Of a stretch of 64,000 nt of DNA, positions 1-64,000 are shown one piece after another. The notes beneath the pieces are model-generated. The model saw nothing but the letters and a program-made list of their open reading frames with translations. It did not search any database and was not told the DNA's origin. How positions within the stretch are numbered: position 1 is the stretch's first letter; each line of letters starts with the position of its first letter. This DNA comes from an uncultured Schlesneria sp. (GTDB taxonomy: Bacteria; Planctomycetota; Planctomycetia; Planctomycetales; Planctomycetaceae), in contig CAIOKO010000143.1 of assembly GCA_903858935.1 (NCBI GenBank), positions 24,841-88,840 on the forward strand, written 5' to 3'. The translations under genes and the position numbers were made by a program.

Positions 1-1241
1 CATTGAGCGCGTCCCGAATGACCGTGTGTTCCCAGCCAGTCGGCAATGGCTCCCACCAGGAATTGGGAGCTCATCGCACCGAAGACACCGGCCGAGTTCA
101 TCAGACCGAACAGAGCACCGACATGTTTGCCGCTGATTCCGATTGCACACGACCACCACAGTGATTGAGTTGCCTGGGTCATGAAGCAGGAGAGTCCCGC
201 GAGCAGGGCGGCGAGCCAGGGGTTTTGCGACATCAATGAGCAACTCAAAAATGCCGCGGCGGCGAAGAACGCGCTGCCTCCCAACAGTCTTCTTCTGATC
301 AATCCCTTTCCCGTCACAACTCGGTCCAGAATTTGACCGCCAAAAAATGTACCAACAGCCGAACAGGCCAGGACCAGTGATGCCATCATCCCTGCATTGG
401 TCGGGTCAACCCCCCGTCCTTTGATGAGGTAGGTTGGAAACCAGGAAAAATAGATGTAACTGTTGAATGACCCGAAGATCATGATCGAACTGAGAAACCA
501 GATACTCGGGTTCCGGCTGACGGCCGCCCATGGGATATCACCGTGTACGTTCTCAGATGAGGCTCGACGGCCAATGTGTTCGGCCTCTGCCAAATTGACG
601 GCGGGATGGTTTGAAGGGTCATCCCGGAACCACCAATAGAATCCGGTGGCCCAGACGGCACCTAGTCCTCCGAACGCTGCAAATGTAGCGCGCCAGCCGA
701 TATTTCGAATAAGAATTGCAGCAAGAAATGGTGCCGCGGCTCCTCCGATTTGCGAGGCGGCCAGAAATACTCCCTGGGCTCGTCCCCGTTCTGCATCGGG
801 AAACCATCTTGATAAGACTCGTGCTGCATTAGGAAAGGCCCCCGCTTCACCCGCTCCGAAAAGGAAGCGAACAGTGATCATCGGCCAAAGCCCCGTGCAG
901 GCGCCGGTCAGCGCGGTGAACGCCGACCACCAGAGCGAGATTCGAGTCAGCACCTTTCGTCCGCCGATCAGGTCTCCCCATCGACCTGTCGGGATTTCGA
1001 ACAATCCATAGGCCAGTGTAAAGGCCATCAAGACGAAGCTGGCCTCGGTATTGGAAAGCTTCAAGTCCTGTTTGATGGATGGGAGTGCCTGCGAGATACA
1101 AATACGGTCGAGGTACAGTATCCCTGATAACAGGCAAAGGACGCCGAGCACTATGAAACGGGTTCCCGATCGGGACGCGTGAGCTGACGGTGCCGTGTCT
1201 GACTGTTCACAGGATTCAACGGACATGACCTGTTCCTTCAT
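1..1241 (-). CDS. MFS transporter (ACS/hexuronate-type), 3' end outside window
   Basis: Minus-strand translation from ATG at 1241 gives MKEQVMSVESCEQ...RFIVLGVLCLLSGILYLDRICISQALPSIKQDL..., with multiple TM segments and GRWGDLIGGRKVL MFS signature; open to window edge. Confidence 0.85.
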   Translation of the reverse strand, partial: MKEQVMSVESCEQSDTAPSAHASRSGTRFIVLGVLCLLSGILYLDRICISQALPSIKQDLKLSNTEASFVLMAFTLAYGLFEIPTGRWGDLIGGRKVLTRISLWWSAFTALTGACTGLWPMITVRFLFGAGEAGAFPNAARVLSRWFPDAERGRAQGVFLAASQIGGAAAPFLAAILIRNIGWRATFAAFGGLGAVWATGFYWWFRDDPSNHPAVNLAEAEHIGRRASSENVHGDIPWAAVSRNPSIWFLSSIMIFGSFNSYIYFSWFPTYLIKGRGVDPTNAGMMASLVLACSAVGTFFGGQILDRVVTGKGLIRRRLLGGSAFFAAAAFLSCSLMSQNPWLAALLAGLSCFMTQATQSLWWSCAIGISGKHVGALFGLMNSAGVFGAMSSQFLVGAIADWLGTHGHSGRAQ

Positions 1242-1376
1242 GGAGGGGCCGAAAGTCGTCGGGGCCTATCTTCAGAGCGGCAGGTCGTCGCTGGCTAAGC
1301 GGCGGAGATGATTGTTACGCTGCTGCACGAGCGCATCAAGCAACGAGGTCAGAATTAACAATTTGCGAGCTCCGCC

Positions 1377-2963
1377 ATGTTGATTGGTTATGTCAGTGAC
1401 GAACGATATGTGGCCCTGGTTGACGTTGCCTTCGAGTTTATCGATGCCAATGGGGGATCGTGGGAAGCGAGGTCTCGTGCGACAGGTGCGGTTTATCTTG
1501 ATGCGCCTCCTGGAGACTATACTGTTACGCTACAAAGGCCCGGTTACGGTGCAAAACGCAGCCACGTGACGCTGCCGACCACGTCTCCTCATCAATTTCG
1601 ACTGCTAAGCGATGGTCTCAGCGGTTACGTCTGGCCGAAGTGGGTTCGCAGCGGCGAGGCAGGAGAATTTCGAGTTCATTCCGTTGAACAGTATCATCTC
1701 GAGTTATGGAGATATGGATGGAAACCGGAACTGGTTCGAAGCCTGGGTTGGCATGACGAGCATGGTCCCCGCGCGACGATGCAAGTGACGCCCGACGGCG
1801 ACTACACGCAAACTGGAGTCGAATGGAATCGGGTTGGATACTCGAGTCCGACCCACAAACAATTCCTTGCAGCACCAGATCAGTCTGGTTTGTACTACTT
1901 TCGGGCTCAAACACCTTCCGGTTTGCAGTTTTCGTTTCCGTGGATAGTGGCACCAATCCGGCCGAAAGCACCGCTGGCGGTACTCGGCAGCAACATCACC
2001 TGGAATGCTTACAACAGCTTTGGCGGACGCAGCAATTATATCCATGCCGACGAGTTGCCTCCGACGCCGACAGTGAATTCGCGGTATGATCTCAAGCGTT
2101 ATCGCGACGCTGAATTCATGACATGGAACTGTGAAAAATACGTTCCGCTCTCGTTTGACCGACCTGAACCGTTTAACCATATTGATTTTGAAACACAGAT
2201 CACGGATCCGATTCAAGGTCGACAGGCATGCCATCTCGCACCGGCCGAATGGCGGTTGCTGGGGTGGCTTGAGCATCAAAACCTGCCCTATGACTTTTAT
2301 TCAGAAACGCAACTGGACGATGGGACGCTCGATCTTTCTTCGTATCGTGCATTGATCTTGTCCGTTCATCCCGAATACTGGACGCGTCGGATGTATGACC
2401 GCGTCAAGCAGTGGGTCTTCGAAGAAGGGGGAAGGCTGCTTTACCTTGGAGGCAATGGGCTGAACTGTGAGGTTGAGATTCACGGTTCGACAATGTCGGT
2501 CCACAACCAGCAGATTACGGGTCTGGATGTCGCGGGTGTCGGTGGAGAAAGTCGGATGGCGCTGCGTCATGAATCGGAGGCAAGCCTGGTGGGCGTGGTC
2601 TTTACTCCGCCGGGTGCGATGACGGGTGCCCCCTATCGTGTGGTAGATTCCAACCACTGGGCCTTTCATCGGACGGGGCTTCAGATCGGGAATCTGTTCG
2701 GACTTAAATCGCTTCATATGCGTTGTCCTGGTGGCGCATCGGGGCACGAAACGGACAAGATTTCGCCCAGTTCTCCGGCAAATACTCGCTTGCTTGCACA
2801 GGGCCTGAATCCCGATGAGGGGGGGGCACATATGGTCCATTTTGAAACCCCGCGTGGTGGCGGAGTGTTTTCCGTTGGCTCGATTTCGTGGGTCAGCAGC
2901 TTGCCCGTTGATGAACACGTCTCACAGATTACTGAGAACGCCATTCGCTGTTTTCTGGAATGA
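1377..2963 (+). CDS. N,N-dimethylformamidase beta-subunit-like protein
   Basis: ORF 528 aa; LAVLGSNITWNAYNSFGGRSNY, LILSVHPEYWTRRMYDRVKQWVFEEGGRLLYLGGNG resemble the DMFase large-subunit family. Confidence 0.75.
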   Translation: MLIGYVSDERYVALVDVAFEFIDANGGSWEARSRATGAVYLDAPPGDYTVTLQRPGYGAKRSHVTLPTTSPHQFRLLSDGLSGYVWPKWVRSGEAGEFRVHSVEQYHLELWRYGWKPELVRSLGWHDEHGPRATMQVTPDGDYTQTGVEWNRVGYSSPTHKQFLAAPDQSGLYYFRAQTPSGLQFSFPWIVAPIRPKAPLAVLGSNITWNAYNSFGGRSNYIHADELPPTPTVNSRYDLKRYRDAEFMTWNCEKYVPLSFDRPEPFNHIDFETQITDPIQGRQACHLAPAEWRLLGWLEHQNLPYDFYSETQLDDGTLDLSSYRALILSVHPEYWTRRMYDRVKQWVFEEGGRLLYLGGNGLNCEVEIHGSTMSVHNQQITGLDVAGVGGESRMALRHESEASLVGVVFTPPGAMTGAPYRVVDSNHWAFHRTGLQIGNLFGLKSLHMRCPGGASGHETDKISPSSPANTRLLAQGLNPDEGGAHMVHFETPRGGGVFSVGSISWVSSLPVDEHVSQITENAIRCFLE

Positions 2964-3261
2964 ATAATGTGACTATCAGGGGCATTTCGGTGAAAGAGCA
3001 GAATCTGCCGGTTATGCCGAGAGTTGCCGACAGCGCGATTGACAGGGCAGCATCAATTGCACACATCTTCTTGATCATTCACGACGATTTAACACCAAGT
3101 TAATCGTGAATGAGTCCTGTTCGGGCAAAACTCGGCGGAATTTGCAGGGCAACTGACGGTTTGCGTCTCACGTTTATTACACGTGTCATTGCCTTGCTGC
3201 TTAAGGGATTGCAGCGAGGTGATTCTCATAAATATCGTTTCGTGGGCTGGAGAAATCCCTG

Positions 3262-3987
3262 ATGAGCCGGTTGTCCACATCGCAAAACCTACTCAGACCG
3301 CAACTTTCAATTCCGTCTTCGCCAGTCAGTCAAAGTCATTTGTCGGATTGGGTGCTGTCGATTCCGGGTGTCTCCCGGGTTGTTGATCGGATCGGAGTGA
3401 CTGAATTTCGTCGGCGAATTTTCCACATGTCACCATCGCTCATGCCGATGGCCCTCCCATTTGTACCGCATCATGATGTCTGGGGGGCGCCGCTCCTTTG
3501 TATTCTGTTTCTCTCGACAGTCACGATTCTGGTACTTGCTGTCGTACTGGGACCTTTTCTGGTCCGTAACGGTGAAATTAACTGGATGGGAGCGGTGTTG
3601 GGTTATATGGGGCCAGTTGTTGGCTCACTGTTGCTGTTTCCTGGACGCGCGGAATGGGGACTGATGACGTTGCAGATTCTTGCGCTGGGGGACGGGTCGG
3701 CAACATTGGGTGGGTTGATGATTGGTGGACGTCGACTTCCCTGGAATCGAAAAAAGACATTCTCGGGTTTGTTCTGCTTCGCGGTCGTTGGCTCGCTCGC
3801 TGCGTCATACAGTTTTTGGGGCGAATCCCGCCCCGGGGTGCCGTTTGCAAAAGCCTTCCTGATTTGCAGTGTCGCAGCGGCGTGTGCGGCGATTGTCGAG
3901 TCGCTACCAATTCGGTCGAACGACAATCTTCGAGTTGGAACAACAGCACTGATCGTTGGGATCGTAATGAGTTTGCTCGTGATTTAG
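3262..3987 (+). CDS. Integral membrane protein, possible dolichol/phytol kinase-like (SEC59/VTE5) CTP-dependent lipid kinase
   Basis: Multi-TM ORF; GDGSATLGGLMIGGRRLPWNRKKTFSGLF ... AAIVESLPIRSNDNLRVG resembles the GD.A..G...G..K..EG / E.P..DN motifs of the family. Confidence 0.5.
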   Translation: MSRLSTSQNLLRPQLSIPSSPVSQSHLSDWVLSIPGVSRVVDRIGVTEFRRRIFHMSPSLMPMALPFVPHHDVWGAPLLCILFLSTVTILVLAVVLGPFLVRNGEINWMGAVLGYMGPVVGSLLLFPGRAEWGLMTLQILALGDGSATLGGLMIGGRRLPWNRKKTFSGLFCFAVVGSLAASYSFWGESRPGVPFAKAFLICSVAAACAAIVESLPIRSNDNLRVGTTALIVGIVMSLLVI

Positions 3988-4045
3988 GTGGCGACTGTTC
4001 GGAACAGACGGCAGATCAAAACGTGGTCAAGGAAGTTGTTGTAGC

Positions 4046-5188
4046 ATGTCCGCAGGGTTCACATCGACGACTTTGTTAAGCAGAATAAGTCGGCTTTCAA
4101 GCCAACCCGTAGCCAAGGCTGTCGGCTCAGCGGTTCAGAAAGAATTGCCAGCACAGCCAGCGCATGGGAACGCCACCAGTCTGGCGGAAGTCGTTCATCT
4201 TCGGAAGAGCTACGGCAATCACCTGGCAGTTAAAGACGTTAGTTTCAAGTTGCAAAGGGGTGAAGTTCTAGGATTACTGGGACCAAACGGAGCAGGTAAA
4301 AGCACGACGATGATGATGCTGGCAGGGTTACTGACCCCGACCAGCGGTGACGTCTTGCTTGATGGCCGAAAATTCGATGGCCGCAATCATGACCTTCGTC
4401 GAATGCTGGGGGTTGTTCCCCAGGAATATGCGATCTATCAAGAATTGAATGCGATCGATAACCTGATGTTTTTCGGCAAACTTTATGGTTTGCGAGGCCA
4501 GGTGTTGAAGGATCGCTGCGATGAGGTACTGGAACAGATTGGCCTTGTTGAAAGTGCGAAACGACCCTCGGGTGACTATTCCGGTGGGATGAAGCGTCGG
4601 CTCAACTTCGGTGTTGCCCTGATGCACAAGCCGTCAATTTTGATCCTCGATGAACCGACAGTCGGTGTCGATCCCCAGTCTCGGTCGCATTTGCTGGAAT
4701 GCGTTCGGCGCCAGGCATCTGAAGGTGTCGGGATTGTTTACGCCAGCCATTACATGGAAGAGATCCAGTCGATCTGCCATCGTGTTGCCATCGTGGATCA
4801 CGGCGAGGTGCTTGTCGATGACACGATTCCCAATCTGATTGGGGGATCGGCCTCTGACTTGTACCTGTACGTCAATAAAACGACGGGAATTTCCGAAGCG
4901 CTCGGAAACCTGGTGATTGTTGGACCTGGTAGTGACGGTGAGCCTGCAGTGATAGTTCCTGGGGAAGCCCCACCTTCGGGTAAACATGCTGATGTCAGTT
5001 CATTGCGTTACGGGTTGGGATCACTGGCGCAAGAGTCGCCTCGAATTTCCCCTGAGCTGTCGTGGCGATTGCAGACGGTCCTGTTCAAGTTGGGAAACCT
5101 GGGAATTGATGTCCTGCGGATTGAGACTCAGCAATCGAATCTTGAACGGCTTTTCCTTCAACTCACGGGAAAGAGATTGCGAGACTAG
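4046..5188 (+). CDS. ABC transporter ATP-binding protein (ABC-2 type exporter)
   Basis: Walker A GPNGAGKST, signature YSGGMKRRLN, Walker B LILDEPTVGVDP. Confidence 0.95.
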   Translation: MSAGFTSTTLLSRISRLSSQPVAKAVGSAVQKELPAQPAHGNATSLAEVVHLRKSYGNHLAVKDVSFKLQRGEVLGLLGPNGAGKSTTMMMLAGLLTPTSGDVLLDGRKFDGRNHDLRRMLGVVPQEYAIYQELNAIDNLMFFGKLYGLRGQVLKDRCDEVLEQIGLVESAKRPSGDYSGGMKRRLNFGVALMHKPSILILDEPTVGVDPQSRSHLLECVRRQASEGVGIVYASHYMEEIQSICHRVAIVDHGEVLVDDTIPNLIGGSASDLYLYVNKTTGISEALGNLVIVGPGSDGEPAVIVPGEAPPSGKHADVSSLRYGLGSLAQESPRISPELSWRLQTVLFKLGNLGIDVLRIETQQSNLERLFLQLTGKRLRD

Positions 5189-5275
5189 ATACGACGGAAA
5201 TTCCTTCGGACGTGCGTCTTGTCGCAAATGAACCTGCAGGCGCCTATCGACTGCGAAAGGGAGTGAGACTTAGTT

Positions 5276-6496
5276 ATGTCAGCCTGGCACATCACCCTGA
5301 AAGACCTGCTGCTTTTGTCTCGTGATAAACGGGCGCTGGTGTTACTTCTCGTATTGCCGTTGATGTTCATTTCAATTGTCGGCATGTCGACGGGACAATT
5401 GTTGACTCGCGATGAAAACAGCGAACGCTTCAAAATTGTTGTTGTCGATCTGAACAACAGTGAGACCTCGCGGGACCTTGTTACCGAGCTTGCGAAAAAG
5501 CCAGAACTTTTGATCAGGTCAGTTCCCTCGAAAGAGTCTGCTGATGATCTGGTACGAAGCGGAGATGCTTCGCTGATTCTCGTCGTCGGTCCTAAGTTTG
5601 AAGAGCTTGTTGAAGAGATCCGCGTCAGCGACATCTTCAATTCGAAAGATGGGCCAGCGGCGGCAGGTCTGGCTGCGCTGGATCTGGAAGTCGTGACGAA
5701 ACCAAACTCTGCAGGAATCGGGCGACTGCTCGAAGGGGTCGTACGTTCTCAGGTAATTGGATTTATCGCTCCGATCGCTGCGCGAAAGAATCCCGTGACA
5801 CGAGCATGGGTTCGATCGCGAGAAATAGATGAAGTAGGCAGTTCATCCGCATCCGTTGTGCCGACTCAGGATAAGCCAAAATCCAAACAGAACGCGGTCT
5901 ATTTGTGGGTCGTTCCCGGCTTCACCGTGATGTTTGCGTTTTTTGTCATCAGTATCATGGCGAGATCTTTTATTATTGAACGTGATCAAGGGACGTTGCG
6001 ACGTTTGTTAATGGCCCCGATTGGAACCGTGCCCGTGTTGCTGGGAAAGACGGTCCCGTTTTATCTGACATCGGTCCTGCAATGCTCGTTGTTGTTCTTA
6101 TGTGGACGATTGATGTTTGGTATGCCTTGGGGGGCCCAACCTGCGTACCTCATACCAGTAATTCTGTGTACGTCAGCCGCTGCGACTTCTCTCGGTCTGC
6201 TGCTGGCTACGGTGGTACATACCGATCAGCAAGTTTCATCGTACGGTACGACTTTAATTTTGATGTTCAGCAGCATCAGTGGCTGTTTCTTTCCTCGTGA
6301 ATTCTTTCCGAAGATGATGCGCCAAATCAGTCTGTTCACGCCTCACGCGTGGTCGCTGAAGGCATTCGATGCGGTGTTGACTCAGCCAATTGTCGACGGT
6401 CAATTAATCTTGTCCTGCTGCGGGATGCTTCTGGTCTTTACGGTCGTTTTCTTCACAACCGGATGGTGGCGATTTCGTGCCACGGCGCATGGTTAA
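5276..6496 (+). CDS. ABC-2 type transporter permease
   Basis: N-terminal TM, large extracytoplasmic loop, C-terminal TM cluster; ERDQGTLRRLLMAPI motif; follows the ATPase. Confidence 0.9.
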   Translation: MSAWHITLKDLLLLSRDKRALVLLLVLPLMFISIVGMSTGQLLTRDENSERFKIVVVDLNNSETSRDLVTELAKKPELLIRSVPSKESADDLVRSGDASLILVVGPKFEELVEEIRVSDIFNSKDGPAAAGLAALDLEVVTKPNSAGIGRLLEGVVRSQVIGFIAPIAARKNPVTRAWVRSREIDEVGSSSASVVPTQDKPKSKQNAVYLWVVPGFTVMFAFFVISIMARSFIIERDQGTLRRLLMAPIGTVPVLLGKTVPFYLTSVLQCSLLFLCGRLMFGMPWGAQPAYLIPVILCTSAAATSLGLLLATVVHTDQQVSSYGTTLILMFSSISGCFFPREFFPKMMRQISLFTPHAWSLKAFDAVLTQPIVDGQLILSCCGMLLVFTVVFFTTGWWRFRATAHG

Positions 6497-6621
6497 AATC
6501 TTAAAATTTTAAATTGTTGCTACTTTTTCACTCGTCCCGTGTTTATTAGTGAAAGTCTCTTCGGAAAAATGGTATAACGGCCTGCACGCCGGTGCTGAGT
6601 TCGTGAATAGACGGGTAGATC

Positions 6622-8298
6622 ATGTCGCTTCCAAAAAAAGGCATGCGTGCAACAGGGGCCGCATCCGCAAGCGATGATCAGCGATCGGTACCGCTGCGAG
6701 GACTTCTTCCTTCGGAAGCTCTTGATTTCTCGCCGAACCGGTCGTTTTCCCGGAAGAAATTGATTTCCTCCGTTTCGACCAGCGTTGCCATACACGCGGC
6801 GATATTGTTCATCCTCAGCTGGATCTATTTTGATCTTCCGAACCACAATGTGTTCGAGACGATCCTCACGCTCGTTGCTGGCGACAACAATTCATCTGGT
6901 GACGCGGTTGAGATCAATTTTGGGGAATTAACAGAACCGACGATTGACGAGGTTCAACCGGGGTTGGGAGACGTCGGCGAGATCGAACTGGAAGTCATGG
7001 CTCTGGATGATAATGTCGAGCCACTTTCGCCGATGAAAGTGAATTCCGAACCAATTCCCGGTGGCGATCGAAATCCAGGTGGAAAAAAAATCGAGGCGAC
7101 CCCGAATAAAAATGGGAATAAACGAGCCTCAGTAACGAAATCCCAGTCCATGTTGGCAACGGCAATCGCAGCCACGGAAGCAGAAGGACAACGTCACGCA
7201 GAGCATTTTGTTGGTCGTACACCCAAGGGTAAAGCCGCCCTTTTAAAACGCATGGGGGGGACTGACGCGAGCGAGGCGGCCGTTGCCGGGGGATTGGTTT
7301 GGCTGAAGAACCATCAGCTTCCGGACGGATCGTGGAACTTTAATCATGTGAGCAGTCCTCGTTGTGACTGTACAATGCCCGGTCGAATCGAAAACAACCC
7401 ATACGCGGCGACGGCGATGGCCGTCATGGCTTTTCTGGGAGCTGGTAAGACTCATGAATCGGGAGAGTACCAGTTGGAAGTTCGTTATGGGCTCGATTTT
7501 TTGCTTTCTCAAGGAATCCGAGTCGGAAAGGGAATCCGTTACTACGGCGAATTGTCGGGGCCGGCTACTTTTTACACTCATGGACTCGTGACAATCGCGA
7601 TCAGCGAAGCCTATGCAATGACGGGAGATGATCGCTTGCGGCTGGCTGTCACGGGAGCCGTTGAATTCCTTGCCGACACACAGGATTACGGTGGGGGATG
7701 GCGCTATTTTCCCGGTCAACCAGGTGACACGTCGGTTGTTGCCTGGCAGTTGATGGGCCTGAAAAGTGCGCAGTTTTCAAGGATCACCGTACCTCAGAAG
7801 GTTTTTAGTGGTGTTGACCGTTTCTTGATCAGTGCTTCGTCTATGCGAGGTTCGCAGTACGCCTATCTTCCTGACCGGAACAATTCTCCGACACCATCAA
7901 TGACGGCTGCGGGATTGTTATGCAAAATGTATCTCGGGGCGAAGGAAAACCATGGAGGAATGCGTGCGGGAATTCGGTTTCTGGATCAACACGGTCCGGA
8001 ACCCGATGGCATGTACTATAACTATTACGCGACCCAGGTCTTGCATCATTGGGGAGGCCCCGAATGGGATCGATGGAATAGCGTCATGCGTGAGCATCTG
8101 ATTCGAACTCAGATTCGTGACGGCCATGCCACAGGGAGTTGGGACATCGCTGATCGTCACGGTTACGTTGGAGGTCGTGTTTACATGACCACGTTAGCCT
8201 TGCTGACGCTCGAAGTATATTACCGACACCTACCGCTCTATCAGAGGGATCGGATCGATTTTCCACTCATTCAACAGGAAGTCCAAGTCAAAAAATAA
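6622..8298 (+). CDS. Prenyltransferase/squalene-oxidase repeat protein with N-terminal TM
   Basis: GLVWLKNHQLPDGSWNFNH..., repeated alpha-toroid repeats, GGGWRYFPGQPGDTSVVAWQLMGLKSA. Confidence 0.8.
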   Translation: MSLPKKGMRATGAASASDDQRSVPLRGLLPSEALDFSPNRSFSRKKLISSVSTSVAIHAAILFILSWIYFDLPNHNVFETILTLVAGDNNSSGDAVEINFGELTEPTIDEVQPGLGDVGEIELEVMALDDNVEPLSPMKVNSEPIPGGDRNPGGKKIEATPNKNGNKRASVTKSQSMLATAIAATEAEGQRHAEHFVGRTPKGKAALLKRMGGTDASEAAVAGGLVWLKNHQLPDGSWNFNHVSSPRCDCTMPGRIENNPYAATAMAVMAFLGAGKTHESGEYQLEVRYGLDFLLSQGIRVGKGIRYYGELSGPATFYTHGLVTIAISEAYAMTGDDRLRLAVTGAVEFLADTQDYGGGWRYFPGQPGDTSVVAWQLMGLKSAQFSRITVPQKVFSGVDRFLISASSMRGSQYAYLPDRNNSPTPSMTAAGLLCKMYLGAKENHGGMRAGIRFLDQHGPEPDGMYYNYYATQVLHHWGGPEWDRWNSVMREHLIRTQIRDGHATGSWDIADRHGYVGGRVYMTTLALLTLEVYYRHLPLYQRDRIDFPLIQQEVQVKK

Positions 8299-8307
8299 CT
8301 CGCTTTG

Positions 8308-8706
8308 CTAATCGGTCTGAATCTGAATACGACGCGGTTCCGGCTTTGAAAGGCGTGGCAGAACGACCTCGAGCACGCCCTGATTCAGCTTGGCGGAAAT
8401 GCGCTCGTGGTCAACTTCGTCACTGAGGATAAAAGACCTCAGAAAATGCCCCACCTGATACTCCTGGTGGATCAAGCGAGCATCACTGGGAATCGACAAC
8501 GTGACTTTGCCGAAAAGCGATAACTTGTTGTCTTGAATCTGAAGTTCTAAAGAATCAGTGGCTACACCAGGCAGGTCGGCCTGAAGCACCAAACCCTCGG
8601 CAGTTTCGAAAATATCGATCGGTGGGTTAAAGACAACCTGATCGATGGGATACTCTTTTGGCGGAGGAGGTACGGTTTCCGTTGATCGAACAATTTCATT
8701 TGACAT
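8308..8706 (-). CDS. Hsp20/alpha-crystallin family small heat-shock protein
   Basis: ADLPGV...; LNQGVLEVVLPR (GVL motif). Confidence 0.9.
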   Translation of the reverse strand: MSNEIVRSTETVPPPPKEYPIDQVVFNPPIDIFETAEGLVLQADLPGVATDSLELQIQDNKLSLFGKVTLSIPSDARLIHQEYQVGHFLRSFILSDEVDHERISAKLNQGVLEVVLPRLSKPEPRRIQIQTD

Positions 8707-8759
8707 TGGTTTTCGACTCCTCGACGAGGATCTGACATCGTTAAAAAGATGCTTTTGGA

Positions 8760-9227
8760 TTACCCAGGGTTGCCATTGGTCACAGGAATTTGTCTGGGGG
8801 AAACGGAGTGGGCTTTTGGAAGCCGAATGCAGAGTACACCATTCGTAAACTCGGCTGCGAGTTTTTCATCCTGGATATGGTCAGGGAGGGTCAGCGATCT
8901 TTGCCAGGTACCGCGCGGACGTTCCTGTCGCCGAAAGCGATCGTCAGAAATCCCCTCAGGGCCGGTTCGTTTTCCCTTGATCGTCAGCACGCCTCCCGAA
9001 ATCAGAACTTCCAAGTCTTCCGGACGTGTCCCTGGAAGTTCTGCTGTCAGCAGGAATTCATTGTCCAACTCATACACATTAATGGGCGGATACTGGCGGC
9101 CGAATCGGATCCCGTGAAATAACGAGACTTTGGCAAGTAGTTGATCAACCTCACGCTCGAGGTCGCGAAACGGGTCCCACGTATGTCCCCAACGAAAGAC
9201 TGGCATGTCATTCCCCTTGCTCGTCAA
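8760..9227 (-). CDS. Hsp20/alpha-crystallin family small heat-shock protein
   Basis: DPFRDLEREVDQLL, AELPGTRPEDLEV, TNGVLCIRLPKA. Confidence 0.92.
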   Translation of the reverse strand: MTSKGNDMPVFRWGHTWDPFRDLEREVDQLLAKVSLFHGIRFGRQYPPINVYELDNEFLLTAELPGTRPEDLEVLISGGVLTIKGKRTGPEGISDDRFRRQERPRGTWQRSLTLPDHIQDEKLAAEFTNGVLCIRLPKAHSVSPRQIPVTNGNPG

Positions 9228-9507
9228 AGACCGAGAAGAAACGATTCAATGCCACGCAAACAGTGTACCATCCTTAAAAACAGTTGAGTGACGACGTTTT
9301 TCATCGACCGCAAAAATCGGCACAGTTCCTTTTATGCCTGTTTTTTGGCGAAAATATCGCCATTTTGGCGGAAGTCGTCACTTCGCAAGGGCGCAATTCG
9401 TTACTGCCAAACTGACAGATAAAGGGTCCGTTGACGGACGATTGCCAATCGTGACTTTGGGCGACTTTATGCGTCATGAAATGCCATCGCCGATTTGATG
9501 GGTCGAT

Positions 9508-10761
9508 TTACTGTTCGGGCTGCGCGTCAGTCGTTTCCGCCGGCGCTTCACCACTGTCTTCCGGTTCGATTTCCGGTAGCAGTGGAAGGCGGTCCGGGAA
9601 TCGGTGGTAGACCGGATAAGGATGACCGATTTGGCGGAGGCACATGACGAGCCCGCTTTCTGTCGCCACGAAAATTCGGTCGGTGCGGTCGTTTCCCGTT
9701 CGGACGGTAAAGCGACGAAGTGGTATCGATCCAATTGTTTCGCCGCTGCTTCTTGAGACCATTGTAAGATTTCCGTCAGCATCAGACGCGGCCACGGAAC
9801 CACCGGTTACTGCGACGAAATTGTTTAATTCCGGTTTCCACCAACGGCGAGCACCAGAATTCGGGTCCAGGCAATACATACCACCGCGGTCTGGAAGTAC
9901 GTATAGATCATTATCGATAGCGACCGGTCCCTTTCGAATGGGAAGTCCCGACGTAAATTCCCACTTATAAGTGCGTTTTATTGGATCAACTGCACAAAAT
10001 GTAAAGTCCTCAGAAGCGACGAATAGCATATTGTCCAATCGAGCGAGCGGAGCAACGATCGCCTGGCCGGTTTCCACCTGATACCAAAGCGTTCGGTCTG
10101 CAGCTTTCACGCTATATAGTGAACCATCCCGGCTGGCAAAATTGACGTACGGTCCGATGACAATTGGTGGCGATGTGATTTCTTTTCCAACTTTGTACAT
10201 CCAGACCTGAGCGTCGAGCGACCACTGTGGAAGCCTTCGTTGTTCATAAAGCTTTCGGATTTTTTCCAGGCTGTATGCGTAAATGCTTCCGTCGAGGGTT
10301 CCGAAGTAGACTTGCTTTTCATCGACTGCTGGGCCGGTTGACGGTTGACCATGCAGAATCAACGTCCAAAGCGTTCGACCTGTCCTTTTATCCAGACCGT
10401 ACATCGTTGATCCAACGACAATCATCGCCTCGTCCTCATTCGAGACTGCGGGGAAGCTTGGTTGGTCAAATTTTCCGAGTTGAACTGCCCACAGCTGCTG
10501 TCCCGATTCAGCGTCAAACGCAGTCGTAACCCCCGATGAAGCCTGCACGTAGACCATATCTTCATCGATAGAAACGTGCTTGATCTTGTCGCGATGAGGG
10601 TTTATCACAGCCTGAGCCCACCAGCCTCGCTCAAGCCCGATCCTGCTCAATTGCTGGTGCGTTGGAAGCGGGGAATCCCCTTTCAGCTGCGCAACGGCTG
10701 GTGCGTCGAGAGAGACGCAAATCAACGCGACAACCGTCAGCACTCGCAGGCCATTCTTCAT
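9508..10761 (-). CDS. PQQ-binding-like beta-propeller repeat protein (secreted)
   Basis: Signal peptide; repeats of FDAESGQQLWAVQLGKF / LDKRTGRTLWTLI / AVDPIKRTYKWEF. Confidence 0.88.
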   Translation of the reverse strand: MKNGLRVLTVVALICVSLDAPAVAQLKGDSPLPTHQQLSRIGLERGWWAQAVINPHRDKIKHVSIDEDMVYVQASSGVTTAFDAESGQQLWAVQLGKFDQPSFPAVSNEDEAMIVVGSTMYGLDKRTGRTLWTLILHGQPSTGPAVDEKQVYFGTLDGSIYAYSLEKIRKLYEQRRLPQWSLDAQVWMYKVGKEITSPPIVIGPYVNFASRDGSLYSVKAADRTLWYQVETGQAIVAPLARLDNMLFVASEDFTFCAVDPIKRTYKWEFTSGLPIRKGPVAIDNDLYVLPDRGGMYCLDPNSGARRWWKPELNNFVAVTGGSVAASDADGNLTMVSRSSGETIGSIPLRRFTVRTGNDRTDRIFVATESGLVMCLRQIGHPYPVYHRFPDRLPLLPEIEPEDSGEAPAETTDAQPEQ

Positions 10762-11098
10762 TTCATCGCTCTCTTCGCACTGGATTAACTTTGTCGGCTA
10801 CGATTCTGCGGCCACTTAATAAATTGCATATGACAAGATTAAGCATCTTTGCGTCGGCAGACTGGCAGGCAATAGGTGAGTTCCGATTTCAGCTTCGGAG
10901 CTTCTCTCACCATCGCGTTTTCTTTCCTATCTTACCGAGTCGCTCGAACCGATCGCCAGTGTCAGTTTTTGGGGATTTCTGGCGATCTTCATTATGATGT
11001 TGCAGTTAAGAATTGTGACGGGATAGAATCCAAGCGAATGGTACAGAGTTTTTTTACGAAGTTTTTTGAGGTAAGCTCGGTTCCAGTCGATTTCATCG

Positions 11099-12502
11099 TT
11101 GGATTCGGGTTTCTGGGAATTTCCCGTTTTACGATTCTACGCCGCCTGGAGGTGGTTCGTGAGCCGTTACTTACGAATGTTGCCGATGGTGATACCTGAC
11201 AGGAATCAGAATTCGGCGCGTCGTCGACGCCTCGCTATGCTTTTCGCGTGTGTTGTCGCATTTCCTCAATTCGTAATGGCGGATCTCGTCAAATTAATAA
11301 ATGGGGGCGAGCTGCGCGGAAAAATCGTCGCCACAAGCGACGCGAAGTACAAAATTCGTGTCGAAACGCTCACTGGTGCAACCGTCGTTGTTGAGCGTTC
11401 TAAAGTGCAGTTTGTGACACCCCGTTCTCTTTCGATGGAAGAGTACGAGACTCGATCGCGAAGCATAGAGGATTCTTCTGATGCTCATTGGGAACTTGCC
11501 GAATGGTGCCGGCAGCGAGGCTTAATAAAGCAGCGTGAAACGCATTTACGTCGGGTGACCGAACTCGCGCCGGATCATGAAAAAGCCCAATCGATACTCG
11601 GTCGCGTCTGGCATCAAGGACGCTGGATTGATCGTGATGAATTGATGGCTTCGCAGGGATACGTGAAATACAAAAATAAGTATATCACTCCTCAAGAACT
11701 GGAAGTCATTGAAAACACTACTGATGAACTTGAGCGCGAACGAAGTTGGTTTCAGAAAATCCGACTCTGGCATGGATGGTTGGACGGACAGCATGAGAAT
11801 CGCAGGGCCCAGGCGATGGCAGGGCTCAATTCCGTCGATGACCCGTATGCGGCAACCGCGATTATTAAATTCCTTGCATCAGATTCTCGTATTGCGATCC
11901 GCGAACTGTCAGTGTCGATATTGGTGAAAATTTCAGGAGCCAAGTCAATTAACGGGCTCGTGAAACTGGCGTTATTTGATGAAGCACCTCAAATACGAAC
12001 AGTGGCGTTGAATGGAATTGGCAGTGCGCATTATGAAAGAGCTCAAAAGGTATTCGTCACAGCTTTGAAGAATGATTCGAATATGGTGGTTTGCCGCGCC
12101 GCGACTGCGTTAGGGCAGATCGGTGACAAAGAAGTGATCAAGCCATTGATCGAAGCACTGGTGACCGTCCATCAATATCAAGTGGCGATGGATCTCCCCA
12201 ACAATCAAACATACAGCTTCAGTTCAGATGGAAACTTCTCGTCAAACACTCCAACAGTACCTCCAGGGGTGATGGACGCTGTGCGCTCGGGGCAGTTACT
12301 GCCCCCGGTGTTTGCCGCACCAAGTGATGCCCCAGCCCAACTTAAGAAGAATGTGACAATTCGGGTCGAACACTATAACGCCGAAACACTGGCGGCCTTA
12401 GGGAAACTGACTCAGCAGAATTTTGGGTACGACAAAAGGACCTGGCATCTCTGGTGGGCAGCAGAGAAAAATGCGAGCGGTTCGCCTAAGGGTAAAGGAT
12501 GA
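11099..12502 (+). CDS. HEAT-repeat-containing protein (true start probably downstream, MLPMVIPDRN...)
   Basis: Signal-like N-terminus then DPYAATAIIKFLASDSRIAIRELSVSILVKI... HEAT-like repeats. Confidence 0.7.
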   Translation: MDSGFWEFPVLRFYAAWRWFVSRYLRMLPMVIPDRNQNSARRRRLAMLFACVVAFPQFVMADLVKLINGGELRGKIVATSDAKYKIRVETLTGATVVVERSKVQFVTPRSLSMEEYETRSRSIEDSSDAHWELAEWCRQRGLIKQRETHLRRVTELAPDHEKAQSILGRVWHQGRWIDRDELMASQGYVKYKNKYITPQELEVIENTTDELERERSWFQKIRLWHGWLDGQHENRRAQAMAGLNSVDDPYAATAIIKFLASDSRIAIRELSVSILVKISGAKSINGLVKLALFDEAPQIRTVALNGIGSAHYERAQKVFVTALKNDSNMVVCRAATALGQIGDKEVIKPLIEALVTVHQYQVAMDLPNNQTYSFSSDGNFSSNTPTVPPGVMDAVRSGQLLPPVFAAPSDAPAQLKKNVTIRVEHYNAETLAALGKLTQQNFGYDKRTWHLWWAAEKNASGSPKGKG

Positions 12503-12734
12503 AGAACGCAAGAATCGATTTCAGATTTCTGCTGTTTTCAGTGCCGATTTAAAGGTGCTGCTTCAAGGTTCAGCTTTTTTGAATTGCTTGCGTAATCGTT
12601 GCAGCCGGAAGGGTTGATCGCAGTAGAAGGTTTCCGTCCATCTCTTCGAATTTCGTTCAGTGGCATTCTCTGCCGGGGACGATAACTACCATCGAATGAA
12701 CAGCAACAAATATTGGTGGTGATTTTCTGTTGAG

Positions 12735-13163
12735 ATGGATAGTGCAATCATGGCAGCTCGCGTTGCTTTACTAATACTCGTGACCGGCCTTTTTGCGGCA
12801 CTTTGGTCCGGAGACCACCCAGATCAGTTGGCGCAAGGTCGCCGACCATCCAAGCAAGAAATCCGCTTGGATTACGACCGCGAGCCTGTCACGAACCAGG
12901 TGATTTCATTATCCGGCACCCAGATTGTTGCGCCGCTTCCACAAGGAATCGCTGCAGGAACATACCTGGTAGCAGATCAATTGGGTGGCACGCGTATTCG
13001 AGTTGTTTCGAAGGGCGAAGTCGGCTCGGTGATTGAAGTGCCCGGACAAAAAATCGTCAACCACTATTCAGTCGAGACGCGACACGGTCGATGGCATTAC
13101 ATTCGAATTGAACAATCTGCTTCAGGCCAGGCGGCCGTTCCGGAATCACGTCGACGTCGTTGA
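12735..13163 (+). CDS. Small secreted hypothetical protein
   Basis: ORF 142 aa with N-terminal hydrophobic segment; intergenic position; no family recognised. Confidence 0.5.
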   Translation: MDSAIMAARVALLILVTGLFAALWSGDHPDQLAQGRRPSKQEIRLDYDREPVTNQVISLSGTQIVAPLPQGIAAGTYLVADQLGGTRIRVVSKGEVGSVIEVPGQKIVNHYSVETRHGRWHYIRIEQSASGQAAVPESRRRR

Positions 13164-14060
13164 GTTAATTGATGCAGGTAGCCCGGTTGCAATCGTTGGA
13201 TACGCCGGGGTCCATTTGAGTCTTTCTCGCAGCGTCTTGTTTGAGCAACGTTTATTCAGTCCGCCAGAGCCACGGGCGCTTGCTTCTTCTGGATTGAAAA
13301 CTGGGGCAGGGCCGCCAACAAGTTCGGCAAGTTTGGTGTAGTATTCGCTCCTTAAGACAGGGAGATCGTCGACGACGACATACGTTTCGAACGGGGCCCC
13401 TGTTTTTTCGCAGGCGAGAACAGCGGATGCCGCGTCGTCCACATGAATTAAATTCAGCCACGAATCGCCGCGACCAGCGACAGACAACCCTGCCCTTATC
13501 GATTCGATGCGGGATAACAGCCGTTCGGGGCCGTAGATTCCAGCTAATCTCAGAACGTTGGCATTTGTCACGTCACTGTTTGGAAAATATTCCCAAACCA
13601 ATCTTTCGGCCTCGATGCAATTCTGGCCTCCAGGTTGCGTTGGTTTGCATTCCGAACTTTCGTCGACCCATTCTCCTGCGGATTGTCCAAAAACGCTGGT
13701 GCTTGAAACGTAGATAAATCGCCTGCAGCGGCCATTTATGCTCGAAAGGACGTTTCTTAACCCACCGCAGGTCACCTCTTTATGGCTTCGTCCAGAATTC
13801 CGGTCAAATCCTACGGCATAGAATATCAGGTCAACCTCGGGCAGGATTGCAAGAGAATCCGGATCACAGATGTCGGCGACGACCGGTTGTATTCCTGATT
13901 GCCGGAATGATTCAGCATTTTTTTGAGTTCGAGTCACGGCAAGAACTTCGTGACCGGCGTCGATCCAGGCTCTCGCAACACGACGCCCAAGGTATCCACA
14001 ACCAAAAATCATGATCCGCATCGTCCGACTTTCTGTACTTGTTTCGCGGCTTTGAAGCAT
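13146..14060 (-). CDS. NAD-dependent epimerase/dehydratase (SDR family)
   Basis: MRIMIFGCGYLGRRVARAWIDAGHEV Rossmann motif; FIYVSSTSVFGQ; true start likely MRIMIFGCG. Confidence 0.87.
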   Translation of the reverse strand: MLQSRETSTESRTMRIMIFGCGYLGRRVARAWIDAGHEVLAVTRTQKNAESFRQSGIQPVVADICDPDSLAILPEVDLIFYAVGFDRNSGRSHKEVTCGGLRNVLSSINGRCRRFIYVSSTSVFGQSAGEWVDESSECKPTQPGGQNCIEAERLVWEYFPNSDVTNANVLRLAGIYGPERLLSRIESIRAGLSVAGRGDSWLNLIHVDDAASAVLACEKTGAPFETYVVVDDLPVLRSEYYTKLAELVGGPAPVFNPEEASARGSGGLNKRCSNKTLRERLKWTPAYPTIATGLPASINSTTST

Positions 14061-14274
14061 GGTCGTTGCGTTTCGCGGGCATTGACGCGTGATAATTCGA
14101 GACTCAGGTGATTTCAGCTCAACCGATTTTGAGAATTCCGCAGATGTTTGTTAATCAATTTGGGGCTGAATTGCAGTTGTTGGCCATCATTCTATAATCC
14201 CAGTGATGAATCACGAAGTGTAGAAAACTTAGGTCGACGATCGGTGGGAGGGCGTTTAACGGATCTTCCGGGAA

Positions 14275-15075
14275 GTGCCGGGTTCCGAAACCCACCGATG
14301 TTTGACCTGTTCAACAAACACGGTGGCTGCCGCGGGGAGTGACAACGTGACGGACTCGACTGCCCAGTGCAAAACTGGGCTGCTTGCTTGCTTAGGACTG
14401 AGCTGGTTTTTTCGATTACTTTCATCTTCGATTGGACAAAAGTTCGTCATGGGTGTCACAGGGTTGTTGCTCTGCGGCTTCCTCGTGGCGCATCTGGCTG
14501 GCAATCTGTTGCTTTTCATGGGTGCCAAGCCGTTTAACGAATATGCCCATGCGCTGCATTCCCAGTGGGAATTGTTGGCGGTCGCGGAATTTGGTCTCGT
14601 TGTTCTTTTCCTGGCACACGTTTATCTGGCCGTTGCGACGACGATCGGAAACTATCGAGCTCGTCGGGACTTTTATGTCCTTAAGCAGTCAAAGGTCCCG
14701 GGGCGAATTATTGGCGCAAATTCGTGGATGTTTGCTTCTGGTTCAGTTGTGCTCGGGTTCGTGATTCTTCATCTCATTGATTTGCGATTGGGGCTTCGAA
14801 GCTCTCTTCAATATTTGCCAGAAACGGATCTGGAAGCACCTTTCAAGAATACGCTGGCTGCGATCAGTGATCCAATCAGTCGCGTGGTTTATTTTGTGGG
14901 TGTGATCGTACTAGGAGTTCATCTGTCGCATGGGTTTGCGAGCGCGTTTCAATCACTTGGGTTAAATCATCCAAAGTACACACCGTTGATTAAGATCATC
15001 GGGAAGATCTTTGGCGTCATAATTGCGGTTGGCTTCGCCAGCATCGTTGTGTTCGTGCCGGGGATGTGGCGATGA
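14275..15075 (+). CDS. sdhC: Succinate dehydrogenase cytochrome b subunit
   Basis: SSSIGQKFVMGVTGLLLCGFLVAHLAGNLLLF; followed by SdhA and SdhB. Confidence 0.9.
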   Translation: MPGSETHRCLTCSTNTVAAAGSDNVTDSTAQCKTGLLACLGLSWFFRLLSSSIGQKFVMGVTGLLLCGFLVAHLAGNLLLFMGAKPFNEYAHALHSQWELLAVAEFGLVVLFLAHVYLAVATTIGNYRARRDFYVLKQSKVPGRIIGANSWMFASGSVVLGFVILHLIDLRLGLRSSLQYLPETDLEAPFKNTLAAISDPISRVVYFVGVIVLGVHLSHGFASAFQSLGLNHPKYTPLIKIIGKIFGVIIAVGFASIVVFVPGMWR

Positions 15076-15180
15076 CCTTCTGGCAACTTCACGCTGGTCT
15101 CAGGTGAAATTGAAAATCAAAATAAATCGTGCGATGAGGAATCGATCAACGTATTCCTTCAAATTCATCGACCGGTTTTT

Positions 15181-17202
15181 TTGAAAATGCAAAGTAAGAA
15201 TATTCCGGAGCAATACGGTGCCCGATTTGATTTCTTCGAGTCAATATATTTGGATCTGCAAGGGGAAAAAATGGTAACCGTCGCTGACACCCCGTTGGAC
15301 GGACGCTGTCCAGACGGTAATATCGCCAGCCGCTGGGATCAGCGGAAACGTGACTTGAAACTTGTTGCTCCCAATAACAAACGAAAATATACGGTTATCG
15401 TTGTTGGGACGGGACTTGCTGGCGGTTCTGCTGCCGCTTCGCTTGCCGAGTTGGGTTACAATGTCCTTTCGTTTTGTATTCAGGATTCGCCTCGACGCGC
15501 CCATAGCATTGCCGCTCAGGGAGGCATCAACGCTGCGAAAAATTATCAGAACGATGGCGATTCGGTCTGGCGCCTGTTTTACGACACGGTGAAGGGGGGA
15601 GAATGGCGTGCCCGTGAATCCAACGTTTATCGGCTGGCAACACTGAGTACGTCGATTATCGATCAGTGTGTTGCTCAGGGGGTTCCATTCGCACGTGAGT
15701 ACGGTGGAACATTGACCAACCGTTCGTTCGGCGGTGCTCAAGTCTCGCGGACGTTCTACTGCGGTGGTCAGACAGGTCAGCAGCTGTTGCTCGGCGCGTA
15801 TCAGGCGATGATGCGTCAAGTCAGCGGAGGTGGGATCAAGCTGTTCACACGACGAGAAATGCTCGATCTCGTCGTCGTTGATGGGATTGCTCGCGGAATC
15901 GTGACTCGGGATCTCGTCACTGGCAAATATGAAACCTTTGTCAGTGATGCGGTGGTTCTCTGTACCGGCGGGTATGGAAACGCCTATTACCTTTCAACAA
16001 TGGCGAAAACCTGTAACGTGACCGCCGCCTGGAGATGTCACAAACGAGGCGCCTATTTTGCAAATCCTTGTTTTACGCAGATTCATCCGACCTGCATTCC
16101 CGTCAGCGGCGATCATCAATCCAAGCTGACATTGATGAGTGAAAGCCTCAGAAACGACGGACGCGTCTGGGTCCCAAAAACTAAGGGTGACGTTCGTTCG
16201 CCGGATCAGATTCCTGAAGACGAACGGGACTATTACCTTGAACGCCGTTACCCGTCGTATGGAAATCTGGCGCCGCGCGATGTTTCTTCGCGAGCAGCCA
16301 AAGAGCGTTGCGACGCCGGCTTTGGGGTCGGGCCATCCGGAATGTCTGTCTATCTTGATTTTTCCAAAGCAATCAAGGAAGACGGAGAATCTGTGATTCG
16401 TGAGAAGTACGGTAACTTGTTCCACATGTACGAGCGGATTACTGACGAAAATCCTTACAAGGTACCGATGCGAATCTATCCAGCCGTGCATTACACGATG
16501 GGTGGCTTATGGGTGGACTACAATCTACAGAGTAATCTTCCGGGACTTTACGTCCTCGGCGAAGCGAATTTCTCGGATCACGGAGCGAATCGACTTGGTG
16601 CCAGCGCTCTCATGCAAGGCTTAGCTGACGGCTATTTTGTGATTCCCTATACCGTTGGTGATCACATTGCGACGCGGAAGGTCAAGCCAATTTCAGCGGA
16701 TCGACCAGAGTTCCACGAAGCACTCGAGGCAGCGAAGTCACGGACTGCTGCAATTCTAAATGTCAAAGGGACCCACAGCACAGAGCACTTCCATCGAGCC
16801 CTCGGAAAGATCATGTGGGACCATGTCGGAATGGCGCGAAACGAAAAGGGTCTTTTGCACGCGATTGAGCAAATCAAGAGTCTTCGCGAACAGTTCTGGC
16901 ACGATGTCAAAGTCGTTGGCAGCGGCGAAACGCTGAATCAGAACCTGGAACACGCCGGTCGAGTTGCTGATTTTCTTGAATTTGCAGAGTTGCTGGCTCG
17001 AGACGCTCTTTATCGCGATGAATCTTGCGGAGGTCATTTCCGTGAAGAACATCAAACAGAAGAAGGCGAATGTGAACGTAACGATGCCGACTTCAGTTAT
17101 GTGTCTGCATGGGAATACCAGGGTATTGGCACAGAATCGATCCTTCATAAAGAACCGCTGACGTTTGTCGACGCCCCATTTGGTGTCCGCAGCTACAAGT
17201 AG
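15181..17202 (+). CDS. sdhA: Succinate dehydrogenase/fumarate reductase flavoprotein subunit
   Basis: [77 protein letters not shown]. Confidence 0.97.
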
Positions 17203-17249
17203 CCTTTTGTCTAGCGACCTCAATTCGAGCCGCGGAGAATTTCCAGATC

Positions 17250-18023
17250 ATGAACCACGCTGCTTCAAAAAACTTGAATCTGACCTTGAAGATTTGGCGA
17301 CAGGCCGGACCGAAACAATCGGGTGGATTAAAGACGTATCAGGTCAGCGGCATCTCAACTGACATGTCGTTTCTTGAAATGCTTGATGTCTTGAATGAGC
17401 AATTGATCGCGTCGGGTGAAGAGCCAGTCGCTTTCGACCACGATTGCCGTGAGGGCATTTGTGGAACTTGCGGCGTCGTCATCAATGGTCAGGCACATGG
17501 TCCTGATTCCGGAACGACGACCTGCCAATTGCATATGCGACGTTTTCACGACGGTGACACGATCGTCATTGAACCATGGCTTGCCAAAGCGTTTCCGATC
17601 GTACGCGACCTGATCGTTGATCGCTCCGCATTCGACCGTATCATCCAGGCTGGCGGCTTTGTTTCAGTGAACACTGGCAACGCTCCCGAAGCAAACACAA
17701 CACTCGTTCCGCATCACGTCCAGCAGGACGCTATGAATGCCGCCGCATGTATTGGATGTGGGGCATGCGTCGCATCGTGTAAAAATGCGTCCGCGATGTT
17801 GTTTGTTTCCGCGAAAGTTTCACACCTGGCAAGCTTACCTCAGGGGCAAGCCGAACGCAGTAAGCGAGTGCTAAACATGGTTGCAACCATGGACGCTGAG
17901 CACTTTGGGAATTGTACGAACACTGGTGAGTGTGAAGCGGCCTGTCCCGCCAAGATCAAACTGACGAATATTGCACAGCTGAATCGGGAGTATATGAAGG
18001 CCGCTCTGCTGTCAAAAGAATGA
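17250..18023 (+). CDS. sdhB: Succinate dehydrogenase/fumarate reductase iron-sulfur subunit
   Basis: [18 protein letters not shown] 2Fe-2[26 protein letters not shown]. Confidence 0.97.
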
Positions 18024-18025
18024 AA

Positions 18026-19030
18026 TTACTTTCGAACAGAATCATTCTGGCTCGCAAATTCATGGTGCAGTTCCCGTATTGACTCTTTCACTGTCGACAG
18101 GTCCCCGACGACTACGAAATTGCGGAATGAGTATTCATCAGGGTTTATTCCGTCTCGTTTGCCGTCAATTCGAAAGACACAGTTCCACTTAACGACCTTT
18201 TCAGCAGAAAATCTGAATCGGCCATATCCCGCGGATTCGTATCCAGGTGAAGGTTGATCGGGCGAATAGATTCCCATCGCATGTGTCCCAGCTTTATTTG
18301 AAAGTATCACCGGGAAAGATTGTTCACCAGGGCCATCGTCAAGGGGTTCGATTGAGTCTTTCGTTGTATCGTACTTTGAGAAGACTTCAAATTCTGCCGG
18401 CATATATCCGGTAACGGCTTCAAACACTGCATGTCGATGTCGCTCTCCAACCGGCAACGAGAACGATACGTCATACCGTACGACGTGTTGCAAGTTTCGG
18501 TGACCAATTTGCACGCGTTTGGTCACAAGATGATTTGAAAGTTCGACAGTATTCTTGGCCGGATTCCCTTCGGACTTCTCATTCGGACTGAGCCAAAAAG
18601 CCATCTGATTGGTGGTCTGGAGTTTGTTTCCGTCAGCAATCAAATGTAATAAGCGGCTCGTCGATTTCGGACCAGCTCCATCTTTCCGAGAACCTGCTTC
18701 TGTTGGATTGAACGTCTCGGCTGTCAAAGGGTGCCCGGCATCGAAATTTGACGCCGATTGAAGCTGGCGACCATGATCAGCACTATCAATGAACTCGCGA
18801 CCGTTCCAAGTGAGAGAGTGAATCGCCCCTGCGAGTCGTTCTGTTGTTTGAATAACGATTTCGGAATTGCCTGCCATCGCGCGGATCGTTGCATTACCCG
18901 AGGGAAAGTGTTCCGCAGAACATACGATCACGTAGTTGAGACTGATGATTAGTGCGGTCGTAAATAACGATCGCAATTGAATGGACGAAAGCGACATATT
19001 CAGACCACGATCCAGAATTTCGAGCGACAT
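18026..19030 (-). CDS. Secreted hypothetical protein
   Basis: ORF 334 aa with signal peptide (SLFTTALIISLNYVIVCSAE); no family recognised. Confidence 0.6.
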   Translation of the reverse strand: MSLEILDRGLNMSLSSIQLRSLFTTALIISLNYVIVCSAEHFPSGNATIRAMAGNSEIVIQTTERLAGAIHSLTWNGREFIDSADHGRQLQSASNFDAGHPLTAETFNPTEAGSRKDGAGPKSTSRLLHLIADGNKLQTTNQMAFWLSPNEKSEGNPAKNTVELSNHLVTKRVQIGHRNLQHVVRYDVSFSLPVGERHRHAVFEAVTGYMPAEFEVFSKYDTTKDSIEPLDDGPGEQSFPVILSNKAGTHAMGIYSPDQPSPGYESAGYGRFRFSAEKVVKWNCVFRIDGKRDGINPDEYSFRNFVVVGDLSTVKESIRELHHEFASQNDSVRK

Positions 19031-19041
19031 AGTCCACTCGT

Positions 19042-21249
19042 TTACTTCGACTCCGACGATGATAAGAATCTCGGTGCAGAACGTTCAGCCAATTCTCGAG
19101 CCTGAGCTGCAGATGTATCCAGCGAGACAACTAAGGTTACTTTCCACGTTCCGTCGGCGGGTGCCATGAATTCCCAGTGAGGCATCACGGAACAGCTTTG
19201 ATGGACCAATTCAAAACCACTTTCCGATTGACTGACCGTTTGGATGGGCTGAGTCCAGAAGCTGGCATGTTCTGAAACGTCAATCGAGACATCCAGACCA
19301 AGCCATTCATCAACAAGACCGATTCGAGAGGAAGGATTCGTCGAATTCAGTGTTTCTAACGGACCGAGGTTCAGGCCCCGGTCATTATAGTAGTAGCGGT
19401 CGTGCGCACATGCAGCCATCGCAGCAAAGTTGAATTCGATTCCGAAATGAATTGGCAACCCGGCAGGCAGATGTTCAAGTAAGTAACTGATTTCAAGTGA
19501 GCCAGCCTGATTGGACGACAGCGATATCGTCTTGGTGACTTTCACTTGAAACGGTCCAAGTTTGCCGTCTCGCCACATCGTCGCTTCGACGCGTTCATCG
19601 GAGCGCCGGATCTTGGAGAGATAGACCCCTTCGACGAAGTCGCCGATTTCTCCATTCCCGTTCGTAAAGTTTTCGTGGGTTAATCCCGGCTGTAGAAAAT
19701 GGTCCACAAGGCTTTTTCGAGGCCAGGGATCATATTGTAGCTTCTGATCCAGGTTCGGTTGTTTGAATCGGACCCCGCCGTTGGGATCAACGCCGCCACC
19801 GTTGTCGCTGGCCGGCAGTCCTGTATGCTGGCGAACACGGTCATGATAAGGTTCGGGGCGTCGGTTCAATGTTGCCAACAAGTTTGTGCGAATTTGTCGC
19901 ACATCCAGCTCGTAAAGATGCCCTCCCTTTCCGGGCGACAAATAAGCGATGAGCCGATCACCCGCCAGTCGAATTTCTTTTCTAGCGTCGAGGTTGAAAT
20001 CTTCCGCTTGTACGTCGACCCAGTGCCCTCGACGGCCAGAGGCGCGTTCCAGCATAGTCTCAGCGGAAATCAAGCTGCTGTAAATCGCATTTCTGAGGTG
20101 AGGTAGATACAGGCCACCAAACGCACCATGCCAATATGGGCAGTTACATTGACCCCGGTAAAGTTCGCGACGAGCTTCAGCGAGAAGTTGAGCGGGTGTC
20201 CCTTGCGTCGCCGTTGCCGAAACTTCCTCAAGTCGTCGACTCACCTGGACCATTCTCGCGTACATTTCATTTGCTTCGGGGTACTTCACCAGGAAATTCC
20301 GCCAGAAACCAGCTCGTACGAACTGACGCATCGAATGCCAGTCGTGACGCTGCTCATTCGCCGCGATCAGATTGCGGTAGTGCGTCTGCTTTTCGGTCGG
20401 CAACGCCCATTCCGTCATTTCACGGTAACTCGCATCGGGAATATAAATCCGACCGATCGGAGAGACGCTGTCAACCGTTTCCGACATCGTTGTGACGTGA
20501 AGCCATTGCTGATTGTCTCGTAGCGCCGAGAAAAAACGACGCAGCCAGCCATCACGGTAAACGTGATCTTTCGAACCGGGCCAGACTCCGAATTTCTCGC
20601 CGTCATCTCCAAAAATTAAAACGGCGTTCGGGTATCGGTCTGCAATATGGCGGCAGTGATTGATGAGGTCTTGTGGATCAGCGTACGGGATCAAATATCT
20701 CAATCGCTCGCCACCCGCAAATACCTTCAGCAGTCGGCCGCTTTCTTCCGTCAGATAGTACCCCTGCAGCTCGTCTTCATTCAGGCCGGCGTTGCGAAAA
20801 TGCGTGTCATCAAGCAGCGTATATTCCATCCCCGCTTCGACAATGTCGCCAGCAAACGACTGTTCCCAGACCCGTTCGGGGACCCACATTCCACGGACGC
20901 GAGTTTCGAAGAGATCTTCAAGATGTCGTTTATAAAGTTGAATCTGGCCGATTCGATCACGGCGCGGAATCGCGGCCAGGATCGGTTCATAATAGGGGCC
21001 GCCCAGCAGCTCGATCTGACCTCGCTTAACAAATTCGCGAATTCGCGCGATGTATTCCGGATGGTGCCTGGCGAGCCAGTCCAGGAGGCTTCCTGAAATG
21101 TGTAATACGATCGGCAACTCGGGAAAGTCCTGGAGGACATTCAGAAACGGAACGTAGCTATCCTGAAAAGCGGCATCAAAAACACCATCAAAATTGCCGA
21201 CGGGCTGATGATTGTGCAGCGTCAGAATTAACCGTACATGTCCATTCAT
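19042..21249 (-). CDS. Glycoside hydrolase family 57 (alpha-amylase/4-alpha-glucanotransferase type)
   Basis: MNGHVRLILTLHNHQPVGNFDGVF, PERVWEQS, FGDDGEKFGVWPGSKDHVY; C-terminal all-beta region. Confidence 0.93.
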   Translation of the reverse strand: MNGHVRLILTLHNHQPVGNFDGVFDAAFQDSYVPFLNVLQDFPELPIVLHISGSLLDWLARHHPEYIARIREFVKRGQIELLGGPYYEPILAAIPRRDRIGQIQLYKRHLEDLFETRVRGMWVPERVWEQSFAGDIVEAGMEYTLLDDTHFRNAGLNEDELQGYYLTEESGRLLKVFAGGERLRYLIPYADPQDLINHCRHIADRYPNAVLIFGDDGEKFGVWPGSKDHVYRDGWLRRFFSALRDNQQWLHVTTMSETVDSVSPIGRIYIPDASYREMTEWALPTEKQTHYRNLIAANEQRHDWHSMRQFVRAGFWRNFLVKYPEANEMYARMVQVSRRLEEVSATATQGTPAQLLAEARRELYRGQCNCPYWHGAFGGLYLPHLRNAIYSSLISAETMLERASGRRGHWVDVQAEDFNLDARKEIRLAGDRLIAYLSPGKGGHLYELDVRQIRTNLLATLNRRPEPYHDRVRQHTGLPASDNGGGVDPNGGVRFKQPNLDQKLQYDPWPRKSLVDHFLQPGLTHENFTNGNGEIGDFVEGVYLSKIRRSDERVEATMWRDGKLGPFQVKVTKTISLSSNQAGSLEISYLLEHLPAGLPIHFGIEFNFAAMAACAHDRYYYNDRGLNLGPLETLNSTNPSSRIGLVDEWLGLDVSIDVSEHASFWTQPIQTVSQSESGFELVHQSCSVMPHWEFMAPADGTWKVTLVVSLDTSAAQARELAERSAPRFLSSSESK

Positions 21250-21603
21250 ACGTTTTACCTGTCTTTTCAGTTTCCCCAGACGCTGCGCGAGTACTCGTTT
21301 TCAAGAGCCGGTTGGCCGTGGAAAGAGCGCGCGGCTCTTTGCCATGGCGTTACATACCTGAAAAAACACCCTGCGAGAATCTCAGCTAAGGCGTTCTAGC
21401 CGCCAAAATCCTCGTTTTTTCGGTAATCTGTACCAAATTTGCCGTGTCGTTAATGTCGCTGACCCTGTGGAAAATCGGGAAATTTTGCGAATCTGACTGC
21501 GAGTTCAACAGCAAGTTCACAAAGCGGAGCCACGGCATTGAAGATGGCTCCAATACCGTGGCTCCCCAGGTCGGGGCGATTGTTAAGATCCTAAGTTATA
21601 TGA

Positions 21604-21951
21604 TCAATGATGACCGCATCCACCACTTCCACATCCGCCGCCAGCATGCATCGTGCGGCTTCGTGCGAGGGCGTCTTCCGCTTCGGGAATCCGTCCGCAT
21701 CGTTGATAAATGACGGAAAGCTGTGACTGAGAAAACGAATCGGTCGGATTTAGTTCGACGACTTTTTTGGCGTGCGCAATTGCTTCATCGTACTTGCCCA
21801 GCTTCTGAAGCATGATGGCAAGGGCGGAATGAGTCAGGGTATGCGTCGGTGCCAATGCTTCGATTTCCATTAACTTTTCCACGGCACCCGGCAGGTTACC
21901 TTTGTCTTTCAGGGCAATGGCTTCATCGTACATTTGGTCAGGATTCGACAT
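21604..21951 (-). CDS. Small TPR protein with Gly/Cys/His-rich C-terminus
   Basis: TPR-like GKYDEAIAHAKKVVELNPTDSFSQSQLSVIYQRCGR; C-terminus GGGCGSGGCGHH. Confidence 0.8.
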   Translation of the reverse strand: MSNPDQMYDEAIALKDKGNLPGAVEKLMEIEALAPTHTLTHSALAIMLQKLGKYDEAIAHAKKVVELNPTDSFSQSQLSVIYQRCGRIPEAEDALARSRTMHAGGGCGSGGCGHH

Positions 21952-22007
21952 GTTTGAGTTTTCCTTATGAACTGTGGTCGGTTAATTTCTAGGACAATCA
22001 TAGAGGC

Positions 22008-23879
22008 TTGGGCAAGGCGATCCAACCGTCGGCGCGATATGTTTTTTTCATGGACAAGACCATTTTACCATCGCAAACAAAACCGATCTCGCGGACCGAG
22101 CTGTTCTGGCTTTGGGGCGCGATCATATTTGGATCGATCGTCCGCCTGAGTTTCCCAGGTCGAATGGCGATCGAACATTTTGACGAGGGTGTCTACGCCT
22201 CGAATTTCTGGTTTGGTCCCGAAGATGATTTTTCGTATCCCGCTCGCTACTTGTATGCTCCGCCACTGCTGCCGGCTGTCATTGAATGGACAATGATTAT
22301 TGCGTCATTGTGCGGGGTCAAACCAACGGGATTTATTCCAATCATCCCCTGCCTGATTGCTGGCATCGCGATGATTCCATCCATCTGGTGGGTTTGCCGT
22401 CGATGGTTTGGACCGGTCGCGGGATTGACTTCGGCCTGGCTCGTCGCCACGAGCGACTTCCACGCCAGCTACAGCCGTGCTGCTTTGACCGATGTTCCCG
22501 TCTGTCTTTTCATACTGTGGGCCGTCTATTTTATCGAACGCACGTTCGCAGAGATCGCGCCAAAAGACGTCGTTTCGAATGAACGGAAACCGCCAAAGCG
22601 GAATCCGTCACTGGGAAATTTGCCTTGGCGACCCATCGTTTTCGCCGGAATTTTCACGGCGTTGGCATGGTGGACGAAGTACAACGGATGGCTTCCACTG
22701 GCGATTGGACTTGCTGGTGGGACGCTTTGGCAGTTGCTGACGCCACGCGATGACCGACGAATTCTCCGTACGCTCGGGTGTTGGCTCTTGATCGCAACGA
22801 TCGCCTTCGTCGCATGGTCACCCGTATTGTGGGGACTTCAAAAGCATGGAGGTTATGCGGCTGTTGCATCTAACCATCGGAAATATGTCGTCACTTTCGG
22901 GCAGGGTTTCGGGCAGATTAAATCAGTTTGGTTGAGTTCCGCGTGGAGGCAACTGGTAAATGTTGGCATTTACGAAAACCCTTTAGATGTCTTTTACGGT
23001 CCTTTTCACGACCGTCAATTCCCGGGAGAAATGATTCCATTCCGAACCGACGTGTATTTGAATTACGCCAAAACGGGAGGCTGGACTTATCTGATATCCG
23101 GTCTTCGAGACTGGGTGTTTACCTCAGTCATTCCGCTGTTAATGCCGTTGGCCAGTCTGGTGTTAAGCGTCGTGATTTGTTCGTCGGTCATCTTTAAGAA
23201 TCGCGAATCGTCGTTACGGCGGTCTTTGTGCGTCACTGCAGCCTGGTTTGCAGGGCTGACCTTCGCAACGCCATTTTATTACCCATATCCTCGACTTGTC
23301 TTGCCGTGGCTTTGCTCAACGTGGATTTGCATCGGCCTCGCACTGGAAACCTGGCTCCATCGATCCGCTCGCGTAATCGAAACCTCGTTGACTGGATTAC
23401 AGTCGTTGACTTTTACCTTTGTCGTCTTGTCAATGTGCCTCTGTTCTGGTATCCGGTTGGTAAGCGGTTGTGCGTTCGCATGGAGCGATCGTACGACCGT
23501 TCAAATGGCCTCAAGACAATTTGCGGCTGAAGTACGCAAAGAGGCCATCTCAAGCATTTCGGAAAGCGAAGCGGTTGTCTACGTGATCGGTGACCCCGCT
23601 TTATTCTTCGGGTTGAAGGCCGCTGGATTACCGGCGGTGGGGCCTGTTCAGGGTCTTGGGTTTATGCAGCGAACTGTTGTGGGACCGACGTTCGTCGCTT
23701 TTCCCTCACGAGATTCAGCGATGTCGATTGACGATCGAGAATTACTGAGCTCATGGCGATTTGAGTTCGCGAGTCGAATGCAAGAGCTGCCAAGTCATCT
23801 CGTTTTATTCGATGACATACCGGGGCCATCTCATTTGTTTTCACGTCCCGAATCGAAGTTGTTTCGTTTCGTGAAGTAA
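22008..23879 (+). CDS. Glycosyltransferase family 39 (ArnT/PMT-like) membrane protein
   Basis: FDEGVYASNFWF near N-terminus, many TM segments, SRAALTDVPVCLFIL. Confidence 0.85.
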   Translation: MGKAIQPSARYVFFMDKTILPSQTKPISRTELFWLWGAIIFGSIVRLSFPGRMAIEHFDEGVYASNFWFGPEDDFSYPARYLYAPPLLPAVIEWTMIIASLCGVKPTGFIPIIPCLIAGIAMIPSIWWVCRRWFGPVAGLTSAWLVATSDFHASYSRAALTDVPVCLFILWAVYFIERTFAEIAPKDVVSNERKPPKRNPSLGNLPWRPIVFAGIFTALAWWTKYNGWLPLAIGLAGGTLWQLLTPRDDRRILRTLGCWLLIATIAFVAWSPVLWGLQKHGGYAAVASNHRKYVVTFGQGFGQIKSVWLSSAWRQLVNVGIYENPLDVFYGPFHDRQFPGEMIPFRTDVYLNYAKTGGWTYLISGLRDWVFTSVIPLLMPLASLVLSVVICSSVIFKNRESSLRRSLCVTAAWFAGLTFATPFYYPYPRLVLPWLCSTWICIGLALETWLHRSARVIETSLTGLQSLTFTFVVLSMCLCSGIRLVSGCAFAWSDRTTVQMASRQFAAEVRKEAISSISESEAVVYVIGDPALFFGLKAAGLPAVGPVQGLGFMQRTVVGPTFVAFPSRDSAMSIDDRELLSSWRFEFASRMQELPSHLVLFDDIPGPSHLFSRPESKLFRFVK

Positions 23880-24097
23880 GTTGACCTCATGATTTTCGTC
23901 GTTCGAACTCCTCAGATCGTTGTTTTTACTTTTCACTGAGTTTTTCGTTTTGTATGGCGAATCGGTTCGTAAGTTCCTCTTGTCCGTTTTTCGCGGTCGC
24001 GATTACAATCAGGTTCTATCCAGCGCCTCACCTTTGTCAGTCACTTTACGCCGCCAAGGATTGCGCGGCGCAGATGCGTTTCGCCAAGGAAAGAATC

Positions 24098-25042
24098 ATG
24101 GACGAGCAACTTGATCAAGTACATTCCATTCCAGAACCGTCGCGACGACGACTTGGACGTGGCTTGAACGCTTTGATGGGAACCGCTTCGATCGGCGGTA
24201 CCGATGAGGCGAATGCTTCCAGTCAAACAGAAATTTCCGTCGAATTGATCGAGCGAAATCCGTTTCAGCCGAGGCAAGATTTTGATCAGACGGCGATTAA
24301 TGAGTTGGTCGACAGCATTCGAATCCACGGCGTCTTGCAGCCGCTTCTGGTTCGAGCCGCAGGTGATGGCTACCAGTTGATCGCGGGTGAACGACGATTG
24401 ATCTCGGCCAAGAAAGCGGGCCTGCATCAGGTTCCGTGTCGAGTTCTCAGCCTTACGGATCAACAGGTCAGCGAAGTCGCGCTCGAAGAAAATCTGAAGC
24501 GACAGGATCTGAATGTACTTGAAAAGGCGATTGCCTTCCAAGACTATCTGAAACGGTTCGGTTGCACGATCGAAGACTTGGCCCGACGACTCTCGTTCGA
24601 ACGATCCACGGTCAGCAATATGTTGCGACTTTTGGAACTTCCTGAAGCTGTGAAAACCGACCTTCGCGCTGATAAGATCAGTGCTGGACATGCTCGCGCA
24701 TTGCTGGCTCTGAAAAGTGAAGACGCCCAAGTTGAGCTTTCTCAGCGAATTCAAAAAGAGACTTTATCAGTTCGAAAGACGGAAGAGGCCGTTCGGGAAC
24801 TGATCGCCCCGAAGGATGCGGATGTCGTGCCTTTCCCTACATCCGAAGAAAAGACAGGGACGCCTGCTGCAAGTCACACGTCCCACATCGCGGGGCTTCA
24901 GAATCAGCTTCGAGATTGGCTGGGAGCCAACGTCGAAATCAAGCTTTCGGGAAAAGCCAAGGACAAAGGCAAGATTATTATTGATTTCGGGTCAAACGAC
25001 GATTTTGAGCGAATCGTGGGCAAATTACAGCGAGCTGCATAA
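24098..25042 (+). CDS. parB: ParB/RepB/Spo0J chromosome-partitioning protein (ORF track extends to 23954; likely start MDEQLDQ)
   Basis: RRRLGRGLNALMG; NPFQPRQDFDQTAINELVDSIRIHGVLQPLLVR; YQLIAGERRL; HTH region; parS-like sites immediately downstream. Confidence 0.95.
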   Translation: MDEQLDQVHSIPEPSRRRLGRGLNALMGTASIGGTDEANASSQTEISVELIERNPFQPRQDFDQTAINELVDSIRIHGVLQPLLVRAAGDGYQLIAGERRLISAKKAGLHQVPCRVLSLTDQQVSEVALEENLKRQDLNVLEKAIAFQDYLKRFGCTIEDLARRLSFERSTVSNMLRLLELPEAVKTDLRADKISAGHARALLALKSEDAQVELSQRIQKETLSVRKTEEAVRELIAPKDADVVPFPTSEEKTGTPAASHTSHIAGLQNQLRDWLGANVEIKLSGKAKDKGKIIIDFGSNDDFERIVGKLQRAA

Positions 25043-25057
25043 TTCTGACAAGTTTTC

Positions 25058-25071
25058 GTTTCACGTGAAAC
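25058..25071. promoter_or_regulatory. parS-like ParB binding site 1
   Basis: Perfect palindrome GTTTCACGTGAAAC, matches the core of the bacterial parS consensus TGTTNCACGTGAAACA. Confidence 0.9.
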
Positions 25072-25118
25072 AGCGACATTGACGGTTTGGTCGTCGCTCC
25101 CTAAACTCTCCGCTCGCG

Positions 25119-25193
25119 CGGGATGTAGCTCAGCTTGGCTAGAGCGCCTGGTTTGGGACCAGGAAGTCGCAGGTTCGAATCCTGTCATCCCGA
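25119..25193 (+). tRNA. tRNA-Pro (anticodon TGG)
   Basis: Acceptor CGGGATG/CATCCCG, anticodon arm CCTGG-TTTGGGA-CCAGG, T-arm GCAGG-TTCGAAT-CCTGT; CCA not encoded. Confidence 0.97.
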
Positions 25194-25490
25194 TTTTTTC
25201 CGAAGTCAGCAAGGCAGCTCGATTAGAGCTGCCTTGCTCCTTTTTAGCGTCAAACAGTTTGATCTCTCTCATTTGCGAAGAGAAACGGGTCAAACGGTTT
25301 GGCTGAAAAATCCGAACTGATGTCGATCGACCGGGTGCCACGATTGTTTCTTTTACCGTCGAACGGCTTTCCGAAAGAAAGCCCGGCGAAGTGGGATTGA
25401 TCGTGTAGACGTCATCCCATTGCATTGATAGCTGCGGGGCAAACGAAAGATTCGGTGACGATTTAACGCGACGTTCTGGGTTACTTCAAT

Positions 25491-27215
25491 TTACTCAATG
25501 ATGTCCCCCGCAGCCTTCAGTCGTTTCACGTGAAACATAATCGGACCAGATGTCCTTCCCGGCTGGCTTTCAATCGTGTTCACCGCAAATTGCTCGATCG
25601 GCAATTCTCCAAGAATTGCTGAAACGGCATCTGCCTCGGCGTTTCCGCCATCATGCCCGGTGTATGCAAGCGCCGTCAACGCTCCACCGGGCCTTAACAA
25701 GGTGAGCGCTTGAAGAATTCCTTTTCGAGTTGACTCGGAACTCGTCACGACATTCTTGTCTGCTCCTGGAAGATATCCAAGGTTAAACATCACTGCGGCG
25801 ACCCTACCGTGATACTCTCGAGGGATAAGACGTGTGAGATCGGCGTGGTTACCGTGGATCAATATGACGTTTTGTACTTTGGCGTCATTGAGCCTCCGTG
25901 CCGTTTTTTCGAGAGCGATCTCTTGAATATCGAATGCAAAAACTGTCCCCTCGGGGCCTACAAGCTCCGCCAGGAATTGCGTATCGTGCCCGTTGCCGGC
26001 AGTTGCATCGATCGCGATTTCGCCTTTACTAACGAGGTCTCGAAGGGTGTCATGGGCTTGGATTGTCAAAGCCTGATTCTTTCCGCGTTTCACGTGATTG
26101 TTCAATGAAGTGGTCTCCTTTCCAAATGAACTCAACGATACCACCCTCGAGGTCCAGTTCGTCTTTCTGTTGAGGTCAACCGACGCATCGACCTGGCGAC
26201 CTTCGATCAACATACAGGCCATCTGGTTGGCAAAGAATGGAGCTTGAAGGACTCCTTTTGAACCGAGTCCGTTGAAGCAGGCGAGGCGAGGCTCGGCAGG
26301 TAGACGTCCGAGAATGGGATATTGATTACGGTGGATGGGGCGAATTCCCGCCTCATGAGCAACAACTTCGATCGGTAATCGAAGAAACGAAGTCAGCTTA
26401 CTTACGATTTCGTTTCGTCCTTTTTCCGTGGGGACTGCGTCCAATGATTTCCAGTCATAGGTCGATCCGGTTTTGAAAAGTTCTTCTCCGAAGGGTGCGA
26501 GCCAGACACCTTGATGCAGGACACGGCTCTCTGCTAACCCTGGAATTCTGAGTGTGAGAATCTCACCTTTCGCCGGCTTGAACTGGACGTGACATAACCA
26601 CGGGTTATTAATCGCTTCAACCCCTTGGCAAAAGATGAGTGTCTTCGCTCTGATGCCAAGCGTCGGTACGACAACTCCGTCTTGGTTGATTTGCAAGTCA
26701 CGAGAAACATCCACGTCACTGGAATGGAATGAATTTTCTGCTTCAAAGGTTTTTCGTGATGCGTCCAGGTAGCGGGAAACTTCCAGCTGCCCCCCATCCG
26801 ACATTTCAAAAGCTCCCATCGGATTGTCGAACCAGGTCTCATTGAGATGTCGGAGGGGTTCGCTGACGATTCCAAGATATTCTCCAGCATTCCTCCGGCG
26901 TTGAAACGCTGAGGCTTCAGCTTCGTTGGCAAACAGTCTGACCATCGATCGTCGTGAAAAGAATTGGCTTTTCGTTTCCGACTGGACTCGATCGTAGAAC
27001 GAAATTGCGGCCGTCCATAACTCATCGAAGCGCCATGACTTGATCATCTTTTGCCCGGTGATCGGCGTAACGAGTCCCGCAGCGATCCTTGACGAAGTTA
27101 CGGGTTCCTGACGGTCGACAACTAAAAATCGAGAACCGGCCCAACGAAGACACCACGCGAGAGACGTCCCTGCGATTCCCTGACCCACGATGACGAAATC
27201 GAATTCGGATCTCAT
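25491..27215 (-). CDS. Fusion: N-terminal FAD-dependent oxidoreductase (MnmC1/DAO-like) + C-terminal YtqB/MnmM-like SAM methyltransferase
   Basis: N-term FVIVGQGIAGTSLAWCLRWAGSRFLVVD; C-term IAIDATAGNGHDTQFLAELVGPEGTVFAFDIQ...VMFNLGYLPGADK...GGALTALAYTGHDGG. Confidence 0.88.
   Translation of the reverse strand: MRSEFDFVIVGQGIAGTSLAWCLRWAGSRFLVVDRQEPVTSSRIAAGLVTPITGQKMIKSWRFDELWTAAISFYDRVQSETKSQFFSRRSMVRLFANEAEASAFQRRRNAGEYLGIVSEPLRHLNETWFDNPMGAFEMSDGGQLEVSRYLDASRKTFEAENSFHSSDVDVSRDLQINQDGVVVPTLGIRAKTLIFCQGVEAINNPWLCHVQFKPAKGEILTLRIPGLAESRVLHQGVWLAPFGEELFKTGSTYDWKSLDAVPTEKGRNEIVSKLTSFLRLPIEVVAHEAGIRPIHRNQYPILGRLPAEPRLACFNGLGSKGVLQAPFFANQMACMLIEGRQVDASVDLNRKTNWTSRVVSLSSFGKETTSLNNHVKRGKNQALTIQAHDTLRDLVSKGEIAIDATAGNGHDTQFLAELVGPEGTVFAFDIQEIALEKTARRLNDAKVQNVILIHGNHADLTRLIPREYHGRVAAVMFNLGYLPGADKNVVTSSESTRKGILQALTLLRPGGALTALAYTGHDGGNAEADAVSAILGELPIEQFAVNTIESQPGRTSGPIMFHVKRLKAAGDIIE
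25523..25536. promoter_or_regulatory. parS-like site 2 (inside the 3' coding region of the FAD-MTase fusion)
   Basis: GTTTCACGTGAAAC(A). Confidence 0.88.
26087..26100. promoter_or_regulatory. Degenerate parS-like site 3 at the domain junction
   Basis: GTTTCACGTGATTG (left half and core conserved). Confidence 0.5.
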
Positions 27216-27231
27216 GCAGTTTTTTGGCTCC

Positions 27232-27245
27232 GTTTCACGTGAAAC
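27232..27245. promoter_or_regulatory. parS-like site 4
   Basis: GTTTCACGTGAAAC(A), 17 bp upstream of the minus-strand start at 27215. Confidence 0.9.
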
Positions 27246-27300
27246 ATCTAAACCACTTTGAAGCCTTCTCGGGGCTTCAATTTCCCGAATGCAACTCGGC

Positions 27301-27314
27301 GTTTCACGTGAAAC
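27301..27314. promoter_or_regulatory. parS-like site 5
   Basis: GTTTCACGTGAAAC. Confidence 0.9.
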
Positions 27315-27380
27315 GGGGCGATCGCTGGTAATTGTTACGCGTGTTGCTTTTTCTCGATGGCGAGGAGGTCCGTTTGTAGA

Positions 27381-28274
27381 TTACTTCTCATTCTTGACAC
27401 CAGCACCGTCAGGCAGTTCGATCTCTCTTTCAGAGAGATCGAGCCTCAATCCTTCGGTCGGGATTGTTTCTTTCAGCGTCCACATGATCCCCTGGATGAC
27501 TAATCTTCGGTATTCGATCCTTTCCCAGTTCTGATGAAAATGAAGTCCCGAAAACCCGAACGATCGACCGTCATCCTCTCGCTGCCAAGCCCAGGCAACT
27601 GCGTAATTTTCCTGGCCAATTTGTGCGTTCATTAGCACCGTATGTCCGCGACGATGTGCAGGAAATTTCAATGCATAATACAGCTCATCGTGTGCGTGAA
27701 ATGGATTAATTCCGTAAAGGACCGGATGCGGTGTCAATGACGGGACGAGTTGAAAATCGTCGACCTTGTATTTTCGATCTGGACCGCCATGACAGCCACC
27801 AAACAATGAAACAAAATCTGGAATCGGCTCTGCCTCCCGGGTTCCCATCCCCCAATGAAGAGCACTTAATCCCCCGCCGCGTTTAGAGAGGCGCTCAAAT
27901 GCAGCGAGTCGTTCCTTCTCTTCGCTGACCCACGTAGCACCTTCAGTAAGAAACAGAACCGCTGCGTCAGCGCCATCGAGAAGTTCTGGACCGCTGTTCC
28001 AAGGGTTGTCTGCTTGTTCGATGATGACCTTATATTTTCCTAAATCATTAAGAAATTTGGCAATCAACCGGATTCCAGCCATGTACTCGTGAGTTGTTTT
28101 GGGGTGTGTGTCAGGGCGTTGGCCCAGCAATAGGACTCGTTTAGAAGTCGAAGTCCGCGTCACTGGATCGGCCGCGAATATATACGACGACCACGATGAG
28201 AAGGCCAGAGTGAGCGAAATGTAAAATGCAGGCAGGGATTTAGACCGCATGTAACACCGTAAAAGTAAACGCAA
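27381..28274 (-). CDS. ThuA-like (trehalose utilisation) domain protein
   Basis: VLLLGQRPDTHPKTTHEYMAGIRLIAKFL...; ALHWGMG; FSGLHFHQNWERIEYRRLVIQGIMWTL. Confidence 0.8.
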   Translation of the reverse strand: MRLLLRCYMRSKSLPAFYISLTLAFSSWSSYIFAADPVTRTSTSKRVLLLGQRPDTHPKTTHEYMAGIRLIAKFLNDLGKYKVIIEQADNPWNSGPELLDGADAAVLFLTEGATWVSEEKERLAAFERLSKRGGGLSALHWGMGTREAEPIPDFVSLFGGCHGGPDRKYKVDDFQLVPSLTPHPVLYGINPFHAHDELYYALKFPAHRRGHTVLMNAQIGQENYAVAWAWQREDDGRSFGFSGLHFHQNWERIEYRRLVIQGIMWTLKETIPTEGLRLDLSEREIELPDGAGVKNEK

Positions 28275-28421
28275 AAATTGAACCCAGAGCCATCAACGCA
28301 AAAAGGCGACAAGGATCCTCGCAAAAACCTTTTCATCAAGAATACGAAACTTTGAGAAAATCTTGTACGAAATCCGCCGCGAGATTCCACTAATTCAAGA
28401 AAGAGAACCACGGATATTTGT

Positions 28422-30635
28422 TTGTTGAAAGGCGTGTTTGTCATGCGACTGACTTTGAGAACCCTGTTGGCATATCTAGATGATGTCCTAGAACCTGCAG
28501 ACACGAAAGTCATAGGGATTAAGATTCAAGAGAGTCCGATGGCTCAATTGCTGGTGAGTCGCATTCGAGATGTGATGCGTCGGCGCCGGCTGAAAGCCCC
28601 CGAAGTTTTTGGCCCCGAAATGGGGATCGATCCAAACATTGTCGCCCAGTACCTCGATACAACCTTGCCTGCCGAGCGTTACGCTGATGTGGAACGAGTT
28701 CTACTGGCCTCCGACGAAATGTTGGCTGAGGCTGCGGCATGTCACCAGGTGTTGCCGGTCTGGCTTGCTAATCCGATCGAGGTATCTGCGTCGAGTCGAG
28801 AACGACTCTATGCGCTGGGACCGGTGGATGTTTCGTCGCAGTTATCTCTTACTGCCGACCAATTTTCGCAAGGAGCGAAACTATCGTCCGAACTGGTTGC
28901 AGAACGAAATAGGACGGTGTCGGGCGAGAATGTCAAAGCCGATCCTTCACGTGACGGAGCGACTATCACGGTCCCCGACTATCTCAAACGGACTCCTTGG
29001 TATCAGCGTCTTTTTCCATCGGCACTTGTCGCGTTATTGGTTGTTGCTTGCATCGGCCTGTTGGCTCCTGGAATCATGACTGGTCTTCGGCAAGCCAAAA
29101 ACGAAATTCAACTTCGCGGAGAACGAGATAAAGGGGGGGCACGGAGTGTTACGGATTATCAGTCAAGTTCAAGTGAATCACCACCCTGGGTCATTGACGC
29201 CGATTCACAACTCGCGAACCCCAAGCGAGCGTCGGGGCCTGCACTTGCCAATTCCGATTTGACGAAACTACCGCTCGATCTCGATCCTGTGCCGCCGAAA
29301 GACGATTTTGATGAAATGCAGGTTCCAGCTCCGGCACCATTGACGAATCCAATCGTCGCTGGATCGAATGCAGATAATCTGGTGTCGGACAAATCCACAA
29401 AACAATCTGCGAATTCTGAGCTTCCGCCACCGTCAAATCCGGCTCCGGCTCCTGCCGAAAACGTTGCCGAAGTTCCGATCTCGTACAATTCTAATGAAGG
29501 GGTACTTCTCCATTTTGACGTGCCGAAGCAACGATGGTTTATGGTTCCGCACAGATCCGCGATGAAACCTGGCGAGCTTCTGGCGAATATCGAACCTTTT
29601 GAAACGGTACTCGATTTTGAAAAAGGCAGCCTCAGAACAACACTTCTGGGTGAGACCGTTGTCAATTTAATCAAGCCGATTGAAGTTGGCGTTGCAGGGA
29701 TTGAGGTACGGCGCGGGCGACTATTGCTTCAAAGCAGTCGTTCCAACGAAAACCATATCCACCGAATCGGGATCGCCATTGGAGAAGATCTCTGGAAACT
29801 GGATTTGCTTTCTCAAGAGACTCTGGTCGGATTGGAAGTGGCGCACCGTGAATCGACACAGTTTCAAAAGCTTCAAGAAGGCAATTGGTATCAAGCATCG
29901 CTTTATGTAATAACTGGTTCTGTGCAGTGGACTAATCAGGCAGGCAAAGTTCTGGAAATTGGTGATCATATGGCGTTGAACATTTCACCGGAAAAGAACC
30001 AACAGATTCGTTCGAATCCAATTTCATTCACGGTCGTTCCAGACTGGTGCGACAGCGGGAAACGAAAGGCCTTACCGCTTCGAAAACATCAGTCGCAGGT
30101 GCTGTTTGAGAAGACGTTCGAACTGGATCAGCCGATCGATGCATCGATGATCACTCTCGTGAAGAATTCCAAATTTCCCAAGATCGCGGAGCTGGCGGCA
30201 CAGTGTCTGTCCGCTACAGATAACTATAGCGCACTGGTTGAAACATTAGCAGAATGTCAGCACGAAGAAGCCCGATTTGCAGCTCGCGACGGGTTAAGGC
30301 GTTGGTTGCCGCTTCAACCAGATCGTGGTTTGAAACTGATGAAAGAGTTGGAACTGTTTTATCCGCCTTCAGAAGCCGATGCAATTTATCAGATGATGTG
30401 GGGATTTTCTCGCGAGGACGTCACAAACTCGAAGTCGAATTCCTGGCTATTCATGAATTGGATGCGCAGTACCAAACCAGAAATCCGAGAACTTGCGGAC
30501 TATTGGGTGGAGCGGCTGACCGGCAAGAAAACTGAATACCGCGCCTTGGGCGGAACTGCGGCACAGCGGGAATCTCAGATTCACAGGATGGAAGACCAGA
30601 TCGAGCGAAACAACGGGCTGGTCAAAGCTCCTTAA
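28422..30635 (+). CDS. Large single-TM hypothetical protein (anti-sigma/FecR-like architecture)
   Basis: TLRTLLAYLDDVLEPADTKVIGIKIQES...; central TM LVALLVVACIGLLAPGIM; Pro-rich linker. Confidence 0.7.
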   Translation: MLKGVFVMRLTLRTLLAYLDDVLEPADTKVIGIKIQESPMAQLLVSRIRDVMRRRRLKAPEVFGPEMGIDPNIVAQYLDTTLPAERYADVERVLLASDEMLAEAAACHQVLPVWLANPIEVSASSRERLYALGPVDVSSQLSLTADQFSQGAKLSSELVAERNRTVSGENVKADPSRDGATITVPDYLKRTPWYQRLFPSALVALLVVACIGLLAPGIMTGLRQAKNEIQLRGERDKGGARSVTDYQSSSSESPPWVIDADSQLANPKRASGPALANSDLTKLPLDLDPVPPKDDFDEMQVPAPAPLTNPIVAGSNADNLVSDKSTKQSANSELPPPSNPAPAPAENVAEVPISYNSNEGVLLHFDVPKQRWFMVPHRSAMKPGELLANIEPFETVLDFEKGSLRTTLLGETVVNLIKPIEVGVAGIEVRRGRLLLQSSRSNENHIHRIGIAIGEDLWKLDLLSQETLVGLEVAHRESTQFQKLQEGNWYQASLYVITGSVQWTNQAGKVLEIGDHMALNISPEKNQQIRSNPISFTVVPDWCDSGKRKALPLRKHQSQVLFEKTFELDQPIDASMITLVKNSKFPKIAELAAQCLSATDNYSALVETLAECQHEEARFAARDGLRRWLPLQPDRGLKLMKELELFYPPSEADAIYQMMWGFSREDVTNSKSNSWLFMNWMRSTKPEIRELADYWVERLTGKKTEYRALGGTAAQRESQIHRMEDQIERNNGLVKAP

Positions 30636-30668
30636 ACGTCGAAAATAAAGAAGGATCCGCAGGGCATC

Positions 30669-31619
30669 TCACTTCGCGTACGGACTTTTAAAGCCGTCCG
30701 GTTTTACTGCCAGCAAAGACGCATGTACCGTCGGAAGAAGTCGTTCTGCCATATTTCCCAGAATGAATTCCGTGATTCCGTGATGTCCGTGCGTCCCGAT
30801 CACAAGCAGGTCGACGCTATTGGCAGTGATGTACTCAGGAATCACTAAATCTGGCGCTCCACGCAGATATTCGATTTTTACTCCGTGCGGCAACGTTCGA
30901 AAGTCTGTTTGATGAAGTTGATCTTTAAGCTTTTCGTCTGCTGATTGTCGCAGTTTTTCTTCGGCGTAGGCGAGTTTTTCTTTTGATGCTCCTGCCAGAG
31001 TGAGATACCGTAAGTCGGCCAACTCCAGGACATGCAGAACATGTAAACGAGCGCCGATTGCGCGAGCCACTGTGACAGCGACGCGAATCACGGGCAGATT
31101 TGCTGGATCGAGATCTGTAGCAATAGCCACGTCTCGAATTTCTCGCAATTCTGCTGGCTTAACAATCCACACGGGACAAGCTGAATATAGCATCAATTTG
31201 TGAGCAGTGCTGCCAAAAAGAAGTGTTGATGTCCGATGCGACGCTCGGGCTCCAATGATGACCAGGTCGTAGGGGCCTTGTGCACTTTCTTTTGATAGCT
31301 CGTCCCAGGCCGTACCAAAACGAATAACGCTTTCTGCGGGTATACCACTTTTATTTGAGTAGTTTACAAGTTTCGTCAGTACGGCGCTCGCGACATCCTC
31401 CACCGTCTTCAGGATGTTTTCGTGGTCGTGTTCGATCAGCGACTGGCTTTGAGCTGATAGTTCCAGCACCGAACAAAAGGTGACTGTTCCGCCCCAAATC
31501 GCCGCGAGTTGAAGAGCCTCGTCGACGGCCGCTTGCGTTTCATCACTCAACTCAATCGATGCGATTCTGTCTCCATGATGAAGATCAACGCCCACAAGGA
31601 TGTTTTCAATTCGAGTCAT
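30669..31619 (-). CDS. Universal stress protein, two UspA domains
   Basis: ILVGVDLHHGDR..., VDLLVIGTHGHHGITEFILGNMAERLLPTVHASLLAVKP. Confidence 0.92.
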   Translation of the reverse strand: MTRIENILVGVDLHHGDRIASIELSDETQAAVDEALQLAAIWGGTVTFCSVLELSAQSQSLIEHDHENILKTVEDVASAVLTKLVNYSNKSGIPAESVIRFGTAWDELSKESAQGPYDLVIIGARASHRTSTLLFGSTAHKLMLYSACPVWIVKPAELREIRDVAIATDLDPANLPVIRVAVTVARAIGARLHVLHVLELADLRYLTLAGASKEKLAYAEEKLRQSADEKLKDQLHQTDFRTLPHGVKIEYLRGAPDLVIPEYITANSVDLLVIGTHGHHGITEFILGNMAERLLPTVHASLLAVKPDGFKSPYAK

Positions 31620-31707
31620 TTATTTAGGTCCCATTGAGTCATCGTGTCGGAGATTGATCAATTCAACCAGCGAATTGAAGCGCGAGCAACCCACGATGAA
31701 CATGGAT

Positions 31708-32907
31708 CTAATTCTGGCGAAAACCTCCAGATCGAACAACTCGACGTTGATCTTTGCTGCTAATTTCGTCCTTGAAATTCGATTGCTGAACATGTGGTCG
31801 TATACTGGAGGGTGATTTCTGTGGATCATCAACCATCGTAGAAAAAGTACTGAGTGTCTCTTTGGTTTGCAGAATCGACTGACCATCGGGGAGATCCATA
31901 ACAAACTCAACTGACCTTTGAATTCGAGAATCCGTAGGAAATCCCGTTCTCCGGTCAAAGCGACACACACCAGAGCTGTGGCCACCCTTTACAAGTACTT
32001 TTAGATCACCATCTGGATTTTGAATCGTGAATGGGTTGGGAGATCCGCTTATCCGACCAGTTAACAGAACTTCATCGGTATTTGTCGAACGTTCTTTCAA
32101 AAAGCACCGAGTGTTTGTCATCATGGGTATCGGTGTCTCGCACGTTTGCGGTTCAAGTTCCCAGACTGCTCCTGTCTCGAAAGTGATATCAGACTGCGAC
32201 GAATTTGATTCGTGCGGTATCAGCCCGATGCTGTCGTCGATAAAGGTCGAGATGTATCCTTCGCCTTTTGTCGACTCCAACTGCCGTTGAAGTATCCCGT
32301 GATATTGTGGCGGGACATTTCGCAAACAACGTTGCAAAAAGTCGTTAAAATCAACGACATCGATCACCTTGTTATTCGGGCCAATCCAGAACGAGAATCC
32401 GTTATTCACAAGACCGGAATAAAGTATCGCTTCGTGAGGGACATGCTCCGCAGGCTGGTCGGACGAGTAAACAATTCGATTGCCTCGAATATTTTGCTCG
32501 TAGCTGATTCGGTGATAACGAGCTGAGATTTGCTTTCGACCATCTTCCAGTACATTGTCAATGGCGAGGGACATCGCGATCTCTGCTCGCGAAGCGCTGA
32601 CATGAACACCCTCTCTGTCCGTCTGGATTAACCGATTTTCTACGGTCTTTGAAAATGGAAACCGGTCACCAATTTTTAGACCTGTTCCAGCCGTCTCCTT
32701 TTTCGGAGGTGAGCCCGATCGCTTCTCATTTGGAATGGCTTCGATCTCATTTTCATCTTCCTGCACCGGCTCATCGATCTCCGACAAATCAATGTCCTCA
32801 TCAGTCGAAGCCGACTGAAAGTAGCTGCATCCTGAATTGAAAAGACACAGTATTGTGACACCAAGAATTGTCACAAGCCTCGTCCATCTCAAAGCTGCCA
32901 ATGACAT
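31708..32907 (-). CDS. Lipoprotein, hypothetical (start MSLAALRW...)
   Basis: Signal/lipobox LCLFNSGCSYF; ORF track extends to 32979. Confidence 0.65.
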   Translation of the reverse strand: MSLAALRWTRLVTILGVTILCLFNSGCSYFQSASTDEDIDLSEIDEPVQEDENEIEAIPNEKRSGSPPKKETAGTGLKIGDRFPFSKTVENRLIQTDREGVHVSASRAEIAMSLAIDNVLEDGRKQISARYHRISYEQNIRGNRIVYSSDQPAEHVPHEAILYSGLVNNGFSFWIGPNNKVIDVVDFNDFLQRCLRNVPPQYHGILQRQLESTKGEGYISTFIDDSIGLIPHESNSSQSDITFETGAVWELEPQTCETPIPMMTNTRCFLKERSTNTDEVLLTGRISGSPNPFTIQNPDGDLKVLVKGGHSSGVCRFDRRTGFPTDSRIQRSVEFVMDLPDGQSILQTKETLSTFSTMVDDPQKSPSSIRPHVQQSNFKDEISSKDQRRVVRSGGFRQN

Positions 32908-33226
32908 GAAGCAACCTTCCGTGGTGAAATCTATCTTTGAAGATCGCGTGTATCGACGCGCATGAAAAGCAGGCGGCATTCTTGCCGAGGTCGAAAGATA
33001 CCAATGGATGATATGCGCGCGAAGACGGATCTTCTTCTAGCGACGCGACAGGTTGGTGTGTCGGCGCAATTCATAAAGATCAAATTGCTGCTATTTCCTG
33101 GTTCTTGCCGCTTGAAGTAGAATCATTCGGAACTTCCAGATCTTCGCGGCAGACTAAATCTGCTGTTGAGCGACATTACGTTCTTCGGAGCGCAAAAAGA
33201 TGTGAGGTGTTTTTGAGTATTCACGG

Positions 33227-34990
33227 TTGGTATTGATGAGTGAACTGTTTCAGCCTTCGCCGAAAAAAGATAAAAATGAGCCGGGCATTTCGGCCATCGA
33301 TCCGGATAAACGCGGAACGATTCGAGCGCTGGTGGAAGCTTTCGTATCTTTGTTTGTCGCAGTCCTCCTGTTCCGAACTTTTGCGGCAGAAGGATATATG
33401 ATCTCGACAGGATCAATGGCGCCGTGTCTTTTGGGTTATCATAAGCGAGTTGTCTGCCCCACGTGCGGTATCACTTTTCCGTTTGGAACGGCATACGATA
33501 CTGATGAAGATCCCGATACAGACATCACGATTGCTGGTCGAAGTCGCGCGGTCTGCCCGAATTGTGGCCAGTCTGGAATTGAGGTTTCAGACGTCCCCCG
33601 AAATCATGGGGATCAACTGCTCGTGAACAAACAGGCTTACCTTTATCAATTACCGAAGCGGTGGGATATCATCGTTTTTCGAAATCCTGGACGCCCGACG
33701 GAAGCATATGTGAAACGTCTCGTCGGATTGCCAGGTGAGCGAATTCAGATCGTTGGTGGCGACATTGTGATCAATGGCCAACTGGCACGCAAGAATTTTG
33801 CTGAGCAATTGGCGACACGAATTCTTGTTCACGATCACGACCGCCGTCCTGCCGACGAAGATACTTTTCGACTTCATTGGGAAGCAGTTAATTTAGACAA
33901 TCATGGTGCTGATCGGTCAACATCAGCGTCGTGGACTGGTAAATTGTCCTCGTTCAGCCTGCATGGCCGTGACGTCAGGCGACCCGACAAAGAGCCGATT
34001 GCCTGGGTCGAATACCACCATTGGATTCGCGCAGGCGGGCTACACGATACGTCGGTACCGCTTTCACATTGGCCTGAAGAGGTCAACTCCGCAGTGATCC
34101 CGACCGCTGGCCTGCGGTTTGAGCCGAAGAAAGGTGAGTTTAGCGTTACGGGAGCCTTGCCAGCGAATGCTGCAAGGAAATTACTTGATTCGACAAATGA
34201 TGACGTATTTCGCAATGCGGTACTGGAGCTTTACGAAGCTTCACATATTGTCACGATCTCAGACGAATACGGCTATAATCCGAGCGACGAATCTGGAGCA
34301 CCAAATGCGGTTCGCGATCTCATGCTTTCAATGAATTTGGAAATGAAGGGTGGCGCAGGCGAGTTCATCATTGAAATGACTAACGGCGCAATGGTGTTTG
34401 ACGTTGTGTTTGATGCTGTTCGGCACGAAGTCTATTTGTATGCCGAGCCGCTACCGGAGGGGATGTCGTTAAACTCAGACTTGATGGGAGCCGGACCAAA
34501 TTCAGAACCTGTTGCCTCAGCACCACTGCCAAAGAAGTTGATGGGGAAGGGGGGACTAATTGAGGTTTCATTGTTCGACAAGCAGATTCTCGTCGCGATG
34601 GACGGCAAGGTCGTGATAGCGCCGTGGAAATTCGAAATCCCTTCAGGTGCTCAGGCCCCTCGAATTCCGGTCCGGTTTGGAGGACGAGGTCTCGACATCA
34701 ACGTCAGTCGTCTTAAGCTGTATCGAGATGTATATTATACGGATACGCGCAGCCGACACGCCGTCAATCGTCCATATGAATTAAATGCCGACGAATTCTT
34801 CGTGCTCGGTGACAACAGCCCAGTTTCACATGACAGTCGTCGGTGGGAAAACCCGGTCGTCAATCGATCGCATCTGGTGGGAAAGCCGTTTCTCGTTCAT
34901 CTCCCTTCAAAACCGGGTAATCTTCGAGTGGGAAATCGCGAATTGCTACTGCGGCTACCAGACTGGGATCGCATCCGGTTCTTGCGGTAA
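33227..34990 (+). CDS. lepB: Signal peptidase I with inserted zinc ribbon
   Basis: GYMISTGSMAPCLLG (catalytic Ser), AYVKRLVGLPGERIQI (catalytic Lys), DEFFVLGDNSPVSHDSR; CPTC...CPNC insertion. Confidence 0.92.
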   Translation: MVLMSELFQPSPKKDKNEPGISAIDPDKRGTIRALVEAFVSLFVAVLLFRTFAAEGYMISTGSMAPCLLGYHKRVVCPTCGITFPFGTAYDTDEDPDTDITIAGRSRAVCPNCGQSGIEVSDVPRNHGDQLLVNKQAYLYQLPKRWDIIVFRNPGRPTEAYVKRLVGLPGERIQIVGGDIVINGQLARKNFAEQLATRILVHDHDRRPADEDTFRLHWEAVNLDNHGADRSTSASWTGKLSSFSLHGRDVRRPDKEPIAWVEYHHWIRAGGLHDTSVPLSHWPEEVNSAVIPTAGLRFEPKKGEFSVTGALPANAARKLLDSTNDDVFRNAVLELYEASHIVTISDEYGYNPSDESGAPNAVRDLMLSMNLEMKGGAGEFIIEMTNGAMVFDVVFDAVRHEVYLYAEPLPEGMSLNSDLMGAGPNSEPVASAPLPKKLMGKGGLIEVSLFDKQILVAMDGKVVIAPWKFEIPSGAQAPRIPVRFGGRGLDINVSRLKLYRDVYYTDTRSRHAVNRPYELNADEFFVLGDNSPVSHDSRRWENPVVNRSHLVGKPFLVHLPSKPGNLRVGNRELLLRLPDWDRIRFLR

Positions 34991-35106
34991 TCTTCACAGG
35001 AAAAAATCGACTCGCAGTTTCTTCCACGCTGGATGGGTTGAACTTCTGGGTTGGCGAGAGATGATTCGTGGGGTAATTTTGTTGCTTCAGTTTTCGAGCG
35101 TGGAAT

Positions 35107-36099
35107 ATGTTCGACCATCAATCATTATCGACTTCGCGATTATCCGCTGCTTCGAATGACGTGGCTTGTGATGAATCTTCTGAGTGCAACGCGGAAGTTT
35201 CGACTGTGTCTAATGATCAGCTTCGTTTGGATGGTGCCGGTGAACCATGTCCGACCCCATTAGTCTGGCAGGAAATTCGCGAGAAATTTCTGCATGACAG
35301 TACTTCATGGGAGCTTTATCATGGGCCGCATCGGCTGACTGGTCACACATGGGGCGAAGGCCTGCCACTCTATTTCTTAAACAATTTTGCAGCAACAGCT
35401 GAGATGTTTTCCCTCACAGCATGGCTTTTAAAAGATCATTTTCGCTGTGTGGTCTTTGACACGGCAGCGTGTGATCGACGGAAAATCATTAGTAAGAGGC
35501 CGTTAATTTCTGATTTCGCTGATGATTTATTTGCGATTGCTGATCAACATGGCGACCAACAAATATCCGTCTTCGGTGCAGGTTTTGGCGCGGCAGTTGG
35601 ATTGCAGGCGGCGATCAGCAGTCCGCTACGGATTAAACGACTTGTTTTACAACATGGTTTCGCTTCCAGACGATTGTCACTGTCTGAACGTCTCCTAATG
35701 TCAGTCTGTTTGCGTTCCCGCCAGACGTTAGATCGAATGCCGCAGCGCCGTCGGTTTCAAGCGGTTAATCATCAGCCATGGTTTCCACCATTCGATCACT
35801 CGCGATTTGAATTTCTGGTCGACAGCACAGGATCGCTTTTTTTACAGGATCTGGCCCGGCAAGCTTGGGCAGTAAATTCCTTCAATGTCGATTCAAGATT
35901 AAGCGATATCGATTGCCCGGTTTTGTTGCTGAGAACAGAAGGAGAGGGCCGTATGGCAGCGCAATCGCAAGAGGTACTCGAACGCCTTCTGAAAAACCAG
36001 AGAACAGAATGGATGCATTCTGCTGGTCAGCACCCATGTCTCACCCATCCGCATCGTGTCGCCAAGCTGATAAAATCATTCTGTTTGTTTGAATCCTAG
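35107..36099 (+). CDS. Alpha/beta-fold hydrolase
   Basis: LPLYFLNNFAATAEMFSLTAWLLKDHFRCVVFD; SVFGAGFGAAVGLQAAI. Confidence 0.7.
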   Translation: MFDHQSLSTSRLSAASNDVACDESSECNAEVSTVSNDQLRLDGAGEPCPTPLVWQEIREKFLHDSTSWELYHGPHRLTGHTWGEGLPLYFLNNFAATAEMFSLTAWLLKDHFRCVVFDTAACDRRKIISKRPLISDFADDLFAIADQHGDQQISVFGAGFGAAVGLQAAISSPLRIKRLVLQHGFASRRLSLSERLLMSVCLRSRQTLDRMPQRRRFQAVNHQPWFPPFDHSRFEFLVDSTGSLFLQDLARQAWAVNSFNVDSRLSDIDCPVLLLRTEGEGRMAAQSQEVLERLLKNQRTEWMHSAGQHPCLTHPHRVAKLIKSFCLFES

Positions 36100-36254
36100 T
36101 GGAAATTTTAACCGCTCACCGAAAAGAAACGTCAGGTGTTTTGTTTCTCCAAAATAGTGATCATGGGCTCGATGAGTCTTTTCACAGGATTGTTTCTTAG
36201 TAATCACTCGAAATTCGACTCGTAAAATTCCACGCCAAGACGGAGAGGGAAAAA

Positions 36255-36998
36255 ATGTCTACGGAACTCCCGTTGCCTCTAGATGTTCTTGCGGTTGGTG
36301 CACATCCAGATGATGTCGAGATTGCCGTTGGTGGAACGCTGACAAACCTTGTCAGGCAAGGATATCGCGTTGGAATTTGCGATCTGACAAATGGTGAACC
36401 AACTCCCGCAAGCCCCGGCCCGGCAACGCGACTTGCCGAAGCGGCTGAAGCGGCGCGAATTTTGGGTGTCCACATGCGCGAAACGCTGACGCTCCCGAAT
36501 CGCTGTCTGTTTGACTCATTCGCCTCACGAATCGCACTCGCGCGAGTGATTCGTCGATGGCGGCCACAAATCGTGATGGGAATTGCCGGCAAAACTCCAA
36601 TGGCATCCCCAGACCACTGGCAGGCAATGCAGATTACTGACGCAGCTGTCTTTTATAGTCGACTCTCAAAATGGGACGACGAGTTTGCCGATTTGAAGGT
36701 TCACACAGTGAAAAAGCAACTTTGGTATCCGTTGGGACTTTCAACGCTCGATCACCCGGAAATGACCGGGCGATTTATCGTCGATATTTCGGCTGTACTC
36801 GCCGTAAAGCTTGATGCGATCAGAGCCTATGAAACGCAGTTTCCGCCCAGTAAGGATCGAGTATTTCGACTTGTAGAAAGCCAAAATCGGTTTTATGGTG
36901 CGAGCGCAGGGTTTGAAGCCGGCGAAATGTTAATCAGTGCCACAACCTTAGGAATCAGGGACCTCATGCAAACACTTTGCCCGAAGGCGACCGAGTAG
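36255..36998 (+). CDS. bshB1: PIG-L family deacetylase, BshB-like
   Basis: [52 protein letters not shown]. Confidence 0.82.
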
Positions 36999-37163
36999 AG
37001 TGAATTCGTGAAATCGTTTTTGCTCAACGCAGGGCTTCCATTCTGTTGCAACGGTCGTAAACTCAATGTGACTAAGAATTACATCTCCATCATCGGCGCA
37101 ATTGGTCGATGAATCTCTGGTAAAAATCACAGATTGACCTTATCGACAGTCAGGTAATGTATC

Positions 37164-37901
37164 ATGAAATTGCGAGTCGGCTGGCTGAGCATCGTCGGTA
37201 AACGTGAAAATAACGAGGACGCATACTACGTAGACCCGCGCGATCGTTTTTTTCTCGTTGCAGACGGAATGGGTGGCCAGTCCGCTGGCGAGCGCGCCAG
37301 CGGGCTGGCAATGGAGTTCATTCCGAAGAAATTGCAGGACATCGACTTTGAAAAATCATCGCCGGATCATGCGACAAAAATTATTGACGATGCGATTACT
37401 CTGGCGAACTATGAAATAATGGCCTTGGGTGAACTAGATCCAAAACTCAAAAATATGGGGACGACAATCACGTTCCTCGTTCAAGTCGCTGGGACGATGT
37501 TTGTCGGCGGTGTTGGTGACAGTCGAGTTTACATGTTGCGAAGCAACAGACTTCAGCAATTAACGACGGATCATTCACTGACTCAAGCACTCATCGAAGC
37601 CGGAACTCTGACGCCCGAAGAGGCCGTTCATCATCGCTACAAGAACGTATTGTATCGGTATCTTGGCTGTAAAGAAGGTGGAGCTGGTACCAATCCAAAA
37701 CAGATTCGCCCCGAGGTAGGAGATCGGTTTCTTATTTGCTCAGACGGCGTAAACGGCGGTGCCGATGACGCGACGCTTTCTAAAATACTTGCTGGCGGAA
37801 TTGATCCACAGGTGACGGCGGAAGCGATTGTTCAGGCCGCAACTGATGGTGGGTCTAAAGATAATATTACGGGCGTTGTGATCTTCGTAGATGAAGTCTA
37901 A
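37164..37901 (+). CDS. PP2C-type serine/threonine phosphatase
   Basis: KRENNEDAYYVDPRDRFFLVADGMGGQSAGERAS; GVGDSRVYMLR; FLICSDGVNG; GGSKDNITGVV. Confidence 0.95.
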   Translation: MKLRVGWLSIVGKRENNEDAYYVDPRDRFFLVADGMGGQSAGERASGLAMEFIPKKLQDIDFEKSSPDHATKIIDDAITLANYEIMALGELDPKLKNMGTTITFLVQVAGTMFVGGVGDSRVYMLRSNRLQQLTTDHSLTQALIEAGTLTPEEAVHHRYKNVLYRYLGCKEGGAGTNPKQIRPEVGDRFLICSDGVNGGADDATLSKILAGGIDPQVTAEAIVQAATDGGSKDNITGVVIFVDEV

Positions 37902-37970
37902 TTTGTTATCTCAGCAGTCCTAAGCTCAAATGAGGTAATCACAAACGCCAATGACCAATCGGTTTTGCGG

Positions 37971-39395
37971 TCACCTCATTTTCGATTTCATGTCTACTTC
38001 GAACGGGGCTTTTTGGCTGCCGGGCGTCACTTCTTTAATCTGCATTGCAGCTTCCATCCATTCAGGTGGAACATCGCTGCGCCCTGTTGGACCGATGTGA
38101 TCGACCCACACCCGGCATCGGCCAACGGCAACCCCTTCGATTCGATCGGCGGGAATATACATCATCTTGAAATTGCCGTTTGCGTCGGAGACTCCGACTG
38201 AGGTGCGGATTCGGTCTCGTTTTTTTCCTTCCATTTGCACCTCTTCCGGCGAGAAGTAAATAGTCGCCCCGGGAAGAGGCTGACCATTGAGTTTGATCAC
38301 TCCACTCACATACCCCATCTTTGGAAGGTAAAGCTTTGTTCCAAACATTCGATCGGCCATGAAATACAAAACAAATGTAAGAAGCGTTGCTCCCGCGAGA
38401 ATCCCCAGGCCTTTCAGGCCAAACTCGCGAAAGAATTCTCCAAAATCAAATCCGGCATTAGCGTCGATCTCACGTTGATGAGATTCTGCAGCCTGATTGT
38501 CTTTGATTGCCTTTTTCATCATCTTCGCGGCCGTCGCCAAGTCCACTTTTTCTGGCTGTGCTCGCGGGACGGGGGCAGTTGGTGCGCGCCTTGAAATCGG
38601 AGCTGGTTCAGGGCGATCTTCTAAATCAATATCTGAATCATCAGAAAGAGAAAGCTCCGGAATTTCGTCATGGTCATTCGCTCGTGCGATTTCCCGCTCC
38701 TGCTTAACAACCGGAGGGTCTGTCACCAGGAACTTCGATGGATCAAACTGCTCAATGACCGGAGCAGGTGGTCGCGCTGGCTGCGCACTGAAGAATTCTT
38801 TGTCCGCTGCGAAAGTTGACTTTTCACTTCGAAATGATTGGGGTGGCGATATTGCCGTCCGTGCCTTTGAATGATGCGTCAAAACCAGCATGGGAGGACA
38901 ATCAAGGTCCTCGTCGCCGGAACTTTCAGCATCACCTTCAGTCAACGGATGAGGCACGGCATTCGAATTCAGTGAATCAGAAGTTTCGCTTGATTCGTCA
39001 TCGAGTCGTAGGGGCTTGGAAGGTGCGGAAACTGGTGGCAAGACGGTATTTGACGAGTCGTCGTTGTCGTCTTGTTCTTTTGCGTGCGCTCGCTGATCTG
39101 GAATTTGATCGGTCAAATTACCACGGCCTGAAGTAGCACCATCGGTTGAACTGGTCGTTTGATCGTTCGACGAGACGTCCTCGATTCTGGAGACAAGCTC
39201 GATCTCCGAATCTGTTGCCGGGACCACAAACTTCGTTTTACATTTTGGACAGCGCCCCGACGTTCCCGCGAGTTCGTCCTTGATTTTAAGGACCGAGGCA
39301 CATTCCGCGCAAGTAAAACGAATCGTCATGCCACTGCTTCCAAAAATTCTCGGGCAACCGGCAACGATTGACCGCGTTGTTGACGAGGTGTTCAA
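37971..39395 (-). CDS. Zinc-ribbon membrane protein with C-terminal carboxypeptidase-regulatory-like domain
   Basis: IRFTCAECASVLKIKDELAGTSGRCPKCKTKFVVP; TM; GVIKLNGQPLPGATIYFSPEEVQ. Confidence 0.75.
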   Translation of the reverse strand: MNTSSTTRSIVAGCPRIFGSSGMTIRFTCAECASVLKIKDELAGTSGRCPKCKTKFVVPATDSEIELVSRIEDVSSNDQTTSSTDGATSGRGNLTDQIPDQRAHAKEQDDNDDSSNTVLPPVSAPSKPLRLDDESSETSDSLNSNAVPHPLTEGDAESSGDEDLDCPPMLVLTHHSKARTAISPPQSFRSEKSTFAADKEFFSAQPARPPAPVIEQFDPSKFLVTDPPVVKQEREIARANDHDEIPELSLSDDSDIDLEDRPEPAPISRRAPTAPVPRAQPEKVDLATAAKMMKKAIKDNQAAESHQREIDANAGFDFGEFFREFGLKGLGILAGATLLTFVLYFMADRMFGTKLYLPKMGYVSGVIKLNGQPLPGATIYFSPEEVQMEGKKRDRIRTSVGVSDANGNFKMMYIPADRIEGVAVGRCRVWVDHIGPTGRSDVPPEWMEAAMQIKEVTPGSQKAPFEVDMKSKMR

Positions 39396-39563
39396 TCAAT
39401 TATTTTGGAGAAACGATCGCGCTGAAATGTCACGTCTCTAAACAACGCGAGGCTCTAAATGCCCTTTCGAAGTCTTGGCTTTGCGATCATGACGTCAATG
39501 GGATTGAAGTGGGAACTCAATGCGGTTTTCCACTTCAATGCACTCATTGACAATGTCCCCGGG

Positions 39564-40673
39564 CTAGTTAGGAACGTTGACTGGAACGCCACTAGACATA
39601 TTACCCAGATTTTGCCAGGTTCGCAGATCGATATTGACGCTGATCGTTTTCACGCTTCCATCGGCAAGCAAGACCAGAACCATCTGGTCGTGCGGGCTAT
39701 CGGCTTCGTCGTAAGACTGTCCGGTATGTGGTGCATATCTGTTGCTGAAAAGCGTGGCGGGTCCGCCCCAGACCCAACCATCACTACTTCTTAAGTTGGC
39801 AGGGGCGACATTCGTAAATACCCGACGTTCAGAAACCATGATGACGTTTGATGAACCATCGCTGATGCTGCTGAAATTCGTTGAGGAATTCACTCCGAAG
39901 ATTCCGATGTTTTGTGAAAACTGTGTATAAGGAGATGTGCTAAAGGCGACTCCTGTTCCGGCAGTCACGCCAGAGACCACCGTAAGTGCTAACTGTGCAG
40001 GCAGCAATGCATACGTCTGGCGGTCTGTTACGTCATTAACATTGTCGTGGAACGTGATGCCGCTTCCGCTGCAGCCCGCGTAATCGTTCCCTCCGCGAGA
40101 CCAGACAATTCCGGCTGTGGGGTTCGCCGAGTCAATGCGGTCGCAATTTGCAAAAGTTCCGCCGGCCTGCATTTGTTGACGACGACTGGGGCAATAGAAA
40201 AACGGCAGGTCCGTTCGCGGCGGATATATGATGCTTTGATCCGCGGCCTGCACGCCGATGTCACCGTTTGATCGAACATTGTCGCCGAAAACGTAGCTGT
40301 TATAGAGGGGGGCTTGATCAAGGCCGGGAAGAATGTGCAGCATCCAACTGGTCCCTTGTAGCCCCAAGGTGTTTTGGCCTCGCAACTGAAATGTACGCGC
40401 CTCTGCAGGTAACGCATACCGTCCGACACTGTCCGTCAAAAAGTTGAAATTAATGTTATTAATCTGACCGGGTGGCAACACTTTATGGACGTCATGGTAA
40501 TTGTGTAATGCCAATCCAATTTGCTTGAGATTGTTCTGGCACTGCGAGCGGCGGGCCGCTTCACGGGCTTTCTGTACAGCCGGAAGCAAGAGCGCGATCA
40601 ACATTGCGATAATTGCAATCACGACCAGAAGCTCAATGAGGGTAAAGCCCTTTTGTCGTCGTCGAGATGGCAT
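39564..40673 (-). CDS. DUF1559 prepilin-type N-terminal cleavage/methylation protein
   Basis: [61 protein letters not shown]. Confidence 0.95.
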
Positions 40674-41000
40674 AGCATGCTCCTTAAAAATCATAAAAAT
40701 TTGGACAAGTCGAACGTATTGCGTCCCAATCCGTCCGCTCAAAAAACCAACAGCGCGATTTTAAGAGCTGTGACCCCTTGTCGCTGAAGTAAATCGATCA
40801 TGACCGCATGTCATCATCGTCCAGCGTCAACGCACTTTAGTCAAGTAGAATCCTCGGGTTGCGGCGGCGACATCAATGGATTTTGACGAGACTTTCACTT
40901 TTTGGATTTCGAACGGTATCCTTTTCGACTCGATGCGCATTCGTTTGTCTGCGTGCCGGTATGGCTTGATGGCGGTGTGAATTTTGAGGAGTGGATTTGA

Positions 41001-42092
41001 ATGCGAGTCGTTACGTTTGGCGAAGTGATGCTTCGAATGATGCCGCCCGGTTGGTTGAGGATTTCGCAATCGTTGCCTGGAACACTCGATGCCACGTTCG
41101 GGGGTGCCGAGGTCAATGTTGCGGTTTCAATTTCACGGCAAGGTGGACAATCCGCATACTGTACATCGCTTCCCGATAATCCGTTGACTGATGCTTTCGT
41201 CGCCCAACTCATGTCGTTTGGCGTTGATTCCAGCCTGATCCAGAGAACTCCAGAAGGCCGATTCGGAATTTATTTTGTCGAGAACGGAGCGAATCAACGA
41301 GGTGGGACGGTGACATACGATCGCAGCGGATCGTCGATCGCCCTGACGCCCGCTTCGGCCTATCCGTGGGACACGATCCTCGACGGCGCAAGTTGGTTTC
41401 ATATCACTGGAATCACTCCATCACTGAGTCGCATTGCATCCGATGTTTCAATGATTTCGGTCAAAGAGGCGACACGGCGCAAGATTCCCGTCTCATGCGA
41501 TCTGAATTTCCGCAAAAAACTCTGGACGTGGGAACCAGGGACAAAGCCAGCCGCGCTCGCTCGAAAAACGATGGAACAGTTACTTCCTCATGTGCAAGTC
41601 TTGATCGCTAACGAAGAAGACGCAGAGCAAGTTCTGGGTATTCATGCTGCCGAAACAAATGTTGACGCAGGTGAGTTGAATCTCGCCGGTTACCAGCACG
41701 TCGCAAAGCAGATTGTCGAGCGGTTTCCAAACATCCGTCAGGTTGCCATTACCCTCAGAGAAAGTATCTCGGCCAGTCATAATAATTGGGGAGCGATGCT
41801 TTTCGATGCAGAAAAGGGCCAAGCGATATTCGCGCCAACAGACGCAGAAGGAAATTATTCACCCTATGAAATTCATAATATCGTGGATCGAGTTGGAGCG
41901 GGTGATTCGTTCGCAGGAGCACTGATATTTGCATTGCAATCTCCCGAACTTTCGGATTCCAAGACTGCTTTAAATTATGCGGTCGCAGCAAGCTGCCTGA
42001 AGCACAGCATTCTTGGCGACTTCAATGACGCGACGCGATCCGAAATCGAAGCCTTGATGAATGGCGGAGGTCGCGGCAGGGTGAACCGATAG
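41001..42092 (+). CDS. PfkB-family sugar kinase (2-keto-3-deoxygluconate kinase-like)
   Basis: VVTFGEVMLRMMPPGWLRISQS; IVDRVGAGDSFAGALIFAL. Confidence 0.9.
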   Translation: MRVVTFGEVMLRMMPPGWLRISQSLPGTLDATFGGAEVNVAVSISRQGGQSAYCTSLPDNPLTDAFVAQLMSFGVDSSLIQRTPEGRFGIYFVENGANQRGGTVTYDRSGSSIALTPASAYPWDTILDGASWFHITGITPSLSRIASDVSMISVKEATRRKIPVSCDLNFRKKLWTWEPGTKPAALARKTMEQLLPHVQVLIANEEDAEQVLGIHAAETNVDAGELNLAGYQHVAKQIVERFPNIRQVAITLRESISASHNNWGAMLFDAEKGQAIFAPTDAEGNYSPYEIHNIVDRVGAGDSFAGALIFALQSPELSDSKTALNYAVAASCLKHSILGDFNDATRSEIEALMNGGGRGRVNR

Positions 42093-42203
42093 GACATCAG
42101 ATCGACTGCTCACTTGTCATGGACGACTCAGTATTGTCTGGAGGCTGGTGGTTATTCGTGCAAACACGACATTGACGCGGAATTTCGTTCGAACCGATGA
42201 ATA

Positions 42204-43106
42204 GTGCCTTTCTGCGAGGATCGGCCGATTTTCAATGCAGAACGAGTCCAACGGTTGGGTAATGCCACTCGGGAAAAAAAGGTGCCGTCTCGGCTCGCCG
42301 GTGACAGCGGCAGTTTTTGCGAATGTCGGAGAATAGTTCGCACGAAAATCTGGCTCATGCCAACAAATATGGTGTTTGCCTGGAATCTCGTCTGGACTAG
42401 ATCGCGAACAAAAACAAAATCCTGGTCCCATCTTAAGATAAATTACCCACAATCGTTTCCCTCGATTAACAGCATCCACATCAATCTCAAAAACGCAAAT
42501 CCCCCGGTGGAGAAACTGATCGTGAACGTACTTCGTCTCCTGAAAATTGCTGCCATTTTGCTTGCTCTACCGGGAATTGTTTTGCCACAGTCTCGAGTTT
42601 TGGCCAGCGAGCAGAAGGTTCCGTCATTTCGAGTGAAACTTGTTAAGCCGAATTCGATTCTCGATGCCAAGCTGGACAAGGAGGGGACATTCACGGGCCG
42701 CGCAATCGAGCACGACGGGACGCCGGTCGTGGGAGCTGTCGTGGTCGTAAGGGCCGCCCAAACGGAAGTTGGTCAATCGATTACCGACGAACAAGGTAAT
42801 TTCTCGGTGAAAAACCTGAAATCAGGTGTCTATGAAGTTAGCTCCGGCGCGACGACTGGAAGCTATCGATTCTGGACTGAGGGAACAGCGCCGCCGTCGG
42901 CGAAACCACACGGACTTTTAGTACTTGGACAAAACGGTGCTCGCGGTCAATACGGATTGACGGAAACTATTTTCGGTAGCAATCTCGGGCTTATTCTCCT
43001 GGTGACAACCACCGCGTTGTCGGCAGCCGCGCTTGCAGTGTCCATCGATGCTCATAACACTGCCCAGGAAGCGAAAAATCTGGTTAAAAAACCAGCATCA
43101 CCGTGA
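42204..43106 (+). CDS. Secreted/membrane protein with carboxypeptidase-regulatory-like domain (start probably downstream near 42510)
   Basis: Signal-like LLKIAAILLALPGIVLPQSRVLA; GRAIEHDGTPVVGAVVVVRA...GNFSVKNLKSGVYEV; C-terminal TM. Confidence 0.65.
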   Translation: MPFCEDRPIFNAERVQRLGNATREKKVPSRLAGDSGSFCECRRIVRTKIWLMPTNMVFAWNLVWTRSRTKTKSWSHLKINYPQSFPSINSIHINLKNANPPVEKLIVNVLRLLKIAAILLALPGIVLPQSRVLASEQKVPSFRVKLVKPNSILDAKLDKEGTFTGRAIEHDGTPVVGAVVVVRAAQTEVGQSITDEQGNFSVKNLKSGVYEVSSGATTGSYRFWTEGTAPPSAKPHGLLVLGQNGARGQYGLTETIFGSNLGLILLVTTTALSAAALAVSIDAHNTAQEAKNLVKKPASP

Positions 43107-43170
43107 TTCTGACGGTGAAAAAGGCAAGTCGCGTAAGTACCTTTCATTTGAGACCACAGCCGCGCCACAC

Positions 43171-45441
43171 TTAATTCTTGTGCCCGCGCTGTTGCCATGA
43201 CCAGCGGAAAAGATTGCGCGTGTCGACGTAACGCGATTCGTTCGACGAACAGCCCAATACGACGACAATCAGTTCGTCTTCTAAGTGGTTTCCAACCGAA
43301 ATCAGGCATGCACCCGCAGCGTCCGTGGTTCCGGTTTTCACTCCGGAATAACCGGCAATTTTCAGCAGTTCGTTTCCATTCTTCCAGACGACTGTGCGAG
43401 TCGTCCCGCCCGGCCCCTGGACGCGCACGGCATGCTGACGAGTTTGAACATAGTTGCGAAACCGTGCGTCCTGCATCACCTTGGCTGTCAACAACACTTG
43501 GTCGACTGCGGTCGATAAGTGCGATTTGTCTGGCAATCCATGAGGGTTGGAATAGTGTGTCTGCTTCATCCCTAGTTGATCGGCGGTACGATTCATTTCA
43601 GCGATGAATCTTGCAACCGGTTTTTGAAATTCCGGCGATCCCCGTTCCGCAGCGAAACGGGGCCCTGCGAATTCCGCGAGCGCGACGGCTGCATCATTCC
43701 CCGATGGCAGCATCAGGCCGTAAATCAAGTCTCGTACCGCAATCCGTTCGCCAGCTTTCAAACCGCATGTGCTTCCTCCGGTCCGGTCTGCTGCGGACGA
43801 GATAGAAACGACTTCGTCTAACAACTGCGGTTCATTGTCCGCTTCTCGCAGGACCAACCACGCAGTCATTGTTTTTGTCGTACTGGCAAAGTCGCGTCGT
43901 TCGTCTCCCTTTTCGTTCCACAAAATTCGGCCAGTCTTCGCTTCCCCAATGGCCCAGGCGTTCGCGGTCACAAAGGGAGGTCCCGTGATCGAGTCGGCTG
44001 AATTTTGCGGCAGTGATTCTTTATTCACGATATCAGGGTCGACCGGCTTCTCTTCGTCAGTCTGAATCAGTGGTCCTAACGCCTTCCAGGTTTCAGGCGT
44101 GACGATTCCTGTGGGAGGAAGGTTCTGGTGGCGCTGAAAGGCGATCACCGCTTGTCGCGTCGCCGGGCCAAAATCTCCGTCGACCGACAATCGAGTTCCG
44201 GGAAGATGTTTCCTGATTGTCCGCTGCAATGCTTCGACCAGTTCGCCGTTTGCGCCTTGAGCCAGTTCTCTTGGTAACTGGTTGGTGTCAGGAAGACCGG
44301 CGGGGTTGAAGTATTCAAATGCCAGCCGAGCGATCTCGGCGCAAAGTAATTCCGCAGCGTTGTCATCCTCCCAACGCTGGTCCTTGTTTTTCGATGTCAG
44401 TACGCAAATGGCAATATGACCCGATGGAGATTCGATGATCCCGGCTCCGTTTCTGGCAGCCGAGACCGAACCCGTCTTCAGAGCGACCTTTGTCCCCTTG
44501 GGTAACGACCTGGCTAATCGCGGTTTGTCTTCGCAGGCCAGCAGATGTTCGTACATCTGACGAGATGCGTCGGGCGAGACGAGTTCCTGCTTGTCGAGTT
44601 GCTCGAGCAGTCGAATCATTTCGTTTGCCGTCGTACTCCCTAACCCAAACTTCTCGCTCCGATCCGGTGCAATCGACGTCGCCTGAAGATAAACCTTGGA
44701 ATGGAGTCGGGTGTGGGGATATCCCAGTTTCGACATCAGTTCTGAGGTTGCTGGTAAACTGACCCGGTCCACCACAAGGTTGGTTGCTGTGTTATCGGAA
44801 TATGCGATCATCAGTCGAATTGCATCCCGCAAAGGAAATCGAAGTCCCGAACTGAAATGCGAAGTCAGGATGCCCGAACCGGGTACTTTGTCTGCTTCTT
44901 TCAGTTCCACATTCGATGAAAGGTCCAGTTTGCCATCGGTCGCTTGCTGATAGGCGGCAATCATAATTGGAAACTTGATCAAGCTGGCCGTCGGCATCGG
45001 TTCGTCGGCGTTATGAAGAAACGAGGCACCAGTTGTCAGATGTTTCACAGCAACCGTGACAGTTCCCTCATGTGCGGAAATCACTGGCTTAAGTGACTCT
45101 GCCAGACGCGGGTCCTCCTGAGATCTCGCAATTGAGGCCGTAATCGTCAGCAGCGAGAATCCTGCAAAAATGCGAGCAAAAGTTCCCGAACAAGATTCGT
45201 TGATCGAATGAATCCGTTTTTCAGAGTATGCCTCGCAAGGTTGACGACCACTTGTCCTCGATTTCTTCGTCATTGGTTTGTTCCCAGCGTAGTAATCTCG
45301 TTGTTGATTCTTTTGCACCCGGCGAAGATTGTGAGAATGTTCCCTTCGGATGCAGGCATTTTTTGTGCCGAGCCTGTTGTTCGAGCCTTCATACGTCAGT
45401 AGTCCGATCACGCGATTCATATTTGATCGCCCTTCAGACAA
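43171..45441 (-). CDS. Composite protein: class A beta-lactamase-like + peptidoglycan-binding + D-Ala-D-Ala carboxypeptidase-like
   Basis: PTASLIKFPIMI (SxxK), YSDNTA (SDN), KTGS; GDFGPATRQAVIAFQRHQNLPPTGIV; DFASTTKTMTAW (SxxK), SGNDAAVAL (SGN), VKTGTTDAAG (KTG). Confidence 0.9.
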   Translation of the reverse strand: MSEGRSNMNRVIGLLTYEGSNNRLGTKNACIRREHSHNLRRVQKNQQRDYYAGNKPMTKKSRTSGRQPCEAYSEKRIHSINESCSGTFARIFAGFSLLTITASIARSQEDPRLAESLKPVISAHEGTVTVAVKHLTTGASFLHNADEPMPTASLIKFPIMIAAYQQATDGKLDLSSNVELKEADKVPGSGILTSHFSSGLRFPLRDAIRLMIAYSDNTATNLVVDRVSLPATSELMSKLGYPHTRLHSKVYLQATSIAPDRSEKFGLGSTTANEMIRLLEQLDKQELVSPDASRQMYEHLLACEDKPRLARSLPKGTKVALKTGSVSAARNGAGIIESPSGHIAICVLTSKNKDQRWEDDNAAELLCAEIARLAFEYFNPAGLPDTNQLPRELAQGANGELVEALQRTIRKHLPGTRLSVDGDFGPATRQAVIAFQRHQNLPPTGIVTPETWKALGPLIQTDEEKPVDPDIVNKESLPQNSADSITGPPFVTANAWAIGEAKTGRILWNEKGDERRDFASTTKTMTAWLVLREADNEPQLLDEVVSISSAADRTGGSTCGLKAGERIAVRDLIYGLMLPSGNDAAVALAEFAGPRFAAERGSPEFQKPVARFIAEMNRTADQLGMKQTHYSNPHGLPDKSHLSTAVDQVLLTAKVMQDARFRNYVQTRQHAVRVQGPGGTTRTVVWKNGNELLKIAGYSGVKTGTTDAAGACLISVGNHLEDELIVVVLGCSSNESRYVDTRNLFRWSWQQRGHKN

Positions 45442-45512
45442 CGTCGTGAAGGATTTTTCGTAGGGAAAACAGGGCGCATTTGAAAAAGTTTAGTGGCGAC
45501 TCTCAAGCTTCA

Positions 45513-45780
45513 AGCTCTTTACCGACCTCGCGTCGGTGAAAGGAGAAGCTACCACCAAGCTTAATCGCAGAATGGCAAGCTCTCCACTGACCTTGTGTCC
45601 CTTGAAGCAACGACTGGACAGCTATCAAATGAATCAACCCGGTTGTTTGCGAGAAGAATTGGCTTGAAAGTCGCCCCTTCCACCGTCGCGAGTTCGGTGG
45701 AGAGCTGGGCATTTCACATTTGTTCAATCGGCGTCGCTGGCCAGTCGCTGCTGCCACCGACGCAAGGTAGGTGGAGAACA
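45513..45780. repeat. Cluster of four degenerate 31-bp palindromic REP-like units (45513-45543 +, 45578-45608 +, 45676-45706 -, 45750-45780 -)
   Basis: Direct alignment: AGCTCTTTACCGACCTCGCGTCGGTGAAAGG; AGCTCTCCACTGACCTTGTGTCCCTTGAAGC; rc AGCTCTCCACCGAACTCGCGACGGTGGAAGG; rc TGTTCTCCACCTACCTTGCGTCGGTGGCAGC. Confidence 0.85.
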
Positions 45781-46132
45781 TTTTCCATCCCCGCGTTCCA
45801 CGGTTAGTGCCGTTTACTTGAAGAAACCTCCATCACGGCGTTGCCCTGTAATGGAAGTCAAGACTCGCGAACCCAAATGCGAACGACGGAAACGATTCTT
45901 CGTTTCAGACCGAAAGAACATTGTTTCTTGACGCCAATCAATCCGTTTATCGAACTTGGGAATATCGTTTGTACATTGAACGCGATCGCGCTTCACGATA
46001 CTCAATGGAATCTGTCATTTGTATAGTGTAAGGCTTGGTTTAAATCAGTCAGGTGATTGTAGATCCTCGTATCGAAATCCTCGGCGTGAGGCGAGTTCCT
46101 TCAAATATCGTATCTTGCCTTAGACGTTAGAT

Positions 46133-49015
46133 TTGCGCTCGCTTCCTGCTCGATGGAAAGGTGGTTCCCCTTTGAACAGTAACGCTGGAGAATCTTCCGT
46201 CTTTCCCAACGACGAACTCTTAGGCAGTGGCTCGCCCATTGGAACTGGTCAAATCCGGGACGTGGGAGAACTGACCGCCAAAGACAAATCCCTGTGGAAT
46301 TCGAACGAATCGGGCTCTCATGCTGTTTCAGACAGCTCCTCTGGCGCAAATCATGAGCTCTTTCGACTGATGGTTGAAACGGTCGAGGACTACGCAATTT
46401 ACATGCTCGACCTGCAGGGTAACATTGTCAGTTGGAATGCCGGTGCCACTCGGATGAAAGGATATTTCGCAGACGAGGTGGTTGGTCAAAACTTTGCGAT
46501 TTTTTATCCTGCAGACGATGTCAAACGTGGTAAGCCGCAAGAATTACTAACAATTGCAATTCGTGACGGGCGAATCGATGACGAAGGCTGGCGATTGCGA
46601 AAGGACGGCACCCGTTTTTGGGCTCACGTCGTTATCACGGCATTGCGCGACGCCAGTAATAATCTTAAGGGATTCTCAAAAATCACCCGCGACCTTACAG
46701 CGCGTAAGCAAGCTGAGGAAGATCTCCGGAAAAGCGAACAGCGGGTGCGCGAGCTTGTGGCGGAATTGGAGGCGGCACTCGACACCATGCCGATTCCGAT
46801 TTTGCGCGCTCACGACCCGGAATGCCTGCATATGACGGGGAATCGCACCGCAGAAGCATTTCTGCGAATCACTCGGGGTGCGGAAGCCTCGTTGAGCGCA
46901 CCCGAAGGGGTCAGGCCTACCAATTACAGGGCCTTCAGGGGAGGCCAGGAATTGAGCTCGAGTGAGATGCCCACCCAAAAGGCCGCTCGCGGAATCACGG
47001 TTCAGGATTTTGACTTTGAGTTTGTCTTCGACGATGGCACAGTTCGCAAAATGCTGGGCTATGCCGTGCCACTCTGGAATGAAACAGGCGAGCCGCGTGG
47101 GGCAATTACCGTCCTGGTTGACATCACCGAGCGTATGCAGATCGAATTGGCATTGAAATTGACCGAGGAACGACTTCGTCTGGCGCTGGAAACCATAAAA
47201 ATAGGAACGTTTGAGGACGATATTTCCAGCGGAGAAATGTTTTGGAATTCCGTCGAATATGAACTTCTGGGGCTCCACCCCGGTGACGCCCCACCGTCCG
47301 CAGAAACCTTTTTTCGCTTCGTCCATCCCGAGGACGCCGAGACACTCTATACGAGGTGGGAACAAGCGAAACGCACTGGAGAATATGACTCTGAGTTTCG
47401 GATCATCAGGGCCGATGGCGAGGAACGCTGGCTGGTTGGTAAGGGGCGTTTTGTCGTCGACAGTCGCGGCAACGGAGAAATTCAAGGGGTCGGAACTCGG
47501 TTTCTGGGTGTGAATTTTGATATTACAGAACGCAAACGCGTCGAACTGGCTCTGATGAAAAGTGAAAAACAATTCCGCGCTTTCTTCGAGAACGCAGGGG
47601 TTGGTTTGACGCAAATTAATTCCATCGGGCAATTCGTCCGAGTCAATGATTCTTTCTGTGAGATCACTGGCTACAGCCGCGAGCAGTTGCTGGGCGGGAT
47701 GCGACCGACGGATCTGGATCACCCGGATGACCGTCCCGTCGATCAAGCTCGAAATGCCGAGTTTATGAGCGGCGCGATTTCGGTTTACGATTTCGAAAAA
47801 CGTTATCTCCGCCAAAACGGGCAGACCGTTTGGGTTCACGTGACAGCCACAGCCTGTCGCGACGCGTCGGGTGCCCTGGAATTTTCTGCAGGAGTGATTA
47901 CCGACATCACCGAGCGTCGACTGGCAGAAAAAGCTTTGTTCGACAAGAAAGAACGACTCCGATCGATTCTTAAGACCGCAGCCGACGCCATCGTCGTCTT
48001 CGACCTGAGCGGCATCATCGACACCGTTAATCCCACCGCCGAGCAAATGTTCGGTTATACGGCTGACGAGATGCTTGGCCAAAATGTCAAAATGCTGATG
48101 CCTCCCCCATTCCATGAAAGGTACGAGAATTTTCTTCAGCGTTATCAAGAAGCTAAGGATGACATCAACTTCCGTATCAGTCGTGAAGTGATCGGGATTC
48201 GGAAAGATGGCTCGCTGCTTCCGATTGATCTGAGTGTGAACAGCGTTGATCATTTGGGGATATTCACCGCCGTTTTGCGAGATATCACCGAACGCAAACG
48301 ACTGGAAAAACATGTCCTTGAGATCGCTGCTGAGGAACAGCGCCGCATTGCTCAGGAACTGCATGACGGGACGCAGCAAGAACTGGCGGGAATGTCGATG
48401 CTCGCCGAAGTCATGGTCAACCTGCTGAGCCAGGTGTCGCAACATGATTTCGCTGACAAGGGCGAGGGGATGATCGATGGCAGGGTCCACAAGCAACTGT
48501 CTGAGATCTCCGGTAAATTATGGCAGAGACTTTCGGAAGCGAGTAAGAATGTCCGAGATCTGTCTCATGGAATTATGCCCGTTCACATCGATCCCGAAGG
48601 CTTGCGGTCTTCCTTAGCGCAGCTGGCTTATTCAACAAATGAAGTGAAGGGAATCAATTGTCGTTTTGAATGCCGCGAGCCTGTCTCCGTCGAGAACGCG
48701 ACCACCGCCACGAATTTGTATCGTATTGCCCAGGAATCATTGAAAAACGCGATTCAACATGGTCAGGCTAATCAAATTGAGATTTACATGGGAACACAAG
48801 GCAATCGCTTTGTGTTGGAAATTCGAGACAACGGAGTTGGTTTTGATCCCGCAAATCTGCCGACGAGTGCGGTCACCGATGAAACTCAGGGAATGGGACT
48901 ACGGATCATGGAGTACCGCGCCCGGATGATCGGTGGCACTCTCATCGTCCGACGTCAGGCTACGGGTGGCATGAGTGTCAAATGTGAAGTTCTATCAGTC
49001 GAGGATTTGCGATAA
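46133..49015 (+). CDS. Multi-PAS sensor histidine kinase (HisKA_3/NarX type)
   Basis: Several PAS/PAC blocks (NIVSWNAGATRMKGY, ITERKRVE...), EEQRRIAQELHDGTQQELAG H-box, EIRDNGVGFDPANLP, GMGLRIMEYRA. Confidence 0.95.
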   Translation: MRSLPARWKGGSPLNSNAGESSVFPNDELLGSGSPIGTGQIRDVGELTAKDKSLWNSNESGSHAVSDSSSGANHELFRLMVETVEDYAIYMLDLQGNIVSWNAGATRMKGYFADEVVGQNFAIFYPADDVKRGKPQELLTIAIRDGRIDDEGWRLRKDGTRFWAHVVITALRDASNNLKGFSKITRDLTARKQAEEDLRKSEQRVRELVAELEAALDTMPIPILRAHDPECLHMTGNRTAEAFLRITRGAEASLSAPEGVRPTNYRAFRGGQELSSSEMPTQKAARGITVQDFDFEFVFDDGTVRKMLGYAVPLWNETGEPRGAITVLVDITERMQIELALKLTEERLRLALETIKIGTFEDDISSGEMFWNSVEYELLGLHPGDAPPSAETFFRFVHPEDAETLYTRWEQAKRTGEYDSEFRIIRADGEERWLVGKGRFVVDSRGNGEIQGVGTRFLGVNFDITERKRVELALMKSEKQFRAFFENAGVGLTQINSIGQFVRVNDSFCEITGYSREQLLGGMRPTDLDHPDDRPVDQARNAEFMSGAISVYDFEKRYLRQNGQTVWVHVTATACRDASGALEFSAGVITDITERRLAEKALFDKKERLRSILKTAADAIVVFDLSGIIDTVNPTAEQMFGYTADEMLGQNVKMLMPPPFHERYENFLQRYQEAKDDINFRISREVIGIRKDGSLLPIDLSVNSVDHLGIFTAVLRDITERKRLEKHVLEIAAEEQRRIAQELHDGTQQELAGMSMLAEVMVNLLSQVSQHDFADKGEGMIDGRVHKQLSEISGKLWQRLSEASKNVRDLSHGIMPVHIDPEGLRSSLAQLAYSTNEVKGINCRFECREPVSVENATTATNLYRIAQESLKNAIQHGQANQIEIYMGTQGNRFVLEIRDNGVGFDPANLPTSAVTDETQGMGLRIMEYRARMIGGTLIVRRQATGGMSVKCEVLSVEDLR

Positions 49016-49033
49016 ACAACACTCTCGTTCTCT

Positions 49034-49082
49034 CGTTACCAAGCTCCAGCTTGGTAACGCCATTCTTCGAAGCTCTGCTTCG
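49034..49082. repeat. Two adjacent palindromes (REP-like): CGTTACCAAGCT-CC-AGCTTGGTAACG and CGAAGC-TCT-GCTTCG
   Basis: Perfect 12-bp arms (49034-49045/49048-49059) and 6-bp arms (49068-49073/49077-49082). Confidence 0.9.
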
Positions 49083-49155
49083 CGAATCGCGTGATACCTT
49101 CCAATCAAAACCTCAATCCTTCTTCAATCAATCATCTCATCGAAGTTCCAAAAAA

Positions 49156-49188
49156 AGTTGGCCAAGTTGGTCAAATTGGTCAAGTTCC
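49156..49188. repeat. Tandem 9-bp iteron-like repeat, cluster A
   Basis: AGTTGGCCA AGTTGGTCA AATTGGTCA AGTTCC. Confidence 0.8.
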
Positions 49189-49213
49189 TTTTTTTGTATG
49201 GTTTGGCACATCT

Positions 49214-49241
49214 CGAAGCTGGTCGATCGTGACCAGCTTCG
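49214..49241. repeat. Inverted repeat between the iteron clusters
   Basis: CGAAGCTGGTC-GATCGT-GACCAGCTTCG, 11-bp perfect arms. Confidence 0.9.
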
Positions 49242-49335
49242 TTTTCGCCTTGTCTTCTACAGGGCGAGGAAGAGATTGAAATCTTCATTCGTCTGCGATC
49301 CCTCTTCAATCTGTGGTTTCATCCATGTCGAGAAA

Positions 49336-49359
49336 AGTTGGCCAAGTTGGTCAAGTTCC
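49336..49359. repeat. Tandem 9-bp iteron-like repeat, cluster B (overlaps stop codon of the AAA ATPase)
   Basis: AGTTGGCCA AGTTGGTCA AGTTCC, 180 bp from cluster A. Confidence 0.8.
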
Positions 49360-50550
49360 ATTTTTTGCAGGGTTTTTGTGAACTTTCGCTTTGTCAAATT
49401 CAGCACATATCTCGGCCATTGTCTTCACTTCGGGCGTTCTTAACTGCAGCCCAGGGGAGCGGGAGCTGACAGGTCCCGTCAGCGGATCTGGCAAACGCCA
49501 GAACCATCGCCCGTCTGATTTCTTTTCTTTACCTTTGATACCACCCAGCAGGATCAGTGCGCGCATCAACGTTTTTTCACTGATGTCATGACCAGCCGCA
49601 TCCGCTTTGAGGACGCTTGTATAAACAGGGGCGCCATTCAAACGGTTTTTCAGCCATTCGGTCACCCGAGACATTTCACCCTTCGCCGCCACGTGATGCA
49701 GTCGCTCCGTCACCGTCGTTTCAGCCACATATTGTTCCGCCGTCTGACGGACCCATTCGTTTTCCCAACAGATCCGGTGATTCTCAACCGTAAAGCCGAT
49801 GCCAGGAGGTGTTTCACTCAAGTTGGTTTTAACAGGCAGCAGGATTCGTCGGCCCGGTTCGTTGGGATCATGAACTATCGTCCAGACCGAACGAGCCACC
49901 TCGGCGAGAACCGGAGAGGTCGGCGTCCAACTGCCACGTTTCCCTTTCTCAACCTTGGACGGCGTCGCGATCAACAGGATCGCTATACCTGTTCGGTTTG
50001 CCAGATCCGTCAGCTTTGCCATCGTTCCTCTGAGCTTGGCGTCGTCACGCCCACCCGTCCCATCGAGAAAACAATTGGCGGGGTCAATCACGATCAGGCG
50101 ACAAGGCTCACCCGTCTCACGCAGCAATGTCAGATACAATTCGAGCGATTCAATTTCACCATCGTCATCGAGCCGACTGCGCCTGAATTCAGGTTTTTCC
50201 AGTGTTGTGTTCGTGTCATTAACCACGATGTTGACCAAAGGGATTGCGGCTCCCGCAGCTTCCAGACGAATTCGAACCACTCTGGCGACATCATCTTCAC
50301 CCGAAAACAGTATGACCTGACCCGGCTCCCCTTGTTCCGCGATAGTCAGACCACGCGCACCCTGAGTCAACCGGGCGATGGCATCCATCGCAAACAGGCT
50401 TTTCCCGACTCCCGGCTCCCCGGTCAATAACGTCACTTGCCCCTCGGGGATCACCCCGTTCCAAATCCATCCCAGCGGTTTCGCAGGAATCTCGCTCAAC
50501 TTTTCCAGATTCATACAAGTCCTCCAGATCAATAAAACATCCAATGCCAA
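49351..50550 (-). CDS. AAA family ATPase, RepA/RecA-like helicase fold
   Basis: GQVTLLTGEPGVGKSLFAMDAIARLTQGARG; RLIVIDPANCFLDGTGGRDD; start probably MNLEKLSEIPAKPLGWIW. Confidence 0.88.
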   Translation of the reverse strand: MALDVLLIWRTCMNLEKLSEIPAKPLGWIWNGVIPEGQVTLLTGEPGVGKSLFAMDAIARLTQGARGLTIAEQGEPGQVILFSGEDDVARVVRIRLEAAGAAIPLVNIVVNDTNTTLEKPEFRRSRLDDDGEIESLELYLTLLRETGEPCRLIVIDPANCFLDGTGGRDDAKLRGTMAKLTDLANRTGIAILLIATPSKVEKGKRGSWTPTSPVLAEVARSVWTIVHDPNEPGRRILLPVKTNLSETPPGIGFTVENHRICWENEWVRQTAEQYVAETTVTERLHHVAAKGEMSRVTEWLKNRLNGAPVYTSVLKADAAGHDISEKTLMRALILLGGIKGKEKKSDGRWFWRLPDPLTGPVSSRSPGLQLRTPEVKTMAEICAEFDKAKVHKNPAKNGT

Positions 50551-51217
50551 AAAACTCTATGGTCATCGCAATAACCGCAAGAAGAATAATAATAAAATCA
50601 TGTAGTGTCAATAAAAGTTTACTAAATTATTTGTCGTTATTGGTGGTTCAGGCGGGTGGAGAGATGGTGGTTGGGGAATTTGGTTCGCAGGAGAAGGGAG
50701 AGTATGTTGGCTCCTGTCGGTCTGCGATTTCCAGCCGATTTCCGACGCTCATCGAAGGTCGGTCGGTTCACAGTCTGAAGGGCTGACGCACATCAGCTCG
50801 GGGCAAGCTCGTCGTCGAGCGCCGCCCCGGGTACTCATCCCAATAATCCAAAATCACCCTGAAAAGGCAGGGGAAACCATCCAGACAAAAAACGTCCAAA
50901 CGGTGGTGTTTTTTCGGAGGAGAATTTTGTTTATCCCGCCGTGGATTAGAGGAGGATAATCAGGATCTTGAACAGCGGGCAATGAAGTCAACGAAGGAGC
51001 AGTTGGCAGGGGGCGGCCGTCTGTTCATTCCTGGTTCGCCTCCGGCAACATCATCTCGCAAGCTCCGTTGGCCAGTTTGATTTAATCGTATGATCGGACT
51101 TCCGCGTCTTTCCTTGATTCCTGCTCAATTCGCCGGTTTGAATTCCCGACAAATTCAAAACCAGACCCGGAAGAATTTGGGACGCCGCCCAGCACCGCGA
51201 TTTCAATGTCGTCTTCG

Positions 51218-51352
51218 TTAATTGACGAGTTCTGTGAGATGCCGTACCGCGGCGAGAACTTGCTGAATGATAGCGAGTACAAATCCGAGCAACAGGGCGA
51301 TAATCGCCATCACAACCAGTAGCTCGATCAGAGAATATCCTCGTCGTCGCAT
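51218..51352 (-). CDS. 44-aa mini-prepilin / prepilin N-terminal fragment
   Basis: MRRRGYSLIELLVVMAIIALLLGFVLAIIQQVLAAVRHLTELVN then TAA; type IV prepilin cleavage motif. Confidence 0.6.
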   Translation of the reverse strand: MRRRGYSLIELLVVMAIIALLLGFVLAIIQQVLAAVRHLTELVN

Positions 51353-52348
51353 GGTCCGCTCATATTCGGTTCAAACAGCGGCTTTAGGGGGTTTAAAAAA
51401 AGACGCTACGTCTTTTTTGTTCTCGCCGAGTCTACCCAACCGAAGGAAACAGCGGAAGTCAAAAAATCTGCAAAACACGAAATTCAACAAACGTTTGAAA
51501 GGTCAGTTGTCACGCGGTCGCATCGAACCTCAGGGCTGGCAGGCTCCCTGATCGGGCTTCGTCCGCAACCCGATCACGCGAAGAATCTGAACCACAGAAC
51601 AGACGAAATACACCAGTCGACGCGTCAGCCCCGTGGACTCTTTATTCGGCGAATACGGACTGTCGGTCGTTTTTTTTGTAACCCACTTCCGCGTATGCGT
51701 GGTTAATTCCGTCGCTGAACTTGATCGGCGAAGAGTCCGCAGGCTGACGCACCCTGGCTCGCCTCGTTCAACGCGCGAATGATTTCCCTGATTTTAAACC
51801 CGTCAGTCGACGCGAATGAACCGGCTGAACCGGCCGGGGTGCGTCATCCCTCGAACTCTTTTTTTCGAGAAACTCATCGCGCTACGCAAAGAAATAAAAC
51901 GTTCGTAGAACAAAGAGCCAGAACATCAAGAACACGGCCTGTTCTGAGTACCAGGCAAAGGATTCATGCCGAAGATTGGTGAACGATCTCATCAAACACT
52001 GATGAATTCCGTCCGTTTAACGTCAGGCAAGTTTCTGTTTTTTCTGCGCGTGGCGCCACGAAATATGCCGCTGTTGTGAGCCTTACCGCTTAGTAAGTTG
52101 CGTTTCCGACACCGAAAAAGCTGTGACGATCCGTTTCGTTAAATTCAGAGGCTGCAGGTGGCAGAATTCAAACCCATGCCGAATGCCGCAGCTTACTGCG
52201 TTTCCCCATGGTACTTCGGGAAATTCTGCACCGAAACAATATGATGTGATTGGCAAGTGCCTACAATCCCACTTAAAGTGTGGAAACCTTCCATATTCAG
52301 TCATATATTTGGGGCCGCATAACTCTCAATTTTGCGAGGATTCAGTCG

Positions 52349-53293
52349 ATGCGATCTTTCGGTGGGGAGGTGATTGAGACGAACGACCTGGGCGTCGTTG
52401 CGGAGAATTGTCCGTACTGTGATCGATTGACGAGTTGTCTGTTGAGGACTGTGAGTCGAGGCAACTACGTCTTCTTCGTGAAAATGGCGGAGTTGTCACG
52501 GGAAAGTTCCTGCATGTGCACGGACTGTCTCAAGACGTTTCCCGGCAAGCCGAACTGGAGTTACGCCGGGGTGGTGCCGATCCGGGAAGCCAGCAGCATG
52601 GAACTGGACGATCTTTTGACGAAGACAAACCCGATTCTGGCCGATCGAATTCATTTCAAAGAGCAGATTCGGGAGTTGGGTGGCGACGATCGTTTCGCTG
52701 TTGCGTTCGATAATGTCGATGGTATGCGGCCAGGACCGCTTCGGTCCGATTTGATGCGAAAATTGGTTGACTGGCCCAGCATGGGTGAAACGCAAAGGAC
52801 AGAATTGTCGGAGCACATCGGGGCGCTGTCGCACGCTTGGAAATTCGCTCGACAGATGGCCTTCGGATTTCCTGTATCGTCAGGATTTCTCCCCTTCGTC
52901 GCGGCTGCGATGATGGTTGGTCTGGTTTTGATCTACGCCTTCGAAAGACAGAACTGGTCCTGGACTGCCGTCGCATTAGGAGCAGGTGTGCTGGCAACGC
53001 TGGTTGCCGAAACGATTCTGTTCAAGCGGCAGATACGCAGGTGGACGACGCAGGTTTTGATCCCTGAGGCTCAAGCGGCCAATGTCCCTTTGGAACGTTT
53101 CATCGCCGTCGTTGATGACATTCCAGGCCGCAAACTGCCGGTGAAAGATGATCTCTGGCCTGTGAAAGACCAGCTCGAGAACATTCGCCAGATATTGATC
53201 TCAGAAGTAAAACTAGGCCGCGCGCCGAAATCAGAATCGCATATTGCCGAGACCTCGCCGCCGCCTCAGAAAACCGATCTTGATTCTCCCTGA
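52349..53293 (+). CDS. Zn-ribbon-like membrane protein, hypothetical (ORF track start 52280)
   Basis: ENCPYCDRLTSC...CMCTDC; TM segments SGFLPFVAAAMMVGLVLIYAF and WTAVALGAGVLATLVAETILF. Confidence 0.6.
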   Translation: MRSFGGEVIETNDLGVVAENCPYCDRLTSCLLRTVSRGNYVFFVKMAELSRESSCMCTDCLKTFPGKPNWSYAGVVPIREASSMELDDLLTKTNPILADRIHFKEQIRELGGDDRFAVAFDNVDGMRPGPLRSDLMRKLVDWPSMGETQRTELSEHIGALSHAWKFARQMAFGFPVSSGFLPFVAAAMMVGLVLIYAFERQNWSWTAVALGAGVLATLVAETILFKRQIRRWTTQVLIPEAQAANVPLERFIAVVDDIPGRKLPVKDDLWPVKDQLENIRQILISEVKLGRAPKSESHIAETSPPPQKTDLDSP

Positions 53294-53636
53294 AAATCGT
53301 GATTCCTTCGCGCTCTTCGCGTCCTTCATGGTGGCTTGATGAAGGGCCGCCTGGCAATCGTTTGTGTTAATTCAGGACGATTAATCACGAGTGTCGAATG
53401 GGGCTGCGGATCGGAAGAAAGTGGTACCACGCTAAGGGGCAAATGGAGCAGCCATGACTTTTCCTGTTTTTCGCGGCTGCTCGCCTTCGCGTGAAAAACC
53501 TCCGGAACTCGAACCGTTTTGAGAACCGGGCGAAGGGTTCTTGCCGCGAGTTTGCAGACGAGCTTTTCTTACACCAAAGACTTTCGATTGTTAAATGTCA
53601 GCCGACCTCATTGTTTCGGAAAGTGAAGAGGATCGG

Positions 53637-53760
53637 CCACAGATGCACGCAGAGTCACACAGATAAATGCAAGCCAGGAAAAGACAGGCTTTGCAGTTGT
53701 TCAACGATTCTTTTTGGGATTTATTCCTCTTTATCTGTGCGGTTATGTGTGCATCTGTGG
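53637..53760. repeat. Imperfect long inverted repeat (MITE/REP-like)
   Basis: Left CCACAGATGCACGCAGAGTCACACAGATAAA; right arm reverse complement CCACAGATGCACACATAACCGCACAGATAAA. Confidence 0.75.
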
Positions 53761-53933
53761 CTTAAACTCTTTCGTTGCCTTCTGTTCAAGATCGGGATTT
53801 TATTAGCGGATTGCGGATTACCCTGTCGCGACTTCAAGTTCTCGATTCAGACATGCAGAAAAGATCGCCGAAACAGGCGGAGTATCCCGCCGTCCGAGTT
53901 CGCGTCGCACAATGATGTGATCGCCATGCGAAA

Positions 53934-53973
53934 AACCCCTGAAACTCACGGAAATCCGCAAGAATCAGGGGTT
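53934..53973. terminator. Inverted repeat, possible terminator next to att-like scar
   Basis: AACCCCTGA ... TCAGGGGTT, 9-bp perfect arms. Confidence 0.4.
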
Positions 53974-53979
53974 GAAGGA

Positions 53980-54005
53980 TGGGTGATGAGGGATTCGAAC
54001 CCGTC
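53980..54005 (-). other. tRNA 3'-end-like fragment, candidate attachment-site scar
   Basis: Reverse complement GACGGGTTCGAATCCCTCATCACCCA resembles a T-arm plus acceptor strand; no full tRNA around it. Confidence 0.45.
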
Positions 54006-54477
54006 CGAATGTCATGGCAAAAACAAGTCGGCTGAAAATACCTGTGTAAATACCTTTGCAAACTCGGACAAACCCAATGTTTCGCGACGTTCGGGCGCGT
54101 CGCAGGTTTCCGATACGGATCTGACATGGTTCCAAGAGAACTGGCCGATGCTTTCGACTGACGATCAGGAAGCTGTCCGGGAACATGTTGATCATCTGAT
54201 TGCATTCCGAGTGACTGGCGGTGTCCGATGACGATGAACTGCCACAAGATGACCGGCAATCCAATCATGGCGGGCGATGACACCCCTTTTTTTCCCCCTT
54301 CACGGGTCCTCCCTGGACACCCCCTCCCCCGGCGCGGTCAGACGATGGCGAAAAATCTGTACGAAATAACAAAAAATTTCGTGTTCCTTCCTTCCCTCCT
54401 GTTTCAAAAACGCCTTGGTTTGCCGGAAATCACAAATGACATCGTGAAAAGAACTTCCTACATGGTCGGGGGGTTAA

Positions 54478-54963
54478 ATGACCAAAACTTGTGAAGTCTG
54501 CCAATCGGTTCCCGTTATTGCCCGAAACCGGTGCCGACGGTGTTACAAACTGTTGAAGCGGCTTCCGAAACTACCGCCGAAATTGTGTGAAGTCTGTGGC
54601 AAACCGGCTGTGGCCCGGAATCGCTGTTCGACGCATTACAAGCAGTTGGGATTGAAGCCGGCGCGGATTACTCCCTGTGAGATCTGCGGTAAACCGGCTT
54701 TGGCTCGGAAACGCTGTTCGACTCATTACAAGCAACTGGGGTTGAAGCCAGTGCGGACGACTCCCTGTGAGATCTGTGGTAAACCGGCTTTGGCTCGGAA
54801 ACGCTGTTCGACCCATTACAAGCAGCTGGGGTTGAAGCCAGTGCGGACGACTCCCTGTGAGATGTGCGGGGATCCAGTTCACGCCATGGGGCTCTGTAGG
54901 CGGCATTATCAGCGAGAATCGAGATTGAAACGGTTGGCGGGAACTCTGCCGGCAGTTGATTGA
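54478..54963 (+). CDS. Small protein of five tandem CxxC-x9-CxxH/C zinc-knuckle units
   Basis: CEICGKPALARKRCSTHYKQLGLKPVRTTP repeated; last unit CEMCGDPVHAMGLCRRHYQR. Confidence 0.8.
   Translation: MTKTCEVCQSVPVIARNRCRRCYKLLKRLPKLPPKLCEVCGKPAVARNRCSTHYKQLGLKPARITPCEICGKPALARKRCSTHYKQLGLKPVRTTPCEICGKPALARKRCSTHYKQLGLKPVRTTPCEMCGDPVHAMGLCRRHYQRESRLKRLAGTLPAVD
54586..54855. repeat. Tandem 90-bp coding repeat, three consecutive units
   Basis: Units 54586-54675, 54676-54765, 54766-54855; the last two differ at 3 synonymous third positions only. Confidence 0.92.
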
Positions 54964-55052
54964 ATCAGAACAGCCTGGGGAGGTTTCACGAAAGAGGGTA
55001 GCGGTTGAATTGCGGTGTGTGTTCGGGTCGATCTGGAACGGAGTCTTTCAAC

Positions 55053-55346
55053 ATGACAGATTCGAACGCCTTACCCGACCAACCAACGAACGTACGGCCG
55101 AAGCGGGCGCGGAAACGGTCAACGCCTGGCAACGTCGAAGATTCTGAAAAATGGCGTTCACTCATTGAGGGGGGAATTGATCAAAGCCCCATTTATTACC
55201 ACATGGTTCAATGCCCGGTTCGAAAGTGCAGGTCTACGAACGTTCCAGTGAGAACCAGCGATGGAATGATTCGTTACCACAAGTGCAAAGCTTGCGGGAA
55301 ATGCTTCAAGTCGGTCCAGATGCCTTTGATTCCGCCAGAGCAATGA
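55053..55346 (+). CDS. Small zinc-ribbon protein (start MTDSNALPDQ)
   Basis: CPVRKCRSTNVPVRTSDGMIRYHKCKACGKCFKSVQ; ORF track start 55005. Confidence 0.65.
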   Translation: MTDSNALPDQPTNVRPKRARKRSTPGNVEDSEKWRSLIEGGIDQSPIYYHMVQCPVRKCRSTNVPVRTSDGMIRYHKCKACGKCFKSVQMPLIPPEQ

Positions 55347-55720
55347 ACGGCAAGCCGTTCGTGATCTGTTTTTGTTGTGATGTCTTCGATGTGAGTTCTG
55401 TGATTACTGAACGTTACCACGTCTTGAATGACTGTTGTGTTAATAACTTCATGGAGTGGAAAGCCGTGTTGTAGTTTTGCCGGTTTTGCCCGGTGTGTTG
55501 TCCGATGCTGAAGTTTCGGCCCGTTTTGGCGGAATGTTGTTCAACGCTCAAATTTGCGTTTTGCCGAGTTCGGGACGAAAGACGATTGAACCATCGTCCA
55601 AAAGGGGCGGTTTGACGGTATCGGGCGGCGTTTCGAGTTGTGGCGGGTATTTGAGTGATGCGGCAGCCGAGCGGGTTCGGTGCCTGGGGAATGAACTTAA
55701 AAGAGGGGGAATTGTTCATC

Positions 55721-56062
55721 ATGACGGAAAATCAAAAGGGGAACGAACGGACGCATGTCAATCAGGTACCGCCGGTCCCGATGTCTGGTAGGTTTCTGAT
55801 CGAAGATGTTGCACCAATGTTTCGAAGGGAAGTCGAGTACTTCAGAAAAATGATTAACGCCAATCCGTCGATTCGGACAATTACATTTGGCTCAACGATT
55901 TTTCTGGACATGACATGGTTGTGGGATGATCTGATCAGACTTGGTATCGATCCCGAAGCAAAGCCGAAAGCGGCGTCTCCCAAGACAAAACGAGTTCGGT
56001 CAAAGCCACGGCCAAAGATCGGGAAAACGGAATTACCGTTATCCATGGTGACGCCTGAGTAG
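55721..56062 (+). CDS. Hypothetical protein (start MTENQKGNE)
   Basis: ORF with upstream purine-rich AAAGAGGGGG; basic C-terminus. Confidence 0.5.
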   Translation: MTENQKGNERTHVNQVPPVPMSGRFLIEDVAPMFRREVEYFRKMINANPSIRTITFGSTIFLDMTWLWDDLIRLGIDPEAKPKAASPKTKRVRSKPRPKIGKTELPLSMVTPE

Positions 56063-56161
56063 TGGCAATGATCAACATGCCAACAAAAGTTTTTGTGTTG
56101 TGTGGACTTGTTAACGCCTGGTGGCGTTCATCGTGTTGTTTTTTAAGAAAGGCGGGCAAGT

Positions 56162-56365
56162 ATGTCACATGAAACATTCCCGGTGTACTTAGTTGAAAGC
56201 CGCAAGTTTCTGAACAAAGAAGAGGCGATTGCCTTTGCCGGAACAATGGCCGGACTGATGAAAGAGGATGTCAGAATTGATCTTGTCAACGTCCCTGTTT
56301 CGCTCGATCGCGTTTCCATGATGACGGTGAATCGTGGCGACTGTCCGATCGAGGGTCCCTACTGA
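56162..56365 (+). CDS. Hypothetical small protein
   Basis: 67-aa ORF preceded by AAGAAAGG; island context. Confidence 0.4.
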   Translation: MSHETFPVYLVESRKFLNKEEAIAFAGTMAGLMKEDVRIDLVNVPVSLDRVSMMTVNRGDCPIEGPY

Positions 56366-56570
56366 CGAACGTCTTCATCCGACTGTCACAACGTTATCCG
56401 TACTTGTATTTGAGCGGTGACGTAGTAGCAGCGCTGTTTGTGCCTGGGTAATATGTCGCGACGGGTTTCCGGCTTGATTCGAAGCGAGCCGGAATGAAAT
56501 CTGTGATCGGCAGTTGAAGCAGTCCCCCTGCTCGCTGCCGATCGCGGCCCGATTCAACTGGGGGGAAATC

Positions 56571-57785
56571 ATGGACGAAGCCAATCGGCAGAGCGAATCC
56601 GTACATACTTCGCCTGGAATCAACGAAGGCGCATCACGTCCAAATCTGACGCCAGTTGAAGCGGCCCAGCGAATCGAAGAGTCACTTCGAAAAGCCTTCG
56701 AAGGTGGGGTATTTCGGCTTTCAAAGACTGCGATTAGCCAGCGAGTCGAAAAGGCGTATGGACCAGAGATCGGCCCGTTGGTGTCTGCCGGATTGAAGAT
56801 CCTGGCTGACAAGGGAGTTGTTAAAGAGTCCGATCCAACGCCACGGGAACGGATGGCTTACGGTCCAATCCACTGCGACAAGTTTTTTGAGATCGAGGGT
56901 AAAATCATTGATGCGACAAAATCAGATGACAACACTGACACCATGAAAGCGGCCCAGTCGATCGACTTCAAGCAGATTGAAGGTTTACTTGTGTCGGCGG
57001 CGGGATCATTGGAAATACTTGCAGATGCCGTGAAACGCCTAATAACAACCGACAAAGAACTTTTCATTGAGATGCGGTCTGTGGTTTGGGTTCGCTTACA
57101 TGAGTCATCTGCTTATCTCGTCCCACTATTGAAAATTCGGGATGACATCCGTCTATTTCTCCCCGTCTGTTATCCCGTCAAGACGCCTTTGTCATCTCCA
57201 ACAACGTTTGAGTTGTTTATCAAATTTGTTCAGCAATGCGATTACGTGATTAAAACATTCGGCGTTCCAGATGAGAACTTCCCTGAAATGCTTGGAGAGT
57301 CGAAAGCACTTTTGCTTTTTTTGGATTGCGTCGAGTTTAAAGACCGACATCAGGCGATAACCTTCGCACAGACAGAAATCCGAATTGCCGAGCGGGAGTA
57401 TGTCGCATCCAAGAAACGAAGTGAACCAGTAAGGCAGAAGACTTCGGCGGACGGGGATCAAGGCGATATTGAAATCGTGGAAGGCGTCACACTGTCCGAT
57501 GCGGCAGTGAACGGAAATGGGAGGCCGAAAGGGGTTTCGCTGAGGGATGCCGCATTGCTGCTCAGTGATAATGAATCCACTGCGGCAACTGACGCCGCTA
57601 AAAGATGGAGAAATTTCAGAGATCCGAAACTGCCTGATCCTATTGGGAATGATTGTCGTAAATCTCAAGCGTATCTATACCAACTCGACGCACTGGCCGA
57701 CTTCATTGAGATCGTGGAAACCACTGCGGCGGCTAATTTGTGCCGTCAGAAACTACGTAAAATGTGCCGTTCACCACGGAATTGA
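56571..57785 (+). CDS. Hypothetical island protein (start MDEANRQ; ORF track start 56514)
   Basis: ORF ~404 aa; internal SLRDAALLLS/ATDAAKRWRNFRD winged-helix-like segment. Confidence 0.65.
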   Translation: MDEANRQSESVHTSPGINEGASRPNLTPVEAAQRIEESLRKAFEGGVFRLSKTAISQRVEKAYGPEIGPLVSAGLKILADKGVVKESDPTPRERMAYGPIHCDKFFEIEGKIIDATKSDDNTDTMKAAQSIDFKQIEGLLVSAAGSLEILADAVKRLITTDKELFIEMRSVVWVRLHESSAYLVPLLKIRDDIRLFLPVCYPVKTPLSSPTTFELFIKFVQQCDYVIKTFGVPDENFPEMLGESKALLLFLDCVEFKDRHQAITFAQTEIRIAEREYVASKKRSEPVRQKTSADGDQGDIEIVEGVTLSDAAVNGNGRPKGVSLRDAALLLSDNESTAATDAAKRWRNFRDPKLPDPIGNDCRKSQAYLYQLDALADFIEIVETTAAANLCRQKLRKMCRSPRN

Positions 57786-57891
57786 ACCGACTGAACCGAC
57801 TGCAAAATACGAGCGATGGAAATTATTTTCCCCTCAAAACGTAGCGTATTATCAATTTCATTCGGCTTGGCAGACCGGCTGAACCGGCTGA
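57784..57891. repeat. Two short tandem 9-bp repeat pairs (GAACCGACTGAACCGACTG and ACCGGCTGAACCGGCTGA)
   Basis: 57784-57802 and 57874-57891; related motif GAACCGGCTGAACCGGC at 51818-51834. Confidence 0.7.
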
Positions 57892-57953
57892 CGAATCATC
57901 GACACGCCTAAATTGTCTTCCGAACGGGTGAATCACCGAACGGAGATAATTCA

Positions 57954-58160
57954 ATGCAGGCATTCTTAATTGAGCGGCTTTTCGAGACCGGATGGAAGTT
58001 AGAGGGTCCCGTCTATTGGACCTTCGATCTTGCCACCAAAGAGGCGACGCGAATGTTACGCCGTCGGATTGCTCGCCGTGTTCGCATCCGTCCTATCGAA
58101 GTTTCAGATGCTTCAATCGTGGAACTTCCCTCAGCGGTCGTTGAGCCGACCGTCGCTTGA
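57954..58160 (+). CDS. Hypothetical small protein
   Basis: 68-aa ORF, GGAGAT upstream, in same direction as island genes. Confidence 0.4.
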   Translation: MQAFLIERLFETGWKLEGPVYWTFDLATKEATRMLRRRIARRVRIRPIEVSDASIVELPSAVVEPTVA

Positions 58161-58172
58161 CCTAATCCACCA

Positions 58173-58850
58173 ATGCAAAAGGCATGGACCGCCTCGCCAA
58201 AGTGGGACCATGCCAATTGCGACATGCAAGAACAGGGGTGTGGCATGCCATTGCCGATTTTAAATCCGCCAGACGATGAAGACGATGCCAAACGAGCGGA
58301 ACGGCGAGAAGGGCGTCGAAGGAAGCTTGACGGGCAAGCTAAACGGGAGGGCCCCAGCTTCTTTGCGTTGCGACATGCTCGGCGGGGAGCGATCTTTCTT
58401 GGCAGGCGAGTCAAGAAATTAACTACCGACGATATTAGGGTTGATCTTGGGATTCCAAAAGACGAAGGGTCAAAGTGGGTTCCAAATATTATGACCCCAC
58501 TTGCGAAAGCGGGAATCTTTCGGAAGGTCGGGGTCACTGAATCAAGCCGGAAAGAACGGCGCGGCGGTGACGTGCGGATATGGGAATACACAGGCGATGA
58601 AGAGGCAACGAACAAATGGTTGCTCGAAAATCCGCCCCTTATCGCTGTTGCACCTGGTGACCCCGTCGCCAAACATGAAACCCCAGCTGCCGAACAATCG
58701 ACGTCAACAAATATGGATCCGGAGACGAATCGGACGACATCGCCATCCCGCAATAATGATGCTGTGGAGGATGTGAAACCGGTGGTCAATGTCTCGACTA
58801 TCCAAGCAACGTTGTTTGATCCGGCGGGAGGACCCAATGTCTCCAACTGA
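58173..58850 (+). CDS. Hypothetical island protein, DNA-binding-like
   Basis: 225-aa charged ORF; overlaps the next gene by 14 bp. Confidence 0.5.
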   Translation: MQKAWTASPKWDHANCDMQEQGCGMPLPILNPPDDEDDAKRAERREGRRRKLDGQAKREGPSFFALRHARRGAIFLGRRVKKLTTDDIRVDLGIPKDEGSKWVPNIMTPLAKAGIFRKVGVTESSRKERRGGDVRIWEYTGDEEATNKWLLENPPLIAVAPGDPVAKHETPAAEQSTSTNMDPETNRTTSPSRNNDAVEDVKPVVNVSTIQATLFDPAGGPNVSN

Positions 58851-59151
58851 CAACCCCGCCCAATGTCTCGAGGTGGGCAAGTTGCTGCTGACATCGCAAG
58901 AGGCGGCGACGGCCCTGTCGATTTCGGAACGTACGCTGTATTCCATAACAGAACGCGGAGACAGCGTCGGGGCGATAATAAAACTGCGGTGCGTCAGATT
59001 GCCGAATCGTGTCATGTATCGACCGTCTGACATTCAAGCCTGGATCGATCAACTCCAAGCCAATCCAATTAAGCCGAAAGTCGGCAAGCCGATTGTTCGA
59101 AAACCACGGCGCGGCGGGAACCGGTCGACCTGCAAACGGAAGGATGGTTGA
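58837..59151 (+). CDS. Helix-turn-helix / excisionase-like protein
   Basis: LLTSQEAATALSISERTLYSITERGD...RLPNRVMYRPSDIQAWIDQLQ. Confidence 0.75.
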   Translation: MSPTDNPAQCLEVGKLLLTSQEAATALSISERTLYSITERGDSVGAIIKLRCVRLPNRVMYRPSDIQAWIDQLQANPIKPKVGKPIVRKPRRGGNRSTCKRKDG

Positions 59152-60413
59152 TGCCTGCGCAACGGCTACCGTCATTCCAGTTTTACCCTGGGGACTGGCT
59201 CAAAGATCCCGCTTTGCGGAGTGTAAGTCTTGCGGCCCGTGGATTGTGGTTTGACTTGATTTGTCTGATGTCGGAGTCTGAGAAGCGTGGATATCTTCAG
59301 GATGGAAACGGAAATCCGTATTCGAATAAGCAACTCGCACGGATGACGGGTGCGAATTCAAATCAAATCAAAAAGTTGATTGATGAACTGGAGTCATCAA
59401 ACGTGTTTTCGAGAACTGATGATAGGGGGGTAATTTACAGTCGAAGAATGGTTGACGATGAACGTAAACGACAGACTAATAAGGAGAACGGTGAAAAGGG
59501 TGGCAGTCCATTACTGAAGAAATCGGTTAACCCCATGGTTAACCAAACCGGCAACCGAAACCCAACCCCTTCATCTTCATCTTCATCTTCATCTTCATCT
59601 TCATCTTCGACTTCATATTCAAATCACCCCCCACCAACCAACCAACCAATTAAAGCGCAACAGGCTGAACAGAAATCTGACGAGCCACAATCCGACTGGG
59701 GGATGGTGGGGGAGCGACTGAGGGAATACGGACTGGCAAGGGTGACTGATGCAATCACAGATGCAAAAGCGGCCGGGTTTTCCATTCCGCAAATCATCGC
59801 CTGGGTGGAGTGGCTCAACGATGACAAACATCCACAACGAAAAGCGAAGATTGGCGCTGGGGCGATTGTCGAACGGATTCGGACGCCAGACGCGATTCAT
59901 TGGAATGTGGATTTCGGTTGGCCACCAATCGAGGACACCACAATCAACAAATCAACCGTCAGTCCGTATCCAGTCGGGACACCGGAACAATTATCGAAGC
60001 GGGAAGCCGAAGAGCTGGGGGAACTCGAAAACGACTTCGGCCAAAAGCTGAACGAGTTGAGCGATGAAGGGGTAGTGAAGTTATTCGGCCCGTCTCGATC
60101 GACAGTGAACCCCGACTTTCAGAGGACTAATCCTACGGCCCGTCTTGGACTCCTGCGGAAATTAAAAAAGGATCAATTACCGAAGGGGGAAGCCGAAGAG
60201 CTGGGGACAATGCCGGGAAAGAATCTTGTGGACAAAATCGACTGTCCTATCGATTCTCATAATGTCGGTGAAGTTGTTGGGACTTCCCCGAAACTGATGT
60301 CTGATGAAATACCAACGAAGAATACGGCGGCGATGATTCGTGACGAGAGAGCAAAACTCTTAAAAACCCCGCATGGGGCAACGCTGGCTGTAGCTGAAAA
60401 AATAAACCTTTGA
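59148..60413 (+). CDS. Replication-initiator/DUF1376-like phage-type protein
   Basis: LPSFQFYPGDWLKDPALRSVSLAARGLWFDLICLMSES; ATGA overlap with preceding gene. Confidence 0.7.
   Translation: MMPAQRLPSFQFYPGDWLKDPALRSVSLAARGLWFDLICLMSESEKRGYLQDGNGNPYSNKQLARMTGANSNQIKKLIDELESSNVFSRTDDRGVIYSRRMVDDERKRQTNKENGEKGGSPLLKKSVNPMVNQTGNRNPTPSSSSSSSSSSSSSTSYSNHPPPTNQPIKAQQAEQKSDEPQSDWGMVGERLREYGLARVTDAITDAKAAGFSIPQIIAWVEWLNDDKHPQRKAKIGAGAIVERIRTPDAIHWNVDFGWPPIEDTTINKSTVSPYPVGTPEQLSKREAEELGELENDFGQKLNELSDEGVVKLFGPSRSTVNPDFQRTNPTARLGLLRKLKKDQLPKGEAEELGTMPGKNLVDKIDCPIDSHNVGEVVGTSPKLMSDEIPTKNTAAMIRDERAKLLKTPHGATLAVAEKINL
59570..59605 (+). repeat. Hexanucleotide microsatellite (TTCATC)6 encoding poly-Ser
   Basis: Six exact TTCATC copies followed by TTCGAC. 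Confidence 0.97.
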
Positions 60414-60445
60414 AAATCCATCAAACTACAAGGAGGTCATAAACG

Positions 60446-62638
60446 ATGACGAACGAAATCAACATTGTGATGAACAGCGATGCAAGCAAGGTCATCGCCG
60501 ATCTACAGAAGATAAATTCCGAACAGAAGAAGACGATCGACGGCCTACGCGGCATTGCACAAGCCGGATCTGCAGCGGGTAAGGATGTCGAGACGGGTAT
60601 GGCTGGAATTGCGAAAGCGTTGGCCAAGATCGGCAAGCCTGCTGGCGATCCTGGCAAGGATGCTGCGGTCAAGCTGGCGGCGTTGAAGGCGGCGGCCCTG
60701 GCCGAACAGTCGACGGCGAAAAAATCCGCCGATCAACTGGAAGCCGTTCGACAGAAGGCCCGTCAGTCTGAAGAGGCCGATCGTCAGTTGAGGCTTCAAC
60801 AGGCTACGGCCAAGATGAAGGAGTTAGACGCGAAGCATGACAAGGAAGTTGCCGATCAGAAAAAGGCCGCTGATGAACTGGAAGCCGTTCGACAGAAAGC
60901 CCGGGAGTCTGAAGAGGCTGATCGTCAATTGAGACTTCAACAGGCTGGCGCATTGCTGAAAAGGCTGGATACCGATCGTCAGAGAGAATTGGAATCTCTG
61001 AGAAAACAGGCGGCGGACGCTCGCCAGATTCAGAACCAGCGGAGACAGTCGGAAAACCAAGCATCGACCGAACGTCTATCTCAAGCGCGGCGGATGATCG
61101 CTCAGTTAGATGCAGAACGGCGGGCGGCCTGGTTGAACTCGGACATGCTCAACAGGGGGTTCGTTCCTTCGCAGCGAGCGGCTTCTGCTTCGACAGTGAA
61201 TCTGACAAGAGATCTTGCTGGCCTGGCTGCTGGTTATCTGTCGCTTCGGACGGCGGTAAGCTTCTTAACGACGGCCAATAGAGAACAGATGCAATTGGCT
61301 GAATTTGCACGAGCTAAACAGGAGGGCCAGACGGTTCGTTTTCGTGCCCAAGGTTCGTTGGATGCGCTAAAGGGGCGGGAGGCGCAGTTGAACATCATGA
61401 AGTCTGCATTGCGGACGAGCTCGACGACTGACGAGGCCTCGGACGCGGCGGCGTCGATGGTGTCGACGGGATTTTCAACGAAAGAGGCTCAAGGACCATC
61501 GTTGATTCCGTTCCTGCAGACGATGAAAGCCAACGCGATTGATCCACGGAAAACCGTCTCGAATACAGAAATGGCGGAATCGTTCTCTCAGTTCCTGAAC
61601 GCCAACAAAAAGGATTTGAACGCTCAGAACGTTCAACGCCTGGGCGTGATGGTGCAGGGACTGAAAGACACGCCTATGAAAGTGACCGATCTTCAGCACC
61701 TTGCGAGAGAGTCGTCATTGCTTCGGGAAATCGGCGGAGTGACCGACGAAGAACAATTGGCGATATTCGGACAACTGCGACGGGTCGAAGAACCAGAGCG
61801 AGCATCAACACACATGCGTGAAATGGTTCGCCAGTTGGCGACGGCCGGCGGTTCGCCCAAAGTTGTCGACCAGTTGGGCGCGTTGGGGATGAGTGCGGAC
61901 GACGTGAACCCCAAAACCCACGGGTTGCAAAACGTCCTGGAAAAGCTGAATGCGGCAATCAGTAAACTACCAACCGAGACGGAACGGGCGACAGCCTGGG
62001 ACACTCTGATTGAAGGGCGGAACATCTCGTCAGCGATCAGTACGACTCAATCGTCGGCAGAGATTCGAGATCTTCGCCGGAAGATGACCGGACAGCAGGC
62101 GGAACAACAATTTACGTCCGATGTCGCCATGACGACGACGGGACCAAACGCCGAAATTCGACGCCAGAAAGTGAAACAGGAGTTGTTTCAATCGGCGAGG
62201 GATACGGGGTCTGAACTCGATCGAGAGAAGTTCAGAACCCTAACCGAGTCGAAGAACATGCCCGATATCGTCAAGTACGGTGCGAACAAGCTTTACGACT
62301 TCTTCGATTCATTCTACGGGCATTCAACACATCGCATGCTGGGCGGTGTGTTGGGTGGAGATAACGCGACCGTAGTTGATCAGGCAATGCGGGATTTGAA
62401 AGCTGAAGAACTCAAGGCCGATGTTCAAAGTACGATTGCCGACGAAGAGGCGGCCCGAAAGGGTGGCCAACGGGTTCAGAAGGTCCCGAATATTCAGTTT
62501 CAGATTCAGGCGCCGAACGTGCATGTCGGCGTCAACCTGGGCGGGAACGGGGCAAAGGCTCCCCCGGTACAGGCGGCGGCTTTGTCCGATGTCGTCAACT
62601 GGGGCGAAGACGCTGATGTGATGGGTTCTGACTTTTGA
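60446..62638 (+). CDS. Coiled-coil protein, phage tail tape-measure-like
   Basis: Long coiled-coil N-terminus (INSEQKKTIDGLRGIAQAGSAAGKDVETGMAGIAKAL), Ala/Gln-rich, internal 47-aa duplication. Confidence 0.6.
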   Translation: MTNEINIVMNSDASKVIADLQKINSEQKKTIDGLRGIAQAGSAAGKDVETGMAGIAKALAKIGKPAGDPGKDAAVKLAALKAAALAEQSTAKKSADQLEAVRQKARQSEEADRQLRLQQATAKMKELDAKHDKEVADQKKAADELEAVRQKARESEEADRQLRLQQAGALLKRLDTDRQRELESLRKQAADARQIQNQRRQSENQASTERLSQARRMIAQLDAERRAAWLNSDMLNRGFVPSQRAASASTVNLTRDLAGLAAGYLSLRTAVSFLTTANREQMQLAEFARAKQEGQTVRFRAQGSLDALKGREAQLNIMKSALRTSSTTDEASDAAASMVSTGFSTKEAQGPSLIPFLQTMKANAIDPRKTVSNTEMAESFSQFLNANKKDLNAQNVQRLGVMVQGLKDTPMKVTDLQHLARESSLLREIGGVTDEEQLAIFGQLRRVEEPERASTHMREMVRQLATAGGSPKVVDQLGALGMSADDVNPKTHGLQNVLEKLNAAISKLPTETERATAWDTLIEGRNISSAISTTQSSAEIRDLRRKMTGQQAEQQFTSDVAMTTTGPNAEIRRQKVKQELFQSARDTGSELDREKFRTLTESKNMPDIVKYGANKLYDFFDSFYGHSTHRMLGGVLGGDNATVVDQAMRDLKAEELKADVQSTIADEEAARKGGQRVQKVPNIQFQIQAPNVHVGVNLGGNGAKAPPVQAAALSDVVNWGEDADVMGSDF
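60737..60946 (+). repeat. Internal near-identical duplication, period 141 bp
   Basis: CTGGAAGCCGTTCGACAGAA(G/A)GCCCG...CTTCAACAGGCT occurs at 60737 and 60878. Confidence 0.9.
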
Positions 62639-62806
62639 AACGGAATTCGATTGATGGCGGCGGGGAGGTGACCGGCTGCCGACATCGTCAACAGCAACGA
62701 TGTTTCCTGAAGATGACGAGGTGGTGACCGGCGGAATATCGGTTTCGATGGTCGAGACTGTGGGGTTTCCCTGTGGGGTTCGTCTGTACGGAAAGGTCTG
62801 AGGGAA

Positions 62807-63106
62807 ATGGACGAAGAATTCGATGCGTTTTTCGAAGAGGCGAAATCGGTAGTCCAAATGACGATTGATCGCATGGAAGCGTTACGGGGCAATTTCCTTG
62901 ACTACGATCCAGAGACAATGAGTAGGGAAGAGATTCGGCAGGCATTTCACAAGGTTCATGCCTACATCCTCGGCTATTCCCGTGAAACAACGAAACTGAT
63001 CGAAACGTTAATCGAAGAACATTCGTTTCTAAAAAGGAAATTGGACGAGGCGCGGAAAGGCTCTGTCCATCCTGGGGACGGGGACGGTTTGACTGTTTCG
63101 GCCTGA
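62807..63106 (+). CDS. Hypothetical small acidic/coiled-coil protein
   Basis: 99-aa ORF, MDEEFDAFFEEAKSVVQMTIDRMEAL. Confidence 0.5.
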   Translation: MDEEFDAFFEEAKSVVQMTIDRMEALRGNFLDYDPETMSREEIRQAFHKVHAYILGYSRETTKLIETLIEEHSFLKRKLDEARKGSVHPGDGDGLTVSA

Positions 63107-63162
63107 TCGTGCGACGATTCGAGACTGTGGAACGAATGTCATCCGGCGGGGGAACGGCGAAG

Positions 63163-63729
63163 ATGATTCGGTTTGAATGTCCGTGTGGTGCGAAACTGAA
63201 AACGGAAGACGATCAGGCGGGCAAGATCTTTCATTGTCCAAAATGCGATGGGAGGGTTTCGGTACCGGACAAGATTTCAAGAACGGGTATCGATGTTGGG
63301 CAGGTGCTTTCGGTCGACTCCCTGAAGGGCCAAGAGGATGCAAACCCGACTGAAACCCCACCAGAACTGCCGACGGTGAAACGTCCAGAACGGCAAATGG
63401 TGAAACGTCCGACACAAGAATGGTTGGAACGGCAGTGGGAAGAGAAAGAAGCGGTTCCCGTTCAAAAGCCATTGAGATATTACCGACCGTATTTGGCGTG
63501 CCGATGGATGCAGTTTGCACTGAAAGTTATAGCGACGGTTTCCATGCTGGGGGCGGTGTTATCGTTTGGGGCGGTATTTGCCCCAATGACCAGAGGTGAA
63601 TTGAGTGGGCTTTCTTGGCTGCCGACGTTTCTTGAATTGCTGTTCGCCTGGTTGGGATGCTTCACACTGGCGGAACTCCTTGGGGGGTTCGTGGCGTTCC
63701 TTGAAAAACATGAATGTTACCCGAACTGA
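63163..63729 (+). CDS. Zinc-ribbon + two-TM membrane protein (start MIRFECPCG; ORF track start 63109)
   Basis: MIRFECPCGAKLKTEDDQAGKIFHCPKCDGRVSVP; two C-terminal TM segments. Confidence 0.75.
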   Translation: MIRFECPCGAKLKTEDDQAGKIFHCPKCDGRVSVPDKISRTGIDVGQVLSVDSLKGQEDANPTETPPELPTVKRPERQMVKRPTQEWLERQWEEKEAVPVQKPLRYYRPYLACRWMQFALKVIATVSMLGAVLSFGAVFAPMTRGELSGLSWLPTFLELLFAWLGCFTLAELLGGFVAFLEKHECYPN

Positions 63730-63758
63730 ACCGGGAATCTGGACGGGTTCGAAGTCGG

Positions 63759-63790
63759 TTTTGTACGCAACCGTTCCCCTGCGTACAAAA
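63759..63790. promoter_or_regulatory. Perfect 11-bp inverted repeat upstream of the recombinase (operator, att arm or terminator)
   Basis: TTTTGTACGCA-accgttcccc-TGCGTACAAAA. Confidence 0.75.
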
Positions 63791-63879
63791 TCCCGGAAAA
63801 ACCCGCCGAAAGTTCGAAGAGTATTATTGACATACGCCGATAGGCATATAGAATGATCACACACAAGGGGGAACGGATC

Positions 63880-64000
63880 ATGCAAACTGCAATCGGCTAC
63901 ATTCGAGTTTCGACCGATGGACAAGTTACCGACGGTGTATCTCTTGATGCACAGCGGGAACGAATCGGGGCATGGTGCGTGGCGAACGGTTACGCAATGG
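63880..64000 (+). CDS. Serine recombinase (resolvase/invertase N-terminal domain), truncated by window edge
   Basis: MQTAIGYIRVSTDGQVTDGVSLDAQRERIGAWCVANGYAM. Confidence 0.9.
   Translation, partial: MQTAIGYIRVSTDGQVTDGVSLDAQRERIGAWCVANGYAM

Follow-up and report, generated by a model that had tools for sequence, protein, structure and literature searches.

An oxidase–MnmM fusion from a Schlesneria-like planctomycete as a probable alternative to bifunctional MnmC

Known routes to mnm5(s2)U34

MnmEG makes cmnm5U34, and MnmC1 oxidizes cmnm5U34 with FAD; MnmL is the radical-SAM protein YtqA. For bacteria with neither MnmC nor MnmL, we know of no enzyme assigned to the conversion of cmnm5U34 to nm5U34. 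MnmL and MnmM reportedly form a non-MnmC route to mnm5(s2)U, which is said to have been described by Jaroch et al. in J Bacteriol in 2024, with an abstract that mentions fusion proteins. Gammaproteobacterial MnmC (MnmC2-MnmC1) unites a SAM-dependent methylase with an FAD oxidase that has the glycine-oxidase fold in one protein, which carries out the same two steps that we predict for the fusion described here (PMC3648344). The two active sites of MnmC lie ~45 Å apart, and release of the tRNA between the steps is thought likely (PMC3648344). B. subtilis MnmM methylates nm5(s2)U34 (PMC9976899). The MnmM (YtqB) proteins of B. subtilis and S. aureus stand alone, and the Gram-positive oxidative step is attributed to MnmL. 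For the organisms that they studied, Cho et al. had anticipated either an operon or an oxidase-methylase fusion, but neither was found.

Our analysis concerns an open reading frame in which MnmM is fused to an oxidase. Despite its likeness to MnmC, this protein has the reverse domain order, carries MnmM in place of Methyltransf_30 and has an oxidase of another clade. It shares MnmM with the MnmL-MnmM pathway, which uses MnmL, a protein for which the host genome has no match above cut-off. MnmM, MnmC and MnmL are thus already known; the new element, with prior notice possible, is MnmM fused to or paired with a clade of glycine oxidases that is not MnmC1. Full-text literature searches returned no report of an oxidase-MnmM fusion or of such a conserved pair, although an earlier mention in Jaroch et al. 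2024 is possible.

The fused protein and its two halves

The window, a stretch of 64,000 nucleotides from a Schlesneria-like planctomycete, carries an uninterrupted frame of 574 codons running from 27215 to 25491 on the minus strand, a strand that the initial annotation had not given, with the following features.

25491..27215, minus strand: oxidase-MnmM fusion ORF, 574 aa (ORF list, Pfam, NCBIfam, AlphaFold2)
26166..27215, minus strand: FAD oxidase domain, residues 1-350 (Pfam DAO, E 6e-27; DAO-only model; nearest structures)
Residues 11-16, within the oxidase domain, minus strand: dinucleotide-binding motif GQGIAG
26256..26342, minus strand: oxidase active-site segment, spanning R292 through the K320-containing GSKG motif (aligned to E. 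coli MnmC and ThiO)
26061..26165, minus strand: interdomain linker, residues 351-385, partly disordered (pLDDT <50 at 356-373)
25521..26060, minus strand: MnmM methyltransferase domain, residues 386-565 (NF053511, 181 bits; structure matches 8h0s, 8h1b)
25653..25985, minus strand: MnmM catalytic and U33/U34-binding segment with D411, N478, Y481, K487, Y518 and H521 (B. subtilis MnmM equivalents)

Pfam places DAO at residues 6-333 (E 6e-27), followed by rRNA_methylase (PF06962) at 425-561 (E 5e-36), and Methyltransf_30 (PF05430) is absent from the protein. The initial annotation had described a reversal of the order seen in MnmC and had proposed profile searches of both halves, and this result, DAO at the N-terminus and PF06962/MnmM at the C-terminus, agrees with it; every motif that it quoted (DATAGNGHDT, AFDIQ, MFNLGYLPGADK and YTGHDGG) is found in the ORF. 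The AlphaFold2 model, likewise proposed there, has a mean pLDDT of 90.9 and displays two confident domains joined by a linker disordered at 356-373. This model was built from 32 aligned relatives, and its pTM of 0.67 makes the way in which the two domains are set against each other unreliable; the DAO domain modelled alone gave a pLDDT of 88.4 and a pTM of 0.88. A structure search of a viral structure library returned generic FAD and methyltransferase matches only.

Among named relatives, uncultured Schlesneria (Planctomycetaceae) stand nearest, and the nearest of these, L073, is likewise a fusion (78% identity over the oxidase half). The same architecture is seen in G298 and other species, and this recurrence indicates that the fusion is no assembly artefact. 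In relatives with separate genes the linker site corresponds to a stop/start overlap, for example ATGA. A GTG codon lies within the linker and may be an internal start.

The C-terminal half (386-565) is, on its sequence, a member of the MnmM family. It scores 181.2 bits against the NCBIfam MnmM equivalog NF053511 (cut-off 135) and 124 bits against PF06962 (cut-off 22.7), a family that carries the name 'putative rRNA methylase', and its best structure matches are the B. subtilis and S. aureus MnmM proteins with the tRNA anticodon stem-loop (8h0s, 8h1b). In B. subtilis MnmM, the substitutions K11E, D34A, N101A/D, Y104A, K110E, Y141F and H144A each leave almost no activity (PMC9976899). A gap-free alignment with the B. 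subtilis MnmM structure maps these seven positions, in order, to H388, D411, N478, Y481, K487, Y518 and H521, of which six are identical; the position of K11 is occupied by histidine in 15 of 18 aligned sequences. The YtqB/MnmM type first proposed for this half is therefore upheld by curated cut-off, fold and catalytic residues alike.

Residues 1-350, the N-terminal half, form an FAD enzyme of glycine-oxidase type that falls below the cut-offs of both the MnmC1 model TIGR03197 (48.7 bits; cut-off 174.2) and the ThiO model TIGR02352 (81.8 bits; cut-off 250.8). In a 56-sequence tree its clade (100/100) stands apart from the MnmC1 clade, which includes E. coli (97/92), and from the ThiO clade (100/95). 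By membership, these sequence comparisons assign the half to neither MnmC1 nor ThiO. A joint clade with MnmC1 has an approximately unbiased (AU) p of 0.386 and one with ThiO a p of 0.163, and the data reject neither.

The active-site residues R292 and K320 (in GSKG) correspond to R567 and R618 of E. coli MnmC, and each is retained in ≥95% of 94 relatives. In the oxidase half of MnmC, Kim and Almo list G271, G273, G287, G518, R567, G578, G619 and R653 as more than 98% conserved (PMC3648344). All eight align to identical residues in the fusion, but several are common to ThiO and mark the fold only, so that this match is weakly diagnostic of MnmC1. The xRNG motif of glycine oxidase is replaced by GSKG, for which the MnmC1 counterpart is GSRG, and the half has GxTY, as does MnmC1, where ThiO lacks the tyrosine. 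In such motif detail the clade leans towards MnmC1. The description 'MnmC1-like' in the initial annotation consequently holds for predicted function and for the active-site motifs and fails for membership.

These data bear on the ancestry of the oxidase. It might be a true, fast-evolving MnmC1 whose partner was swapped from MnmC2 to MnmM, a reading of descent that is compatible with the function we favor. The retention of the positions conserved in the MnmC1 half, the common GSRG-like and GxTY motifs and the AU value for a joint clade speak for this, while the separate, fully supported clade in the best tree and a score far beneath the MnmC1 cut-off speak against it; we see it as a serious possibility, though one with the odds somewhat against it.

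The half could instead be a ThiO-type glycine oxidase that serves thiamine synthesis or the breakdown of amino acids and sits with MnmM by chance. Its score is higher with the ThiO model than with the MnmC1 model, and glycine oxidases match it better than MnmC does in both sequence and structure. Nonetheless, the assignment to ThiO was rejected, given the distance from the ThiO cut-off, the GSKG motif in place of xRNG, the position outside the ThiO clade and the presence of a bona fide ThiO as a separate gene in the host genome (268.7 bits, above the cut-off of 250.8). Tandem linkage to MnmM also recurs in three phyla, and we regard a chance association of this kind as highly improbable.

The nearest solved structures to the oxidase half are IdaA (6pxs), CmiS2 (6j38) and glycine oxidase. 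IdaA converts an N-carboxymethyl secondary amine to an amine and glyoxylate (PMC7312458), as does CmiS2 (PMC11284099). Both are FAD enzymes with small-molecule substrates and share about 20-23% identity with the oxidase half. Their reaction is the one required here, which makes conversion of cmnm5U to nm5U plausible from the fold; that tRNA is the substrate is inferred from genomic context. The substrate could be another N-carboxymethyl amine, with no context pointing to one.

Pairing of the oxidase with MnmM and other methylases

The host genome (7.93 Mb, 99.96% complete) was examined by profile searches, on which the gene absences given here are based. It contains MnmG. The absence of canonical mnmC2, which had been put forward for confirmation, is borne out: there is no PF05430 in the genome and no full canonical MnmC elsewhere. 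The best match to the radical-SAM protein MnmL (TIGR01212) reaches 44 bits against a cut-off of 180. With MnmC and MnmL absent, the step from cmnm5 to nm5 otherwise has no candidate in this genome.

MnmM was found in 19 of 300 genomes sampled from Planctomycetota and the oxidase in 14, all of which carry MnmM (hypergeometric 3e-20, not corrected for phylogeny). These include members of the host's family, in which 14 of the 17 genomes sampled have both proteins and three have neither, while MnmG is present in all 17 and MnmC2 and MnmL are above cut-off in none. Within the 14, the genes lie in tandem in ten, are fused in frame in two (the window and G298) and lie apart in two. The tandem pairs overlap by 1-13 bases, with ATGA in six of the ten, and are presumably translationally coupled; since this overlapping pair is the common state in the family, the fusion is most simply derived from it. 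In another Schlesneria relative (L075), the oxidase and MnmM share one frame with a single stop codon between them at about 5057-5059, which is either a near-fusion intermediate or a recent split.

Elsewhere in the phylum, the MnmM loci of G017, G060, G073 and G109 have no such oxidase beside them. MnmL is carried instead in G017, G060 and G265, whereas G073 (L024) and G109 (L019) have MnmM with no oxidase, MnmC2 or MnmL above cut-off. An apparent 720-aa fusion in G265 (L036), from another family, was rejected, as the open frame of its upstream part is spurious and lies in GC-rich DNA; by eye, the other frame there resembles an M24-type peptidase.

When 85,488 species genomes were searched with the oxidase alignment, at least 563 relatives were recovered. 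Among the best 80 of these, nine have MnmM fused to the oxidase, 28 have it next door and three have it within 3 kb, and the linked loci come from Planctomycetota, Verrucomicrobiota and Hyphomicrobiales. When the fused and adjacent states are mapped onto a 94-oxidase tree, about six changes are required, and the starred branches make at least three unavoidable for the fused label; from these changes there was probably more than one fusion event, including one in Akkermansiaceae.

Many Bacteroidota carry the same oxidase clade with MnmC2/MnmD instead of MnmM. The 47 oxidase-containing genomes divide into 18 with MnmM, 18 with MnmC2/MnmD, none with both and 11 with neither, and MnmL is found in five of the 47. 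The exclusion of MnmM and MnmC2 has a hypergeometric value of 8e-6, which is not corrected and is explained in part by shared ancestry. A home-made profile from seven sequences found no MnmC2 adjoining the oxidase in the Bacteroidota loci, so the link to MnmD there is one of co-occurrence only. Many of the 11 genomes with neither methylase are metagenome assemblies that may be incomplete, but one of them, Emticicia (L134), comes from an isolate and has neither MnmM nor MnmC2 above cut-off. The Emticicia oxidase lies ~2 kb downstream of a gene that resembles miaA by eye (765-1745, 3986-5056). The simplest reading of these sequence data is that one oxidase clade works with whichever nm5U methylase its lineage has.

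Comparative genomics therefore supports a link of the oxidase and MnmM to each other and to the wobble-uridine pathway. It also shows the fusion to be one form of a widespread overlapping gene pair, which the initial annotation, made from the single sequence, could not reveal. Such linkage indicates a shared pathway and does not give the exact step, and the superfamily also includes N-methyl amine oxidases; the oxidase might accordingly serve this pathway on a substrate other than cmnm5U, for example as a helper of MnmEG or in demethylation and recycling of mnm5U. We think this unlikely, given that the closest solved relatives cleave N-carboxymethyl groups, that the host is left with no other candidate for the cmnm5 to nm5 step, and that E. 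coli MnmEG is well established to need no such partner.

Proposed pathway and neighboring sequence

Our structural and comparative data suggest a model in which the fusion is an alternative bifunctional MnmC, with MnmM and a distinct oxidase clade responsible for the last two steps of mnm5(s2)U34 synthesis; we consider this reading likely. MnmE/MnmG would first make cmnm5U34. The N-terminal FAD domain would then oxidize the carboxymethylaminomethyl side chain at its secondary amine; the resulting imine would hydrolyze to nm5U34 and glyoxylate, and the C-terminal MnmM domain very likely uses SAM to convert nm5U34 to mnm5U34, as its conserved catalytic residues suggest. That the two proteins are fused here and encoded by overlapping neighbor genes in relatives makes it very probable that they perform these steps together. 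In the host lineage the two genes would have become joined through a short flexible linker, while in many Bacteroidota the same oxidase clade appears to pair with the unrelated methylase MnmC2/MnmD. Channeling is not required for this model, as the distant active sites of MnmC and the presumed release of its tRNA show; the flexible linker and the overlapping genes of relatives suggest that the benefit of the arrangement is co-production.

We propose, more tentatively and at somewhat less than even probability, that the oxidase is a third and separately recruited class of enzyme for the conversion of cmnm5U to nm5U. This would be a branch of the glycine-oxidase superfamily, separate from MnmC1 and with no relation to MnmL, that partners MnmM in Planctomycetota, Verrucomicrobiota and Hyphomicrobiales or MnmC2/MnmD in Bacteroidota and has been fused to MnmM more than once. 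In at least four phyla the oxidase clade offers a concrete candidate for the cmnm5U34 to nm5U34 step, and the fusion provides a single gene in which both steps can be tested together. If this assignment is right, bacteria have built the same two-step tRNA modification repeatedly, with oxidases and methylases as interchangeable parts.

The sequence around the fusion gene has further features. Four exact GTTTCACGTGAAAC palindromes of parS type occur within 2.3 kb (25058-25071, 25523-25536, 27232-27245 and 27301-27314) and adjoin a ParB gene at 23954..25042 on the plus strand. One of them falls within the 3' end of the fusion ORF, where it encodes FHVKR, and two lie just upstream of the ORF; the relatives L073 and L074 each have two such palindromes near the fusion gene. 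A 173-aa ORF at 24904-25425 on the minus strand, with MTGFEPATSWSQTRRSSQAELHP, overlaps tRNA-Pro(TGG) at 25119..25193 on the opposite (plus) strand and is almost certainly spurious. This tRNA gene is followed by a strong terminator-like hairpin at 25208-25238.
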